A DNA stretch of 36,530 bases from Thermoflexales bacterium (GTDB taxonomy: Bacteria; Chloroflexota; Anaerolineae; B4-G1; DUEL01), in assembly GCA_014360895.1 (NCBI GenBank), contig JACIWQ010000022.1, positions 1 to 36,530 of the forward strand. Direction: 5' to 3'. This document shows positions 1 through 36,530 of this stretch, one piece after another. Below the pieces are notes generated by a model. The model was not told where the DNA came from. It saw only the letters and a program-made list of their open reading frames with translations, and ran no database searches. The number at the start of each line of letters is the position of its first letter. Positions within the stretch are counted from its first letter, which is position 1. Position numbers and translations under genes: made by a program.

Positions 1-695
1 CCCAGTTCCGCCAGGGCAAATGCCACCGTGTTGGAGAGGGCGTGGAAAACCGTCACAAAGAACAGGCTGCGGCCGGTATTCCGATATAGCCAGGTGTAGA
101 TAACCGTCAGGGAGAGGCTGAAGAGGATTTCCCCATACCACGGCAGGCCGGACATCGGCGACGAGGGGTCCAGCATCAGCGGGAGATGCCATAAACTCCA
201 CAGGAATCCCATGATGAAGATAGTAGCCAGGTCCGTGTACTTCTCCTGCAGGCGCGGCAGCGCGAACCCTCGCCAGCCAATCTCCTCCCAGACGTTGGAG
301 AGCAACATCGTGATGAAAACGGGCAACAGGCTCCACCAGGCGAACCCCCCGATTTCGGGAAACGGCTGTCCGAAAAGAGCTCCAATACCCAGCGCGATGC
401 CAGCTACCCCGAACCAGAAGAGAAAGACCAACACGTACCAGCCAGGAGAGGCCCGCAGTCGGAAGAGGGGGCCGAAGAGGTTGCGGATGCCGTCCTTTTC
501 CCGAAGGGCCAAAGTGACCACGACCGCCGCCAGGGTCGGCCCCACGCCGCCCAGAAGGCTAAAGAGCGGGTTGGTAAAGGGGAACAGGCCGCGCGCAGAT
601 AACGCCTGCGGCACCCATCCCAGCCAGGAAAACAGGAAGGCCAGGACGTAGAACGCGATGACGGGGTGGCGCCGGATGACATTGGGGTTATCCAT
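1..695 (-). CDS. CPBP-family intramembrane metalloprotease (3' end cut by window)
   Basis: I translated this frame by hand; it runs off the left edge after 231 codons without a stop. It encodes a polytopic membrane protein of the CPBP (CAAX protease and bacteriocin-processing, Abi) family. Seen directly: Glu pair and Arg in EEIGWRG (residues 137-143), His170 in WSLWHLP, and His218/Asn222 in FHALSN. These match the family's EExxxR, H and HxxxN/D motifs, which in Rce1-type proteases form the active site within the membrane. The ATG has a GAGGAG ribosome site just upstream. The gene starts 21 nt after the hdrA stop on the same strand, so it may be read with hdrA. The substrate is unknown; bacterial members are tied to peptide processing or self-immunity. 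Family call is solid, role is not. Confidence 0.85.
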   Translation of the reverse strand, partial: MDNPNVIRRHPVIAFYVLAFLFSWLGWVPQALSARGLFPFTNPLFSLLGGVGPTLAAVVVTLALREKDGIRNLFGPLFRLRASPGWYVLVFLFWFGVAGIALGIGALFGQPFPEIGGFAWWSLLPVFITMLLSNVWEEIGWRGFALPRLQEKYTDLATIFIMGFLWSLWHLPLMLDPSSPMSGLPWYGEILFSLSLTVIYTWLYRNTGRSLFFVTVFHALSNTVAFALAEL

Positions 696-716
696 ATCTG
701 CTCCTCAAGATGAAGT

Positions 717-2708
717 TTATTCTGTGGCGACACTCTCCGCCGCCCGCATCGCGAAAATCGCCCCCATCATCTCCGAGACCAGTTGCTGGTCGGTGAAGTG
801 GCGCAGGGTGACGGCTTTGGACGGGCAGGTCCCGGTGCAGGTGCCGCACCCCTTGCAGAGGGCCTCAATGACGTGCGCCACCCGCTTGTCGGGCAGGTAC
901 TCTATCGCCGCGTACGGGCAGGTCGGGATGCACTGGCCGCAGCCGGTGCACATCAGTTCGTCCACGACGGCCACCGAGGGCTGAATCTCCACCTCCCCCT
1001 GCCCGATGAGGGACATCACCCGCGCCGCCGCCGCCGACGCCTGGGCGACGGAGTCGGGGATGTCCCGCGGGCCCTGGCAGCACCCGGCGATGAAGACGCC
1101 GTCGGTCATCGTCGCCACGGGGTCCAGTTTGGGATGTTTCTCCCGGAACCAACCGTCGGCGTCGGTGCTGATGCCGAAGATGCGGGCCACCTCGCGGCTA
1201 TCGCGCCGGGGCTCCAGCCCCACCGCCAGGACCACCATGTCTACCGCCATCCGCCGCTGTTTGCCGATGAGGGTGTCTTCGTACTGGACGACCAACTGCC
1301 CCTCCTCCTCCGGGCCCCGAACCGCGTCGGTCACCTGGGCGACCTTGCCCCGAATGAAGCGGATGCCCTCGTCCAGCATGCGGTGGTAGAACTCCTCGTA
1401 CATCTTGCCCGGCGCGCGGATGTCAATGTAGAAGTTGTAGACCTCGGCGCCGGTCTTGTGGTGGATGAGGTGGGCCAGTTTGATGCTGTACATGCAGCAG
1501 ACGCGGGAGCAGTATTCGTGGTAGTTCCGGTCGCGGCTCCCGACGCAGTGGATGATGGCGACCCGCCGGGGGACGGTCTCGCCGTCCCGCAGGACGACGC
1601 GCCCGCCGGTGGGGCCGGCGCCGCTGAGCATCCGCTCTATCTCCATCGCGGTGAAGACGTTGGGGAAGCGGCCGTAGCCGAACTGGGGGATGCGCCGGGC
1701 GTCAAAGGGGTCGTAGCCCGTCGCCAGGATGATGTTGCCCACCTGGACTTCCAGGATGGTGTCCTGCTGGTTGTAGTCAATCGCGCCCGTGGGGCAGACC
1801 TTCTCGCAGAGGCGGCAGCGGCCTTTGGTGAACCAAAGGCAGTTGGCCCGGTCAATGACGGGGACGGGCGGCACCGCCTGGGCGAAGGGCCGGTAGACCG
1901 CCTTGCGGTAGCCCAGCCCGGCCTCGTAGACGGTGTCCACCACCTTCGTGGGGCACTTCTCCTGGCAGAGGCCGCAGCCGGTGCACTTCTCCTCGTCCAC
2001 CGACCGGGCCCGCTTGCGAATGCGGACGGTGAAGTTGCCCACGTAGCCGGAGACCGCCTCCACTTCGCTGTAGGTCAGCAGGGTGATGTTGGGATGCCGA
2101 CCGGCATCCATCATCTTGGGGCCCAGGATTCAGGCGCTACAGTCCAGGGTGGGGAAGGTCTCGTCCAGTTGGGCCATTCGCCCGCCGATGGAGGGCTCCC
2201 GCTCCACCAGGTAGACGAGGTATCCGGCGTTGGCCAGTTCCAGGGCGGCCTGGATGCCGGCGATGCCCCCGCCGACGACGAGGGTGGCGGGGTTGATGCG
2301 GACCCGGGAGGCGAAGAGGGGCTGGTGGTGCCGCACCCGCATGACGGCCGCTTCCACCAGGGCTTTGGCCTTCTCGGTGGCGACGGCAGGGTCGTCGTGG
2401 ACCCAGGAGCACTGCTCCCGGATGTTGGCCTGCTCAAAGAAGTAGGGGTTCAGCCCGGCCCCGGCGACGGCCCGCTGGAAGGTGGGCTCGTGCATCCGGG
2501 GGGTACAGGCCGCCACCACCACCCGGTCCAGGCCCAGTTCCCGGATGTCCTTCTGGATCAGTTCTTGGCCCAGGCTGGAGCACATAAAGCGGTAGTCGCG
2601 GGCGACGGCGACGTCGGGCAGGGAGGCGGCCCAGCGGGCCACCTCCGCCACGTCCACCACCCCGGCGATGTTGGACCCGCAGTGGCAGATGTAGACGCCG
2701 ATTTTCAT
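717..2708 (-). CDS. hdrA: HdrA-like FAD/iron-sulfur subunit of heterodisulfide reductase, with a probable selenocysteine at an in-frame TGA
   Basis: HdrA is the flavin and Fe-S hub of HdrABC, which in methanogens bifurcates electrons and reduces a heterodisulfide; bacterial partners vary. Read as one 663-codon frame, it has an N-terminal CHCG motif (C8-C10), an FAD Rossmann motif GGGIAG (146-151), GGRMAQLD, and ferredoxin clusters at C242/245/248/252, C587/590/593/597 and C618/621/624/628. A further Cys-rich cluster near residue 290 ([18 protein letters not shown]) is also present. A single TGA at 2130-2132 (codon 193) falls in DCSA-x-ILGPKM, where relatives read DCSxCILTPKM. Reading frame and similarity continue perfectly across it, and a SECIS-like hairpin follows, so I call selenocysteine rather than a pseudogene. 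The ATG at 2708 fits the family N-terminus, but its ribosome site is weak (GGGGGTG) and the frame stays open far upstream. Seen: motifs and TGA. Known: selenocysteine occurs in some HdrA proteins. Inferred: decoding here. Confidence 0.88.
2092..2132 (-). promoter_or_regulatory. UGA codon plus SECIS-like hairpin in hdrA
   Basis: On the minus strand the TGA (2132-2130) is followed after 20 nt by GGATGCC (2109-2103), a four-base loop GGTC (2102-2099) and GGCATCC (2098-2092). That is a perfect 7-bp stem. The apical loop begins 28 nt after the UGA, within the roughly 16-37 nt window used by bacterial SECIS elements, and the loop opens with G. As I recall, the E. coli fdhF element also has a GGUC loop. 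The stem lacks the bulged U of fdhF. The hairpin overlaps codons for M-D-A-G-R-H-P, which are themselves family-conserved. Confidence 0.72.
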
Positions 2709-2800
2709 AGGCACCCCCGAGCGTGAAAAGTGATGCGTGAAAAGTGAAGCGTGAAAAGTGAAAAGTGAAACGTGATGCGTGATGCGTGATGCGTGTTCCG
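2709..2800. repeat. Degenerate tandem repeat of GTGAAAAGTGA / GTGATGC words
   Basis: The plus strand shows repeated words GCGTGAAAAGTGA, GTGAAACGTGA and GTGATGC over about 80 bp immediately upstream of hdrA. A related phrase (TTCACGTTTCACTCGTCACG) appears before the sortase gene near 25.27 kb. There is no coding constraint evident in these words. This is one of several repeated intergenic phrases in the window. Confidence 0.7.
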
Positions 2801-3125
2801 TACTCCGTCCGTTGGGGCCGGCCCCTCCCGGCGTCGGCGCGGGATTGCCGCCCCCTCCCCCTCCGCCTCCCGGCGTCGGCGTCGGCTGCCCCGGCCGGGG
2901 AGTGGGAGGAGGTTGGGAGGGTACTGGTCGCCTTTGGTCGCCGCAGGAGGTGTCGGGTTGACAAATATAGCCTTCCTGGGCATTAGCAAAATTGCATTTA
3001 TAACCAGCAGAACAGCAAGTTCCTGGCGTACACTCCATCCGGACCGCCTTTATCCTTTTAGCCAGAAAAAAATAACCAACCAGTAAGAGAGGAAAAATTA
3101 ATCCCAAAACAACCAGTCGTCTCAT
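2709..3125 (-). CDS. Small membrane-anchored Cys-rich protein, 3' boundary unresolved
   Basis: No family recognised. The frame opens with a hydrophobic segment (about residues 4-21, MRRLVVLGL...), then a short Cys-rich part with [16 protein letters not shown] and [11 protein letters not shown], then a Pro/Gly linker with eight consecutive glycines. It then runs without a stop through an intergenic repeat straight into hdrA, in the same frame. The first 55 or so codons are visibly AT-rich, like the end of the lipoprotein gene just upstream, while the linker is very GC-rich. No ribosome site is seen before the ATG. It could be a real small secreted protein that lost its stop, a degraded gene tail, or an unusual N-terminal extension of HdrA. 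I favour a separate, possibly decaying, acquired gene. Confidence 0.35.
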
Positions 3126-3168
3126 TAAATTCTAAGATAACCAAAACACCAGAAAATTTCAAGAGGAT

Positions 3169-5211
3169 TTAGCGAAGATTAAGCAGATAATCTCCAACAA
3201 GCGTTTGCAGTTGACCATCAAGAATATCCAGCATCTGCCTTTTTACCCTGTCAGGACAATTAGAGTCTTTGACCACTTCCCTTTCCCAAAAATTGTAATC
3301 AAACGCCACCACAAAAAGAGGTTCTCGGTTTTGCCAGCGCTCGCGGACTTCAGGATTGACAGTAAACCAATATCCACCAATCTCTATTTTTTCCGGCAGG
3401 TCATTCGGATAGGTTTTAATGGGTGGTGCAGTTTGGAAAAATTGGTCAACAAAAATTTCCCGGGCTTCTCCCAAAAATACGTTTAACATTCCTTCAAGAT
3501 TATCGTAATTTTTATGATAATAAGCCACCCCAATCACCAATCGGTCCTTTCCGCAGGAAAAAACAGTATGCGAGGCAGCACGAGGACCAAGATCAATTTT
3601 GGTTTGATAGCCGCCGACATTGGCCCCATATTGGGCAGTGATGTGATAAAGAAATTCCGGGGAAAACCAATTCTCACTGATCATTCTTTGCCAAAGTTTC
3701 AAAAACGTTTCATAAAGTTGTGGTGCTTGCGAATGGGCCAGGATAAAATAAGCCTGCTTTCCCTCTTCACCTCGCCGGTCAACAAATACAGAAACAGTTT
3801 CCGTATGATAGACCGCATAAGTCTCGGTCTCTTGGACGCTTATTCGCTCGCTTGGTTTTCCCTCCCGAAGATAAGAAACCAGGGCCGCCACGTCTTCCGG
3901 ATCAAGACTATAAAGGTTTTCCAAAGTTTCCCACCCACTATAATTTTCTTCACAGCGGCCTGTCAGGGCAGAAAGCATTGTCGCCGTTTGCAGCCTTTGA
4001 TCACCAACGACCACAAACTCCCCATCCTTACCTCCAAGCCATTGCCAGCTTCGATTTTTCAAATCATAGCGATGAATTATCCGATAACCAGAAAGAGCCA
4101 CCGCTTGGCCGGAAGAGGGATCAAATACCACGTCGGTTAATTTCGGATTCCAGGGCACGCCCAAATCGTGGGCAAACCAGCGGGTTTCTCCTTCCCGATG
4201 ATATAAGCGGTATCCGCGCATCTGTCCGTTGATATTTTTCCCAAAAACCAAAAGTTGGTTTTCACCAATCGGCACCACTAAATAACCATCATTGACTTGC
4301 AAACCACTGGTCAACCGGGAAAAATCTTCACCCATCACCACCGACCCGGCAGGATGGGAGGAAAGAAGGGCGGAAAGCAGTCGGCCGTCGGCGGTTTGGG
4401 GGTCTATCCCATAAGGGCCAAAAAAGTCTTTGGGCAAAACCCAGGTGAGGTTGCGGCTTTCATCGTGAAGAAGCAGGTAGTCTTCGTACTGCCGGGCCAG
4501 TTCTTCGGCCGGAACAACCTCCCCCCCGGCGGTGAGGGGCGCCACCACCTCCACTCCAACCCCGGCGGAGAGGGCCGGCAGGGACGCCCCGGCCGCCAGG
4601 GCCCGGCAGGGGAGCGGCGCCGCCTGCGCATCCGGGCCGGTCTCCTCCACCGCCCCGACGCCCTCCGGCCCCAGGGTAACCCGCACCGCCTCCCCGACGC
4701 CCGAGGGCGGGCGAACCCGCTCCCACCTCTCCCCCTCCCGCAGCCAGAGGCCCCCCTCGGCCGCAACCAGCCACGGCCTCCGCGGGTCGTCGGGCCCAAA
4801 GCCCAGCAGAAGACCGTCGCGCCCGGCCAGGGTCAGGAAGGCCGATTCGGCCTGACCCCACCGGAGGGAGGCAACCCGCCCGTCCTCCTTCCGCAGGGGG
4901 ACCCGGACCAGCCAGAGCCGGGAGGGGTCGTCCGGGAGGGTGCCCAGGAGGAGGGCGGAGGGCCCAACGGTGGGGAGGCGGGGCTCGCCGGAGGGGGCGA
5001 GGAAGAGGCAGAGGTCCACGGGTTGGTCCGGGATGGGGAGGGCGCCGGCCCGGAGCCCGTGCTCCAGCCATTGGGTCGGGGTGCTCCCAGCGGGGGGCGC
5101 GGGCGTCGGCGTGGGGGTGGGAGCGGCCGCCGGCCCGCACCCCGCCACCCCGCAGACCAGCAGGGCCAGGAGAAGGGAAACCACGGATTTCACGGATTGC
5201 ACGGATTTCAT
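3169..5211 (-). CDS. Large secreted lipoprotein of unknown function with split base composition
   Basis: The 680-residue product begins with a hydrophobic signal ending in a lipobox (VAGC, Cys about residue 25) and a Pro/Thr linker, so it is predicted to be exported and lipid-anchored. I do not recognise the rest. The middle contains segments such as RYDLKNRSWQWLGGKDGE that could be beta-propeller-like, but this is weak. The DNA coding for roughly the first 250 residues is extremely GC-rich, while that for the rest (about 3.17-4.4 kb) is near 40% GC in sampled stretches. The start ATG and the next codons are an intergenic repeat phrase (ACGGATTTCACGGATT read backwards), and no ribosome site is visible. 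GTG codons at positions 4, 7 and 10 are alternative starts. It sits between hdrB and hdrA and looks like an insertion into that operon. Confidence 0.75.
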   Translation of the reverse strand: MKSVQSVKSVVSLLLALLVCGVAGCGPAAAPTPTPTPAPPAGSTPTQWLEHGLRAGALPIPDQPVDLCLFLAPSGEPRLPTVGPSALLLGTLPDDPSRLWLVRVPLRKEDGRVASLRWGQAESAFLTLAGRDGLLLGFGPDDPRRPWLVAAEGGLWLREGERWERVRPPSGVGEAVRVTLGPEGVGAVEETGPDAQAAPLPCRALAAGASLPALSAGVGVEVVAPLTAGGEVVPAEELARQYEDYLLLHDESRNLTWVLPKDFFGPYGIDPQTADGRLLSALLSSHPAGSVVMGEDFSRLTSGLQVNDGYLVVPIGENQLLVFGKNINGQMRGYRLYHREGETRWFAHDLGVPWNPKLTDVVFDPSSGQAVALSGYRIIHRYDLKNRSWQWLGGKDGEFVVVGDQRLQTATMLSALTGRCEENYSGWETLENLYSLDPEDVAALVSYLREGKPSERISVQETETYAVYHTETVSVFVDRRGEEGKQAYFILAHSQAPQLYETFLKLWQRMISENWFSPEFLYHITAQYGANVGGYQTKIDLGPRAASHTVFSCGKDRLVIGVAYYHKNYDNLEGMLNVFLGEAREIFVDQFFQTAPPIKTYPNDLPEKIEIGGYWFTVNPEVRERWQNREPLFVVAFDYNFWEREVVKDSNCPDRVKRQMLDILDGQLQTLVGDYLLNLR

Positions 5212-5360
5212 GTTGGTTTGTTTCTTTCCGTCTTCGTGGTTTCTAAAATTGGTTTGATTCTTCGTGCCTTTGTGTCTTCGTGGTTTCTAAAAATTGGTTT
5301 GATTCTTCGTGCCTTTGTGTCTTCGTGGTTACCCAAAATCCGCGTTCATCCGCGTCCTGC
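5182..5360. repeat. Cluster of intergenic phrase repeats, including a 44/45-bp tandem duplication
   Basis: A unit starting TCTTCGTGGTTTCTAAAA and ending TTCGTGCCTTTGTG occurs at 5231-5274 and again, with one extra A, at 5275-5319. A partial third copy starts at 5320. It is bordered by ACGGATTTCACGGATTGCAC (inside the lipoprotein start) and CGCGTTCATCCGCGTCC, which resembles the word upstream of mutS2 near 12.49 kb. No gene lies in the 134 nt between the lipoprotein and hdrB. This is the kind of phrase that yields spurious peptides containing KTQRHEE when translated. Confidence 0.8.
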
Positions 5361-6311
5361 CACCAATGGCTCGGGCATGGGGAGGCCCGTCTTCTCCCGG
5401 CGGGGCCGGCGCTCCACCGGCTCCTCCTCCGGCGGCGGGTTGCGCCACTTCTCCAGCACCCGCTCCGCGGAGACAATCTCCTGCCCGAAGCCCAGCCGCT
5501 CTGGCTCTATCCCGAAGGCCAGGCCCATCATCTGGGTGAAGTAGAGAATGGGGATGCGAAAGTCGCTACCGAAGTAGGAGTTGACCTGGCCCTGATAGGC
5601 GTCCAGGTTCAGTTGGCACATCGGGCAGGCCACCACCAGCGCGTCCACCTCCAGCCGGGCCGCGTTGGAGAGGAGGTAGTAAATCATCCCGTAGGCGGTG
5701 TCGGCGTCCAGTTGGGTCATGTGGCCGCCGCAGCAGTTGGCCCGCAGGGTGTAGTCCACCACCGTCGCGCCCAGGGCCTGCAGCAGCTGCTCCATGCGGG
5801 TGGGGTACTCCGGGTCGTCGTGGCCCGCGGGGCGGACGGTGACGCAGCCGTAGTAGGCGGCCAGGCGCAGGCCCCGCAGGGGCTTCCGGACGTGCGCGGC
5901 GATCTCCTCCGGGGTGAAGTCCTCCACCATCACCTCCAGCGCGTGGCGGGAGCGGACCCGGCCCGGCTCGTAGTGGAGGTGGCCCGCCGCCAGCGCCTCG
6001 TTGACCGCCCGCGCCAGTTCGGGGTAGAGGGCCATATTCTTGTCGGTTTTGTACATATTGTAGTAGCAGGCGGAGCAGGGAGCCACCACCTGGTCCAGGT
6101 CGGGCGGGATGAGGGCCAGGTTGCGGGCGACCAGCGCGTAGGCGGGGAGGAGTTCCAGGGAGAAGTACTCGGTGGCGCCGCAGCAGTTCCAGTCGTCAAT
6201 CTCCACCAGTTCTACGCCCAGGACCTGCGCCACGGCCCGGAAGGACTCGTCGTAGGCGGCGGCGTTGCGCTCCAGAGAACAGCCGGGGTAGTAGGCGTAC
6301 CGTCTCACCAT
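5346..6311 (-). CDS. hdrB: HdrB-like subunit with two CCG domains
   Basis: HdrB carries the disulfide-reducing noncubane Fe-S centres of heterodisulfide reductase. The 321-residue protein shows two complete CCG domains: C11, C43-C44, C79 and C82, then C156, C193-C194, C229 and C232. This matches the family pattern Cx(31-39)CCx(35-36)CxxC. The extra C-terminal tail (about residues 290-321, rich in E/R/P) is beyond the usual fold. The ATG has GGGAGG just upstream and overlaps the 3' end of hdrC by 7 nt, so the two are translationally coupled. hdrA lies further downstream on the same strand, separated by the lipoprotein and small protein. The natural substrate in this organism is unknown; the enzyme could reduce a disulfide or act on another thiol-linked electron carrier. 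Confidence 0.92.
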   Translation of the reverse strand: MVRRYAYYPGCSLERNAAAYDESFRAVAQVLGVELVEIDDWNCCGATEYFSLELLPAYALVARNLALIPPDLDQVVAPCSACYYNMYKTDKNMALYPELARAVNEALAAGHLHYEPGRVRSRHALEVMVEDFTPEEIAAHVRKPLRGLRLAAYYGCVTVRPAGHDDPEYPTRMEQLLQALGATVVDYTLRANCCGGHMTQLDADTAYGMIYYLLSNAARLEVDALVVACPMCQLNLDAYQGQVNSYFGSDFRIPILYFTQMMGLAFGIEPERLGFGQEIVSAERVLEKWRNPPPEEEPVERRPRREKTGLPMPEPLVAGRG

Positions 6312-6862
6312 GCACCTCCCAGTTCTTTGGCCCGGCGGAGGATGGCCCGCAGTTGGCGGATGCCCTGAATCCGTTTCGGGGTGAAGGACATCCGGCCCCG
6401 GGTCACCATGCTCAGCATCAGGGGGGACATGCGGATGCTCTGGATGGGGTGATGGCGCAGATAGTGCCCGGTCGCCAGGCCCAGTTCAAAACTGCGGCCG
6501 TAGGTCTCCACCTGCCCCACGAAGGTCTCGGAGAAGCCGGTGATGGAGGCAGTGTAGTACCCGGCCTGGATGGCCAGCCGCTTCAGGCGGTACATGATGT
6601 CCGTGATGGGGATTTCCTGGGGGCAGCGGACCGTGCAGTAGTAGCAGGAGACGCAGAACCAGAAGGTGTTGCTCTTGAGGACTTCCTCCCGCATCCCGGC
6701 CAGAATCATCGCGAAGAGTTCGCGCGGCGTGTGGTCCATCGCGAACCCGGAGGGGCACGACCCGCCGCAGGTGCCGCACTGGATGCAGGACTTCAGCCGT
6801 TCCCCGCCGGGGAAGGCGATGACCTCTTCCAGAAAGGGGTTGGCAGAGGCTTCTTCGGGCAT
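6305..6862 (-). CDS. hdrC: HdrC-like ferredoxin subunit
   Basis: HdrC relays electrons between HdrA and HdrB through two [4Fe-4S] clusters. The 185-residue protein has both: C26/C29/C32/C36 (CIQCGTCGGSCP) and C70/C73/C76/C80 (CVSCYYCTVRCP). After the clusters comes a helical stretch with PITDIMYRLKRLA, typical of the family. Length and layout agree with soluble HdrC. The ATG follows GGAGG closely. It is 9 nt after the SWIM-protein gene's start side in operon order (that gene ends at 6872) and overlaps hdrB by 7 nt. No hydrogenase (mvh), Flox or formate-dehydrogenase partner is visible inside the window, so the electron donor cannot be named. Confidence 0.92.
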   Translation of the reverse strand: MPEEASANPFLEEVIAFPGGERLKSCIQCGTCGGSCPSGFAMDHTPRELFAMILAGMREEVLKSNTFWFCVSCYYCTVRCPQEIPITDIMYRLKRLAIQAGYYTASITGFSETFVGQVETYGRSFELGLATGHYLRHHPIQSIRMSPLMLSMVTRGRMSFTPKRIQGIRQLRAILRRAKELGGAW

Positions 6863-6871
6863 AGAGGCCTC

Positions 6872-8677
6872 CTACATAAGCGTTTTCAACATCGGCACCA
6901 GTTTATACTTCCGCTGGTGCTTCTCCAGCAGGGATCGGAGATAGGCATCCCATTGGGTTTGCCGGCCGGCGTCCAGGAGGATATCGCGCCCGCGCCGGAG
7001 CCACCGGATGGCGACGTCGTACTCCCCGGCCTTTCCGGCATCCATAATCTCTTCGGCCCGCCGGCGACACTTCCCGAAGGCCCAGTCCGGGAACTCGCCC
7101 TTCACGGCCTCTATCACCCTGTCCACGTTCACCTCCCAGGGGTGCTGGTCGGCCAGGGCGATGGCCTCCCGGTACATCCGCTCGTAGAGGTAGATGTCCA
7201 CCGCTCCCTGAGGGTCGGTGCTGGAAGCGACGATCTGGAGCGCTTCGGCCTGTCGGGACGGCCACTCTTTCCCCAGATGCTCTCGGAGCCAGCGGTAGTT
7301 CTCCAGGCGGGTGCGGTCCCGAAACGCCTGCCAGGCGGCCTGGAGGGCCAGGTCGGTCCGGCCATGGGCCCAGGCCTGGTCCCGGAGCCATTCGGCCAGC
7401 GCGGCCCGCCCCCGCGCCGACTGGAGCATTAAACCGTGCGCGGCCAGGTCCAGCGCTAAGTCTATCTGCTTGTGCCCGGCGAGGGCCTGGGCAACGATGT
7501 GGATTCCCTCCGGCTCGGTGAGGCACTCCCGGGCCTCTGCGAAGGCCTGGTTGCTCCGGCCCAGCCGGATCAGCATCTGCAGGTAGAGCAGGAACTGGCC
7601 CTCCGCTTCGGCCAGGTTGAGGTACTCCTCAAAGCGGCCCTGCCGCTCCAGGATGCGCAGCCGGATAAGGGCCAGGTCGTCGGCGAAATCGGGGACCTCG
7701 TCCTCCCAGGCACCCTTCTCGGTGATGTGGCCCTGGAGGACGGCTACCAGCGGAGGGTAGTCCCAGCCCTGCACGACGGCCGCCACGGCGACCTCCAGCG
7801 CCTGGCCGCCGGGCATCGTGTCGGCCCAGTCGTCCAGGCGCTCCTCCCAGTGGGCCCGCTCCGCCCGCGTCAGGTCCGCCGACAGCAGGGCCTCCGCCCA
7901 GAACTGTCCGAATTCATTCAGGTCTTCGTCCCAGTCGGGCTCCCACTCCTCCAGCAGGTCCTGGTCCAGGCGTCGGCATCCCTCCAACCAGGCGATGGTC
8001 GCCGCCTCCAGGACGGCCAGCGCGCTCCGGGCGTCCCCAGCATCCAGGAGTTCCCGAACCCGTTCCATCGCGGGCCGCAGAACCTCGCCCAGGGCAATGT
8101 CCCCTTCGTAATAGTCTCCGTAATACATTTCGTAGAGTCCTTGCCCTTTGGCCCGCAGGTCGGCCCGAATCTGTCGCTGCAGCGCAGCCAGGTCCACCGA
8201 CGGGGGCGGAGCGGGAGTGGGAGAGAGAGCAACGGCCGCCGGGGGCGGCGTCGGCGCGCCGACGAAATCCTCTACGTCCTCCACGATTTCGGGATGGATG
8301 CGGGCCAGGGTCCGGACCAGTTCCACCAACTGCTCCCGGCTCAGGCCGGAGAGGAGATCGGCCAGAGGTGAGCGTTTTTCTATCTCTTCAGGACGGTGGA
8401 TCAAGTAGAGAAGGGTGGCGATGATGTGCTTGCAGTCGCCACCCCAGTCGTATGGGCAGGTGCACTCCGCACTCTCAATTTCGCCGTCCGGGGTGAATTC
8501 CACGGTGACCTGGTATGGTTCGTACTGGCTCCCTTCCACCTCAGCGGTGAGGACGCCATCCCGCCAGACGGCGCGGAGAACGGCGCCGCCGGAAAAGTAG
8601 TCCCACCCTCGCTCCCAGGACTGGGGAGTGGCGCGCTTTCGGATCCGGTCTTCGGTCAGGCGAGGCAGATCGGTCAT
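6872..8677 (-). CDS. SWIM zinc-finger protein with long helical repeat region
   Basis: A SWIM zinc finger lies at residues 72-84 (C72, C74, C82, H84, in CTCPYDWGGDCKH), within an N-terminal part typical of stand-alone SWIM proteins (RIRKRATPQSWERGWDYF). SWIM fingers bind DNA or proteins. After a Pro-rich linker (about residues 140-160) comes roughly 430 residues of Leu/Ala-rich helices that look like TPR- or HEAT-like repeats, for example FEEYLNLAEAEGQFLLYLQML. Such proteins are often predicted to sit near SNF2-type helicases; none is seen here. The ATG is preceded by GGAGG. It lies between the ArsA-type ATPase and hdrC on the same strand; a functional link is not evident. The precise role is unknown. 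Confidence 0.85.
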   Translation of the reverse strand: MTDLPRLTEDRIRKRATPQSWERGWDYFSGGAVLRAVWRDGVLTAEVEGSQYEPYQVTVEFTPDGEIESAECTCPYDWGGDCKHIIATLLYLIHRPEEIEKRSPLADLLSGLSREQLVELVRTLARIHPEIVEDVEDFVGAPTPPPAAVALSPTPAPPPSVDLAALQRQIRADLRAKGQGLYEMYYGDYYEGDIALGEVLRPAMERVRELLDAGDARSALAVLEAATIAWLEGCRRLDQDLLEEWEPDWDEDLNEFGQFWAEALLSADLTRAERAHWEERLDDWADTMPGGQALEVAVAAVVQGWDYPPLVAVLQGHITEKGAWEDEVPDFADDLALIRLRILERQGRFEEYLNLAEAEGQFLLYLQMLIRLGRSNQAFAEARECLTEPEGIHIVAQALAGHKQIDLALDLAAHGLMLQSARGRAALAEWLRDQAWAHGRTDLALQAAWQAFRDRTRLENYRWLREHLGKEWPSRQAEALQIVASSTDPQGAVDIYLYERMYREAIALADQHPWEVNVDRVIEAVKGEFPDWAFGKCRRRAEEIMDAGKAGEYDVAIRWLRRGRDILLDAGRQTQWDAYLRSLLEKHQRKYKLVPMLKTLM

Positions 8678-8746
8678 TCCGCCTCCGTTATCTCAAAATC
8701 CACAACGTTTTCACCGACCTTCCTGCGTCACCGGCCCCGGCCAACC

Positions 8747-9670
8747 CTACGCGAAGAGGTACCGCTCCACCTCCGCCAGCCGCTCCACGCCCTTCACCTC
8801 GTAGGGCAGAAGCGGCAGTTCCACCAGCGTCAGGTGGCCGTCCAGTTCCTCCCGCAACTGCCGGAGGTAGCGCTGTTGCATCTCCCACCGCTGCCGGTGA
8901 AACTCACAGTCCGGCTCCCGGATGACGTCGTTGACGATGAGGTAGCGGACGGTCAGGCCATGCCGGCGGAGGTCTCGTATCACCCGGCGGCTCTGGTAGA
9001 CTCCCAGCGCCTCCGGAATGGTGACCATGATGAACTCCACGTTCTCCGGGTCGGTGAAGAAGCGGATGGTCTGCTCGGAGAGTTGTTTCCAACTCTCTAT
9101 GATTTCCAGGAACGGGGTGCGGGAGAGTTTAAAGGTGTCCCGGACCTCCAGGTAGACTTTTGGGGCCACCCGCAGGTGCTCCAGGAAGCGCTGGGGCAGG
9201 CCCAGGAGACGGAGGGTATCTCCGGCCGGCGCCGTATCCCAGACAATCAGGTCGTAGCGGCGGTCGCGGATGCGCTCCAGGATGTAATCCAGCATGAACT
9301 CCTCCTGGATGCCCGGCGCCATCGCCACGTAGTCCACCACTTCATCATACGGCAGGTCCACCAGCGCGGAGGCGGCCGCGTACACCTCCGGCCCGAATTT
9401 CTCCTTCCAGCGGCGCATCACCTCGTCCGGGTCAATCTCCAGGCCGTAGAGGTTCTCCACGCCGGGGATGGGCCGCTCCATGGGGCCGATTTCGGTCTCA
9501 AAGATGTCCGAAAGGGACGGGGTGAGGTCGCTGGAGATGATGAGGGTGCGCAGGCCGCGACGGGCAAAGTGGAGGGCCGTCGCGGCGGAGGAGGTGGTCT
9601 TGCCCACCCCACCTTTGCCGCCGAACATCAGGACTCGTCGGGGGGCAGAATCCAGAGACGCCAGGGTCAC
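8747..9670 (-). CDS. ArsA/Get3-type P-loop ATPase (307 aa)
   Basis: The protein belongs to the ArsA/GET3 (SIMIBI) ATPase group. It has the deviant Walker A GGKGGVGKTT at residues 17-26 and a switch II-like WDTAPAGDTLRLL, where ArsA proteins usually read DTAPTGHTLRLL. It is a single-domain form, unlike the tandem ArsA of arsenite pumps, and no ArsB or arsenite regulator is present, so arsenic resistance is not supported. The start is the GTG at 9670: its first bases overlap the TGA of the preceding MoaD-like gene (GTGA), and the next ATG would fall almost at the P-loop. That coupling suggests the two proteins work together. A role in delivering a membrane or cofactor cargo is possible but unproven. 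Confidence 0.87.
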   Translation of the reverse strand: MTLASLDSAPRRVLMFGGKGGVGKTTSSAATALHFARRGLRTLIISSDLTPSLSDIFETEIGPMERPIPGVENLYGLEIDPDEVMRRWKEKFGPEVYAAASALVDLPYDEVVDYVAMAPGIQEEFMLDYILERIRDRRYDLIVWDTAPAGDTLRLLGLPQRFLEHLRVAPKVYLEVRDTFKLSRTPFLEIIESWKQLSEQTIRFFTDPENVEFIMVTIPEALGVYQSRRVIRDLRRHGLTVRYLIVNDVIREPDCEFHRQRWEMQQRYLRQLREELDGHLTLVELPLLPYEVKGVERLAEVERYLFA

Positions 9671-10047
9671 TGTTTCACACTCCGGTAGGCGTGGCGGATG
9701 CCGCCGTCCTCCCGCTGGCGCAGCGCCTCCGCCAGTTGGGGGGTCATCGCCGCGCCGAAGCGGTACTGGAACGGCCACATGGTGCGGGAATGGAAAATCC
9801 CCACCCGGTCGCCGTCTTTGAGCACCACGTCCAGGCCGGCGTCCAGGCCGGTGAAGGCCGCCAGCGCGCCGCTGACAAACACGATGCCCCGCTCCTCCGA
9901 TGGGATGCCCAGGTGCTTCAGCAGGTCCTCCAGGGTCGTCCCTTCGGGCATGGCGAGGCTCAGATGGGCATACGCACCCCGGTCTTCGGCGCCGCCGTAG
10001 CGGGCCAGCGGACCGTAGAGCCAGACGTCCAGATGAATGGGAGGCAT
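9667..10047 (-). CDS. MoaD/ThiS-like beta-grasp protein with C-terminal extension
   Basis: The first 90 residues resemble MoaD/ThiS beta-grasp folds: LDVWLYGPLARYGG, then MPEGTTLEDLLKHLGI and DVVLKDGDRVGIFHSR. True sulfur carriers end in Gly-Gly just after this point. Here the chain continues for about 35 residues (PFQYRFGAAMTPQLAEALRQR) and ends SVKQ, so it cannot act as a normal thiocarboxylate carrier. The ATG has an AGGAGA ribosome site. Its stop overlaps the GTG of the ArsA-type gene. I infer an adaptor or regulatory ubiquitin-like partner of the ATPase. No molybdopterin or thiamin genes are nearby. Confidence 0.72.
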   Translation of the reverse strand: MPPIHLDVWLYGPLARYGGAEDRGAYAHLSLAMPEGTTLEDLLKHLGIPSEERGIVFVSGALAAFTGLDAGLDVVLKDGDRVGIFHSRTMWPFQYRFGAAMTPQLAEALRQREDGGIRHAYRSVKQ

Positions 10048-10054
10048 GGGAGTT

Positions 10055-10101
10055 CTCCTTTGTGCGGATTGCGTATTCCGGATTGCGTATTCCGTATTTC
10101 G
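10055..10101. repeat. Intergenic GCGTATTCCG phrase
   Basis: The 54-nt gap between mutS2 and the MoaD-like gene holds GCGGATTGCGTATTCCGG, GATTGCGTATTCCG and TATTTCG, a degenerate tandem of one word. No coding or promoter signal was recognised in it. Confidence 0.6.
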
Positions 10102-12486
10102 TCAGGTTTCCTCGCTCAGGACGACGACAGTGACGCCGTCGCCACCCTCCCCCTCCTCGCCGGAGCGGTAGGAGCGGACCAGGGGGTGGCGACGGAGGAA
10201 GTCCCGCACCGCCTGGCGCAGGGCGCCGGTCCCTTTGCCGTGGACGATGTGGGCCCAGGGAAGGCCCGCCAGTGCCGCCGCGTCCAGGTAACGGTCCAGG
10301 CTCTCCAGCGCCTCCTCCACCGTCTGGCCGCGCAGGTCCAGGCGGAGGGGGACGGAGGGGGGCGCGTAGCGGACGCCCGCCGGTTCCACCGTCTGCTGGG
10401 GCGGGGCGCGCCGCTCCAGTTCCCGCGCCGGAACCCGTACCCGCATGGACCCCACCTGCACTTCCGCCTCGTCCTCCGCCAGGGCCCGCAACTCCCCCAC
10501 GGCCCGCAATGACTTCACCCAGACGGTATCCCCGGGCCGGAGGGGGCCGGCGGGGAGCAGGGGCTCCGGTACGGGGAAGGATTCGGCCACTTCCGCTGCC
10601 AGGCGGTCCAGTTCGGCTTCTGCTTCGGTAACTGGCGGGATAGCGCCAGATGGGTCCTGCGCGACCGGTGCCAATGGAATCCTGCGCCACTGCTGGCGCA
10701 GGGCGCGGAACTCTTCCCGCAGTCGCTCCAGTTCTTCCTGCGCCTCCCGACGGGCCTCCTCCAGGATGGCGGCCCGTTCTTCGTCTATACGGGCCAGACG
10801 GCGGCGGAGTTCCTCGGTCAGGCGCTGCGCCTCGGCGCGGGCGGCGTAGGCCTCATCCCGGGCGCGCGCCGCCTCCAGCCGCAACCGGTGCAGGTCCGCC
10901 AGCAGATGCTCCGTCTGGCGCTCCTGGGGGGAGAGGAGCGCTTCGGCCCGGCGGACAATCTCCTCGTCCAGGCCCAGCCGTCGGGCGATGGCCAGCGCGT
11001 TGGAGCGGCCCGGGATGCCGATGGTCAGACGGTAGGTAGGCCGCAGCGTCTCGGGGTCAAACTCCACGCAGGCGTTGCAGACGCCCGGGGTCAGTTGCGC
11101 GTACGCCTTCAGTTCCGGGTAGTGGGTGGCGACGAAGGTCACCGCGCCCCGTTGCCGGAAGGTCTCCAGGAGCGCCCGGGCCAGGGCCGAGCCCTCCGCC
11201 GGGTCCGTCCCGGCGCCCAGTTCGTCCAGCAGGACCAGCGAATGCTCATCGGCCCGATGGATGAAGGAAAGGATGTTGGTCAGGTGGGCGGAGAAGGTGG
11301 AGAGGGATTGCTCTATGGACTGTTCGTCGCCGATGTCGGCGTAGACGGCGGCGAAGACGGGGAGGGCGGAGTTCTCGTCGGCGGGGATGTGCAGGCCGGA
11401 CTGGGCCATGAGCGCCAGCAGTCCCACGGTCTTCAGCGTGACCGTCTTGCCGCCGGTGTTGGGGCCGGTGATGACCAGGACGTGGGTATCGCCGTCCAGG
11501 ATGACGTCTATGGGGACGACGGTGGCCGGGTCCAGGAGGGGGTGGCGGGCGCGGAGGAGGCGGAGGCGGCACTCCGCTTCGCTCCGTGCCGCACCTCGGA
11601 CGCCGTCGGTCATCATCACCGGCTCTACGGCGTCCAGTTCGTCGGCGTAGCGAGCTTTGGCGAAGGCCAGGTCCAGGTCCGCCAGCGCGTCCACCGTCTC
11701 CAGAATCTCGGCGCCGCGCGCGGCGACGCGGGCGGAGAGGTCGGCCAGGATGCGCCGGATTTCCTGCTCTTCTGCGGCCTGGAGTTCCCGCCAGGTGTTG
11801 CCCAGTTCCACCACGGAGAGGGGTTCAATGAAGAGGGTCGCGCCGGAGGCGGAGCGGTCGTGGACGATGCCCCGGATGCGGCCCTTGAAGTCGGCCTTGA
11901 GGGGGACGACGTAGCGGCCCTCCCGCATGGTGATGATGGGCTCCTGGAGGAAGGGAGCGGTCTCCGGGGAGGAGATGATGCGCTGCAGGCGGGTGATGAG
12001 CCGGTCGTGGGCGGCGCGCAGGTCGCTGCGGATGCGGGCCAGGGTGGGGGATGCGTCGTCCCGAATCTCCCCGCGCTCGTCCAGGACGCGCTCTATGGCC
12101 TCCACCAGTTCGGGGCAGGGCTCCAGGCGGGCAGCGATAGCGGCCAGGCGGGGGAAGTGGGCCTCCTGCCGGGCGACGGTCTGGCGGAGCCGCCGGGCGG
12201 CCTGGAGGGTCTGGGCGATGTCCTGCAGGTCGGGCGGGGTCAGGACGGCCTCCCGCCGGGCGGCCTCCACCAGTGGGCGGACGTCCCGCGCGCCGCCCAG
12301 GTCGGCCTGGGGATGGAGGGAGAGGAAGCGGCGGGCCTCGGTGGTGGTCGCCAGCCGCTCCCGGATGTCCGCCGGGTCGGTGCTGGGGGTCAGGGCGCGG
12401 GCCTTTTCGGCGCCGACGGAGAAGGAGGCGTGGGCGGCCAGCCGCTCCAGGATTTTGGGTAATTCCAGGGTCTGCCAGTGTTTCAT
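10102..12486 (-). CDS. mutS2: MutS2 ATPase/Smr endonuclease
   Basis: MutS2 binds branched DNA or, in Firmicutes, collided ribosomes; it does not act in classical mismatch repair. This 794-residue protein has the family N-terminus (LELPKILERLAAHASF), Walker A GPNTGGKT at 341-348, Walker B LVLLDELGAGTDPAEG, a long coiled coil (about residues 500-620) and a C-terminal Smr domain with LDLRGQTVEEAL and HGKGTGALR. The nuclease motifs LDLR and HGKGTG are intact. I place the start at the ATG giving MKHWQTLELPK because the upstream 17 codons are made of an intergenic repeat word and match nothing. No clear ribosome site precedes it. It heads the minus-strand run, diverging from the dehydrogenase gene at 12.65 kb. 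Confidence 0.95.
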   Translation of the reverse strand: MKHWQTLELPKILERLAAHASFSVGAEKARALTPSTDPADIRERLATTTEARRFLSLHPQADLGGARDVRPLVEAARREAVLTPPDLQDIAQTLQAARRLRQTVARQEAHFPRLAAIAARLEPCPELVEAIERVLDERGEIRDDASPTLARIRSDLRAAHDRLITRLQRIISSPETAPFLQEPIITMREGRYVVPLKADFKGRIRGIVHDRSASGATLFIEPLSVVELGNTWRELQAAEEQEIRRILADLSARVAARGAEILETVDALADLDLAFAKARYADELDAVEPVMMTDGVRGAARSEAECRLRLLRARHPLLDPATVVPIDVILDGDTHVLVITGPNTGGKTVTLKTVGLLALMAQSGLHIPADENSALPVFAAVYADIGDEQSIEQSLSTFSAHLTNILSFIHRADEHSLVLLDELGAGTDPAEGSALARALLETFRQRGAVTFVATHYPELKAYAQLTPGVCNACVEFDPETLRPTYRLTIGIPGRSNALAIARRLGLDEEIVRRAEALLSPQERQTEHLLADLHRLRLEAARARDEAYAARAEAQRLTEELRRRLARIDEERAAILEEARREAQEELERLREEFRALRQQWRRIPLAPVAQDPSGAIPPVTEAEAELDRLAAEVAESFPVPEPLLPAGPLRPGDTVWVKSLRAVGELRALAEDEAEVQVGSMRVRVPARELERRAPPQQTVEPAGVRYAPPSVPLRLDLRGQTVEEALESLDRYLDAAALAGLPWAHIVHGKGTGALRQAVRDFLRRHPLVRSYRSGEEGEGGDGVTVVVLSEET

Positions 12487-12522
12487 GACAAGGGACGCGG
12501 ATGAACGCGGACATGCGCGGAT
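12487..12522. repeat. Intergenic CGCGGATGAA phrase
   Basis: GGACGCGGATGAACGCGGAC followed by ATGCGCGGATGAA sits directly upstream of mutS2. The inverse word CGCGTTCATCCGCGTCC occurs at 5341 near hdrB. Non-coding as far as can be seen. Confidence 0.55.
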
Positions 12523-12580
12523 GAATTTCCACTCCACCGGCTGGGGGAAATACCCGCCTCACCGCACAGGTGGATTCATT

Positions 12581-12608
12581 TTGCGCTTCTACCGATTTTC
12601 CGTACAAT
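12581..12608 (+). promoter_or_regulatory. Putative sigma-70-type promoter of the dehydrogenase gene
   Basis: TTGCGC (12581-12586), 16-bp spacer, TACAAT (12603-12608), about 40 nt before the ATG. The -35 box departs from TTGACA at two places. Confidence 0.5.
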
Positions 12609-12650
12609 AATAAGGCCGACTTATCAATCTGTCAAGCGGAGGGGGTCCTG

Positions 12651-13682
12651 ATGAAAGCGCTCTGCTTCCATGAACACGGAGACCTGGACGTGCTGCGCTA
12701 TGAGGACGTCCCCGACCCGCAGCCGGGGCCGGGGCAGGTGCTGGTCCGGGTGCGCGCCTGTGCGCTCAACCACCTGGACATCTGGGTGCGCCGGGGATGG
12801 CCGGGGCTGAAACTCCCGATGCCCCACTGGTGCGGGGCGGACATTGCCGGGGAAATCGCCGCCCTGGGCGAGGGCGTCTCCGGATGGGAGGTCGGGCAGC
12901 GGGTGGTGGTGGACCCCGGCGTCTCCACCGCCGAGGACGAGTACACCCGCCGGGGGGAGGATTCGGTCAGCCCGGGATATGTCATTTTCGGAGAGCAGAT
13001 TCGGGGCGGGCAGGCGGAGTACGTGGCCGTACCCGCAGGCAACTTGATGGCGATACCGGAAGGGTGGGACTTTCCCCAGGCGGCGGCGCCGCTCCTGGTC
13101 TCCCTGACGGCCTGGCGGATGCTCATCCACCGGGCCCGCCTGCGCGTGGGCGAGTCGGTCCTCATCATCGGCGCCGGGGGCGGGGTCAACTCTATGGCCA
13201 TTCAGATTGCCAAACTGGCCGGCGCCACCGTCTACGCCCTCACTTCCACCGAAGAGAAGATGGCCCGCGCGAAGGAACTGGGGGCCGACGTTGTCCTCAA
13301 CTACCGGGAGGACCCCGACTGGCCGAAGACGCTCTACAAACTGACCGACCGGCGGGGGGTGGACGTGGTGGTGGATAATGTGGGTCGGGCGACGCTGGCC
13401 CAGAGCATGCGGGTGGTCGCCCGGGGTGGCCGCATCGTCATCGTCGGCAACACCTCCGGCCCCGAGGCCCAGATAGACATCCGCTTCATCTTCAGCAAGC
13501 AGATCAGCATCATCGGCTCCACGATGGGCAGCCACCAGGATTTTCGGGACGTGATGGCCCTCATATGGGCCGGGAAACTGAAGCCGGTGGTGGACCGGGT
13601 GATGCCGCTGGCGGAAGGGAAGCAGGCATTTGAACTGATGGAGCGGGGGGAGCAATTCGGCAAGATTGTGCTGGTGCCATAG
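12651..13682 (+). CDS. Zinc-type alcohol dehydrogenase / quinone oxidoreductase family protein
   Basis: A 343-residue medium-chain dehydrogenase/reductase. The GroES-like N-terminal half includes ALNHLDIWVRRG and MPHWCGADIAGEIAALGEGV. The Rossmann half has IIGAGGGVNSMAIQIAKLAGA for NAD(P) binding, then GGRIVIVGNTSG. CALNHLD in place of the usual catalytic-zinc segment suggests the quinone-oxidoreductase side of the family, though a stretch rich in D/E near residues 90-110 is longer than in QOR proteins. The substrate cannot be inferred. The ATG at 12651 is preceded by GGAGGGGG and fits the family start; upstream codons in frame lie in the promoter. The gene stands alone and converges on the threonine synthase-like gene, sharing a hairpin at the junction. 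Confidence 0.9.
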   Translation: MKALCFHEHGDLDVLRYEDVPDPQPGPGQVLVRVRACALNHLDIWVRRGWPGLKLPMPHWCGADIAGEIAALGEGVSGWEVGQRVVVDPGVSTAEDEYTRRGEDSVSPGYVIFGEQIRGGQAEYVAVPAGNLMAIPEGWDFPQAAAPLLVSLTAWRMLIHRARLRVGESVLIIGAGGGVNSMAIQIAKLAGATVYALTSTEEKMARAKELGADVVLNYREDPDWPKTLYKLTDRRGVDVVVDNVGRATLAQSMRVVARGGRIVIVGNTSGPEAQIDIRFIFSKQISIIGSTMGSHQDFRDVMALIWAGKLKPVVDRVMPLAEGKQAFELMERGEQFGKIVLVP

Positions 13683-13689
13683 TCGTCAG

Positions 13690-13726
13690 AGAGGTGACAG
13701 TCACCTGGGAGGGGACTGTCACCTCT
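13690..13726. terminator. Hairpin between convergent genes, probable shared terminator
   Basis: AGAGGTGACAGTC (13690-13702) and GACTGTCACCTCT (13714-13726) form a perfect 13-bp stem with an 11-nt loop. The plus side is followed by only a short T run (TTTAA). The hairpin includes the TGA stop (13719-13721) of the minus-strand threonine synthase-like gene. The left arm also contains a smaller palindrome AGGTGAC-A-GTCACCT, related to one at 36295-36311. Confidence 0.6.
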
Positions 13727-14807
13727 TTAACCCACTGCCGGTCAGCATAACCACCACCGTCCCCTCCAGATGGGGCCGGAGGCGGTCCAGCGCGGCGACG
13801 GCCAGGGCGGAGGTCGGCTCCACGAAGAAGCCCTGATGGGCCAGCTGCTGCCGGGCCGCCAGCGTTTCTTCGTCCGCCACCGCCAGAAGGGCCCCACCGC
13901 TTCTGCGGACGGCCTCCAGGATGGCCCGCCCGCGCACCGGCACCGCGATCCGTACCCCCTCCGCGACCGTCTCTCCCTCCGGGACGGGCAGGGGGTCCGC
14001 CGCGCCGGCCTCCCATGCCGCCGCCAGGGGCGCACAGGCGGCCGCCTGGACCCCGAAGAGGCGCGGCATCCGTCCCCCCAGTTCGGCAAACCCCTGCGCC
14101 AGCCCCAGGAGCAAACTCCCATGCCCCACCGGAAGGACGACCGCGTCCGGGAGACGGCCCCCCAGTTGCTCCCAGATTTCGTACGCGGCGGTCTTCATCC
14201 CGGCGTGGATGAGGGGATGGTAGACGTGGCTGGCATAGACGGCGCCCGCAGCGGCGGCCTCCAGCACCGCCTGGGCAGCCTGACTGCGGGGGCCGGGCAC
14301 GGCGACCAGTTCGGCCCCGTAGGCGGCAATCTGGGCTTGCTTCCCGGGGGAGGCATGGGCCGGGACGTAGATGGCGGCGCGGATGCCCGCCCGGGCCGCG
14401 TAGGCCGCCAGACTGCACCCGGCATTGCCGGAGGAATCCTCCACCACCTGCCCCACTCCTGCCGCCGCCAGCGCCGTCACCAACACCGTCGTCCCCCGGT
14501 CCTTAAAAGAGCCGGTCGGGTTGAGGAACTCGCACTTCAGGAAGACGGGCATGTCCCCCCAGCGGGCCTCCACCAGAGGCGTCATCCCCTCCCCCAGGGT
14601 GACCGGGGGGACGTCCGGCGGGACGGGCAGGGCATGCCGGTAGCGCCAGAGGGTGAAGTCCTCCCGGCGGATTCGGGATGGGTCCAGTACGGGCGCGTCG
14701 CGCAGGTCCAGCACCCCGCCGCAATCGCAACGGACGCGCGTGGGATCAGGGGAATACGTTTGCTGGCAACGAGAGCAGTAGAAGTCCACTTTCTCTATCC
14801 CAGGCAA
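13719..14807 (-). CDS. thrC: Threonine synthase-like PLP enzyme
   Basis: Threonine synthase converts O-phosphohomoserine to threonine. The 362-residue protein has an N-terminal zinc ribbon (C11, C14, C27, C29), then the fold II PLP motif NPTGSFKDRG with Lys102, the substrate loop EDSSGNAGCSLAAYAARAG, and a C-terminal LTGSGLK. This layout matches the short, ribbon-bearing threonine synthases. The start is uncertain: TTG at 14807 is 4 nt after the decarboxylase stop, while GTG at 14789 is preceded by GGGAT. No homoserine kinase or homoserine dehydrogenase gene is nearby, so a related beta/gamma-elimination activity remains possible. It is downstream of, and tightly spaced with, another PLP enzyme gene. 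Confidence 0.82.
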   Translation of the reverse strand: MPGIEKVDFYCSRCQQTYSPDPTRVRCDCGGVLDLRDAPVLDPSRIRREDFTLWRYRHALPVPPDVPPVTLGEGMTPLVEARWGDMPVFLKCEFLNPTGSFKDRGTTVLVTALAAAGVGQVVEDSSGNAGCSLAAYAARAGIRAAIYVPAHASPGKQAQIAAYGAELVAVPGPRSQAAQAVLEAAAAGAVYASHVYHPLIHAGMKTAAYEIWEQLGGRLPDAVVLPVGHGSLLLGLAQGFAELGGRMPRLFGVQAAACAPLAAAWEAGAADPLPVPEGETVAEGVRIAVPVRGRAILEAVRRSGGALLAVADEETLAARQQLAHQGFFVEPTSALAVAALDRLRPHLEGTVVVMLTGSGLKR

Positions 14808-14811
14808 CAGC

Positions 14812-16242
14812 TCAGACGTACAGGTTGTTGAAGTAGTCTATCAGCAGGGCATCCGCCAGGGGGTCCGGGAGCAGGTCCAGAATCTCGTTGATGAGGGCCA
14901 GTTCCTCGGGGAGTTCGCCCCCCTCAATCCCCACCGTCCCCATCAACTGCCGGAAGGCCTCCTGCGGGTCGGGACTCCCCAGCGCCCAGGCTACCATTGC
15001 CCGGACGTTCTCCGTATCTATGGGCGTGGCCCGCTTCACCTCTTCCACCGCCTCCCGCAGGTCCGCCAGCAGCGCGTCCACCTGGTGCGCGTTCCCGTAG
15101 TTGACCGAGATGTGCAGACTGCGCGGGGTAACCGGAGTGGACGGCTGGGCCTGGATGTACCAGCCCCGCCGGGCCATCGCGTCCGCCAGTTGGAAGACGT
15201 TGATCTGGTCGGAGGTGAAGGAGAACAGGCACATCGCCGGTTCGCCGAGCACCCGCAGTTCCGGTATCTCGTGGATGCCCTGGATCAACCGCCGGGTCGC
15301 CTCGTGCACCGTCCGCACGATGTGGCAGAAGCCCTCTTCGCCCAGGTAGTTCAGCACCGCCCAGGCCCCGGCCATCGGCCCGCCCGACTTGCTGCTCAGC
15401 ACCGTCGTGTTGACCAGGGTGTAGGCGGTCGTTTCGGCGCAGGCGAACAACTGGTAGCGGCGGATTTCCCGGTTTCGGTAGAGGACGGTGGAGGCCCCTT
15501 TGGCCGCGTAGCCGTACTTGTGCAGGTCGGCGGAGATGGAGGTGACGCCGGGCACGGCGAAGTCAAAATCGGGGACGGGATACCCCATCCGACGCAGGAA
15601 GGAGAGGTAGAACCCGCCCACGCAGGCGTCCACGTGGAAAAGCAGGCCCTTTTCCCGGGCAATTTCGGCGATTCCAGGGATGGGGTCTATCACCCCCTGC
15701 GACCAGTTGGGGGCCGAGGCGACCAGGAGAATGGTGTTGGGGGTAACGGCGGCCCGCATAGTTTCCGGCTCCACCTGGAATGTATGGGGATTGACCTCCA
15801 CCACGACGGGCCGGACGCCGAGGTAGTGGGCGGCCTTGTGGAAGGAGCCGTGGGCGGTGATGGGGAGGACCATCTCTGGCTGGGCCACCTCGGGGCGGTG
15901 GGTGCGGGCCCAATCCCGCGCCGTCTTCACCGCCAGCAGGTTGCTCTCGGTCCCGCCGGTGGTGATATGGCCGACGACGTCCTCGTCGCCCCGGAGCAGG
16001 TCGGCGACCGTGCGCACCACCTCCGTCTCCAGCCGGAGCAAGCTGGGGAAGACGGTGGGGTCCAGGGCGTTCTCGGCCAGGAACATGGTGTAGGCCCGGT
16101 GGACCACTTCGCGGACCTCGTCGCCGGGGTTGTAGACGTAGGCCCAGACCCGCCCGGCTTTCCAGTCCAGGTCGCGGGCTTTGAAGCGCTCCAGTTCGGC
16201 AAAGATTTCCTCTTTGGGACGGCCCTTTTGAGGAAGGGGCAT
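14812..16242 (-). CDS. Group II PLP-dependent decarboxylase, sphingosine-1-phosphate-lyase-like
   Basis: A fold I PLP enzyme of 476 residues. Visible motifs are TTGGTESN (about 94-101, PLP phosphate), FHVDACVGG (Asp205 to the pyridine nitrogen) and SADLHKYGYAAKG with the Schiff-base Lys242. SADxHKYG and the following AKGAS are closest to the sphingosine-1-phosphate lyase branch and to archaeal-type tyrosine/aspartate decarboxylases. The substrate is therefore an amino acid or a phosphorylated amino alcohol; I cannot choose. The start is set at ATG 16242 because GGAGG lies 5 nt before it; the in-frame ATG at 16269 lacks a good site. The gap to the threonine synthase-like gene is 4 nt, implying joint expression. 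Confidence 0.87.
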   Translation of the reverse strand: MPLPQKGRPKEEIFAELERFKARDLDWKAGRVWAYVYNPGDEVREVVHRAYTMFLAENALDPTVFPSLLRLETEVVRTVADLLRGDEDVVGHITTGGTESNLLAVKTARDWARTHRPEVAQPEMVLPITAHGSFHKAAHYLGVRPVVVEVNPHTFQVEPETMRAAVTPNTILLVASAPNWSQGVIDPIPGIAEIAREKGLLFHVDACVGGFYLSFLRRMGYPVPDFDFAVPGVTSISADLHKYGYAAKGASTVLYRNREIRRYQLFACAETTAYTLVNTTVLSSKSGGPMAGAWAVLNYLGEEGFCHIVRTVHEATRRLIQGIHEIPELRVLGEPAMCLFSFTSDQINVFQLADAMARRGWYIQAQPSTPVTPRSLHISVNYGNAHQVDALLADLREAVEEVKRATPIDTENVRAMVAWALGSPDPQEAFRQLMGTVGIEGGELPEELALINEILDLLPDPLADALLIDYFNNLYV

Positions 16243-16310
16243 GGCTTCCTCCGGGTTGGGAAAATGCATGGCAAACTCTGGTCATACCTGTTCCTCCCGC
16301 AAAGTTTCGC

Positions 16311-16337
16311 TACATGTACTATACACATAGGCTATGT
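16311..16337 (-). promoter_or_regulatory. AT-rich inverted repeats with a -10-like box upstream of the decarboxylase
   Basis: TACATGTA (16311-16318) and ACATAG-G-CTATGT (16325-16337) flank ACTATA, which on the minus strand reads TATAGT. This may be a promoter with an operator, but no convincing -35 box is seen. Confidence 0.35.
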
Positions 16338-16711
16338 TACAGGGCATCTTTGCGGGAGGATGGGGGGAAAATTACCTCACCCTTTGGGCCGATTTTCAAA
16401 TGATGCTCCTCTATCACCCGCTCAGGGCGGTTTTCCTCAATGAGTTGCTCTATCTCCTCCTGGTGATCCAGGTAGTAACTGATGGCATCCACGACGGCGG
16501 CCGGAGGAAGGTGAGGATAGGCTTCCAGAATTTCGTCTATCGTTTCTCCTGCCTTGTAGTGAAGCGCGATCGCGCGAACCGGAACACGAGTGCCCCGAAT
16601 CACCGGTTCGCCGCCGAGGATGCCCTCTACCCGAACAATGTACGGGTGCTCCGGAGGCTCTACCTCCACAGTCTCAACAGCCTGAGGCTCCGCCAGGATG
16701 GGTTTGCTCAT
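16337..16711 (-). CDS. DUF433 (VapB-like antitoxin) domain protein, apparently orphan
   Basis: The 124-residue protein contains a DUF433 core: EGILGGEPVIRGTRVPVRAIALHYKAGETIDEILEAYP split over about residues 30-68, followed by AVVDAISYYLDH. DUF433 proteins have a winged-helix DNA-binding fold and usually pair with a PIN-like toxin (DUF5615) encoded immediately downstream. Here the next gene on the strand is the PLP decarboxylase, with no toxin frame. The C-terminal tail (residues about 85-124, IEENRPERVIEEHHLKIG) is longer than usual. The ATG at 16711 follows GGGGAG by 5 nt; the GTG 15 nt upstream is less suitable. It may now serve as a lone regulator. Confidence 0.82.
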   Translation of the reverse strand: MSKPILAEPQAVETVEVEPPEHPYIVRVEGILGGEPVIRGTRVPVRAIALHYKAGETIDEILEAYPHLPPAAVVDAISYYLDHQEEIEQLIEENRPERVIEEHHLKIGPKGEVIFPPSSRKDAL

Positions 16712-16803
16712 AGCATCTCCCCTCACATTCTCTCCAGTGGACCTCGCGTACCCCGCATTGCTCCTACCGCTGGGATCCCGCGCTTGTCTGCGTCCCTTGC
16801 GCC

Positions 16804-18321
16804 CTACTTTCTGGGCCGGTACTGGATGGCCTCCGCCAGATGGGCCGTCTCTATCCGGTCGCTGCCGGCCAGGTCGGCGATGGTGCGGGCCAGTTTGAGG
16901 ATGCGGTGGAAGGCCCGCGCGCTCATCTGCAACTGCTGCATCGCCGCCCGCACCAGCGCCCGTCCGTTCTCATCCAGCCGGCAGTACTCCCGGACGTCCG
17001 TCGGGCCCATATCGGCGTTGCAGGTCAGCGCGGTGCCGGCGAAGCGGCGCCGCTGCATCTCCCGCGCCCGCTCCACCCGCTCCCGGATGGATGCCGACGG
17101 CTCCCCCCGCCGGTCGTCGGTCAATTTGTTGTAATCCACCCGGGGCACCTCCACGTGGATGTCTATCCGGTCCAGCAGCGGCCCCGAGATGCGCTTCTGG
17201 TAGCGGGCGATGGCCGAAGGGCTGCAGGTGCACTCCCGCACCGGGTCGCCGTAGTAGCCGCAGGGGCAGGGATTCATCGCCGCAATCAGCATAAAGCGGC
17301 TGGGGAAGACCAGCGTCCCGGTGGAACGGGCGATGGAAACAACGCCATCCTCCATCGGCTGGCGGAGCGCCTCCAGCGTGTGCGGGTTAAACTCCGGCAG
17401 TTCGTCTAGGAAGAGGACGCCCCGATGGGCCAGGGAAATTTCGCCGGGGCGGGGCCAGTGCCCGCCGCCCACCAGCCCCGGATAACTGATGGTGTGGTGG
17501 GGGGCCCGGAAGGGCCGGTGGCGGATCAGCGGCGTATCCGGCGGCAGGAGGCCCGCCACGCTGTAGATTTTGGTCACCTCCAGCGCTTCCTCCAGCGTCA
17601 TCGTCGGCAGGATGGAGGGGACGGAGCGGGCCAGCAGGGTCTTCCCTGCGCCGGGCGGCCCCACCATCAGGACGTTGTGGCCCCCCGCGGCGGCCACCTC
17701 CAGCGCCCGCTTGACGTGCTCCTGGCCTTTGATGTCGGCGAAATCCGCCGCGTAGACAGGCGGAGGCAGGGCAGTCAGGTCTTCAGTGGGACGGTAGGGC
17801 GGAATACGGGCCAGGCCCTGGAGATGGGCGGCCAGTTGGGCCAGATTCTCCACCGGATAGACCTCCAGGTCGTCCACCAGCGCCGCCTCCGGCGCGTCCA
17901 CCGCCGGGACGAAGAGCCGCCGCAGCCCCTCCTGACGGGCCAGCGCGGCGATGGGCAGGACCCCGGGGATGTGGCGGACGGAGCCGTCCAGCGAGAGTTC
18001 ACCGATGAACAGGGAGTCCTCCACCTCTTGGGGCCAGACCTGCTCCGAGGCGACCAGGATGCCCACCGCGATGGGCAGGTCGTAGATAGGGCCCTCTTTG
18101 CGGATGTCGGCGGGGGCCAGGTTGATAGTCAGCCGGTTGCGCGGAAAGTGCAGGCCCGTGTTTTTGAGGGCGGTCCGCACCCGCTCTATGGACTCCTTAA
18201 CGGCAGCGTCCGGAAGCCCAACAATCGTCAGGGAAGACATGCCATGCGAGACGTCCACTTCCACCTGGACCAGAATCCCTTCCAGGCCGATGAGCGCACA
18301 ACTGGTGACTTTGGCCAGCAT
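16804..18321 (-). CDS. comM: ComM/YifB family Mg-chelatase-like AAA+ ATPase
   Basis: ComM is a hexameric helicase that promotes branch migration during natural transformation; YifB-like proteins occur in most bacteria. The 505-residue protein has the N-terminal ChlI-like domain (VTSCALIGLEGILVQVEVD, NLAPADIRKEGPIYDLP), Walker A GPPGAGKT at 221-228, Walker B GVLFLDELPEFN, the insert with NPCPCGYYGDP and CTCSP, and the C-terminal helical lid (RAFHRILKLARTIADLAG). All are intact. The ATG at 18321 matches the usual N-terminus MLAKVTS; the frame is open further upstream but that part is unlike the family and overlaps the divergent kinase gene. A promoter is seen at 18354-18382. Confidence 0.95.
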   Translation of the reverse strand: MLAKVTSCALIGLEGILVQVEVDVSHGMSSLTIVGLPDAAVKESIERVRTALKNTGLHFPRNRLTINLAPADIRKEGPIYDLPIAVGILVASEQVWPQEVEDSLFIGELSLDGSVRHIPGVLPIAALARQEGLRRLFVPAVDAPEAALVDDLEVYPVENLAQLAAHLQGLARIPPYRPTEDLTALPPPVYAADFADIKGQEHVKRALEVAAAGGHNVLMVGPPGAGKTLLARSVPSILPTMTLEEALEVTKIYSVAGLLPPDTPLIRHRPFRAPHHTISYPGLVGGGHWPRPGEISLAHRGVLFLDELPEFNPHTLEALRQPMEDGVVSIARSTGTLVFPSRFMLIAAMNPCPCGYYGDPVRECTCSPSAIARYQKRISGPLLDRIDIHVEVPRVDYNKLTDDRRGEPSASIRERVERAREMQRRRFAGTALTCNADMGPTDVREYCRLDENGRALVRAAMQQLQMSARAFHRILKLARTIADLAGSDRIETAHLAEAIQYRPRK

Positions 18322-18353
18322 GTTCGTCCCGCCTCTCCGGTGGATGCAGGATA

Positions 18354-18382
18354 AGTTTACCACATGCAGGGGGATGGGGCAA
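18354..18382 (-). promoter_or_regulatory. Putative promoter of comM
   Basis: On the minus strand TTGCCC (18382-18377), 17-bp spacer ending TGTGG, then TAAACT (18359-18354). It shares the GTGGTA extension seen before other -10 boxes in the window and is back-to-back with the kinase promoter. Confidence 0.5.
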
Positions 18383-18402
18383 GCGGCCGCGTTTGGATGC
18401 CG

Positions 18403-18431
18403 TTGGTATCTTTCCGACCATGTGGTATAAT
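18403..18431 (+). promoter_or_regulatory. Promoter of the sensor-kinase operon
   Basis: TTGGTA (18403-18408), 17-bp spacer ending TGTGG, then a perfect TATAAT (18426-18431). The ATG at 18451 lies 20 nt after the -10 box, giving a very short leader; GAGGG is the likely ribosome site. Confidence 0.75.
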
Positions 18432-18450
18432 TCAAAATGAGGGCTGGGCT

Positions 18451-21108
18451 ATGGATGTGATACAGGGAATGCTCAATCTGGTAACCGCACCTCCAGGAAA
18501 CCTCTACTACCACCTGGCGCTTCTCTTCATCCTTCAGATTTTCCTGGCCGTGGGATGGGTTGAGTGGAGACGGGCCGGGAATGCCCGCCACTTCGCGGCT
18601 GCGGCTGGCATGCTGGCGACCCGCGTGGTGTTGATCGGCGTCAGCGGACTGACGGGCACCGGTTCCTTCTCGCCGACGGCCGTGCTTCCTCCGCTGGAGC
18701 GGTGGATGGACATGGTCCTGATCATCCTGGCCGCGTGGGCTTTCCTGCCCGTCCTGCGCCGGATACGCGTCGCGGGACAGGCCACACTGGCCGCCCTTCT
18801 CCTGGGGAGCGCTCTGGCCTACATTTTCCTGGCCCTCTACTGGGCACCGGCGGCCGCACAGGGCATCGTCTATAACGCCACCCGACATGCCCAGGTTTGG
18901 GAATGGGGAAGCATCCTCCTGGCCTTTCTGGCCCTCCTGGCCTTTCTCATCTGGCCTCAACCCGGAAGCGGCCTGGCCGTCGCGGCAATGCTGGCGTGGC
19001 TGGTGGGCCACACGGTTCAGGCCGTTTTGCCGCCCATCACCTCTTACCTGGCCGGAGCGGTCCGGCTGGCCAATCTGATTGCCCTCCCCCTCCTGACCGC
19101 TCAGGCCTTTGGAGACGCGCTGCAGTTCGCTCCGGCCCCGTCCCCGGCCCCTGGTCCCACCATCCCGCTCCGACTCCTGGACCTGGCCCGCCGGATAGAG
19201 CAGGCCCGAGACCCGGAGGCGGCGCTTTCCTCTGCACTGCCCGAAATCGTCCAATTCCTGGGGGCTACGGCGGGGGCGGTCGGCCTGCCTGCGGCCGGTG
19301 CAACTCCGGGCGTCCGCATCATCGGGACGTTCCCGAAAGGAACCTCCTCCGGCCCGACCACATTCCCTCTGGACCGGTATCCCACTCTGGCGTCCGCGAC
19401 CCAGATGGGGGAGCCACAGCGACCCTCCACCGAGGAGACGGCATCCATCCTGCGCCGTCTGGGCTTCCGGGACCCCCTCTCCCTGTGGGTGGTCCCGATG
19501 ACCGACGAGGAGACGGTGGGAGTGCTTCTTTTGGGATGGCCCTCCGATTCGGCCCCCCTCTCCGAAGAGGAGATGTCAGTGGTCCGCGCGGTGGGGGCAA
19601 CACTGGGCAGTGCGCTGGGGAACGCCGGCCGCCGAAGGACCGTGGAGCGGAAGGCCGAACAACTGGCCATGACGCTGCGGGAACGGGAGGCAGAGCGGGC
19701 CGAGCGGACCGCCACCCTTCAAGAGGAACTGGAGCGGGCCCGCCAGGAGGCACAGGAATTTGCCCGCCAGGTCGGGCTGCTGGAAGAGGAGGTGACCCGG
19801 CATCGGAAACGGGCCAATGAACTGGCCGAACTCCTCCGCTTGCGAGAGGAACAGGTCCAAGAAGCCAGCACCGTTGCCGCTCAAATCGCCCTGTACGAAG
19901 GAGAGATTCGCCAGTTAGCTGAAGAGCGGGCCGCCGTAGAGGCCGAACGGGCCCAACTGGCCCAGCAGGTACAGGAACTGGAAGCGGAAATCTCCCGCCT
20001 GCGGGAGGAACTGGAGGCCGCGCGGGCGCAGGCCGGGGCGGAGATGCCGCCCCCTGGCCCGGCCCCGGCACCGGAACCGACCGCAGGCAGCGGAACCATC
20101 GTCGCCGACGACCGGGGTAACATTGTACTGGCCGATCCCGTCGCCTGCCAATTCCTGGGCCGGACGCAGGAAGATATATTGGGGATGCCCCTGAACGCCC
20201 TCCTCCCGGACCCGATGTGGGCCCGGGCCGTCGTGGAACTGATGACCGGTCAGACTGCCAACGGGACCACGGCCTCGGTCACTCTCCATCACGGTGGGCG
20301 ACTGGTTCGGGCCAGTCTGGCCCGGATGAGCAGTTCCGGCGGCGTGGCGGGCTATGTGGCCCTCCTGCATCCGGAGACGTCTCCGGAGGAAGAGCGACGG
20401 GAGATGCTGGCCTCCCTGGCCAACGAACTCCGTACCCCGATGACCTCCATCGTGGGATATACCGACCTCCTGCTGGGCGAATCGGTGGGCATCCTGGGGG
20501 AGATGCAACGCAAGTTCCTCCAGCGGGTCAAAGCTAACATTGAACGCCTGAGCAGCCTCATCAACGACCTGATTGAGATTACAGCGCTGGATACCGGACG
20601 GATTGAACTGGTTCCGGAACCGGTAGACCTGATCAACGTCATAGAAGAAGCGATTATGGGGCTCTCCGCCCGCTTCCGGGAACGGGACCTGACGGTCCGT
20701 CTGGATATGGCCTTAGAACTCCCGCCCATCCGGGCGGACCGGGATGCCCTCTACCAGATTATGCTGCACCTGCTCTCCAATGCCTGTCAGTGCTCCCGCT
20801 CGGGGACCGAAATCGTGGTGACCGGTCACCTGGAGGAGGCCGAACGAGAGCTTCCGCAGTACCTCCATGTCTCCGTACGGGATACCGGAGGTGGGATCGC
20901 GCCGGAGGACCGCCCACGCGTCTTCCAGCGGTTCTACCGGGCCGATAAACCCCTCATCCCCGGATTGGGCGAGACAGGGGTGGGGATGGCCATCGCCAAA
21001 GCGCTGGTGGAAGCCCACGGCGGCCGAATCTGGGTGGAAAGCGAAATGGGCGTGGGGAGCACGTTCCATTTCATCCTGCCAGTGACCGGGCCGGATTCGG
21101 TGAAATGA
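18451..21108 (+). CDS. Membrane sensor with GAF, coiled coil, PAS and histidine-kinase domains; phospho-acceptor His replaced by Asn
   Basis: The 885-residue protein has about seven hydrophobic segments (residues 15-235), a GAF-like domain (240-390), a long coiled coil (393-530), a Pro linker, a PAS domain (547-640), then HisKA and HATPase modules. In the H box the sequence is LANELRTPMTSIVGYTDLL: where kinases have His before ELRTP this has Asn658. The ATP site is intact: N box HLLSNACQ, G1 DTGGGI, F box VFQRFYR and G2 ETGVGMAIAK. It could bind ATP and signal without self-phosphorylation, act on a partner, or be a decoy. From memory, Chloroflexota hold a family with a similar altered H box and a GESVGILG segment; this has the same GESVGILG. 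The stop overlaps the next ATG (ATGA), so it is coupled to the LysM gene. No response regulator is adjacent. Confidence 0.88.
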   Translation: MDVIQGMLNLVTAPPGNLYYHLALLFILQIFLAVGWVEWRRAGNARHFAAAAGMLATRVVLIGVSGLTGTGSFSPTAVLPPLERWMDMVLIILAAWAFLPVLRRIRVAGQATLAALLLGSALAYIFLALYWAPAAAQGIVYNATRHAQVWEWGSILLAFLALLAFLIWPQPGSGLAVAAMLAWLVGHTVQAVLPPITSYLAGAVRLANLIALPLLTAQAFGDALQFAPAPSPAPGPTIPLRLLDLARRIEQARDPEAALSSALPEIVQFLGATAGAVGLPAAGATPGVRIIGTFPKGTSSGPTTFPLDRYPTLASATQMGEPQRPSTEETASILRRLGFRDPLSLWVVPMTDEETVGVLLLGWPSDSAPLSEEEMSVVRAVGATLGSALGNAGRRRTVERKAEQLAMTLREREAERAERTATLQEELERARQEAQEFARQVGLLEEEVTRHRKRANELAELLRLREEQVQEASTVAAQIALYEGEIRQLAEERAAVEAERAQLAQQVQELEAEISRLREELEAARAQAGAEMPPPGPAPAPEPTAGSGTIVADDRGNIVLADPVACQFLGRTQEDILGMPLNALLPDPMWARAVVELMTGQTANGTTASVTLHHGGRLVRASLARMSSSGGVAGYVALLHPETSPEEERREMLASLANELRTPMTSIVGYTDLLLGESVGILGEMQRKFLQRVKANIERLSSLINDLIEITALDTGRIELVPEPVDLINVIEEAIMGLSARFRERDLTVRLDMALELPPIRADRDALYQIMLHLLSNACQCSRSGTEIVVTGHLEEAERELPQYLHVSVRDTGGGIAPEDRPRVFQRFYRADKPLIPGLGETGVGMAIAKALVEAHGGRIWVESEMGVGSTFHFILPVTGPDSVK

Positions 21109-22067
21109 ACGGAGTGGCTTCTCGCTCATCCGGTTGGCGGTTGCTGCTTTCCGGTGGACTCCTGGTCCTGCTGGCCGGCGCGCTGGTCGGGGGGGCCCTG
21201 TGGCTGAGCGCAGTAGACCAGGCCCTGGCCCCACCCCGCCTTCCGACCTCCACACCCGGGATGGCCTGGCTGGAGACTCCGTTCATCCCGACAATTTTTG
21301 TCCTTTCCCCCACCCCCTTGGGGGGAGAGACGCCCTCCTCCCCCGCTCCGTCGCCTACCCAGGGGCCGACGCCGACGCCGCCGTCGGTGCTGTACCCCAC
21401 CTGTACCCCGCCCGCTGGCTGGCGTCCGTACCAGGTGCGGCCTGGAGACACCCTCTACAGCCTGGCCTGGCGGGCCGGCGTCTCGCCCCTGCTGATCCAG
21501 CAGGCCAACTGTCTGGTGGGGGAAACGCTGACGCCCGGTCGCATCCTGTATTTGCCCCCCCAATTCTTCGCCACGCCGACCCGCGTGCCATGTGGCCCGC
21601 CTCCCGGATGGGTCCGCTACATCGTCCAGCCCGGGGACACGCTATGGAACCTGTCCGTCCGCCTGGGGGTTTCCGTGGAGGCCATTCGCTGGGCCAACTG
21701 CATGACCGATTACACCATCCGGGTGGGGCAACCCCTCTACCTGCCGGCCTACCCGCCGCCGCTCAGCCCCACCCCCACCCGCACGCCGACGCGCACCCCG
21801 ACGGCGACGGGCACCTGGACGCCGACCCCGACGGCCACCCCAACGCCGACGGGGACCGTCCCGGTGACGCCGACACCCACCGGAAGTCCGACGCCAACGG
21901 AAACGCCGACAGAGATGCCGACGGAAACCCCGACGGAAATCCCGACGGGGAGCCCGACACCGACGGAGACGCCGACGCCGGTTCCGCCTTCTCCGACACC
22001 GACGCCGTCTCCGGAGCCCTCAGCGACGGCGGAACCCACCGTCTCTCCGTCCCCACCGTCACCATGA
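21105..22067 (+). CDS. Membrane-anchored protein with two LysM domains
   Basis: LysM domains bind peptidoglycan. After an N-terminal membrane segment (residues 12-36) and a Pro/Thr linker come LysM 1 (about 108-150, YQVRPGDTLYSLAWRAGVS) and LysM 2 (171-213, YIVQPGDTLWNLSVRLGVS). Each is closed by LYLP. A Cys pair precedes and lies within each repeat (for example C100, C136, C163, C199), possibly for disulfides. The C-terminal 100 residues are almost wholly Pro/Thr/Ser-Glu, a stalk or disordered wall-spanning tail. The gene overlaps the kinase stop by 4 nt, so the two are co-expressed. It may act as a cell-wall-sensing or wall-anchored partner of the kinase; that is inference. Confidence 0.88.
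   Translation: MNGVASRSSGWRLLLSGGLLVLLAGALVGGALWLSAVDQALAPPRLPTSTPGMAWLETPFIPTIFVLSPTPLGGETPSSPAPSPTQGPTPTPPSVLYPTCTPPAGWRPYQVRPGDTLYSLAWRAGVSPLLIQQANCLVGETLTPGRILYLPPQFFATPTRVPCGPPPGWVRYIVQPGDTLWNLSVRLGVSVEAIRWANCMTDYTIRVGQPLYLPAYPPPLSPTPTRTPTRTPTATGTWTPTPTATPTPTGTVPVTPTPTGSPTPTETPTEMPTETPTEIPTGSPTPTETPTPVPPSPTPTPSPEPSATAEPTVSPSPPSP
21765..22060 (+). repeat. Low-complexity CCGACG-type tandem tract in the LysM gene
   Basis: About 300 bp of CCGACG, CCGACGGCG and ACGCCGAC words encode the Thr/Pro tail (PTPT, TPTE, TPTG units). Such tracts are prone to length change; copy number may differ between strains. Confidence 0.7.
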
Positions 22068-22090
22068 CCGCCAACCGAGAGGAGGTAAAA

Positions 22091-22921
22091 ATGGGGCATC
22101 GCGAAGGGACATTTTCGGGATACGGCGGATTGCCGCTGTATTACCAGTCCTGGCGACCCGAAGGGGAGCCCCGGGCCGTGCTGGTCATCGTCCACGGCTT
22201 CGGCGAGCACAGCGGCCGCTACATGAACGTGGTCAACCACCTGGTGCCCAAAGGGTATGCTATCTATGCGCTGGACCACCGGGGGCACGGGCGCTCTCCC
22301 GGGCCGCGCGGCCATATCAACTCCTGGGAAGAGTTCCGGGAGGACGTGCGGGCCTTCGTCCGTCAGGTCTCCGAAATGGAGCCAGGCCGTCCCCTCTTCC
22401 TGATGGGGCACAGCATGGGCGGCCTCATCGTCCTGGAGTACGCGCTCCATTACCCGGAGGGGCTGAAGGGGGTCATCGCCTCCGGCCCCGCGCTGGCCCA
22501 GGTCGGCATCTCGCCGGCCCTGATGGTGCTGGCGCGCCTGCTCTCCCGCATCTGGCCGCGATTTGCCACCAGCACTGGCCTGGACGCGACCTCCATCTCG
22601 CGGGACCCGGAGGTGGTGGCGGCATATCAGGCCGACCCGCTGGTCCACAGTATCGGGACAGCCCGCCTGGGGACGGAGATGGCCCGGGCGATGCGCTGGA
22701 CACAAGAGCACGCGCGGGAGTGGCGGCTGCCCCTGCTCATCCTCCACGGCGGCGCGGACCGCCTGGTGCCGCCGGAGGGAAGCTGCCGGTTCTTTGAGAA
22801 CGTGCCCATTGCGGATAAAGAGCGCATAGAATACGAGGGCGGCTACCACGAACCGCATAACGACACCCACCGGGCCCAGGTCCTGGCTGACCTGGAGCGC
22901 TGGTTGGAGCGTCACCTGTAA
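22091..22921 (+). CDS. Monoacylglycerol-lipase-like alpha/beta hydrolase
   Basis: Of the serine aminopeptidase S33 / monoacylglycerol lipase group. In 276 residues it shows the oxyanion strand VLVIVHGFGEHSGRY, the nucleophile elbow GHSMGG (Ser108), and the acid and base Asp223 (GGADRLV) and His253 (GGYHEPHND). LDHRGHGRSPGPRGH is characteristic of lysophospholipase/monoglyceride lipases. No signal peptide is seen, so it is likely cytosolic. The start ATG lies 4 nt after a strong GGAGGT site, 23 nt beyond the LysM stop. A role in membrane lipid turnover is consistent with the neighbouring envelope genes, but the substrate is inferred. Confidence 0.9.
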   Translation: MGHREGTFSGYGGLPLYYQSWRPEGEPRAVLVIVHGFGEHSGRYMNVVNHLVPKGYAIYALDHRGHGRSPGPRGHINSWEEFREDVRAFVRQVSEMEPGRPLFLMGHSMGGLIVLEYALHYPEGLKGVIASGPALAQVGISPALMVLARLLSRIWPRFATSTGLDATSISRDPEVVAAYQADPLVHSIGTARLGTEMARAMRWTQEHAREWRLPLLILHGGADRLVPPEGSCRFFENVPIADKERIEYEGGYHEPHNDTHRAQVLADLERWLERHL

Positions 22922-22946
22922 CCCTGCATCCTGCATCCTGCATCCT
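22922..22946. repeat. CCTGCATCCTGCATCC phrase
   Basis: Three tandem copies of CCTGCAT(C) fill the gap between the lipase-like and SH3-like genes. The same word recurs near 30.61 kb. Confidence 0.6.
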
Positions 22947-22947
22947 T

Positions 22948-23430
22948 ATGGTCAGACCGCAAACTCCTCGCCCTCCCATTCCGCTATACGTTTGGGTGCT
23001 GGCGCTGGTGGTGCTGGCGCTGGCGGCGGTCGCCTGCGGGCTGTGGGCCCTCTATTTCTGGCGTCTCCAGGAGCCACCCGCCGGCCCAGCTCCCACGCCG
23101 GTCATCTGGACCGCCACGCCCGCGCCCACGCTGCCCCCTTCCCCCACGCCGACGGAGGTCCCCGCCCCCACCCCGACGGCCTCGCCGGAGATCGCCATCG
23201 GCCGCTACGTGCGGGTGAGCGGGACAGAAGGCGCTGGGGTCAGCCTGCGGCAGGACCCGGACGTCAACAGCCCGCGCCTGGGAATCGGGCAGGAAGGAGA
23301 GGTCTTCATCGTAGTGAACGGTCCCCGGACGGTCGGCGGGTACACCTGGTGGCAGGTGCGGGATCCGACGAACGAGGCCCGGCAAGGATGGGCCGTCGCC
23401 AACTACCTCCAACCCATAGAACGACCGTAG
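22948..23430 (+). CDS. Membrane-anchored protein with an extracellular SH3-like domain
   Basis: The 160-residue protein has a transmembrane segment near residues 13-37, a Pro/Thr linker (about 45-82), and a C-terminal bacterial SH3-like fold: YVRVSGTEGAGVSLRQDP, then LGIGQEGEVFIVV, WWQVRD and GWAVANYL. That order is typical of SH3b domains, which bind wall peptides. No ribosome site is clear because a repeat phrase abuts the ATG. It belongs to the envelope block and could help with wall attachment or sensing; no enzymatic residues are visible. Confidence 0.82.
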   Translation: MVRPQTPRPPIPLYVWVLALVVLALAAVACGLWALYFWRLQEPPAGPAPTPVIWTATPAPTLPPSPTPTEVPAPTPTASPEIAIGRYVRVSGTEGAGVSLRQDPDVNSPRLGIGQEGEVFIVVNGPRTVGGYTWWQVRDPTNEARQGWAVANYLQPIERP

Positions 23431-23437
23431 GAGCGCC

Positions 23438-24178
23438 ATGGCCGTTGTTCTGCTCTTGGGCGTCCTGATCGGCGCAGTAGTCAATCGTTTGGGGAGCGAC
23501 CTGCCCGCCCGGCGGCGTCCCCGGCTTCCGGAATGCCCGTACTGCGGTCGCCGTCGCCCCTGGTACCAGTGGGTCTCGCTGCCCGCGTTCCTGGTCCACC
23601 ACCAGCACTGTCCGTCTTGCGGGGCCCTCATTTCCATCCGTCACCCGCTGGTGGAACTGGGGCTGGCCTTTCTCTTCGGTTTCTTATACCGGCGCTACGG
23701 GCTGACAGCTCAGTTCATCTTCTTCGCCTTCTACACCGCTATCTTCGTGCTGATCGCCGTCACCGACATAGAACGGCGGCTCATCCTGAATGTGGTCACC
23801 ATCCCCGCCATGGCCCTGGCCATCGTGGGGTCATTCTTCACCGGGCACATCGGTTGGAAAAGCGCTCTGCTGGGCGGCGTGGCCGGTTACATCATCCTGA
23901 TGGCCATTGTCCTGCTGGGCAACTGGCTGGTGGGGCCGGGGGCTATGGGGGGCGGAGACGTCAAACTGGCCGCCTTCATCGGCCTGGTCACCGGCTTCCC
24001 GATGGTCATTGTGGCGTTGCTGCTGGCCATTCTGAGCGGCGGAATGGTCAGCCTCTTCCTGTTGTTGACCCGCCTGAGGTCTCTTCGGGACCCCATCCCC
24101 TATGGCCCGTTCCTGATCGTTGGCGGCTGGGCGGTGATGATCTGGGGGACGGAGATCGTCCACTGGTTTTTCCGATAG
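23438..24178 (+). CDS. Prepilin peptidase (type IV leader peptidase), A24 family
   Basis: This membrane aspartyl protease cleaves type IV pilin-like leaders and often methylates them. The 246-residue protein has the cytosolic zinc-binding CPYC (C33, C36) and CPSC (C58, C61), then the two catalytic aspartates: Asp110 in VTDIERR and Asp174 in GGGDVKL. Eight or so hydrophobic segments surround them. The N-terminal segment before the zinc motif is short but complete. AGGAG precedes the ATG by a few bases. No pilin or secretion ATPase genes are in the window, so the substrates are elsewhere. Confidence 0.93.
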   Translation: MAVVLLLGVLIGAVVNRLGSDLPARRRPRLPECPYCGRRRPWYQWVSLPAFLVHHQHCPSCGALISIRHPLVELGLAFLFGFLYRRYGLTAQFIFFAFYTAIFVLIAVTDIERRLILNVVTIPAMALAIVGSFFTGHIGWKSALLGGVAGYIILMAIVLLGNWLVGPGAMGGGDVKLAAFIGLVTGFPMVIVALLLAILSGGMVSLFLLLTRLRSLRDPIPYGPFLIVGGWAVMIWGTEIVHWFFR

Positions 24179-24188
24179 GAGGTGACCC

Positions 24189-25274
24189 ATGCGCATCGTT
24201 GTCCTGGGTGGTTGCGGTGATATGGGGAGTTACGTCGTCCGTGACCTCATCGCCTTCTCCGACGCCGAGGTGGTCATCGCCGACTACCGGCTGGAGCGGG
24301 CGCAGCAGATGGCCGCCGAACTGGGGGAGCGCGCCCGGGCCGTCTTCGTGGACGCCGAGGACGCCGATATGCTGGTCCGGGTGCTGGAGGGAGCAGACGC
24401 GGCTGTTGGCTGTATCGGTCCCTTCTACTACTTCGCTTCCAAACTGGCCCGGGCGGCCATCCGGGCCCGTGTCCCCTATGTGGACATCTGCGACGACTGG
24501 GGGCCGATGGACGAACTGCGGAGCATGGACCCCCAGGCGAAAGAGGCAGGCGTCACCGTCATTAACGGTCTGGGGTGGACGCCGGGGATTACCAATCTGA
24601 TGGCGAAGAAAGGGGCCGCTCAACTGGATGAGGTGGACGAAATCCGCATCTACTGGGGCGGCGGAGCGGCGGATTCGGAGGGACTGGCCGTCGTCATGCA
24701 CGTCTTCTACGCCATCACCGGCGAGGTACCCACCTTCCGTGACGGGCAACGAGTGATGGTCCCGGCGGGCAGCGAGAAGGAGTGGGTGGACTTCCCGGCC
24801 CCGCTGGGACGGGTGGAGGTCTATCACTGCGGCCATCCGGAGCCGCTGACCATCCCCCGGACGGTCCCGGCCCGCACGGTCTTCCTGAAGGGTGGGCTGA
24901 CGCCGCGCTGGAACAACTCTCTCGGCGCCCTCCTGGTCCAGCTGGGCCTCAGCCGGAGCCATCGCTCCATCGTCCGCACGGCCCGGCTGATTCATCGCGT
25001 GGAGGGCCTCATCGGCGCGGGAGGCGTTCCTTTCTCCGGCGCCCGGGTGGACGTGGTGGGCCGGAAGGGCGGGGAGGCCCGGACGGTCCGCTACGCCACG
25101 GTGGACAAAATGGGCCGCCTGACCGGCATTCCGGCTGCGATTGGGGCGGTGATGCTGGCCCGGCGGGAGGTGCATAGGCCCGGCGTCTTCGCCCCGGAGG
25201 AACTGTTAGAGCCGGACCCCTTCTTCGCCCAACTGGAAAAACGGGGCATCCGGGTCCACGAATATCCCGAGTGA
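24189..25274 (+). CDS. Saccharopine-dehydrogenase-like oxidoreductase
   Basis: The 361-residue protein has an N-terminal NAD(P) Rossmann motif (VVLGGCGDMGSYVVRDL), followed by IADYRLERAQQMAAEL, the conserved CIGPFYYF loop and VPYVDICDDW, and then a substrate domain with NGLGWTPGITNLMAKKGA. This is the saccharopine dehydrogenase / carboxynorspermidine-synthase superfamily, but the substrate cannot be set from sequence. A role in lysine catabolism or in polyamine or lipid-linked chemistry is possible. AGGAGGTGA precedes the ATG by five bases, a near-perfect site. It is 10 nt downstream of the prepilin peptidase and likely co-transcribed. Confidence 0.85.
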   Translation: MRIVVLGGCGDMGSYVVRDLIAFSDAEVVIADYRLERAQQMAAELGERARAVFVDAEDADMLVRVLEGADAAVGCIGPFYYFASKLARAAIRARVPYVDICDDWGPMDELRSMDPQAKEAGVTVINGLGWTPGITNLMAKKGAAQLDEVDEIRIYWGGGAADSEGLAVVMHVFYAITGEVPTFRDGQRVMVPAGSEKEWVDFPAPLGRVEVYHCGHPEPLTIPRTVPARTVFLKGGLTPRWNNSLGALLVQLGLSRSHRSIVRTARLIHRVEGLIGAGGVPFSGARVDVVGRKGGEARTVRYATVDKMGRLTGIPAAIGAVMLARREVHRPGVFAPEELLEPDPFFAQLEKRGIRVHEYPE

Positions 25275-25310
25275 CGCGCTTCACGTTTCACTCGTCACGA
25301 TTCATGCATC
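25270..25310. repeat. TTCACGTTTCACTCG phrase
   Basis: The 39-nt gap before the sortase gene is made of TTCACGTTTCACTCGTCACG-like words, the inverse of those upstream of hdrA at 2.71-2.79 kb. No ribosome site is evident in it. Confidence 0.5.
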
Positions 25311-25313
25311 ATT

Positions 25314-26282
25314 ATGCGCGACCGTCGGTCTGTAGACGAACTCTCCATAGAAGAACTGGAGGAAATTCTCCGCATCCGCAAGGCGCAGGCGCGGCTGGAA
25401 CGTCTGCGGAGAGCGAGAGGCCCCCTGGCGCCCCGGGACCCGCTGGCCCCGGAGCGACCGGAGGGGGAAGTGGGGCCTCCGCCCCTGCCGGAGGAGCACC
25501 TCCGCTACGCCGATGAGGGCGCCAGCGCGGGATTCCGGGCCCGCCCGGTGGACGAGGAGCCGCTGCGCCGCCGTCCCCGCCCCGCCCGGCGAATCCGCTG
25601 GGCCTGGGTGCGGGACCAGGCCCTGCTGATTCTGGAAATCCTGGCCCTGGTGGGCCTGGTCGCCGTGCTGGTGAGCACACTGGATACGCTTCAGGAGTTA
25701 AACCGTCAGGCCCGGGCGGTGCAGGCGGAGCAGGCGCCCACGCCCACACCGACGCCCCTGATTCAGGTCGTCGTGCTGCCCGGCGGTCACAGCCCTCCCG
25801 ATGCTCAGGGGTACTCCGAACCGGCGCCGGTCCCGGCCCACCTGCGCCATCTGGTGGAGGCCATCACCCCCCTCCCCGCGCCGACGCCGGGGCCGGAGCA
25901 TGCCCGCCGCATCCGCATCCCCTCCATCGGCGTAGACGCGCCGGTGGTAGAGGGAGACGACTGGGAGAGTTTGAAGCGGGGCGCCGGCCACCACATCGGC
26001 TCGGCCAACCCGGGTGAGCGGGGGAACTGCATCATCTCGGCCCACAACGACATCTATGGGGAAATCTTTCGCGACCTGCCCAAAGTCCAACCGGGGGACA
26101 TTGTGGAGGTTGAAACGGACAGCCAGGTCTACCGGTATCGGGTGACCCAGATCCGTATTGTGGAGCCGACCGATGTCAGCGTGATGTACCCGACCAGCAG
26201 TCCGGTGCTCACCCTGATTTCCTGTTACCCCTATGGGGTGGACACTCACCGGATTGTGGTGATTGCCGAATTGGAGCCGTAG
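25314..26282 (+). CDS. Sortase (class D/E-like), membrane-anchored
   Basis: Sortases join sorted proteins to the cell wall or other acceptors. The 322-residue protein has a basic, charged N-terminus, a transmembrane segment (103-122), a Pro linker, and a catalytic domain: His244 in SAHNDIYG, Cys304 in TLISCYPYG and Arg313 in THRIVV, the family's His-Cys-Arg triad. RIRIPSIGVDAPVVEG opens the fold. The orientation (N-in, C-out) fits. The long cytosolic N-terminal region (about 100 residues, with an Arg/Pro-rich stretch) is unusual for sortases. No LPxTG-like substrate was recognised in the window. It starts without a visible ribosome site. Confidence 0.93.
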   Translation: MRDRRSVDELSIEELEEILRIRKAQARLERLRRARGPLAPRDPLAPERPEGEVGPPPLPEEHLRYADEGASAGFRARPVDEEPLRRRPRPARRIRWAWVRDQALLILEILALVGLVAVLVSTLDTLQELNRQARAVQAEQAPTPTPTPLIQVVVLPGGHSPPDAQGYSEPAPVPAHLRHLVEAITPLPAPTPGPEHARRIRIPSIGVDAPVVEGDDWESLKRGAGHHIGSANPGERGNCIISAHNDIYGEIFRDLPKVQPGDIVEVETDSQVYRYRVTQIRIVEPTDVSVMYPTSSPVLTLISCYPYGVDTHRIVVIAELEP

Positions 26283-26291
26283 AGGTATAAT
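26263..26291 (+). promoter_or_regulatory. Promoter inside the end of the sortase gene
   Basis: TTGCCG (26263-26268), 17-bp spacer, TATAAT (26286-26291). It lies across the sortase stop and would drive the small membrane-protein gene. Confidence 0.7.
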
Positions 26292-26357
26292 ACGTGCATC
26301 ATTTCTCCAAAGCGGGCTGTGGGGAGATTGGCCTGTGGAGGAGTTGGAGGAGGTTCT

Positions 26358-26609
26358 ATGGGGAAGAAATCCCGTCGTCGGCGTGGGGCATCCGGCCCCC
26401 GCCTCTCCGCTGCCCAACTGGTTCAGCCAGGGGAGCAGGCCGCCGCGCTGGCTCCCGCTGTGGCCCCTCAGGCCCCAAAGGCCTCCGCGCGCGCCTTTCG
26501 GGACCTGCGAGAGGAATACCCCTATGTGGTGGCCGATCTGAAGCGGATTGCCATTATTGCGGCGGTGATGCTGGTCCTGCTGCTGGGGCTGGCCTTTCTG
26601 CTGGTGTAA
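26358..26609 (+). CDS. Small tail-anchored membrane protein, function unknown
   Basis: An 83-residue product starting MGKKSRRRRG. It has a basic N-terminus, an Ala/Pro-rich middle, then REEYPYVVADLKRIAIIAA and a single hydrophobic C-terminal segment ending LLLGLAFLLV. The C-terminal anchor with nothing after it fits a tail-anchored protein. GGAGGAGG precedes the ATG by 5 nt and there is a good promoter upstream, so it is probably a real gene. The motif Y-x-YVV-x-DL-x-RI before the membrane helix resembles small proteins I have seen in Chloroflexota, but no name applies. A strong terminator lies about 200 nt downstream. Confidence 0.75.
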   Translation: MGKKSRRRRGASGPRLSAAQLVQPGEQAAALAPAVAPQAPKASARAFRDLREEYPYVVADLKRIAIIAAVMLVLLLGLAFLLV

Positions 26610-26654
26610 ACGCGAGGTGGTCTCCCTCCGGAGTGTTGTCGGCGAAAGGACAAC

Positions 26655-26742
26655 GGGAATCCACCGCAAAGGACGCAAAGAGCGCAAAGGGAATCGGGAA
26701 CAGGCGTTTGTTCTTTACGTCCTTTGCGCTCTTTGCGGTTCA
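26655..26742. repeat. Inverted pair of CGCAAAGAGCGCAAAGG phrases
   Basis: Left copy CCGCAAAGGACGCAAAGAGC followed by GCAAAGG, right copy CCTTTGCGCTCTTTGCGG. The pair could form a long hairpin of about 17 bp with a 35-nt loop. A third version (CCCTTTGCGTTCTTTGCGG) lies near 30.65 kb. Confidence 0.65.
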
Positions 26743-26806
26743 AAATGAGCCGCCGCTGGGCATCAACGCCGGGGAGAAACGGCCCAACGCGACCAGGGAG
26801 AAAACT

Positions 26807-26882
26807 GGGGTTTGCGGCGGGCGGTGCCTCGGGCCATAGCCCTTCGCTCTCCGCCGCAAACCCCCATTCTTTTTCTTTTTTA
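26807..26882. terminator. Strong bidirectional rho-independent terminator
   Basis: GGGGTTTGCGGCGG (26807-26820) pairs perfectly with CCGCCGCAAACCCC (26851-26864) around a 30-nt loop that holds a smaller GGGC-CATA-GCCC hairpin. The plus side is followed by a long T-rich run (26869-26882). The minus side is followed by AGTTTTCTC. It would stop transcription from both the sortase/small-protein side and the LysW-like side. The first 18 bases recur at 36512-36529. Confidence 0.75.
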
Positions 26883-26889
26883 TGGAGGC

Positions 26890-27050
26890 AACAGGCAAAC
26901 TTCAGCTATCGGAGTCTGAGACCGCCAGCCCTCAGCGCCGGGTGCTGGGCCACCCTCGCGAAAGGATGGCCTCTCCGCTTCACCAGTCAGACGTTCAGTG
27001 CCCGGGAAACGGGTAAACGATGCGGCGATCCCGGTCGCCGCAAAAGTCGC
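26890..27050. other. Candidate structured RNA segment, strand undecided
   Basis: Hairpins visible are GGCCACCC (26948-26955) with GGATGGCC (26964-26971) and one mismatch; CCCG-GGAAA-CGGG (27001-27013); and GCGGCGA (27022-27028) with TCGCCGC (27035-27041), perfect. Long-range pairs CGGAG (26910-26914)/CTCCG (26973-26977) and GTCTGA (26914-26919)/TCAGAC (26987-26992) could close a multi-branched core. It matches no riboswitch or RNA family I could recall. If the flanking terminator works, it would be the 3' UTR of the minus-strand LysW-like mRNA. Confidence 0.3.
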
Positions 27051-27065
27051 CCCACCACCTGGCGA

Positions 27066-27314
27066 TTACCATTCCTCTTCTTCGTCTTCCAGGTCCTCGT
27101 CAAAGAGGTCCTCTTCCTCCCATTCCTCCTCTTCTTCCCACTCCTCCAGTTCCTCTTCCTCCAGGTCTTCGTAGTCAAAGACGTATTCCAGTTCCAGCGG
27201 ATTCAGGCTGACGACCTCCAGGAGGGCCCCGCATTCCTCGCAGTACAGGCGGTCGTAGAGAGCGACGTCCGGCGGGATGGGAAGAATGGTGTTGCATTCT
27301 GGACAGCGTACCAT
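27066..27314 (-). CDS. LysW-like zinc ribbon with extended acidic Glu/Trp tail
   Basis: The first 45 residues match LysW, the amino-group carrier of the LysW-dependent lysine/arginine pathway: MVRCPECNTILPIP, then CEECGALLEVVSLNPLELE. Both CxxC pairs are present. LysW proteins are about 54 residues and end EDWGE, the final Glu being the attachment point. This protein is 82 residues; after the ribbon it has a run of acidic residues with Trp repeats (ELEEW, EEEEEW) and ends in EEEEW. The terminal GE is absent and the last residue is Trp. No LysX ligase gene is in the window. It may be a degenerate or repurposed carrier. GGAGG sits 5 nt before the ATG, and a good promoter lies upstream. It diverges from rpsB. 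Confidence 0.8.
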   Translation of the reverse strand: MVRCPECNTILPIPPDVALYDRLYCEECGALLEVVSLNPLELEYVFDYEDLEEEELEEWEEEEEWEEEDLFDEDLEDEEEEW

Positions 27315-27389
27315 TTTTCCTCCTTTAAAGCGGCCTGAGTATGAACCCGCCCGAGGGGCGAACCGCAGCCACTGACTCCGACCGGCTTT

Positions 27390-27418
27390 ATTATGCCATT
27401 TTCTGTTTTCTTCGTCAA
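27390..27418 (-). promoter_or_regulatory. Promoter of the LysW-like gene
   Basis: On the minus strand TTGACG (27418-27413), 17-bp spacer, CATAAT (27395-27390). About 75 nt before the ATG. It is back-to-back with the rpsB promoter. Confidence 0.65.
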
Positions 27419-27445
27419 GTAGTACCGCACATATGAAGCGCCCGC

Positions 27446-27474
27446 TTGCCGCATCCGGGCTTTTGTGGTACAAT
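27446..27474 (+). promoter_or_regulatory. Promoter of the rpsB operon
   Basis: TTGCCG (27446-27451), 17-bp spacer ending TGTGG, TACAAT (27469-27474). It gives a leader of about 115 nt before the rpsB ATG. Confidence 0.7.
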
Positions 27475-27480
27475 CAGCCC

Positions 27481-27554
27481 CGGCCTGCAGGCCGAAATCG
27501 CACGCCCTCGGACCGTCCGGGCTGTGCCGGAGTGGCCGCCCGGTCCCCGGACGG
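27481..27554 (+). promoter_or_regulatory. rpsB leader with palindrome and hairpin, possible autoregulatory site
   Basis: The leader opens with a 14-bp palindrome CGGCCTGCAGGCCG (27481-27494). It then has CCGTCCGGG (27513-27521) pairing with CCCGGACGG (27546-27554) around a 24-nt GC-rich internal segment. Leaders of rpsB are regulated by S2 in several bacteria, but this structure does not obviously match one I know. Ribosome site AGGAGGTGA follows before the ATG. Confidence 0.45.
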
Positions 27555-27595
27555 GAAGAAGGGGGCGGAGGAACTAACAGATAGGAGGTGAATAG

Positions 27596-28522
27596 ATGGC
27601 CGTTACCACGATGCGCACGCTGCTGGAAACCGGCGTGCACTTTGGACATCGCACCCGGCGCTGGAACCCGAAGATGCGACCGTACATCTTCACCGAGCGC
27701 AACGGGGTGCACATCATTGACCTTCAGAAGACCCTCCATGCCCTGGAGCAGGCCGTCCAAGTGACCCGGGAGACGGTCGCCAACGGCGGAACCATTCTCT
27801 TTGTTGGCACCAAACAGCAGGCCCAGGAGGTCATCGCTCACGAGGCCCAGCGGTGCGGTATGCCCTACGTCAACCAGCGCTGGCTGGGCGGCACCCTCAC
27901 CAACTGGCGCACCATCCGCCGCCGGATTGAATACCTGATAGACCTGGAGGAGCGCCAGGCCCGGGGGGAGTTTGAGGGGTTGACCAAACTGGAAGCGCTG
28001 AAACTCCAGCGAGAAATCGCGCGACTCAACGCCCGCCTGGGCGGCATCAAGCAGATGCGCCAACTTCCCAACCTCCTTTACGTCGTGGATGTGCACCGGG
28101 AAGCGACGGCGGTCAAGGAAGCCAACGTCCTGGACATCCCGGTCATCGCCATTGTGGATACCAACTGCGACCCCGACCCCATAGACTACGTCATCCCGGG
28201 CAACGACGATGCCATTCGCGCCATCCGCCTCATCACCGGCCTCATCGCCGACGCCGTCCTGGAGGGGCTGGCCCTGCGCAAGGAAATGGCTCCTGAAGAG
28301 GAAATCCCGGAGGAGACCGAGCGGTATCTCAGCGCGGCCACCCTTGCCCGCATCCGCGAGGGGCGCTTTGAAGAGGAATGGCTGCCAGAGGGGGGCGAAG
28401 AGTACGAAGCCTTTGAGCCAGAGGAAGAGTATCCGGCAGAGGGCGAAAGGGAATTTGAGTACGGAAAAGAGTTTGAGGAAGAAGAGTACGAAGCCGAAGA
28501 GAACGACTTTGAAGAAGAATAA
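27596..28522 (+). CDS. rpsB: 30S ribosomal protein S2 with acidic C-terminal extension
   Basis: S2 is a small-subunit protein near the head-body junction of the ribosome. The 308-residue protein has the family start ([22 protein letters not shown]), [10 protein letters not shown], and the signature around [28 protein letters not shown]. The core ends near residue 225. The last 80 residues form an acid-rich tail ([17 protein letters not shown] and similar) that exceeds the usual S2 length of roughly 230-260. AGGAGGTGA precedes the ATG by a few bases. It leads the operon with tsf, 18 nt downstream. The tail is Glu/Tyr/Phe-rich and likely disordered. Confidence 0.97.
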
Positions 28523-28539
28523 CCACAAGGAGGTCGGCG

Positions 28540-29139
28540 TTGGAAATCACAACCGCAATGGTCAAAGAACTGCGCGAAGCCACCGGCGCAGGAGTATTGG
28601 ACTGTCGCAAGGCCCTGGAGACCACCGGCGGCGATTTTGATGCCGCCGTCGCCTATCTGCGGGAGAAGGGACTGGCGGAAGCGGCCAAGAAGGTGGACCG
28701 AACCGCGCGGGAAGGCGTGATTGAGGCCTACGTCCATCACGGCAGCCGGGTGGGGGTCATCCTGGAACTGAACTGCGAGACCGACTTCGTCGCCCGCACC
28801 GAGGAGTTCCGGGCCCTGGCCCACGACCTGGCCCTCCACATCGCCTTCGCCAACCCCCGCTATCTCTCCCGCGACCGGGTTCCGCCCGAAGTGGTGGAGG
28901 AAGAGCGACGCATCTACCGCACCCAGGCCCTGGAGGAAGGCAAGCCCGAAAACGTGGTGGACCGCATCGTCCAGGGGAAACTGGAGAAGTTCTACCAGTC
29001 CGTCTGCCTGCTGGAGCAGGCGTTCATCAAGGACGAAGACCGGACGGTGGAGCAGGTCCTCAAAGAGCATACCGCCCTGTTGGGCGAGAACATCGTCGTG
29101 CGCCGATTCGCTCGCTACGAACTGGGTGAGAGCATATAA
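28540..29139 (+). CDS. tsf: Elongation factor Ts, TTG start
   Basis: EF-Ts exchanges GDP for GTP on EF-Tu. The 199-residue form is the short type, as in Thermus, cyanobacteria and other lineages. It begins EITTAMVKELREATGAGVLDCRKAL and contains the EF-Tu contact motif NCETDFVAR. The start is the TTG at 28540: AAGGAGG lies a few bases before it, and the residues from the TTG match the family N-terminus, while the later ATG (28558) would lose ITTA. The gap to rpsB is short. A strong hairpin follows before pyrH. Confidence 0.96.
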   Translation: MEITTAMVKELREATGAGVLDCRKALETTGGDFDAAVAYLREKGLAEAAKKVDRTAREGVIEAYVHHGSRVGVILELNCETDFVARTEEFRALAHDLALHIAFANPRYLSRDRVPPEVVEEERRIYRTQALEEGKPENVVDRIVQGKLEKFYQSVCLLEQAFIKDEDRTVEQVLKEHTALLGENIVVRRFARYELGESI

Positions 29140-29916
<777 letters not shown>

Positions 29917-29941
29917 GAGGAAAGGGCCAGAAAAATCGGGA

Positions 29942-29962
29942 GAATCAGCAAGTCGCTGATTC
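29942..29962 (+). other. Small hairpin between pyrH and frr
   Basis: GAATCAGC (29942-29949), loop AAGTC, GCTGATTC (29955-29962): a perfect 8-bp stem in the 79-nt gap. No T run; possible mRNA stabiliser. Confidence 0.4.
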
Positions 29963-29995
29963 CTCTGTTCTCCAGACTCTTTCCCAGGAGGAGAC

Positions 29996-30553
29996 ATGAT
30001 CCGGGATTTGCTTCGCGAGGCGGAAGAGCGCATGAAAAAGACCCTGGAGGTCATGGAAGCGGATTTCCGGGCCATCCGCACCGGTCGGGCCAGCCCGGCC
30101 CTGGTGGAACGGGTGATGGTGGATTACTACGGTGTCCCCACTCCTCTCAATCAACTGGCCGTCATCAGCGCGCCGGAACCCCAACTGCTCACCATCCGCC
30201 CCTACGACCCCTCCTCGCTGGGAGATATAGAGCGGGCCATCCTGAAATCGGATCTGGGCCTCACTCCCTCCAACGATGGCCGCATCATCCGCCTGGTCAT
30301 CCCCCCACTGACAGAGCAGCGCCGGACCGAACTGGCGCGTATGGTCAGCCGACGGGTGGAGGAGGCCAAAGTGGCCCTGCGCAATATCCGTCGGGAAGCT
30401 CTGGACGACCTGCGGGAGTTTGAGAAGGAAAAGTTGATTTCGGAGGACGAATTCTACCAAGCCCGCGACGAACTCCAGGAACTGACCGATAAGTACACGG
30501 CGCGGGCGGAGGAAATCGGTCAGCGGAAGACCCGGGAAGTCATGGAAGTCTAA
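29996..30553 (+). CDS. frr: Ribosome recycling factor
   Basis: RRF splits post-termination ribosomes with EF-G. The 185-residue protein shows the standard order: MKKTLEVMEADFRAIRTGRASPALVERVMVDYYG in two parts near the N-terminus (residues 12-45), the contact strand QLAVISAPEPQLLTIRPYD, and the three-helix bundle closing with DEFYQARDELQELTDKYTAR. Length equals the family norm. AGGAGGAG precedes the ATG. The next gene, uppS, is about 230 nt on and has its own promoter. Confidence 0.97.
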   Translation: MIRDLLREAEERMKKTLEVMEADFRAIRTGRASPALVERVMVDYYGVPTPLNQLAVISAPEPQLLTIRPYDPSSLGDIERAILKSDLGLTPSNDGRIIRLVIPPLTEQRRTELARMVSRRVEEAKVALRNIRREALDDLREFEKEKLISEDEFYQARDELQELTDKYTARAEEIGQRKTREVMEV

Positions 30554-30665
30554 GGCAAGAGTGCGGGGATGCAAGAGCGCAAAAGCATAAGACACTCTTT
30601 CTCGCTTCCTGCATCCTGTATCTTGCTTCCTGAAACCTCTGCGCCCTTTGCGTTCTTTGCGGTTA
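30554..30665. repeat. Phrase-repeat cluster between frr and uppS
   Basis: Words GGGGATGCAAGAGCGCAAAAG, CTTCCTGCATCCTG, TCTTGCTTCCTG and CCCTTTGCGTTCTTTGCGG follow one another. They match phrases near 22.92 and 26.66 kb. No gene is seen. Confidence 0.6.
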
Positions 30666-30680
30666 AACTTATAAGTCTTT

Positions 30681-30709
30681 TTGCCGAAAAGGCAGAATAG
30701 TGGTATAAT
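30681..30709 (+). promoter_or_regulatory. Promoter of uppS
   Basis: TTGCCG (30681-30686), 17-bp spacer ending GTGG, TATAAT (30704-30709). It divides the rpsB operon: uppS and cdsA may be read separately. Confidence 0.75.
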
Positions 30710-30785
30710 ATTCCTGCACCTGGCACCTGTTGATTCACCGGCTTACCCGCATCGTTTCAGAGGCACTGTCTCCGATTTTGCCCCA

Positions 30786-31529
30786 ATGACTCAACCGAAA
30801 GAGGAGAAAGTCTATCCTCCGCTGGAGAAAATCCCCGTCCATGTCGGTATCATCATGGACGGGAATGGCCGATGGGCCCAGGCCCGAGGGCTGCCGCGCC
30901 TGGCCGGCCATCGCGCCGGGACCGAGAATCTCCGCCGTATCCTGCGCGCCGCCGTGGAGTTCGGCGTCCGCATCCTTACAATCTACGCCTTCTCCACCGA
31001 AAACTGGGAGCGCCCCCGGGACGAGGTGGAGGGCTTGCTGGACATTATGGAGCGGATGATTGACCGGGAACTCCCCGAACTCCACCGGGAGGGGGTCCAG
31101 ATTCGCCATGTCGGGCGGCTGGAGCGGGTGCCCGACCGTCTGGCCGCCAAAATCCGCCAGGCGCTGGACCTCACCCGGGATAACCAGCGGCTGATCCTGA
31201 ACGTCGCCTTTAACTACGGTGGACGGGCCGAGATTGTGGACGCGGTCCGTCGCATCATCCGGGACGGCGTCCCTCCCGAAGCGGTGGATGAGGCCCTGAT
31301 CTCCCGCTATCTCTACACCGCCGGCCTGCCCGACCCCGACCTGATCATCCGGACCAGTGGAGAGATGCGGGTGAGCAACTTCCTGATCTGGCAGGGCGCC
31401 TACGCCGAGTACTACGTCACCCCGGTCTACTGGCCCGATTTTGATAAGGACGAATTCTATAAAGCTCTGGCCGAGTACGCCCGGCGGGAGCGGCGCTTTG
31501 GGCGCATTCCCGGTGGCCCGGAGCCATAG
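30786..31529 (+). CDS. uppS: Isoprenyl (undecaprenyl) diphosphate synthase
   Basis: UppS joins isopentenyl units to form the C55 lipid carrier for peptidoglycan. The 247-residue protein has the cis-prenyltransferase signature [13 protein letters not shown] (catalytic Asp25), [23 protein letters not shown] and [20 protein letters not shown], all in order. The ATG at 30786 is chosen because it lies downstream of the promoter at 30681-30709; the longer frame would start inside the -35 box. The ribosome site is weak. cdsA follows 77 nt on. Confidence 0.95.
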
Positions 31530-31606
31530 AACGGCAACCGAACATCTGCGAAATTACGGATTCTGCGACGTATTGATCCCATCTCCCTGCGGAGTTGTCC
31601 TTCCAC

Positions 31607-32407
31607 GTGTTGCGTGCCCGCCTGCTCACGGCCCTGATTGCCCTTCCTCTTGTCATCGCCCTGATCCGGGTAGGGGGTATCGGGTTCTTCGCCCTTGTCC
31701 TCATCGTGCTGACGACGGCGGTGGTGGAATTTTGCCGCTTAATGGAAAAAGACCACTTCCGCCCGGCTTTGCCCTGGGCACTGCTCCTGCTATGGGTCCT
31801 GTTGCTGGACGCCCAGTTTCCCGGATGGGGGCTTTTCGGCCCTGGCCTCTCTCTGGCCCTGCTGGGTTCTCTGGCCTGGCAACTGGGGCACCGACAGGGG
31901 AAACCGGTGGCCGACTGGTCTCTGACCATCGCCGGAGCCCTCTATATCGGCTGGTGTGGGTGGCACCTCATCCGCCTGCGGAGCATGCCCGATGGCCTTT
32001 GGTGGGTGATGACCGTCCTGCCCGCCGTCTGGTTCGCCGATAGCGGTGCCTACTTGGTCGGCCGTACCTGGGGCCGCCACAAAATGGCCCCGACCTTGAG
32101 CCCGGGCAAGACCTGGGAGGGCTACGTCGGGGGAATCGTGATCGGGACTCTCCTGACCACCGGACTGGCAGCCCTCTGGAGCCTGGCCGCCGGCCCCAGC
32201 GGCCCCCGGGCCATAGACGGCGCCGGAATCGGCCTGCTGGTGGCCGTTCTTTCCCCGCTGGGTGACCTGGCCATCTCTATGGTGAAACGCCAGGTGGGGG
32301 CCAAAGATAGCGGCACCCTGTTTCCCGGCCACGGCGGCGCGCTGGACCGGATAGATAGCATTCTCTGGGCGGTGATCCTGGGATATTATTTCATCCTCTG
32401 GCGGTAA
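31607..32407 (+). CDS. cdsA: Phosphatidate cytidylyltransferase (CDP-diglyceride synthase)
   Basis: CdsA makes CDP-diacylglycerol from phosphatidate and CTP at the membrane. The 266-residue protein has six or more hydrophobic segments and a full C-terminal signature: SMVKRQVGAKDSGTLFPGHGG followed by ALDRIDS, including Lys, Asp and the HGG-x-x-DR core. I choose the GTG at 31607, which gives VLRARLLTALIALPLV, the usual family start, with GCGGAG 12 nt upstream. A TTG at 31595 also fits the frame but leaves the ribosome site abutting. dxr and rseP, which often follow cdsA, are absent. Confidence 0.92.
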   Translation: MLRARLLTALIALPLVIALIRVGGIGFFALVLIVLTTAVVEFCRLMEKDHFRPALPWALLLLWVLLLDAQFPGWGLFGPGLSLALLGSLAWQLGHRQGKPVADWSLTIAGALYIGWCGWHLIRLRSMPDGLWWVMTVLPAVWFADSGAYLVGRTWGRHKMAPTLSPGKTWEGYVGGIVIGTLLTTGLAALWSLAAGPSGPRAIDGAGIGLLVAVLSPLGDLAISMVKRQVGAKDSGTLFPGHGGALDRIDSILWAVILGYYFILWR

Positions 32408-32516
32408 CCCCAGACCCCTGAGAATGTAGCGCCGGCCGCCAGGAAAAGTTAGCATCATTGGGCTCCCGGACACCGGTGGCCTGAAACCTTGTACAATGCT
32501 CAAGGAGGTTTTTTTC

Positions 32517-32921
32517 ATGACCCAACACCTGGTCCGAGACATCTACCACAAAGGCGTCATCTTCTGCAAACCCGATACTCCCCTCCAGGAGGTGGTGCGG
32601 GTAATGGCCGATACCGACATTCACGCCATCATTGTCGCCGAAGGAGAGGGCACCCAACCCCTGGGCGTGGTCTCCCACACCGATGCCATTGCCCACTACG
32701 GGGAGGACCTGAGCCGGATTCGCGCGGCCGACGTCATGACCCGAGGCGTCGTCACCATCTCCAAAGACGCGCCGGTAGCCGAGGCGGCGAAGAAGATGCT
32801 GGAAAGCCGGATTCACCGCCTCTTGGTCGTGGATGAGGATGGCACCCCTCTGGGCATTCTCTCCACCACCGACATCATCCGCGATATGCGCGGTTCCAAA
32901 TGGGTCTGGTACATGGGGTGA
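32517..32921 (+). CDS. CBS-domain-pair protein
   Basis: Paired CBS domains bind adenosyl nucleotides and regulate partners. The 134-residue protein is little more than the two domains: CBS 1 (about 8-60, [24 protein letters not shown]) and CBS 2 (70-125, [23 protein letters not shown], then [24 protein letters not shown]). Both D and GI(L)ST features are intact. AAGGAGG precedes the ATG by 8 nt. Fructose-bisphosphatase follows after 4 nt, so the pair is translationally linked. I infer that it could sense the energy state and influence the bisphosphatase. No enzymatic domain is present. Confidence 0.9.
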
Positions 32922-32925
32922 GCCG

Positions 32926-33942
32926 ATGCCTGAGGAAATCATCACCATAGAACGGCATATCCTGGAGCAGGAACGGGCCTACCCGGAGGCCACCGGCGTC
33001 TTCACCAGCCTCCTCTACGACATCGCGCTGGCGGCCAAAATCATCGCCCGCGAGACCTCCCGCGCCGGTCTGGTCCAGATTCTCGGCCTGGCGGGCAAGA
33101 CCAACATCCAGGGCGAAGCGCAGATGAAACTGGACGTCTTCGCCAACCAGACCATCATCCGCATGAACTCCTACACGGGCCGTCTGGCGGTGATGGCTTC
33201 CGAGGAGGAACCGGACATCATCCCCATCCCCGAGGGGTACCCTACGGGCCGCTACGTTCTGGTCTTTGACCCGCTGGATGGGTCGTCCAACATTGATGTG
33301 AACGCCAGCATCGGCACGATTTTTGGCATTTATCGCCGCCGGACTTCCGGCGGGCCGGGGACAGTGGAGGATTGCCTTCAGCCAGGGCGAGACCTGGCGG
33401 CGGCTGGCTACATCATCTACGGCTCCAGCACCATGATGGTCTACACGACTGGCAACGGGGTCCACGGTTTCACCCTGGACCCGGGTGTAGGGGAGTTCCT
33501 GCTCTCCCATCCGAACATTCGGATCCCGGCCGAGCCCAAATACTACAGCGTCAATCAGGGCAATGAGAAGTACTGGAGCGAGGGCGTGCGGCGGTTTACC
33601 CGCTGGTTGCAGGGGATGGATGAGGAGAACCCCCGTAAGCCGCTCTCCGGGCGCTACATTGGCTCCCTGGTTGCCGACTTTCACCGCAATCTGCTGGAGG
33701 GCGGGGTCTTCTACTACCCCCAGGACTACAAGGACCCCAGCAAACCGAAAGGAAAACTCCGCCTCCTCTACGAGGCCGCCCCTCTGGCCTTCATCGCCGA
33801 ACATGCCGGAGGATACGCGTCCGATGGTCGGCGCCCCATCTTGGACATTGTCCCCGAGACGCTTCACCAGAGGACGGCGCTCTTTATCGGCAACCGGGAC
33901 CTGGTGGAGATGGCGGAAAAGTTTATCGCCTGCTATGGATGA
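32926..33942 (+). CDS. fbp: Class I fructose-1,6-bisphosphatase
   Basis: FBPase hydrolyses fructose 1,6-bisphosphate in gluconeogenesis or the Calvin cycle. The 338-residue protein has the metal site [12 protein letters not shown] at residues 115-126, NIQGE and MASEEE upstream, [33 protein letters not shown] for fructose-phosphate binding, and [20 protein letters not shown]. These are the marks of class I. The ATG is 4 nt past the CBS stop. AMP-inhibition residues cannot be judged here. A 171-nt gap separates it from rho. Confidence 0.95.
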
Positions 33943-34113
33943 CCCGGGGAACGGTTCGCCTGTGACCCGGGAAAACATTTTGGGATGGGCAACGAAAATC
34001 ACCGTGCGCCGCAACCGACGACAAGCGTCCCTTCTCACCCTCCCACCCTTCTCTGCCAGAGGGACAACCCGCCGCCAGGCGGATCGCCAGCAGATGGTAC
34101 AGGAGGCAGGTAA

Positions 34114-35508
34114 ATGTACGAAGAAGAGATACCGATGATGAAAGATACGGACGAGGAGGTAGCGGCTCCCACCCCCCGGGGGGAAGAAACACCGCGTGAG
34201 GTGGTCCCGGGTGTTCCGGCCGACATCCTGGAGATGGGGGTTCTGGAAGAGTGGACGCTCTCCGACCTTCGGGAACTGGCCCGCAAAATGGGGGTCTCCG
34301 GCTACAGCCGGCTGAAGAAAGAGGACCTGATCCTGCGCATCCTCCAGGCAAAGGCGGAGCGAGAGGGGCTGACCTTCCGGGGAGGCGTGCTGGAGATTAT
34401 ACCTGATGAAGGGGTGGGCTTCCTGCGGGGGCCCAATTATCTCCCCGGCCCGGAAGACGTCTACGTCTCCCAGTCCCAAATCCGGCGCTTCGGCCTGCGC
34501 AATGGCGACCTGGTCATCGGGCAGGTCCGGCCGCCGAAGGAGACCGAGCGGTGGTACAGCTTGCTGCGGGTGGAGACGGTCAACGGGATGGACCCGGAAC
34601 AGGCCAAGTTGCGCCCCCGCTTTGAGAAACTGACGCCCATCTTCCCCACCCGGCGGCTGGTCATTGAGACGGACCGGCACAACCTGACCACCCGTCTTCT
34701 CAGCCTGATCGCGCCTATCGGGAAGGGGCAGCGCGGCCTGATTGTCTCGCCGCCGAAGGCCGGAAAGACCACCGTCCTCAAGCACATCGCCAACGGCATC
34801 ACCGCCAACCATCCGGAGGTCCATCTGATGGTCGTCCTCATCGGCGAACGGCCGGAGGAGGTCACCGATATGGACCGGTCGGTGGAGGCAGAGGTCATCA
34901 GTTCCACCTTTGATGAACCGGTCCAGAACCACACCAAAGTGGCGGAGATGGCGCTGGAGCGGGCCAAGCGGCTGGTGGAGTGCAAGAAAGACGTGGTCAT
35001 CCTGCTGGATAGCATCACCCGGCTGGCGCGGGCGTACAACCTGGTCGTCCAGCCCAGCGGGCGTACCCTCTCCGGAGGTCTGGACCCGGCGGCCCTCTAC
35101 CCGCCCAAGAGTTTCTTCGGCGCGGCCCGGAACCTGGAAGAAGGCGGGAGTCTCACCATCATCGCCACCTGTCTGGTGGATACCGGCAGCCGGATGGACG
35201 ATATGATTTACGAGGAGTTCAAGGGGACGGGCAACATGGAACTCCACCTCAGCCGGCGGCTGCAGGAACGGCGCATCTTCCCCGCCTTTGACATTGAACG
35301 GTCGGGCACCCGCCGGGAGGAGTTGCTCCTGGAGCCGGATACGCTGCAGAAGGTCTGGCTGATGCGCAAGATGATCGCCCAGATGGTGGCGCCGCCGCCC
35401 GCCGGGGCCGGGTACGACCTGACCACGGTGACCGAGTCGGTGCTGCAGCACCTGGCCCGCACGCGCAACAACCGGGAGTTCCTGGACACGCTGAAAGAAG
35501 CGATGTAG
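34114..35508 (+). CDS. rho: Transcription termination factor Rho
   Basis: Rho is a hexameric RNA helicase. The 464-residue protein has an N-terminal helical domain ([23 protein letters not shown]), the RNA-binding cold-shock domain with [31 protein letters not shown] split over about residues 102-132, Walker A PPKAGKTT at 213-220 (Lys218), Walker [17 protein letters not shown], and the Q- and R-loop segment [20 protein letters not shown]. The first 35 residues are acidic and unlike the family norm. AGGAGG lies 7 nt before the ATG. The upstream 171-nt region shows no clear promoter. It converges on the hydrolase gene with only 13 nt between. Confidence 0.97.
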
Positions 35509-35521
35509 CGCGAGATTCTTC

Positions 35522-36280
35522 TTACGCTATAACCTCCAACCACTCCCGTATCGCGCCTGCCACCTGGTCCGGCTTTTCCAGCATCACCATGTGACCGGCC
35601 CCTTCCACCAGGACAAAGCGCGCGCCCGGGATGCGCTCGGCCAGCCACTGCCCGAACTTGGGCGGCGTCATCCGGTCCTCCGAGCCGGTGATGACCAGCG
35701 TCGGTGCCGCGATTTCCCCCACCCGCTCGCGGATGTCAAAGCGGTCGCATGCGGCGAAGTCCCCCCAAACGACCTGGGGATCCACGCGCGCCATCATCTG
35801 GCGGCCCCGGGCGACCATCGCGGGGTCGGCCTCCGGGCCCCATGCCCATTCGGTGATCAGGGCCACCGTCCCGCGCGCATCCTGCAAAATCCCGTCCAGA
35901 AGGACGGGCGCCACTCGCAACCGCGCGCCGGTACCCACCAGCACCAGTCCAGCGACCCGCTCGGGGGCCACCAGGGCCGTCATCTGGGCGATGGCGCCCC
36001 CCATAGAATGCCCCACCAGTATCCCGCGCGTGACCCCGATAGCGTCCATAAAGCGAACGACGTCGGCGGCGTAGTCCTCTATGCGCTCCCGGCCGGGCCC
36101 CTCCGACCGTCCATGCCCGGGCAGGTCCACCGCATAGACGGTGGCGCCGGGCAGGCGGCGCAGCGCGGCAGGCCAGTGGAGGTGGTTCCCACCTGCCCCG
36201 TGGATCAGGATCAGGGCGGGCCCTCCCCGCCCATTGACGGTGTAGAAAAGTGCCTGGTCTCCGATCTGAGCGAACGGCAT
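35522..36280 (-). CDS. Alpha/beta hydrolase
   Basis: A 252-residue hydrolase of the alpha/beta fold, in the 3-oxoadipate enol-lactonase / haloperoxidase-like group. The oxyanion strand [14 protein letters not shown] and [12 protein letters not shown] lead to the nucleophile GHSMGG (Ser92); the acid is Asp202 ([11 protein letters not shown]) and the base His230 ([12 protein letters not shown]). All three catalytic residues are in place. No signal peptide. GAGGAGG precedes the ATG. A palindrome (36295-36311) lies just upstream and might be an operator. The substrate is unknown. Confidence 0.9.
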
Positions 36281-36294
36281 GCGTCCTCCTCGTC

Positions 36295-36311
36295 AAGGTG
36301 ACGGTCACCTT
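36295..36311. repeat. Palindrome AAGGTGAC-G-GTCACCTT
   Basis: Perfect 8-bp arms about one centre base, 14 nt upstream of the hydrolase ATG. Closely related to the AGGTGAC-A-GTCACCT palindrome at 13692-13706. A dispersed intergenic element or an operator. Confidence 0.6.
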
Positions 36312-36372
36312 CTTGCAACTTGAAAAATTAATCCGGCAATCAGCCGTTTTTCGCCCTCATCCCTCCCCCGAC

Positions 36373-36502
36373 CCCCTCCCCTCGCCTCGGGCGAGCCCCA
36401 CGAGGCGAGGCCTCTCGGGCCGTGGCCTTCGGCGTGGCCCTCCTGCTCGCCTGCTTCGCTTCGCTCACAGTGACATTCTTCGGGGGCGGGCGAGGGGAGG
36501 GG
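36373..36502. repeat. Terminal repeat block with a 14-bp inverted repeat
   Basis: CCCCTCCCCTCGCC (36373-36386) and GGCGAGGGGAGGGG (36489-36502) are perfect inverted repeats about 100 nt apart. The interval contains CCTCGGGCGAGCC, CGAGGCGAGGCC and a TTCGCTTCGCTCACAGTGAC word. No gene is seen in the 250 nt after the hydrolase start. Confidence 0.55.
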
Positions 36503-36511
36503 AAATGGGTG

Positions 36512-36529
36512 GGGGTTTGCGGCGGGCGG
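36512..36529. repeat. Second copy of the GGGGTTTGCGGCGGGCGG element, cut by the window edge
   Basis: These 18 bases are identical to 26807-26824, the left arm of the bidirectional terminator. The rest of this copy is beyond the window, so whether it also forms a terminator cannot be seen. Confidence 0.6.
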
Positions 36530-36530
36530 C

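Follow-up and report, generated by a model that had tools for sequence, protein, structure and literature searches.

The spacer behind a LysW-like gene in a Thermoflexales bacterium as a probable 3' UTR and transcript end between convergent genes

The window analysed here is the whole stretch of 36,530 nucleotides from a Thermoflexales bacterium (JACIWQ010000022.1), which is contig 135 of a 3.57-Mb genome. Our subject is the interval 26890-27050, located between two convergent genes (Table 1). One of them encodes a LysW-like zinc-ribbon protein, matched by the Pfam family PF21344 (Zn_ribbon_LysW; score 37.6 bits, cut-off 27), and rpsB is the neighbour on its other side. The opposing small gene sits behind a sortase gene, and its product matches no Pfam family at E ≤ 0.01. 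The LysW-like gene is present in all seven genomes of the genus, the window's included, and in all seven the two genes are convergent neighbours. The initial annotation described the interval as a spacer between a terminator and the LysW-like gene, which is borne out by the Zn_ribbon_LysW match and by the terminator at 26807-26881. It also placed the interval in the 3' UTR of lysW if read on the minus strand and behind a terminator if read on the plus strand, in agreement with the coordinates of gene and terminator.

Table 1. Genes, signals and predicted structures around the interval 26890-27050 (positions in the window)
Feature	Position	Strand	Remarks
Small gene	26361-26609	plus	82 aa; convergent with lysW; protein ends in a single hydrophobic stretch
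Dispersed inverted repeat copy, GCAAAGGACGCAAAG type	26655-26745		In the same intergenic region
Strong terminator of the convergent small gene	26807-26881	plus	Stem 26807-26864, U-rich run 26867-26881
Rest of the spacer	26890-26947		Convincing congener counterpart absent
Longer-range arm	26903-26947	minus	Predicted fold
H3, local hairpin	26948-26971	minus	10 pairs; predicted fold of the window's genome
H2, hairpin	26975-27012	minus	11 pairs, one bulged base, 15-nt loop; predicted fold
H1, hairpin	27021-27042	minus	8 pairs; starts at the 24th nt past the lysW stop; predicted fold
LysW-like zinc-ribbon gene	27066-27314	minus	82 aa; tail very acidic
Candidate lysW promoter, TTGACG-17-CATAAT	27390-27418	minus	10 of 12 consensus matches

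The candidate at 27390-27418 is likely the promoter of the LysW-like gene. Alignment by eye finds TTGACG...CATAAT upstream of lysW in six of the seven genus genomes, the window's among them, and TTGACA...TAATAT in its place in G005. The 5' leader of lysW (27315-27392, minus strand) can be aligned in five of the seven as an outer stem with an inner hairpin; G005 and G006 were excluded from this alignment (A2) as unalignable by eye. There, 90.7% of the cells are paired, a value as high in 5 of 500 shuffles, and slid versions reach at most 49.3%. A two-sided change is observed in one pair only, equalled in 415 of 500 shuffles, and the stability of the window's own leader is not beyond chance (z 0.68).

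The terminator of the small gene is a G+C-rich hairpin with a 15-pair outer stem, followed on the plus strand by TTCTTTTTCTTTTTT, which qualifies it as a terminator. It was missed by our pattern scan, probably because the loop limit of the scan is 8. The fold of 26800-26890 has z values of -4.22 on the plus and -4.13 on the minus strand. Read on the minus strand, the hairpin 26807-26864 is followed by AGTTTTCT, and it could also stop lysW transcripts. This hairpin and the neighbouring 26655-26745 belong to repeated sequence. The GCAAAGGACGCAAAG-type repeat has 58 matches in its own genome at E ≤ 0.01, including the two from the window. The hairpin arm GGGGTTTGCGGCG lies at 26807-26819 and at 36512-36524; it has 54 genome matches with at most one mismatch (control 12), three exact ones being in the window. 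Several exact copies are found at contig ends, including the window's right end, where the repeat probably broke the assembly. The motif CTGAAGTTTGGCC is enriched in the genus, with 77 matches at up to 3 mismatches in the seven genomes (7 for the reversed pattern); the window's CTGAAGTTTGGCC-like stretch at the edge of the interval is not among the 77.

The initial annotation further proposed local hairpins that together make a folded RNA roughly 150 nt long. The hairpins stand, as the predicted minus-strand fold contains H1, H2, H3 and a longer-range arm, but an RNA of this length is not supported, its z values being near chance and no such unit being clearly conserved. For 26890-27050, z is -1.47 on the plus strand (reached by 29 of 300 shuffles) and -1.80 on the minus strand (13 of 300). 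The core 26905-27016 gives 0.24 on the plus (180 of 300) and -1.02 on the minus strand (42 of 300), and 26902-27045, the best of the extents tried, gives -1.83 (9 of 200) and -2.46 (2 of 200), respectively. When H1 is cut (26891-27036), the values are 0.39 and -0.34; H1 thus supplies most of the folding signal. As a control, 452 tiles of 161 nt were folded from this window (226 positions on both strands), and a z of -1.47 is reached by 57 tiles, -1.80 by 35 and -2.50 by 12. The folding of the interval is therefore close to chance and not beyond shuffles. The strongest fold among these tiles is 35421-35581 (z -4.45; 35421-35560 gives -3.14), where two convergent ORFs, one of them presumably rho-like, have their stop codons; it may thus be a shared transcript end. 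The translation of the ORF 34114-35508 is one that we take to be Rho-like. Another segment, 13686-13830, forms a very stable terminator-like hairpin, AGAGAGGTGACAGTC...GACTGTCACCTCTTT, with z -3.50.

Shortly past the lysW stop codon, the predicted minus-strand fold has G+C-rich hairpins, H1 and then H2. Directly after H1 there is only TCGTTTACCCGTTTCCC; a proper T/U run is absent behind both H1 and H2, neither of which is listed as a terminator by the pattern scan. The same scan of 26890-27050 finds a promoter-like site on neither strand.

The initial annotation had matched the interval to no known RNA class. This is confirmed with Rfam 15, in which no family reaches its gathering score anywhere in the window. 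A permissive scan of 26600-27330 (E up to 10) returned 15 matches, none of them reaching the cut-off. Ten are microRNA models, mostly on two long hairpins outside the interval, and the best match touching the interval is a microRNA model that scores 19.8 bits, its cut-off being 100. With all matches below threshold, a known RNA class was rejected for 26890-27050, and the silence of Rfam is likely due to ordinary transcript-end and spacer sequence.

A comparison of the spacer within the genus shows large differences in length. It measures 456 nt in the window and 450, 319, 318, 395, 208 and 144 nt in the six congeners, and the congener spacers are mostly unalignable with the window's. A DNA search of 60 relatives with 26886-27060 gave no same-place congener match among the matches listed. 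Among these listed matches, G011 has the best one beyond the own site, with 31 bases and E 1.7e-4, the six congeners have best E values of 0.02-0.22, and 55 of the 60 genomes show some match at E ≤ 1. We also considered 26886-27060 as a dispersed repeat and rejected this, the best other own-genome match listed being 31 bases with E 0.012. In G010, a 19-base piece (query 115-133 of 26886-27060) matches 12 places at 95% among the matches listed, mostly near contig starts; this is some repeat of that genome, and its likeness to the spacer is probably chance. A search for further close genomes added one distant match only, a Terriglobia record with 44% identity.

Local alignment of 27050-26890 with the six congener spacers (300 shuffles) gave p 0.003 for G002, spanning H1 to the 5' arm of H2. 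G006 follows with p 0.013, but at its far hairpin; G001 has 0.063 and the other three exceed 0.6. For 27016-26890 alone, p is 0.017 in G001, 0.023 in G002, at the very 5' arm of H2, and more than 0.6 in the other four. The part behind the H2 5' arm to 26890 was aligned with all six congeners under two kinds of shuffles, 1000 each. It yields 24 aligned bases in G001 (p 0.015 and 0.036), a 10-base stretch at an unrelated place in G002 (0.097 and 0.076) and values of at least 0.49 in the other four. Since six comparisons were made, these p values amount to no convincing homology for the spacer beyond the H2 arm. A convincing counterpart of H3 is likewise absent in the six congeners, both in the alignments and in the covariance search.

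The part common to congeners is 26972-27045 on the minus strand, beginning 21 nt past the lysW stop. It was aligned for three of the seven genus genomes (A3) and for two (A4), the others being unalignable by eye. All 11 pairs of H2 are kept in G002, with one two-sided change (G-C to A-U) and two one-sided changes (G-U to G-C and U-G to U-A, once each). Between the window's genome and G002, the H2 arms are identical at 18 of 22 positions and the loop at 5 of 15. With the 15 changes placed randomly over the 38 columns, P is 0.002 for four or fewer of them in the arms. For the retention of all 11 pairs by chance despite four arm changes, P is 0.006-0.17, depending on the transition share, and a pair-count shuffle control (250 of 500) is powerless with two sequences. 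In the covariance-model match of G001, three of the 11 H2 pairs are non-standard and the loop is longer; H2 is intact in two of the seven genus genomes. We also tried an H2 of G001 closed by a distant GAAGCGG partner about 100 nt off. It was rejected: three such sites exist, and 620 of 1000 shuffles offer at least one.

H1 keeps its position but not its register. By eye, G001 has 10 perfect pairs elsewhere in register and G002 has an interrupted stem. Of the eight pairs of the window's register, five are kept in G002. An outer extension of H1 in the G001 register, with its two two-sided changes, was dismissed because 385 of 500 shuffles reach the same. A consensus fold of the three sequences of A3, which gives yet another pairing and whose covariation term is just -0.1, was set aside as well. 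The compensatory changes that the initial annotation proposed to look for in homologous spacers are thus found for H2 in G002, but not for H1 or the rest of the interval; a single two-sided change occurs, in one stem and one relative, H1 being out of register. With one stem passing in one relative and the rest lacking a convincing counterpart, there is no support for a unit as long as 150 nt. What the alignments support, if weakly, is a putative pair of hairpins close to the lysW stop, spanning about 70 nt of the 3' UTR in two species.

Two covariance models were built, both for the minus strand only, the plus strand being outside their scope. The first, based on the single sequence and its minus-strand fold, was run on 60 genomes. 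It scores its own site with 183.6 bits, the same place in G002 with 22.9 bits (E 0.03), G042 with 22.5 and G021 with 20.3 bits. Since G042 nearly equals G002, it is the location and not the score that makes the G002 match credible. The covariance search that had been suggested for this spacer gives a best outside match that is syntenic but barely over noise. Run unfiltered on 13 lysW loci, the same model gives 21.1 bits in G002 and 10.0 bits for the correct-place match in G001, which ranks under several wrong-place or wrong-strand matches. The second model, built on 75 stop-proximal columns of the window's genome and G002, was run on 41 genomes. Its best match beyond the two training sites is the same place in G001 with 23.9 bits (E 0.017), and the runner-up is on contig 300 of G004 with 23.7 bits (E 0.020). 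This candidate H1-H2 copy in G004 was taken as chance, since a same-strand ORF of 360 aa contains it. At E ≤ 1, the second model returns, besides its two training sites and the syntenic match in G001, only weak matches in G004, G009 and G026. In the window, it finds nothing beyond its own site above 13.6 bits. At the lysW loci of the remaining four congeners, no right-place match at E ≤ 3 resembles both hairpins; the best match, in G006, has 17.4 bits and falls on the far hairpin of the G006 spacer.

In a wider comparison, we took the 13 best-scoring of 30 lysW loci and compared the best single hairpin within 100 nt past the stop with 20 shuffles. In nine of these 13 loci, none of the shuffles equals the hairpin. 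It is equalled in the window's genome (6 of 20), in G004 (4 of 20), in G003 (3 of 20) and marginally in G038 (1 of 20). In the six order-level relatives among the 13 loci, the best hairpin begins 15-39 nt past the lysW stop. A hairpin past lysW is thus common in the group, and the window's is among the weaker ones.

Based on these results, 26890-27050 is an ordinary, fast-changing spacer between convergent genes. It is probably the 3' UTR of the LysW-like gene together with the transcript end, with H1 and H2 most likely helping to end the message. This explanation is supported by the gene pair that is kept in all seven genomes while its spacer varies from 144 to 456 nt, and by the hairpins past lysW that shuffles do not equal in nine of 13 loci. 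It is supported also by the two covariance searches, each of which, outside its training sequences, ranks the same place of a congener on top (G002 in the first, G001 in the second), by H2 arms that are more conserved than their loop, by the strong far hairpin with its U-rich run and by the lack of an Rfam match. Against it stand an own stop hairpin that is unexceptional, the missing U run at H1 and H2, the restriction of H2 to two of seven genomes and covariance matches that barely beat the next ones (22.9 vs 22.5 bits and 23.9 vs 23.7 bits).

What the data establish is the layout of the region, the retention of H2 in one relative and the absence of clear conservation in the rest; the existence of a lysW transcript, its end point and a role of H1 and H2 in termination are inferred from the sequence. 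Transcription would start at the promoter around 27390-27418 on the minus strand and cross the gene. RNA polymerase would then reach H1 and H2 at nt 24-91 past the stop codon, where the hairpins most likely slow or stop it, or serve as a mark and protection for the message's 3' end. As they have no U run, they may terminate alone, act with Rho or merely shield the 3' end. Polymerases that continue would reach the strong hairpin 26807-26864, which would be the terminator for the opposing gene too. The sequence from H2 to this hairpin would be free to drift, to gain repeats and to be lost.

It is unlikely, though of some weight, that the spacer is neutral throughout, with H1, H2 and the other hairpins as by-products of G+C-rich sequence and recent descent and with 26807-26864 alone ending both transcripts. 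The z values inside the normal spread of the window would fit this, as would an H1 register that varies by species, an H2 intact in two of seven genomes, the own hairpin equalled by 6 of 20 shuffles and syntenic covariance matches that barely exceed noise. However, the H2 arms vary less than the loop (P 0.002), the pairing survives every arm change, and G002 and G001 are ranked top at the same place outside the training sequences. Rather improbable is a lineage-specific element of the lysW 3' UTR made of H1 and H2, which would be selected in a few close species and would serve message stability or ending, or be released as a small RNA. It is very unlikely that the lysW mRNA yields a small RNA from its 3' UTR or carries a structured RNA with a regulatory role, whether excised or acting in cis. 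In favour are the compactness of H1 and H2, which together span about 70 nt, their partial retention in two species, including one two-sided change, and the description of bacterial 3' UTRs as a source of regulatory RNAs (PMC7821165). However, the unit is not intact in five of the seven genus genomes, the second model finds in 41 genomes at E ≤ 1 only its training sites, G001 and three weak matches, and the scan gives a promoter-like site in the interval on neither strand. An RNA of the plus strand past the terminator is extremely unlikely: this strand folds too (-59.3 vs -66.9 kcal/mol on the minus strand for 26902-27045), but it is behind the strong terminator 26807-26881, a promoter-like site was not found in the interval, and its z values of 0.39 to -1.83 across the extents are weaker than those of the minus strand.

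If the transcript-end explanation is right, little follows from it beyond another convergent spacer with a hairpin pair at a 3' end. The locus can be used as a control, since several hairpins per 150 nt are normal in a G+C-rich genome and the comparison of relatives alone separates the kept stem H2 from the others. If H1 and H2 end transcripts without a U run, this would be informative on termination in this group.

Among known systems, RAGATH-31 (RF03101) gives a weak match adjacent to the interval (26668-26725, 24.4 bits). This score is far under the cut-off of 71.8, and the match lies outside 26890-27050 within the dispersed repeat. With bacterial regulatory RNAs derived from 3' UTRs, H1 and H2 share a folded structure within a 3' UTR. 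They differ in lacking wide conservation and in that a second copy was not found in 41 genomes. From intrinsic (Rho-independent) terminators and 3'-end stem-loops between convergent genes, the region differs in having H1 and H2 without a proper U run, in the tandem arrangement of the hairpins and in the long variable spacer before the strong hairpin. It resembles them in a hairpin soon after the stop codon, in a far strong hairpin with a U run able to serve both strands and in the variable sequence of the stems.

Follow-up and report, generated by a model that had tools for sequence, protein, structure and literature searches.

The window, the whole 36,530-nucleotide stretch of DNA analyzed here, encodes a small protein in which a LysW-type zinc ribbon is joined to an acidic tail that ends in tryptophan. 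Because the EDWGE end of LysW is absent and a polyanionic tail stands in its place, the window protein is most likely no amino-acid carrier for lysine or arginine synthesis. There is good support for the loss of the carrier role, and it is highly probable that the protein is not loaded by LysX. We lean, at somewhat better than even confidence, toward a joint explanation in which the protein derives from LysW, is no carrier, and uses the acidic-aromatic tail beside its zinc ribbon to bind partner proteins.

A LysW-type zinc ribbon with an acidic tail

The gene begins with an ATG at 27314, preceded by AAAGGAGG, and closes with a TAA at 27068–27066 of the minus strand; its features are collected in Table 1. 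The profile of the LysW globular domain, PF21344 (Zn_ribbon_LysW), matches residues 2–43 with 37.6 bits (cut-off 27, E = 1.7e-9), and the protein contains the four cysteines and the LysW core LEVVSLNPLxLE. The lysW equivalog TIGR01206 is not matched at E ≤ 1, and NF041070 scores 19.5 bits, below its cut-off of 75. AlphaFold2 predicts a LysW-like fold for the head (pLDDT ~85) and no resolved structure for the tail (pLDDT ~47–66). The closest relatives of solved structure are LysW chains, which make up all six best PDB matches of the model in Foldseek (TM 0.69–0.87 by target length). Profile and modeled fold thus bear out an earlier note, made from the sequence alone, that had called the zinc ribbon LysW-like.

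Residues 47–82 read DYEDLEEEELEEWEEEEEWEEEDLFDEDLEDEEEEW, in which 27 of 36 residues (75%) are Asp or Glu. Trp occurs at positions 59, 65, and 82, the last of which forms the C-terminus in the sequence EEEEW. The terminal Glu of the carrier is the site of amino-acid attachment, EDWGE is recognized by the GSWGR motif of LysX, and the E54A substitution at the carrier end abolishes the function of haloarchaeal ArgW (PMC10433800). Both the EDWGE end and the acceptor Glu are absent from the window protein. The earlier note was right that the tail is rich in Glu and Asp, contains Trp, ends in Trp, and is missing the usual attachment Glu; its figure of about 35 additional residues was too high, the excess over the genome's own LysW being 28 residues (82 compared with 54).

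Table 1. Positions in the window of the acid-tailed LysW-like gene and its parts
Feature	Position	Strand	Evidence and remarks
Acid-tailed LysW-like gene, complete	27066..27314	(-)	82 aa, stop included; orthologues in six other genus genomes
LysW-type zinc-ribbon head, residues 1–46 (C4/C7/C25/C28)	27177..27314	(-)	PF21344 and predicted structure
Acidic tail, residues 47–82, plus TAA	27066..27176	(-)	Sequence; low model confidence
Shine-Dalgarno sequence AAAGGAGG	27319..27326	(-)	GGAGG core shortly before ATG, 7/7 genus members

Conservation and selection in the genus

Each of the six further genus genomes that were sampled (6/6) keeps an orthologue, with identities of 83–94%; named records among them include a Thermoflexus sp. 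and several Anaerolineae. The C-terminal Trp is kept in all seven members, the window included, and the GGAGG core lies shortly before the ATG in each of them. In the first 50 codons, nonsynonymous distances between genus pairs range from 0 to 0.07 and synonymous distances from 0.2 to saturation. Nonsynonymous distances in the tail (0.01–0.15) are mostly well below the synonymous ones, and changes in tail length are in-frame; the pair formed by the window and L199 has no such gap in the tail, over few sites. The head is under purifying selection, as is the tail in nearly all pairs. It is near certain that the acid-tailed protein is genuine and free of frameshifts. The earlier note had held that a simple frameshift or sequencing error would show in relatives whose same reading frame ends in the standard EDWGE; this refutation fails, since the relatives with EDWGE are encoded by genes of their own in these genomes.

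A canonical LysW system elsewhere in the genome

Contig C262 of the same genome encodes a 54-residue LysW that ends in EEDWGE and passes TIGR01206 with 77.3 bits against 53.2. This gene is followed by genes for two LysX proteins, ArgC/LysY, [LysW]-aminoadipate kinase (LysZ), a LysJ-type aminotransferase, [LysW]-lysine hydrolase (LysK), ArgG, and ArgH. Both LysX proteins match TIGR02144 with 330 bits each and contain the GSWGR motif; no other strong RimK-type gene was found in the genome. The earlier note had seen no LysX, LysZ, or LysY gene nearby. This holds for the window and not for the genome, in which two LysX, LysZ, ArgC/LysY, LysJ, and LysK are all encoded on C262; the search for lysX outside the window that it had proposed led to these two copies, which accompany the canonical LysW.

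Distribution across the order

In a set of 48 genomes from the order, RimK/LysX is present wherever EDWGE-type LysW occurs (22/22 genomes), and the lineage of the window protein, designated clade A, is found in 23; the presence sets were read by hand from search tables, and the co-occurrence counts ignore phylogeny. Six clade A genomes yield no match to RimK at E ≤ 1e-8. Such an absence may reflect an assembly gap in draft genomes, though among the six G437 is 100% complete and G444 90%. In gene content, the window lineage is independent of LysX.

A tree of 92 head domains over 45 columns, which is weak for deeper relations, places the window protein within a monophyletic clade A (support 98/98). 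Trp is the terminal residue in 17 of 23 clade A tails and not in the other six, though it accounts for 5.9% of tail residues (counts that ignore phylogeny). The terminal Trp is preceded by Glu in the window protein and by Lys, Arg, Asp, or Ala in relatives.

The earlier note's description of a repurposed protein is well supported by the missing acceptor Glu and EDWGE, the missing link to LysX, the occurrence of the lineage where RimK is not matched, and the canonical LysW that the genome encodes separately. Of its two readings, carrier or scaffold, the first is weakened and the second is conjectural.

Neighboring genes

The acid-tailed gene of the window is flanked by genes for a sortase and a 96-aa ORF and by rpsB; no LysX/RimK gene adjoins it. 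The OmpR-type regulator, KamA, or Ddl-like ligase genes that neighbor many members of a second acid-tailed group (described below) are likewise not found beside it. The rpsB gene was rejected as a functional partner: it is divergent, occurs only in the window and L098 among the genus loci read, and is absent from the 20-kb stretch L099. Across the genus, the sortase gene and the 96-aa ORF remain next to the acid-tailed gene, but they are convergent, and other genes take their place in the sister family, where PIN-TRAM protein, CysS, and RlmB genes flank the clade A gene on one side. The genome's own KamA homologue was also set aside; it lies on a different contig (C26) among other genes, and a close Ddl-like ligase is absent from the genome. 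No same-strand partner is conserved across clade A among the loci compared (genus and sister family), which would fit a stand-alone small factor.

Two further features of this region were seen. The rpsB product (window 27596–28522, plus strand, 308 aa) has a long Glu-rich C-terminus, another acidic end beside the acid-tailed gene. Inspection by eye revealed an inverted repeat at 26660–26745 around GCAAAGGACGCAAAGAGCGCAAAGG and its complement, and a similar stretch may lie near 30550–30740.

Acid-tailed LysW-like proteins in two phyla

The window protein is not the one-off that the earlier note had taken it for; it belongs to one clade among widespread acid-tailed LysW-like proteins. A second group of such proteins, which have no EDWGE and whose tails contain Trp, Tyr, or Phe, is found across the class. 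We refer to it as set B, a label of convenience, since it does not form one clade in the head-domain tree. The terminal residue is hydrophobic in 46% of set B tails, compared with 18% hydrophobic residues over whole tails (counts that ignore phylogeny). Many set B genes adjoin a gene for an OmpR-type regulator. At four loci (L164, L168, L185, and L195), the set B gene is directly followed by a KamA-type (lysine 2,3-aminomutase) gene and then by one or two genes for Ddl-like ATP-grasp ligases; at three more (L038, L178, and L184), it adjoins a Ddl-like ligase gene. Set B and clade A share the LysW-like head, the acidic aromatic tail, and the absence of EDWGE, but the regulator (often) and the KamA and ligase genes (sometimes) are neighbors of set B and not of clade A.

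The same division recurs in a second phylum, to which a Terriglobia record found in a single-protein scan of genome contigs belongs. There, RimK or LysY homologues flank 25 of 26 PF21344 loci whose products end in EDWG(E/Q) and none of 25 other PF21344 loci, within flanks of ~2 kb and with twenty loci picked non-randomly from the middle ranks of the match list. Twelve of these 25 other products have a C-terminal Trp, Tyr, or Phe.

A LysW-like domain can readily lead to a protein being annotated as an amino-acid carrier. Since many such proteins in two phyla have no carrier end and are encoded apart from the loading enzyme, pathway predictions that follow this annotation would go astray. The division offers a simple rule, EDWGE with a RimK neighbor versus an acidic tail without one, and it points to an unstudied protein family; we found no description of such acid-tailed LysW-like proteins in the open-access literature.

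Proposed role of the tail and alternative explanations

In the explanation that we favor, the head keeps the LysW zinc ribbon, as profile and modeled fold show, and in place of the end that LysX reads and loads stands a polyanionic, Trp-studded, probably disordered tail. By gene content, lysine and arginine synthesis is served by the separate C262 LysW and its LysX/Z/Y/J/K set. The acidic-aromatic tail may dock on basic, perhaps nucleic-acid-binding, surfaces, with the conserved terminal Trp as a putative end anchor. Protein binding through the tail is our best single guess for the window protein, one suggested by the composition and conservation of the tail. Metal binding and post-translational modification are other things of which acidic tails are capable.

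One such modification would make the protein a new kind of amino-acid acceptor, in which an ATP-grasp ligase distinct from LysX aminoacylates tail Glu residues or the C-terminal carboxylate; the product would be either a carrier similar to LysW or a scaffold bearing many modifications. We consider this unlikely as an account of the window protein, yet it draws on the set B loci, where acid-tailed genes adjoin KamA-type and Ddl-like ligase genes, and on the presence of the ligase in 18 of 23 set B genomes compared with 4 of 25 genomes without set B, counts that ignore phylogeny. These operons make tail aminoacylation by another ligase possible for set B. For the window protein it is unlikely because the close Ddl-like ligase is absent from the whole genus, in which only an ordinary homologue occurs (two members, with 36% and 34% identity). 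Moreover, clade A has no such neighbors and occurs in ten genomes without the close ligase.

A broader version of this idea is improbable in our estimate. It would have LysW-like zinc ribbons radiate in at least two phyla into tail-modified or tail-docking proteins. The set B tail would accept (beta-)lysine or other amino acids through Ddl-like ATP-grasp ligases, in a carrier or signaling system outside lysine and arginine synthesis, and the window protein would be a ligase-independent offshoot.

We give similarly low credence to a metal or cation buffer, a protein that would bind divalent cations through its acidic tail and serve to store or deliver zinc or another metal. A zinc-ribbon head and a tail that is three-quarters Asp and Glu would suit this role, but it does not account for the terminal Trp or for the other Trp residues that the tail has retained, and no metal transporter or regulator was identified beside the gene.

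Processing of the tail into an ordinary LysW is very unlikely. A carboxypeptidase would have to trim Trp82 and so expose for LysX the Glu that precedes it, and LysX is indeed encoded elsewhere in the genome; however, no DWG stands before that Glu, though it is part of the motif read by the GSWGR of LysX, residues other than Glu precede the terminal Trp in relatives, and clade A is kept in genomes that give no match to RimK. A decayed or frameshifted lysW copy, which has the missing EDWGE in its favor and nothing else, is ruled out by seven intact genus copies, strong purifying selection, and a conserved ribosome-binding site.

Relation to known proteins

With the amino-group carriers LysW and ArgW (TIGR01206; PDB 3WWL, 5K2M, and 3VPB), the window protein shares the four-Cys zinc-ribbon fold, acidic character, and the core LEVVSLNPLxLE. 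It differs from them in its end, its greater length, its separation from LysX, and its occurrence where RimK is not found. The acidic tips of SSB-type proteins are polyanionic with a hydrophobic C-terminus. The tail of the window protein resembles them in combining a polyanionic stretch with a bulky hydrophobic end, whereas SSB has an OB fold and the window protein a zinc ribbon; we claim no homology.

Several variants of these arrangements were encountered among the loci compared. An acid-tailed gene also lies beside KamA-type and/or Ddl-like ligase genes at L132–L134 and L136. An OmpR-type regulator is often present at these and the other KamA/Ddl-like loci, with a receiver that, judged by eye, seemingly lacks the usual phospho-acceptor Asp. 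One LysW-like protein (L235) ends in EEDWTE, one residue off the carrier motif, and has no RimK/LysY homologue in the fetched flank. Two others (L045 and L047) end in EEEEK or DEEEK and have neither EDWGE nor a long acidic tail. Other genomes of the phylum encode two or three tandem copies of canonical, EDWGE-type LysW (L023, L026, and L031).
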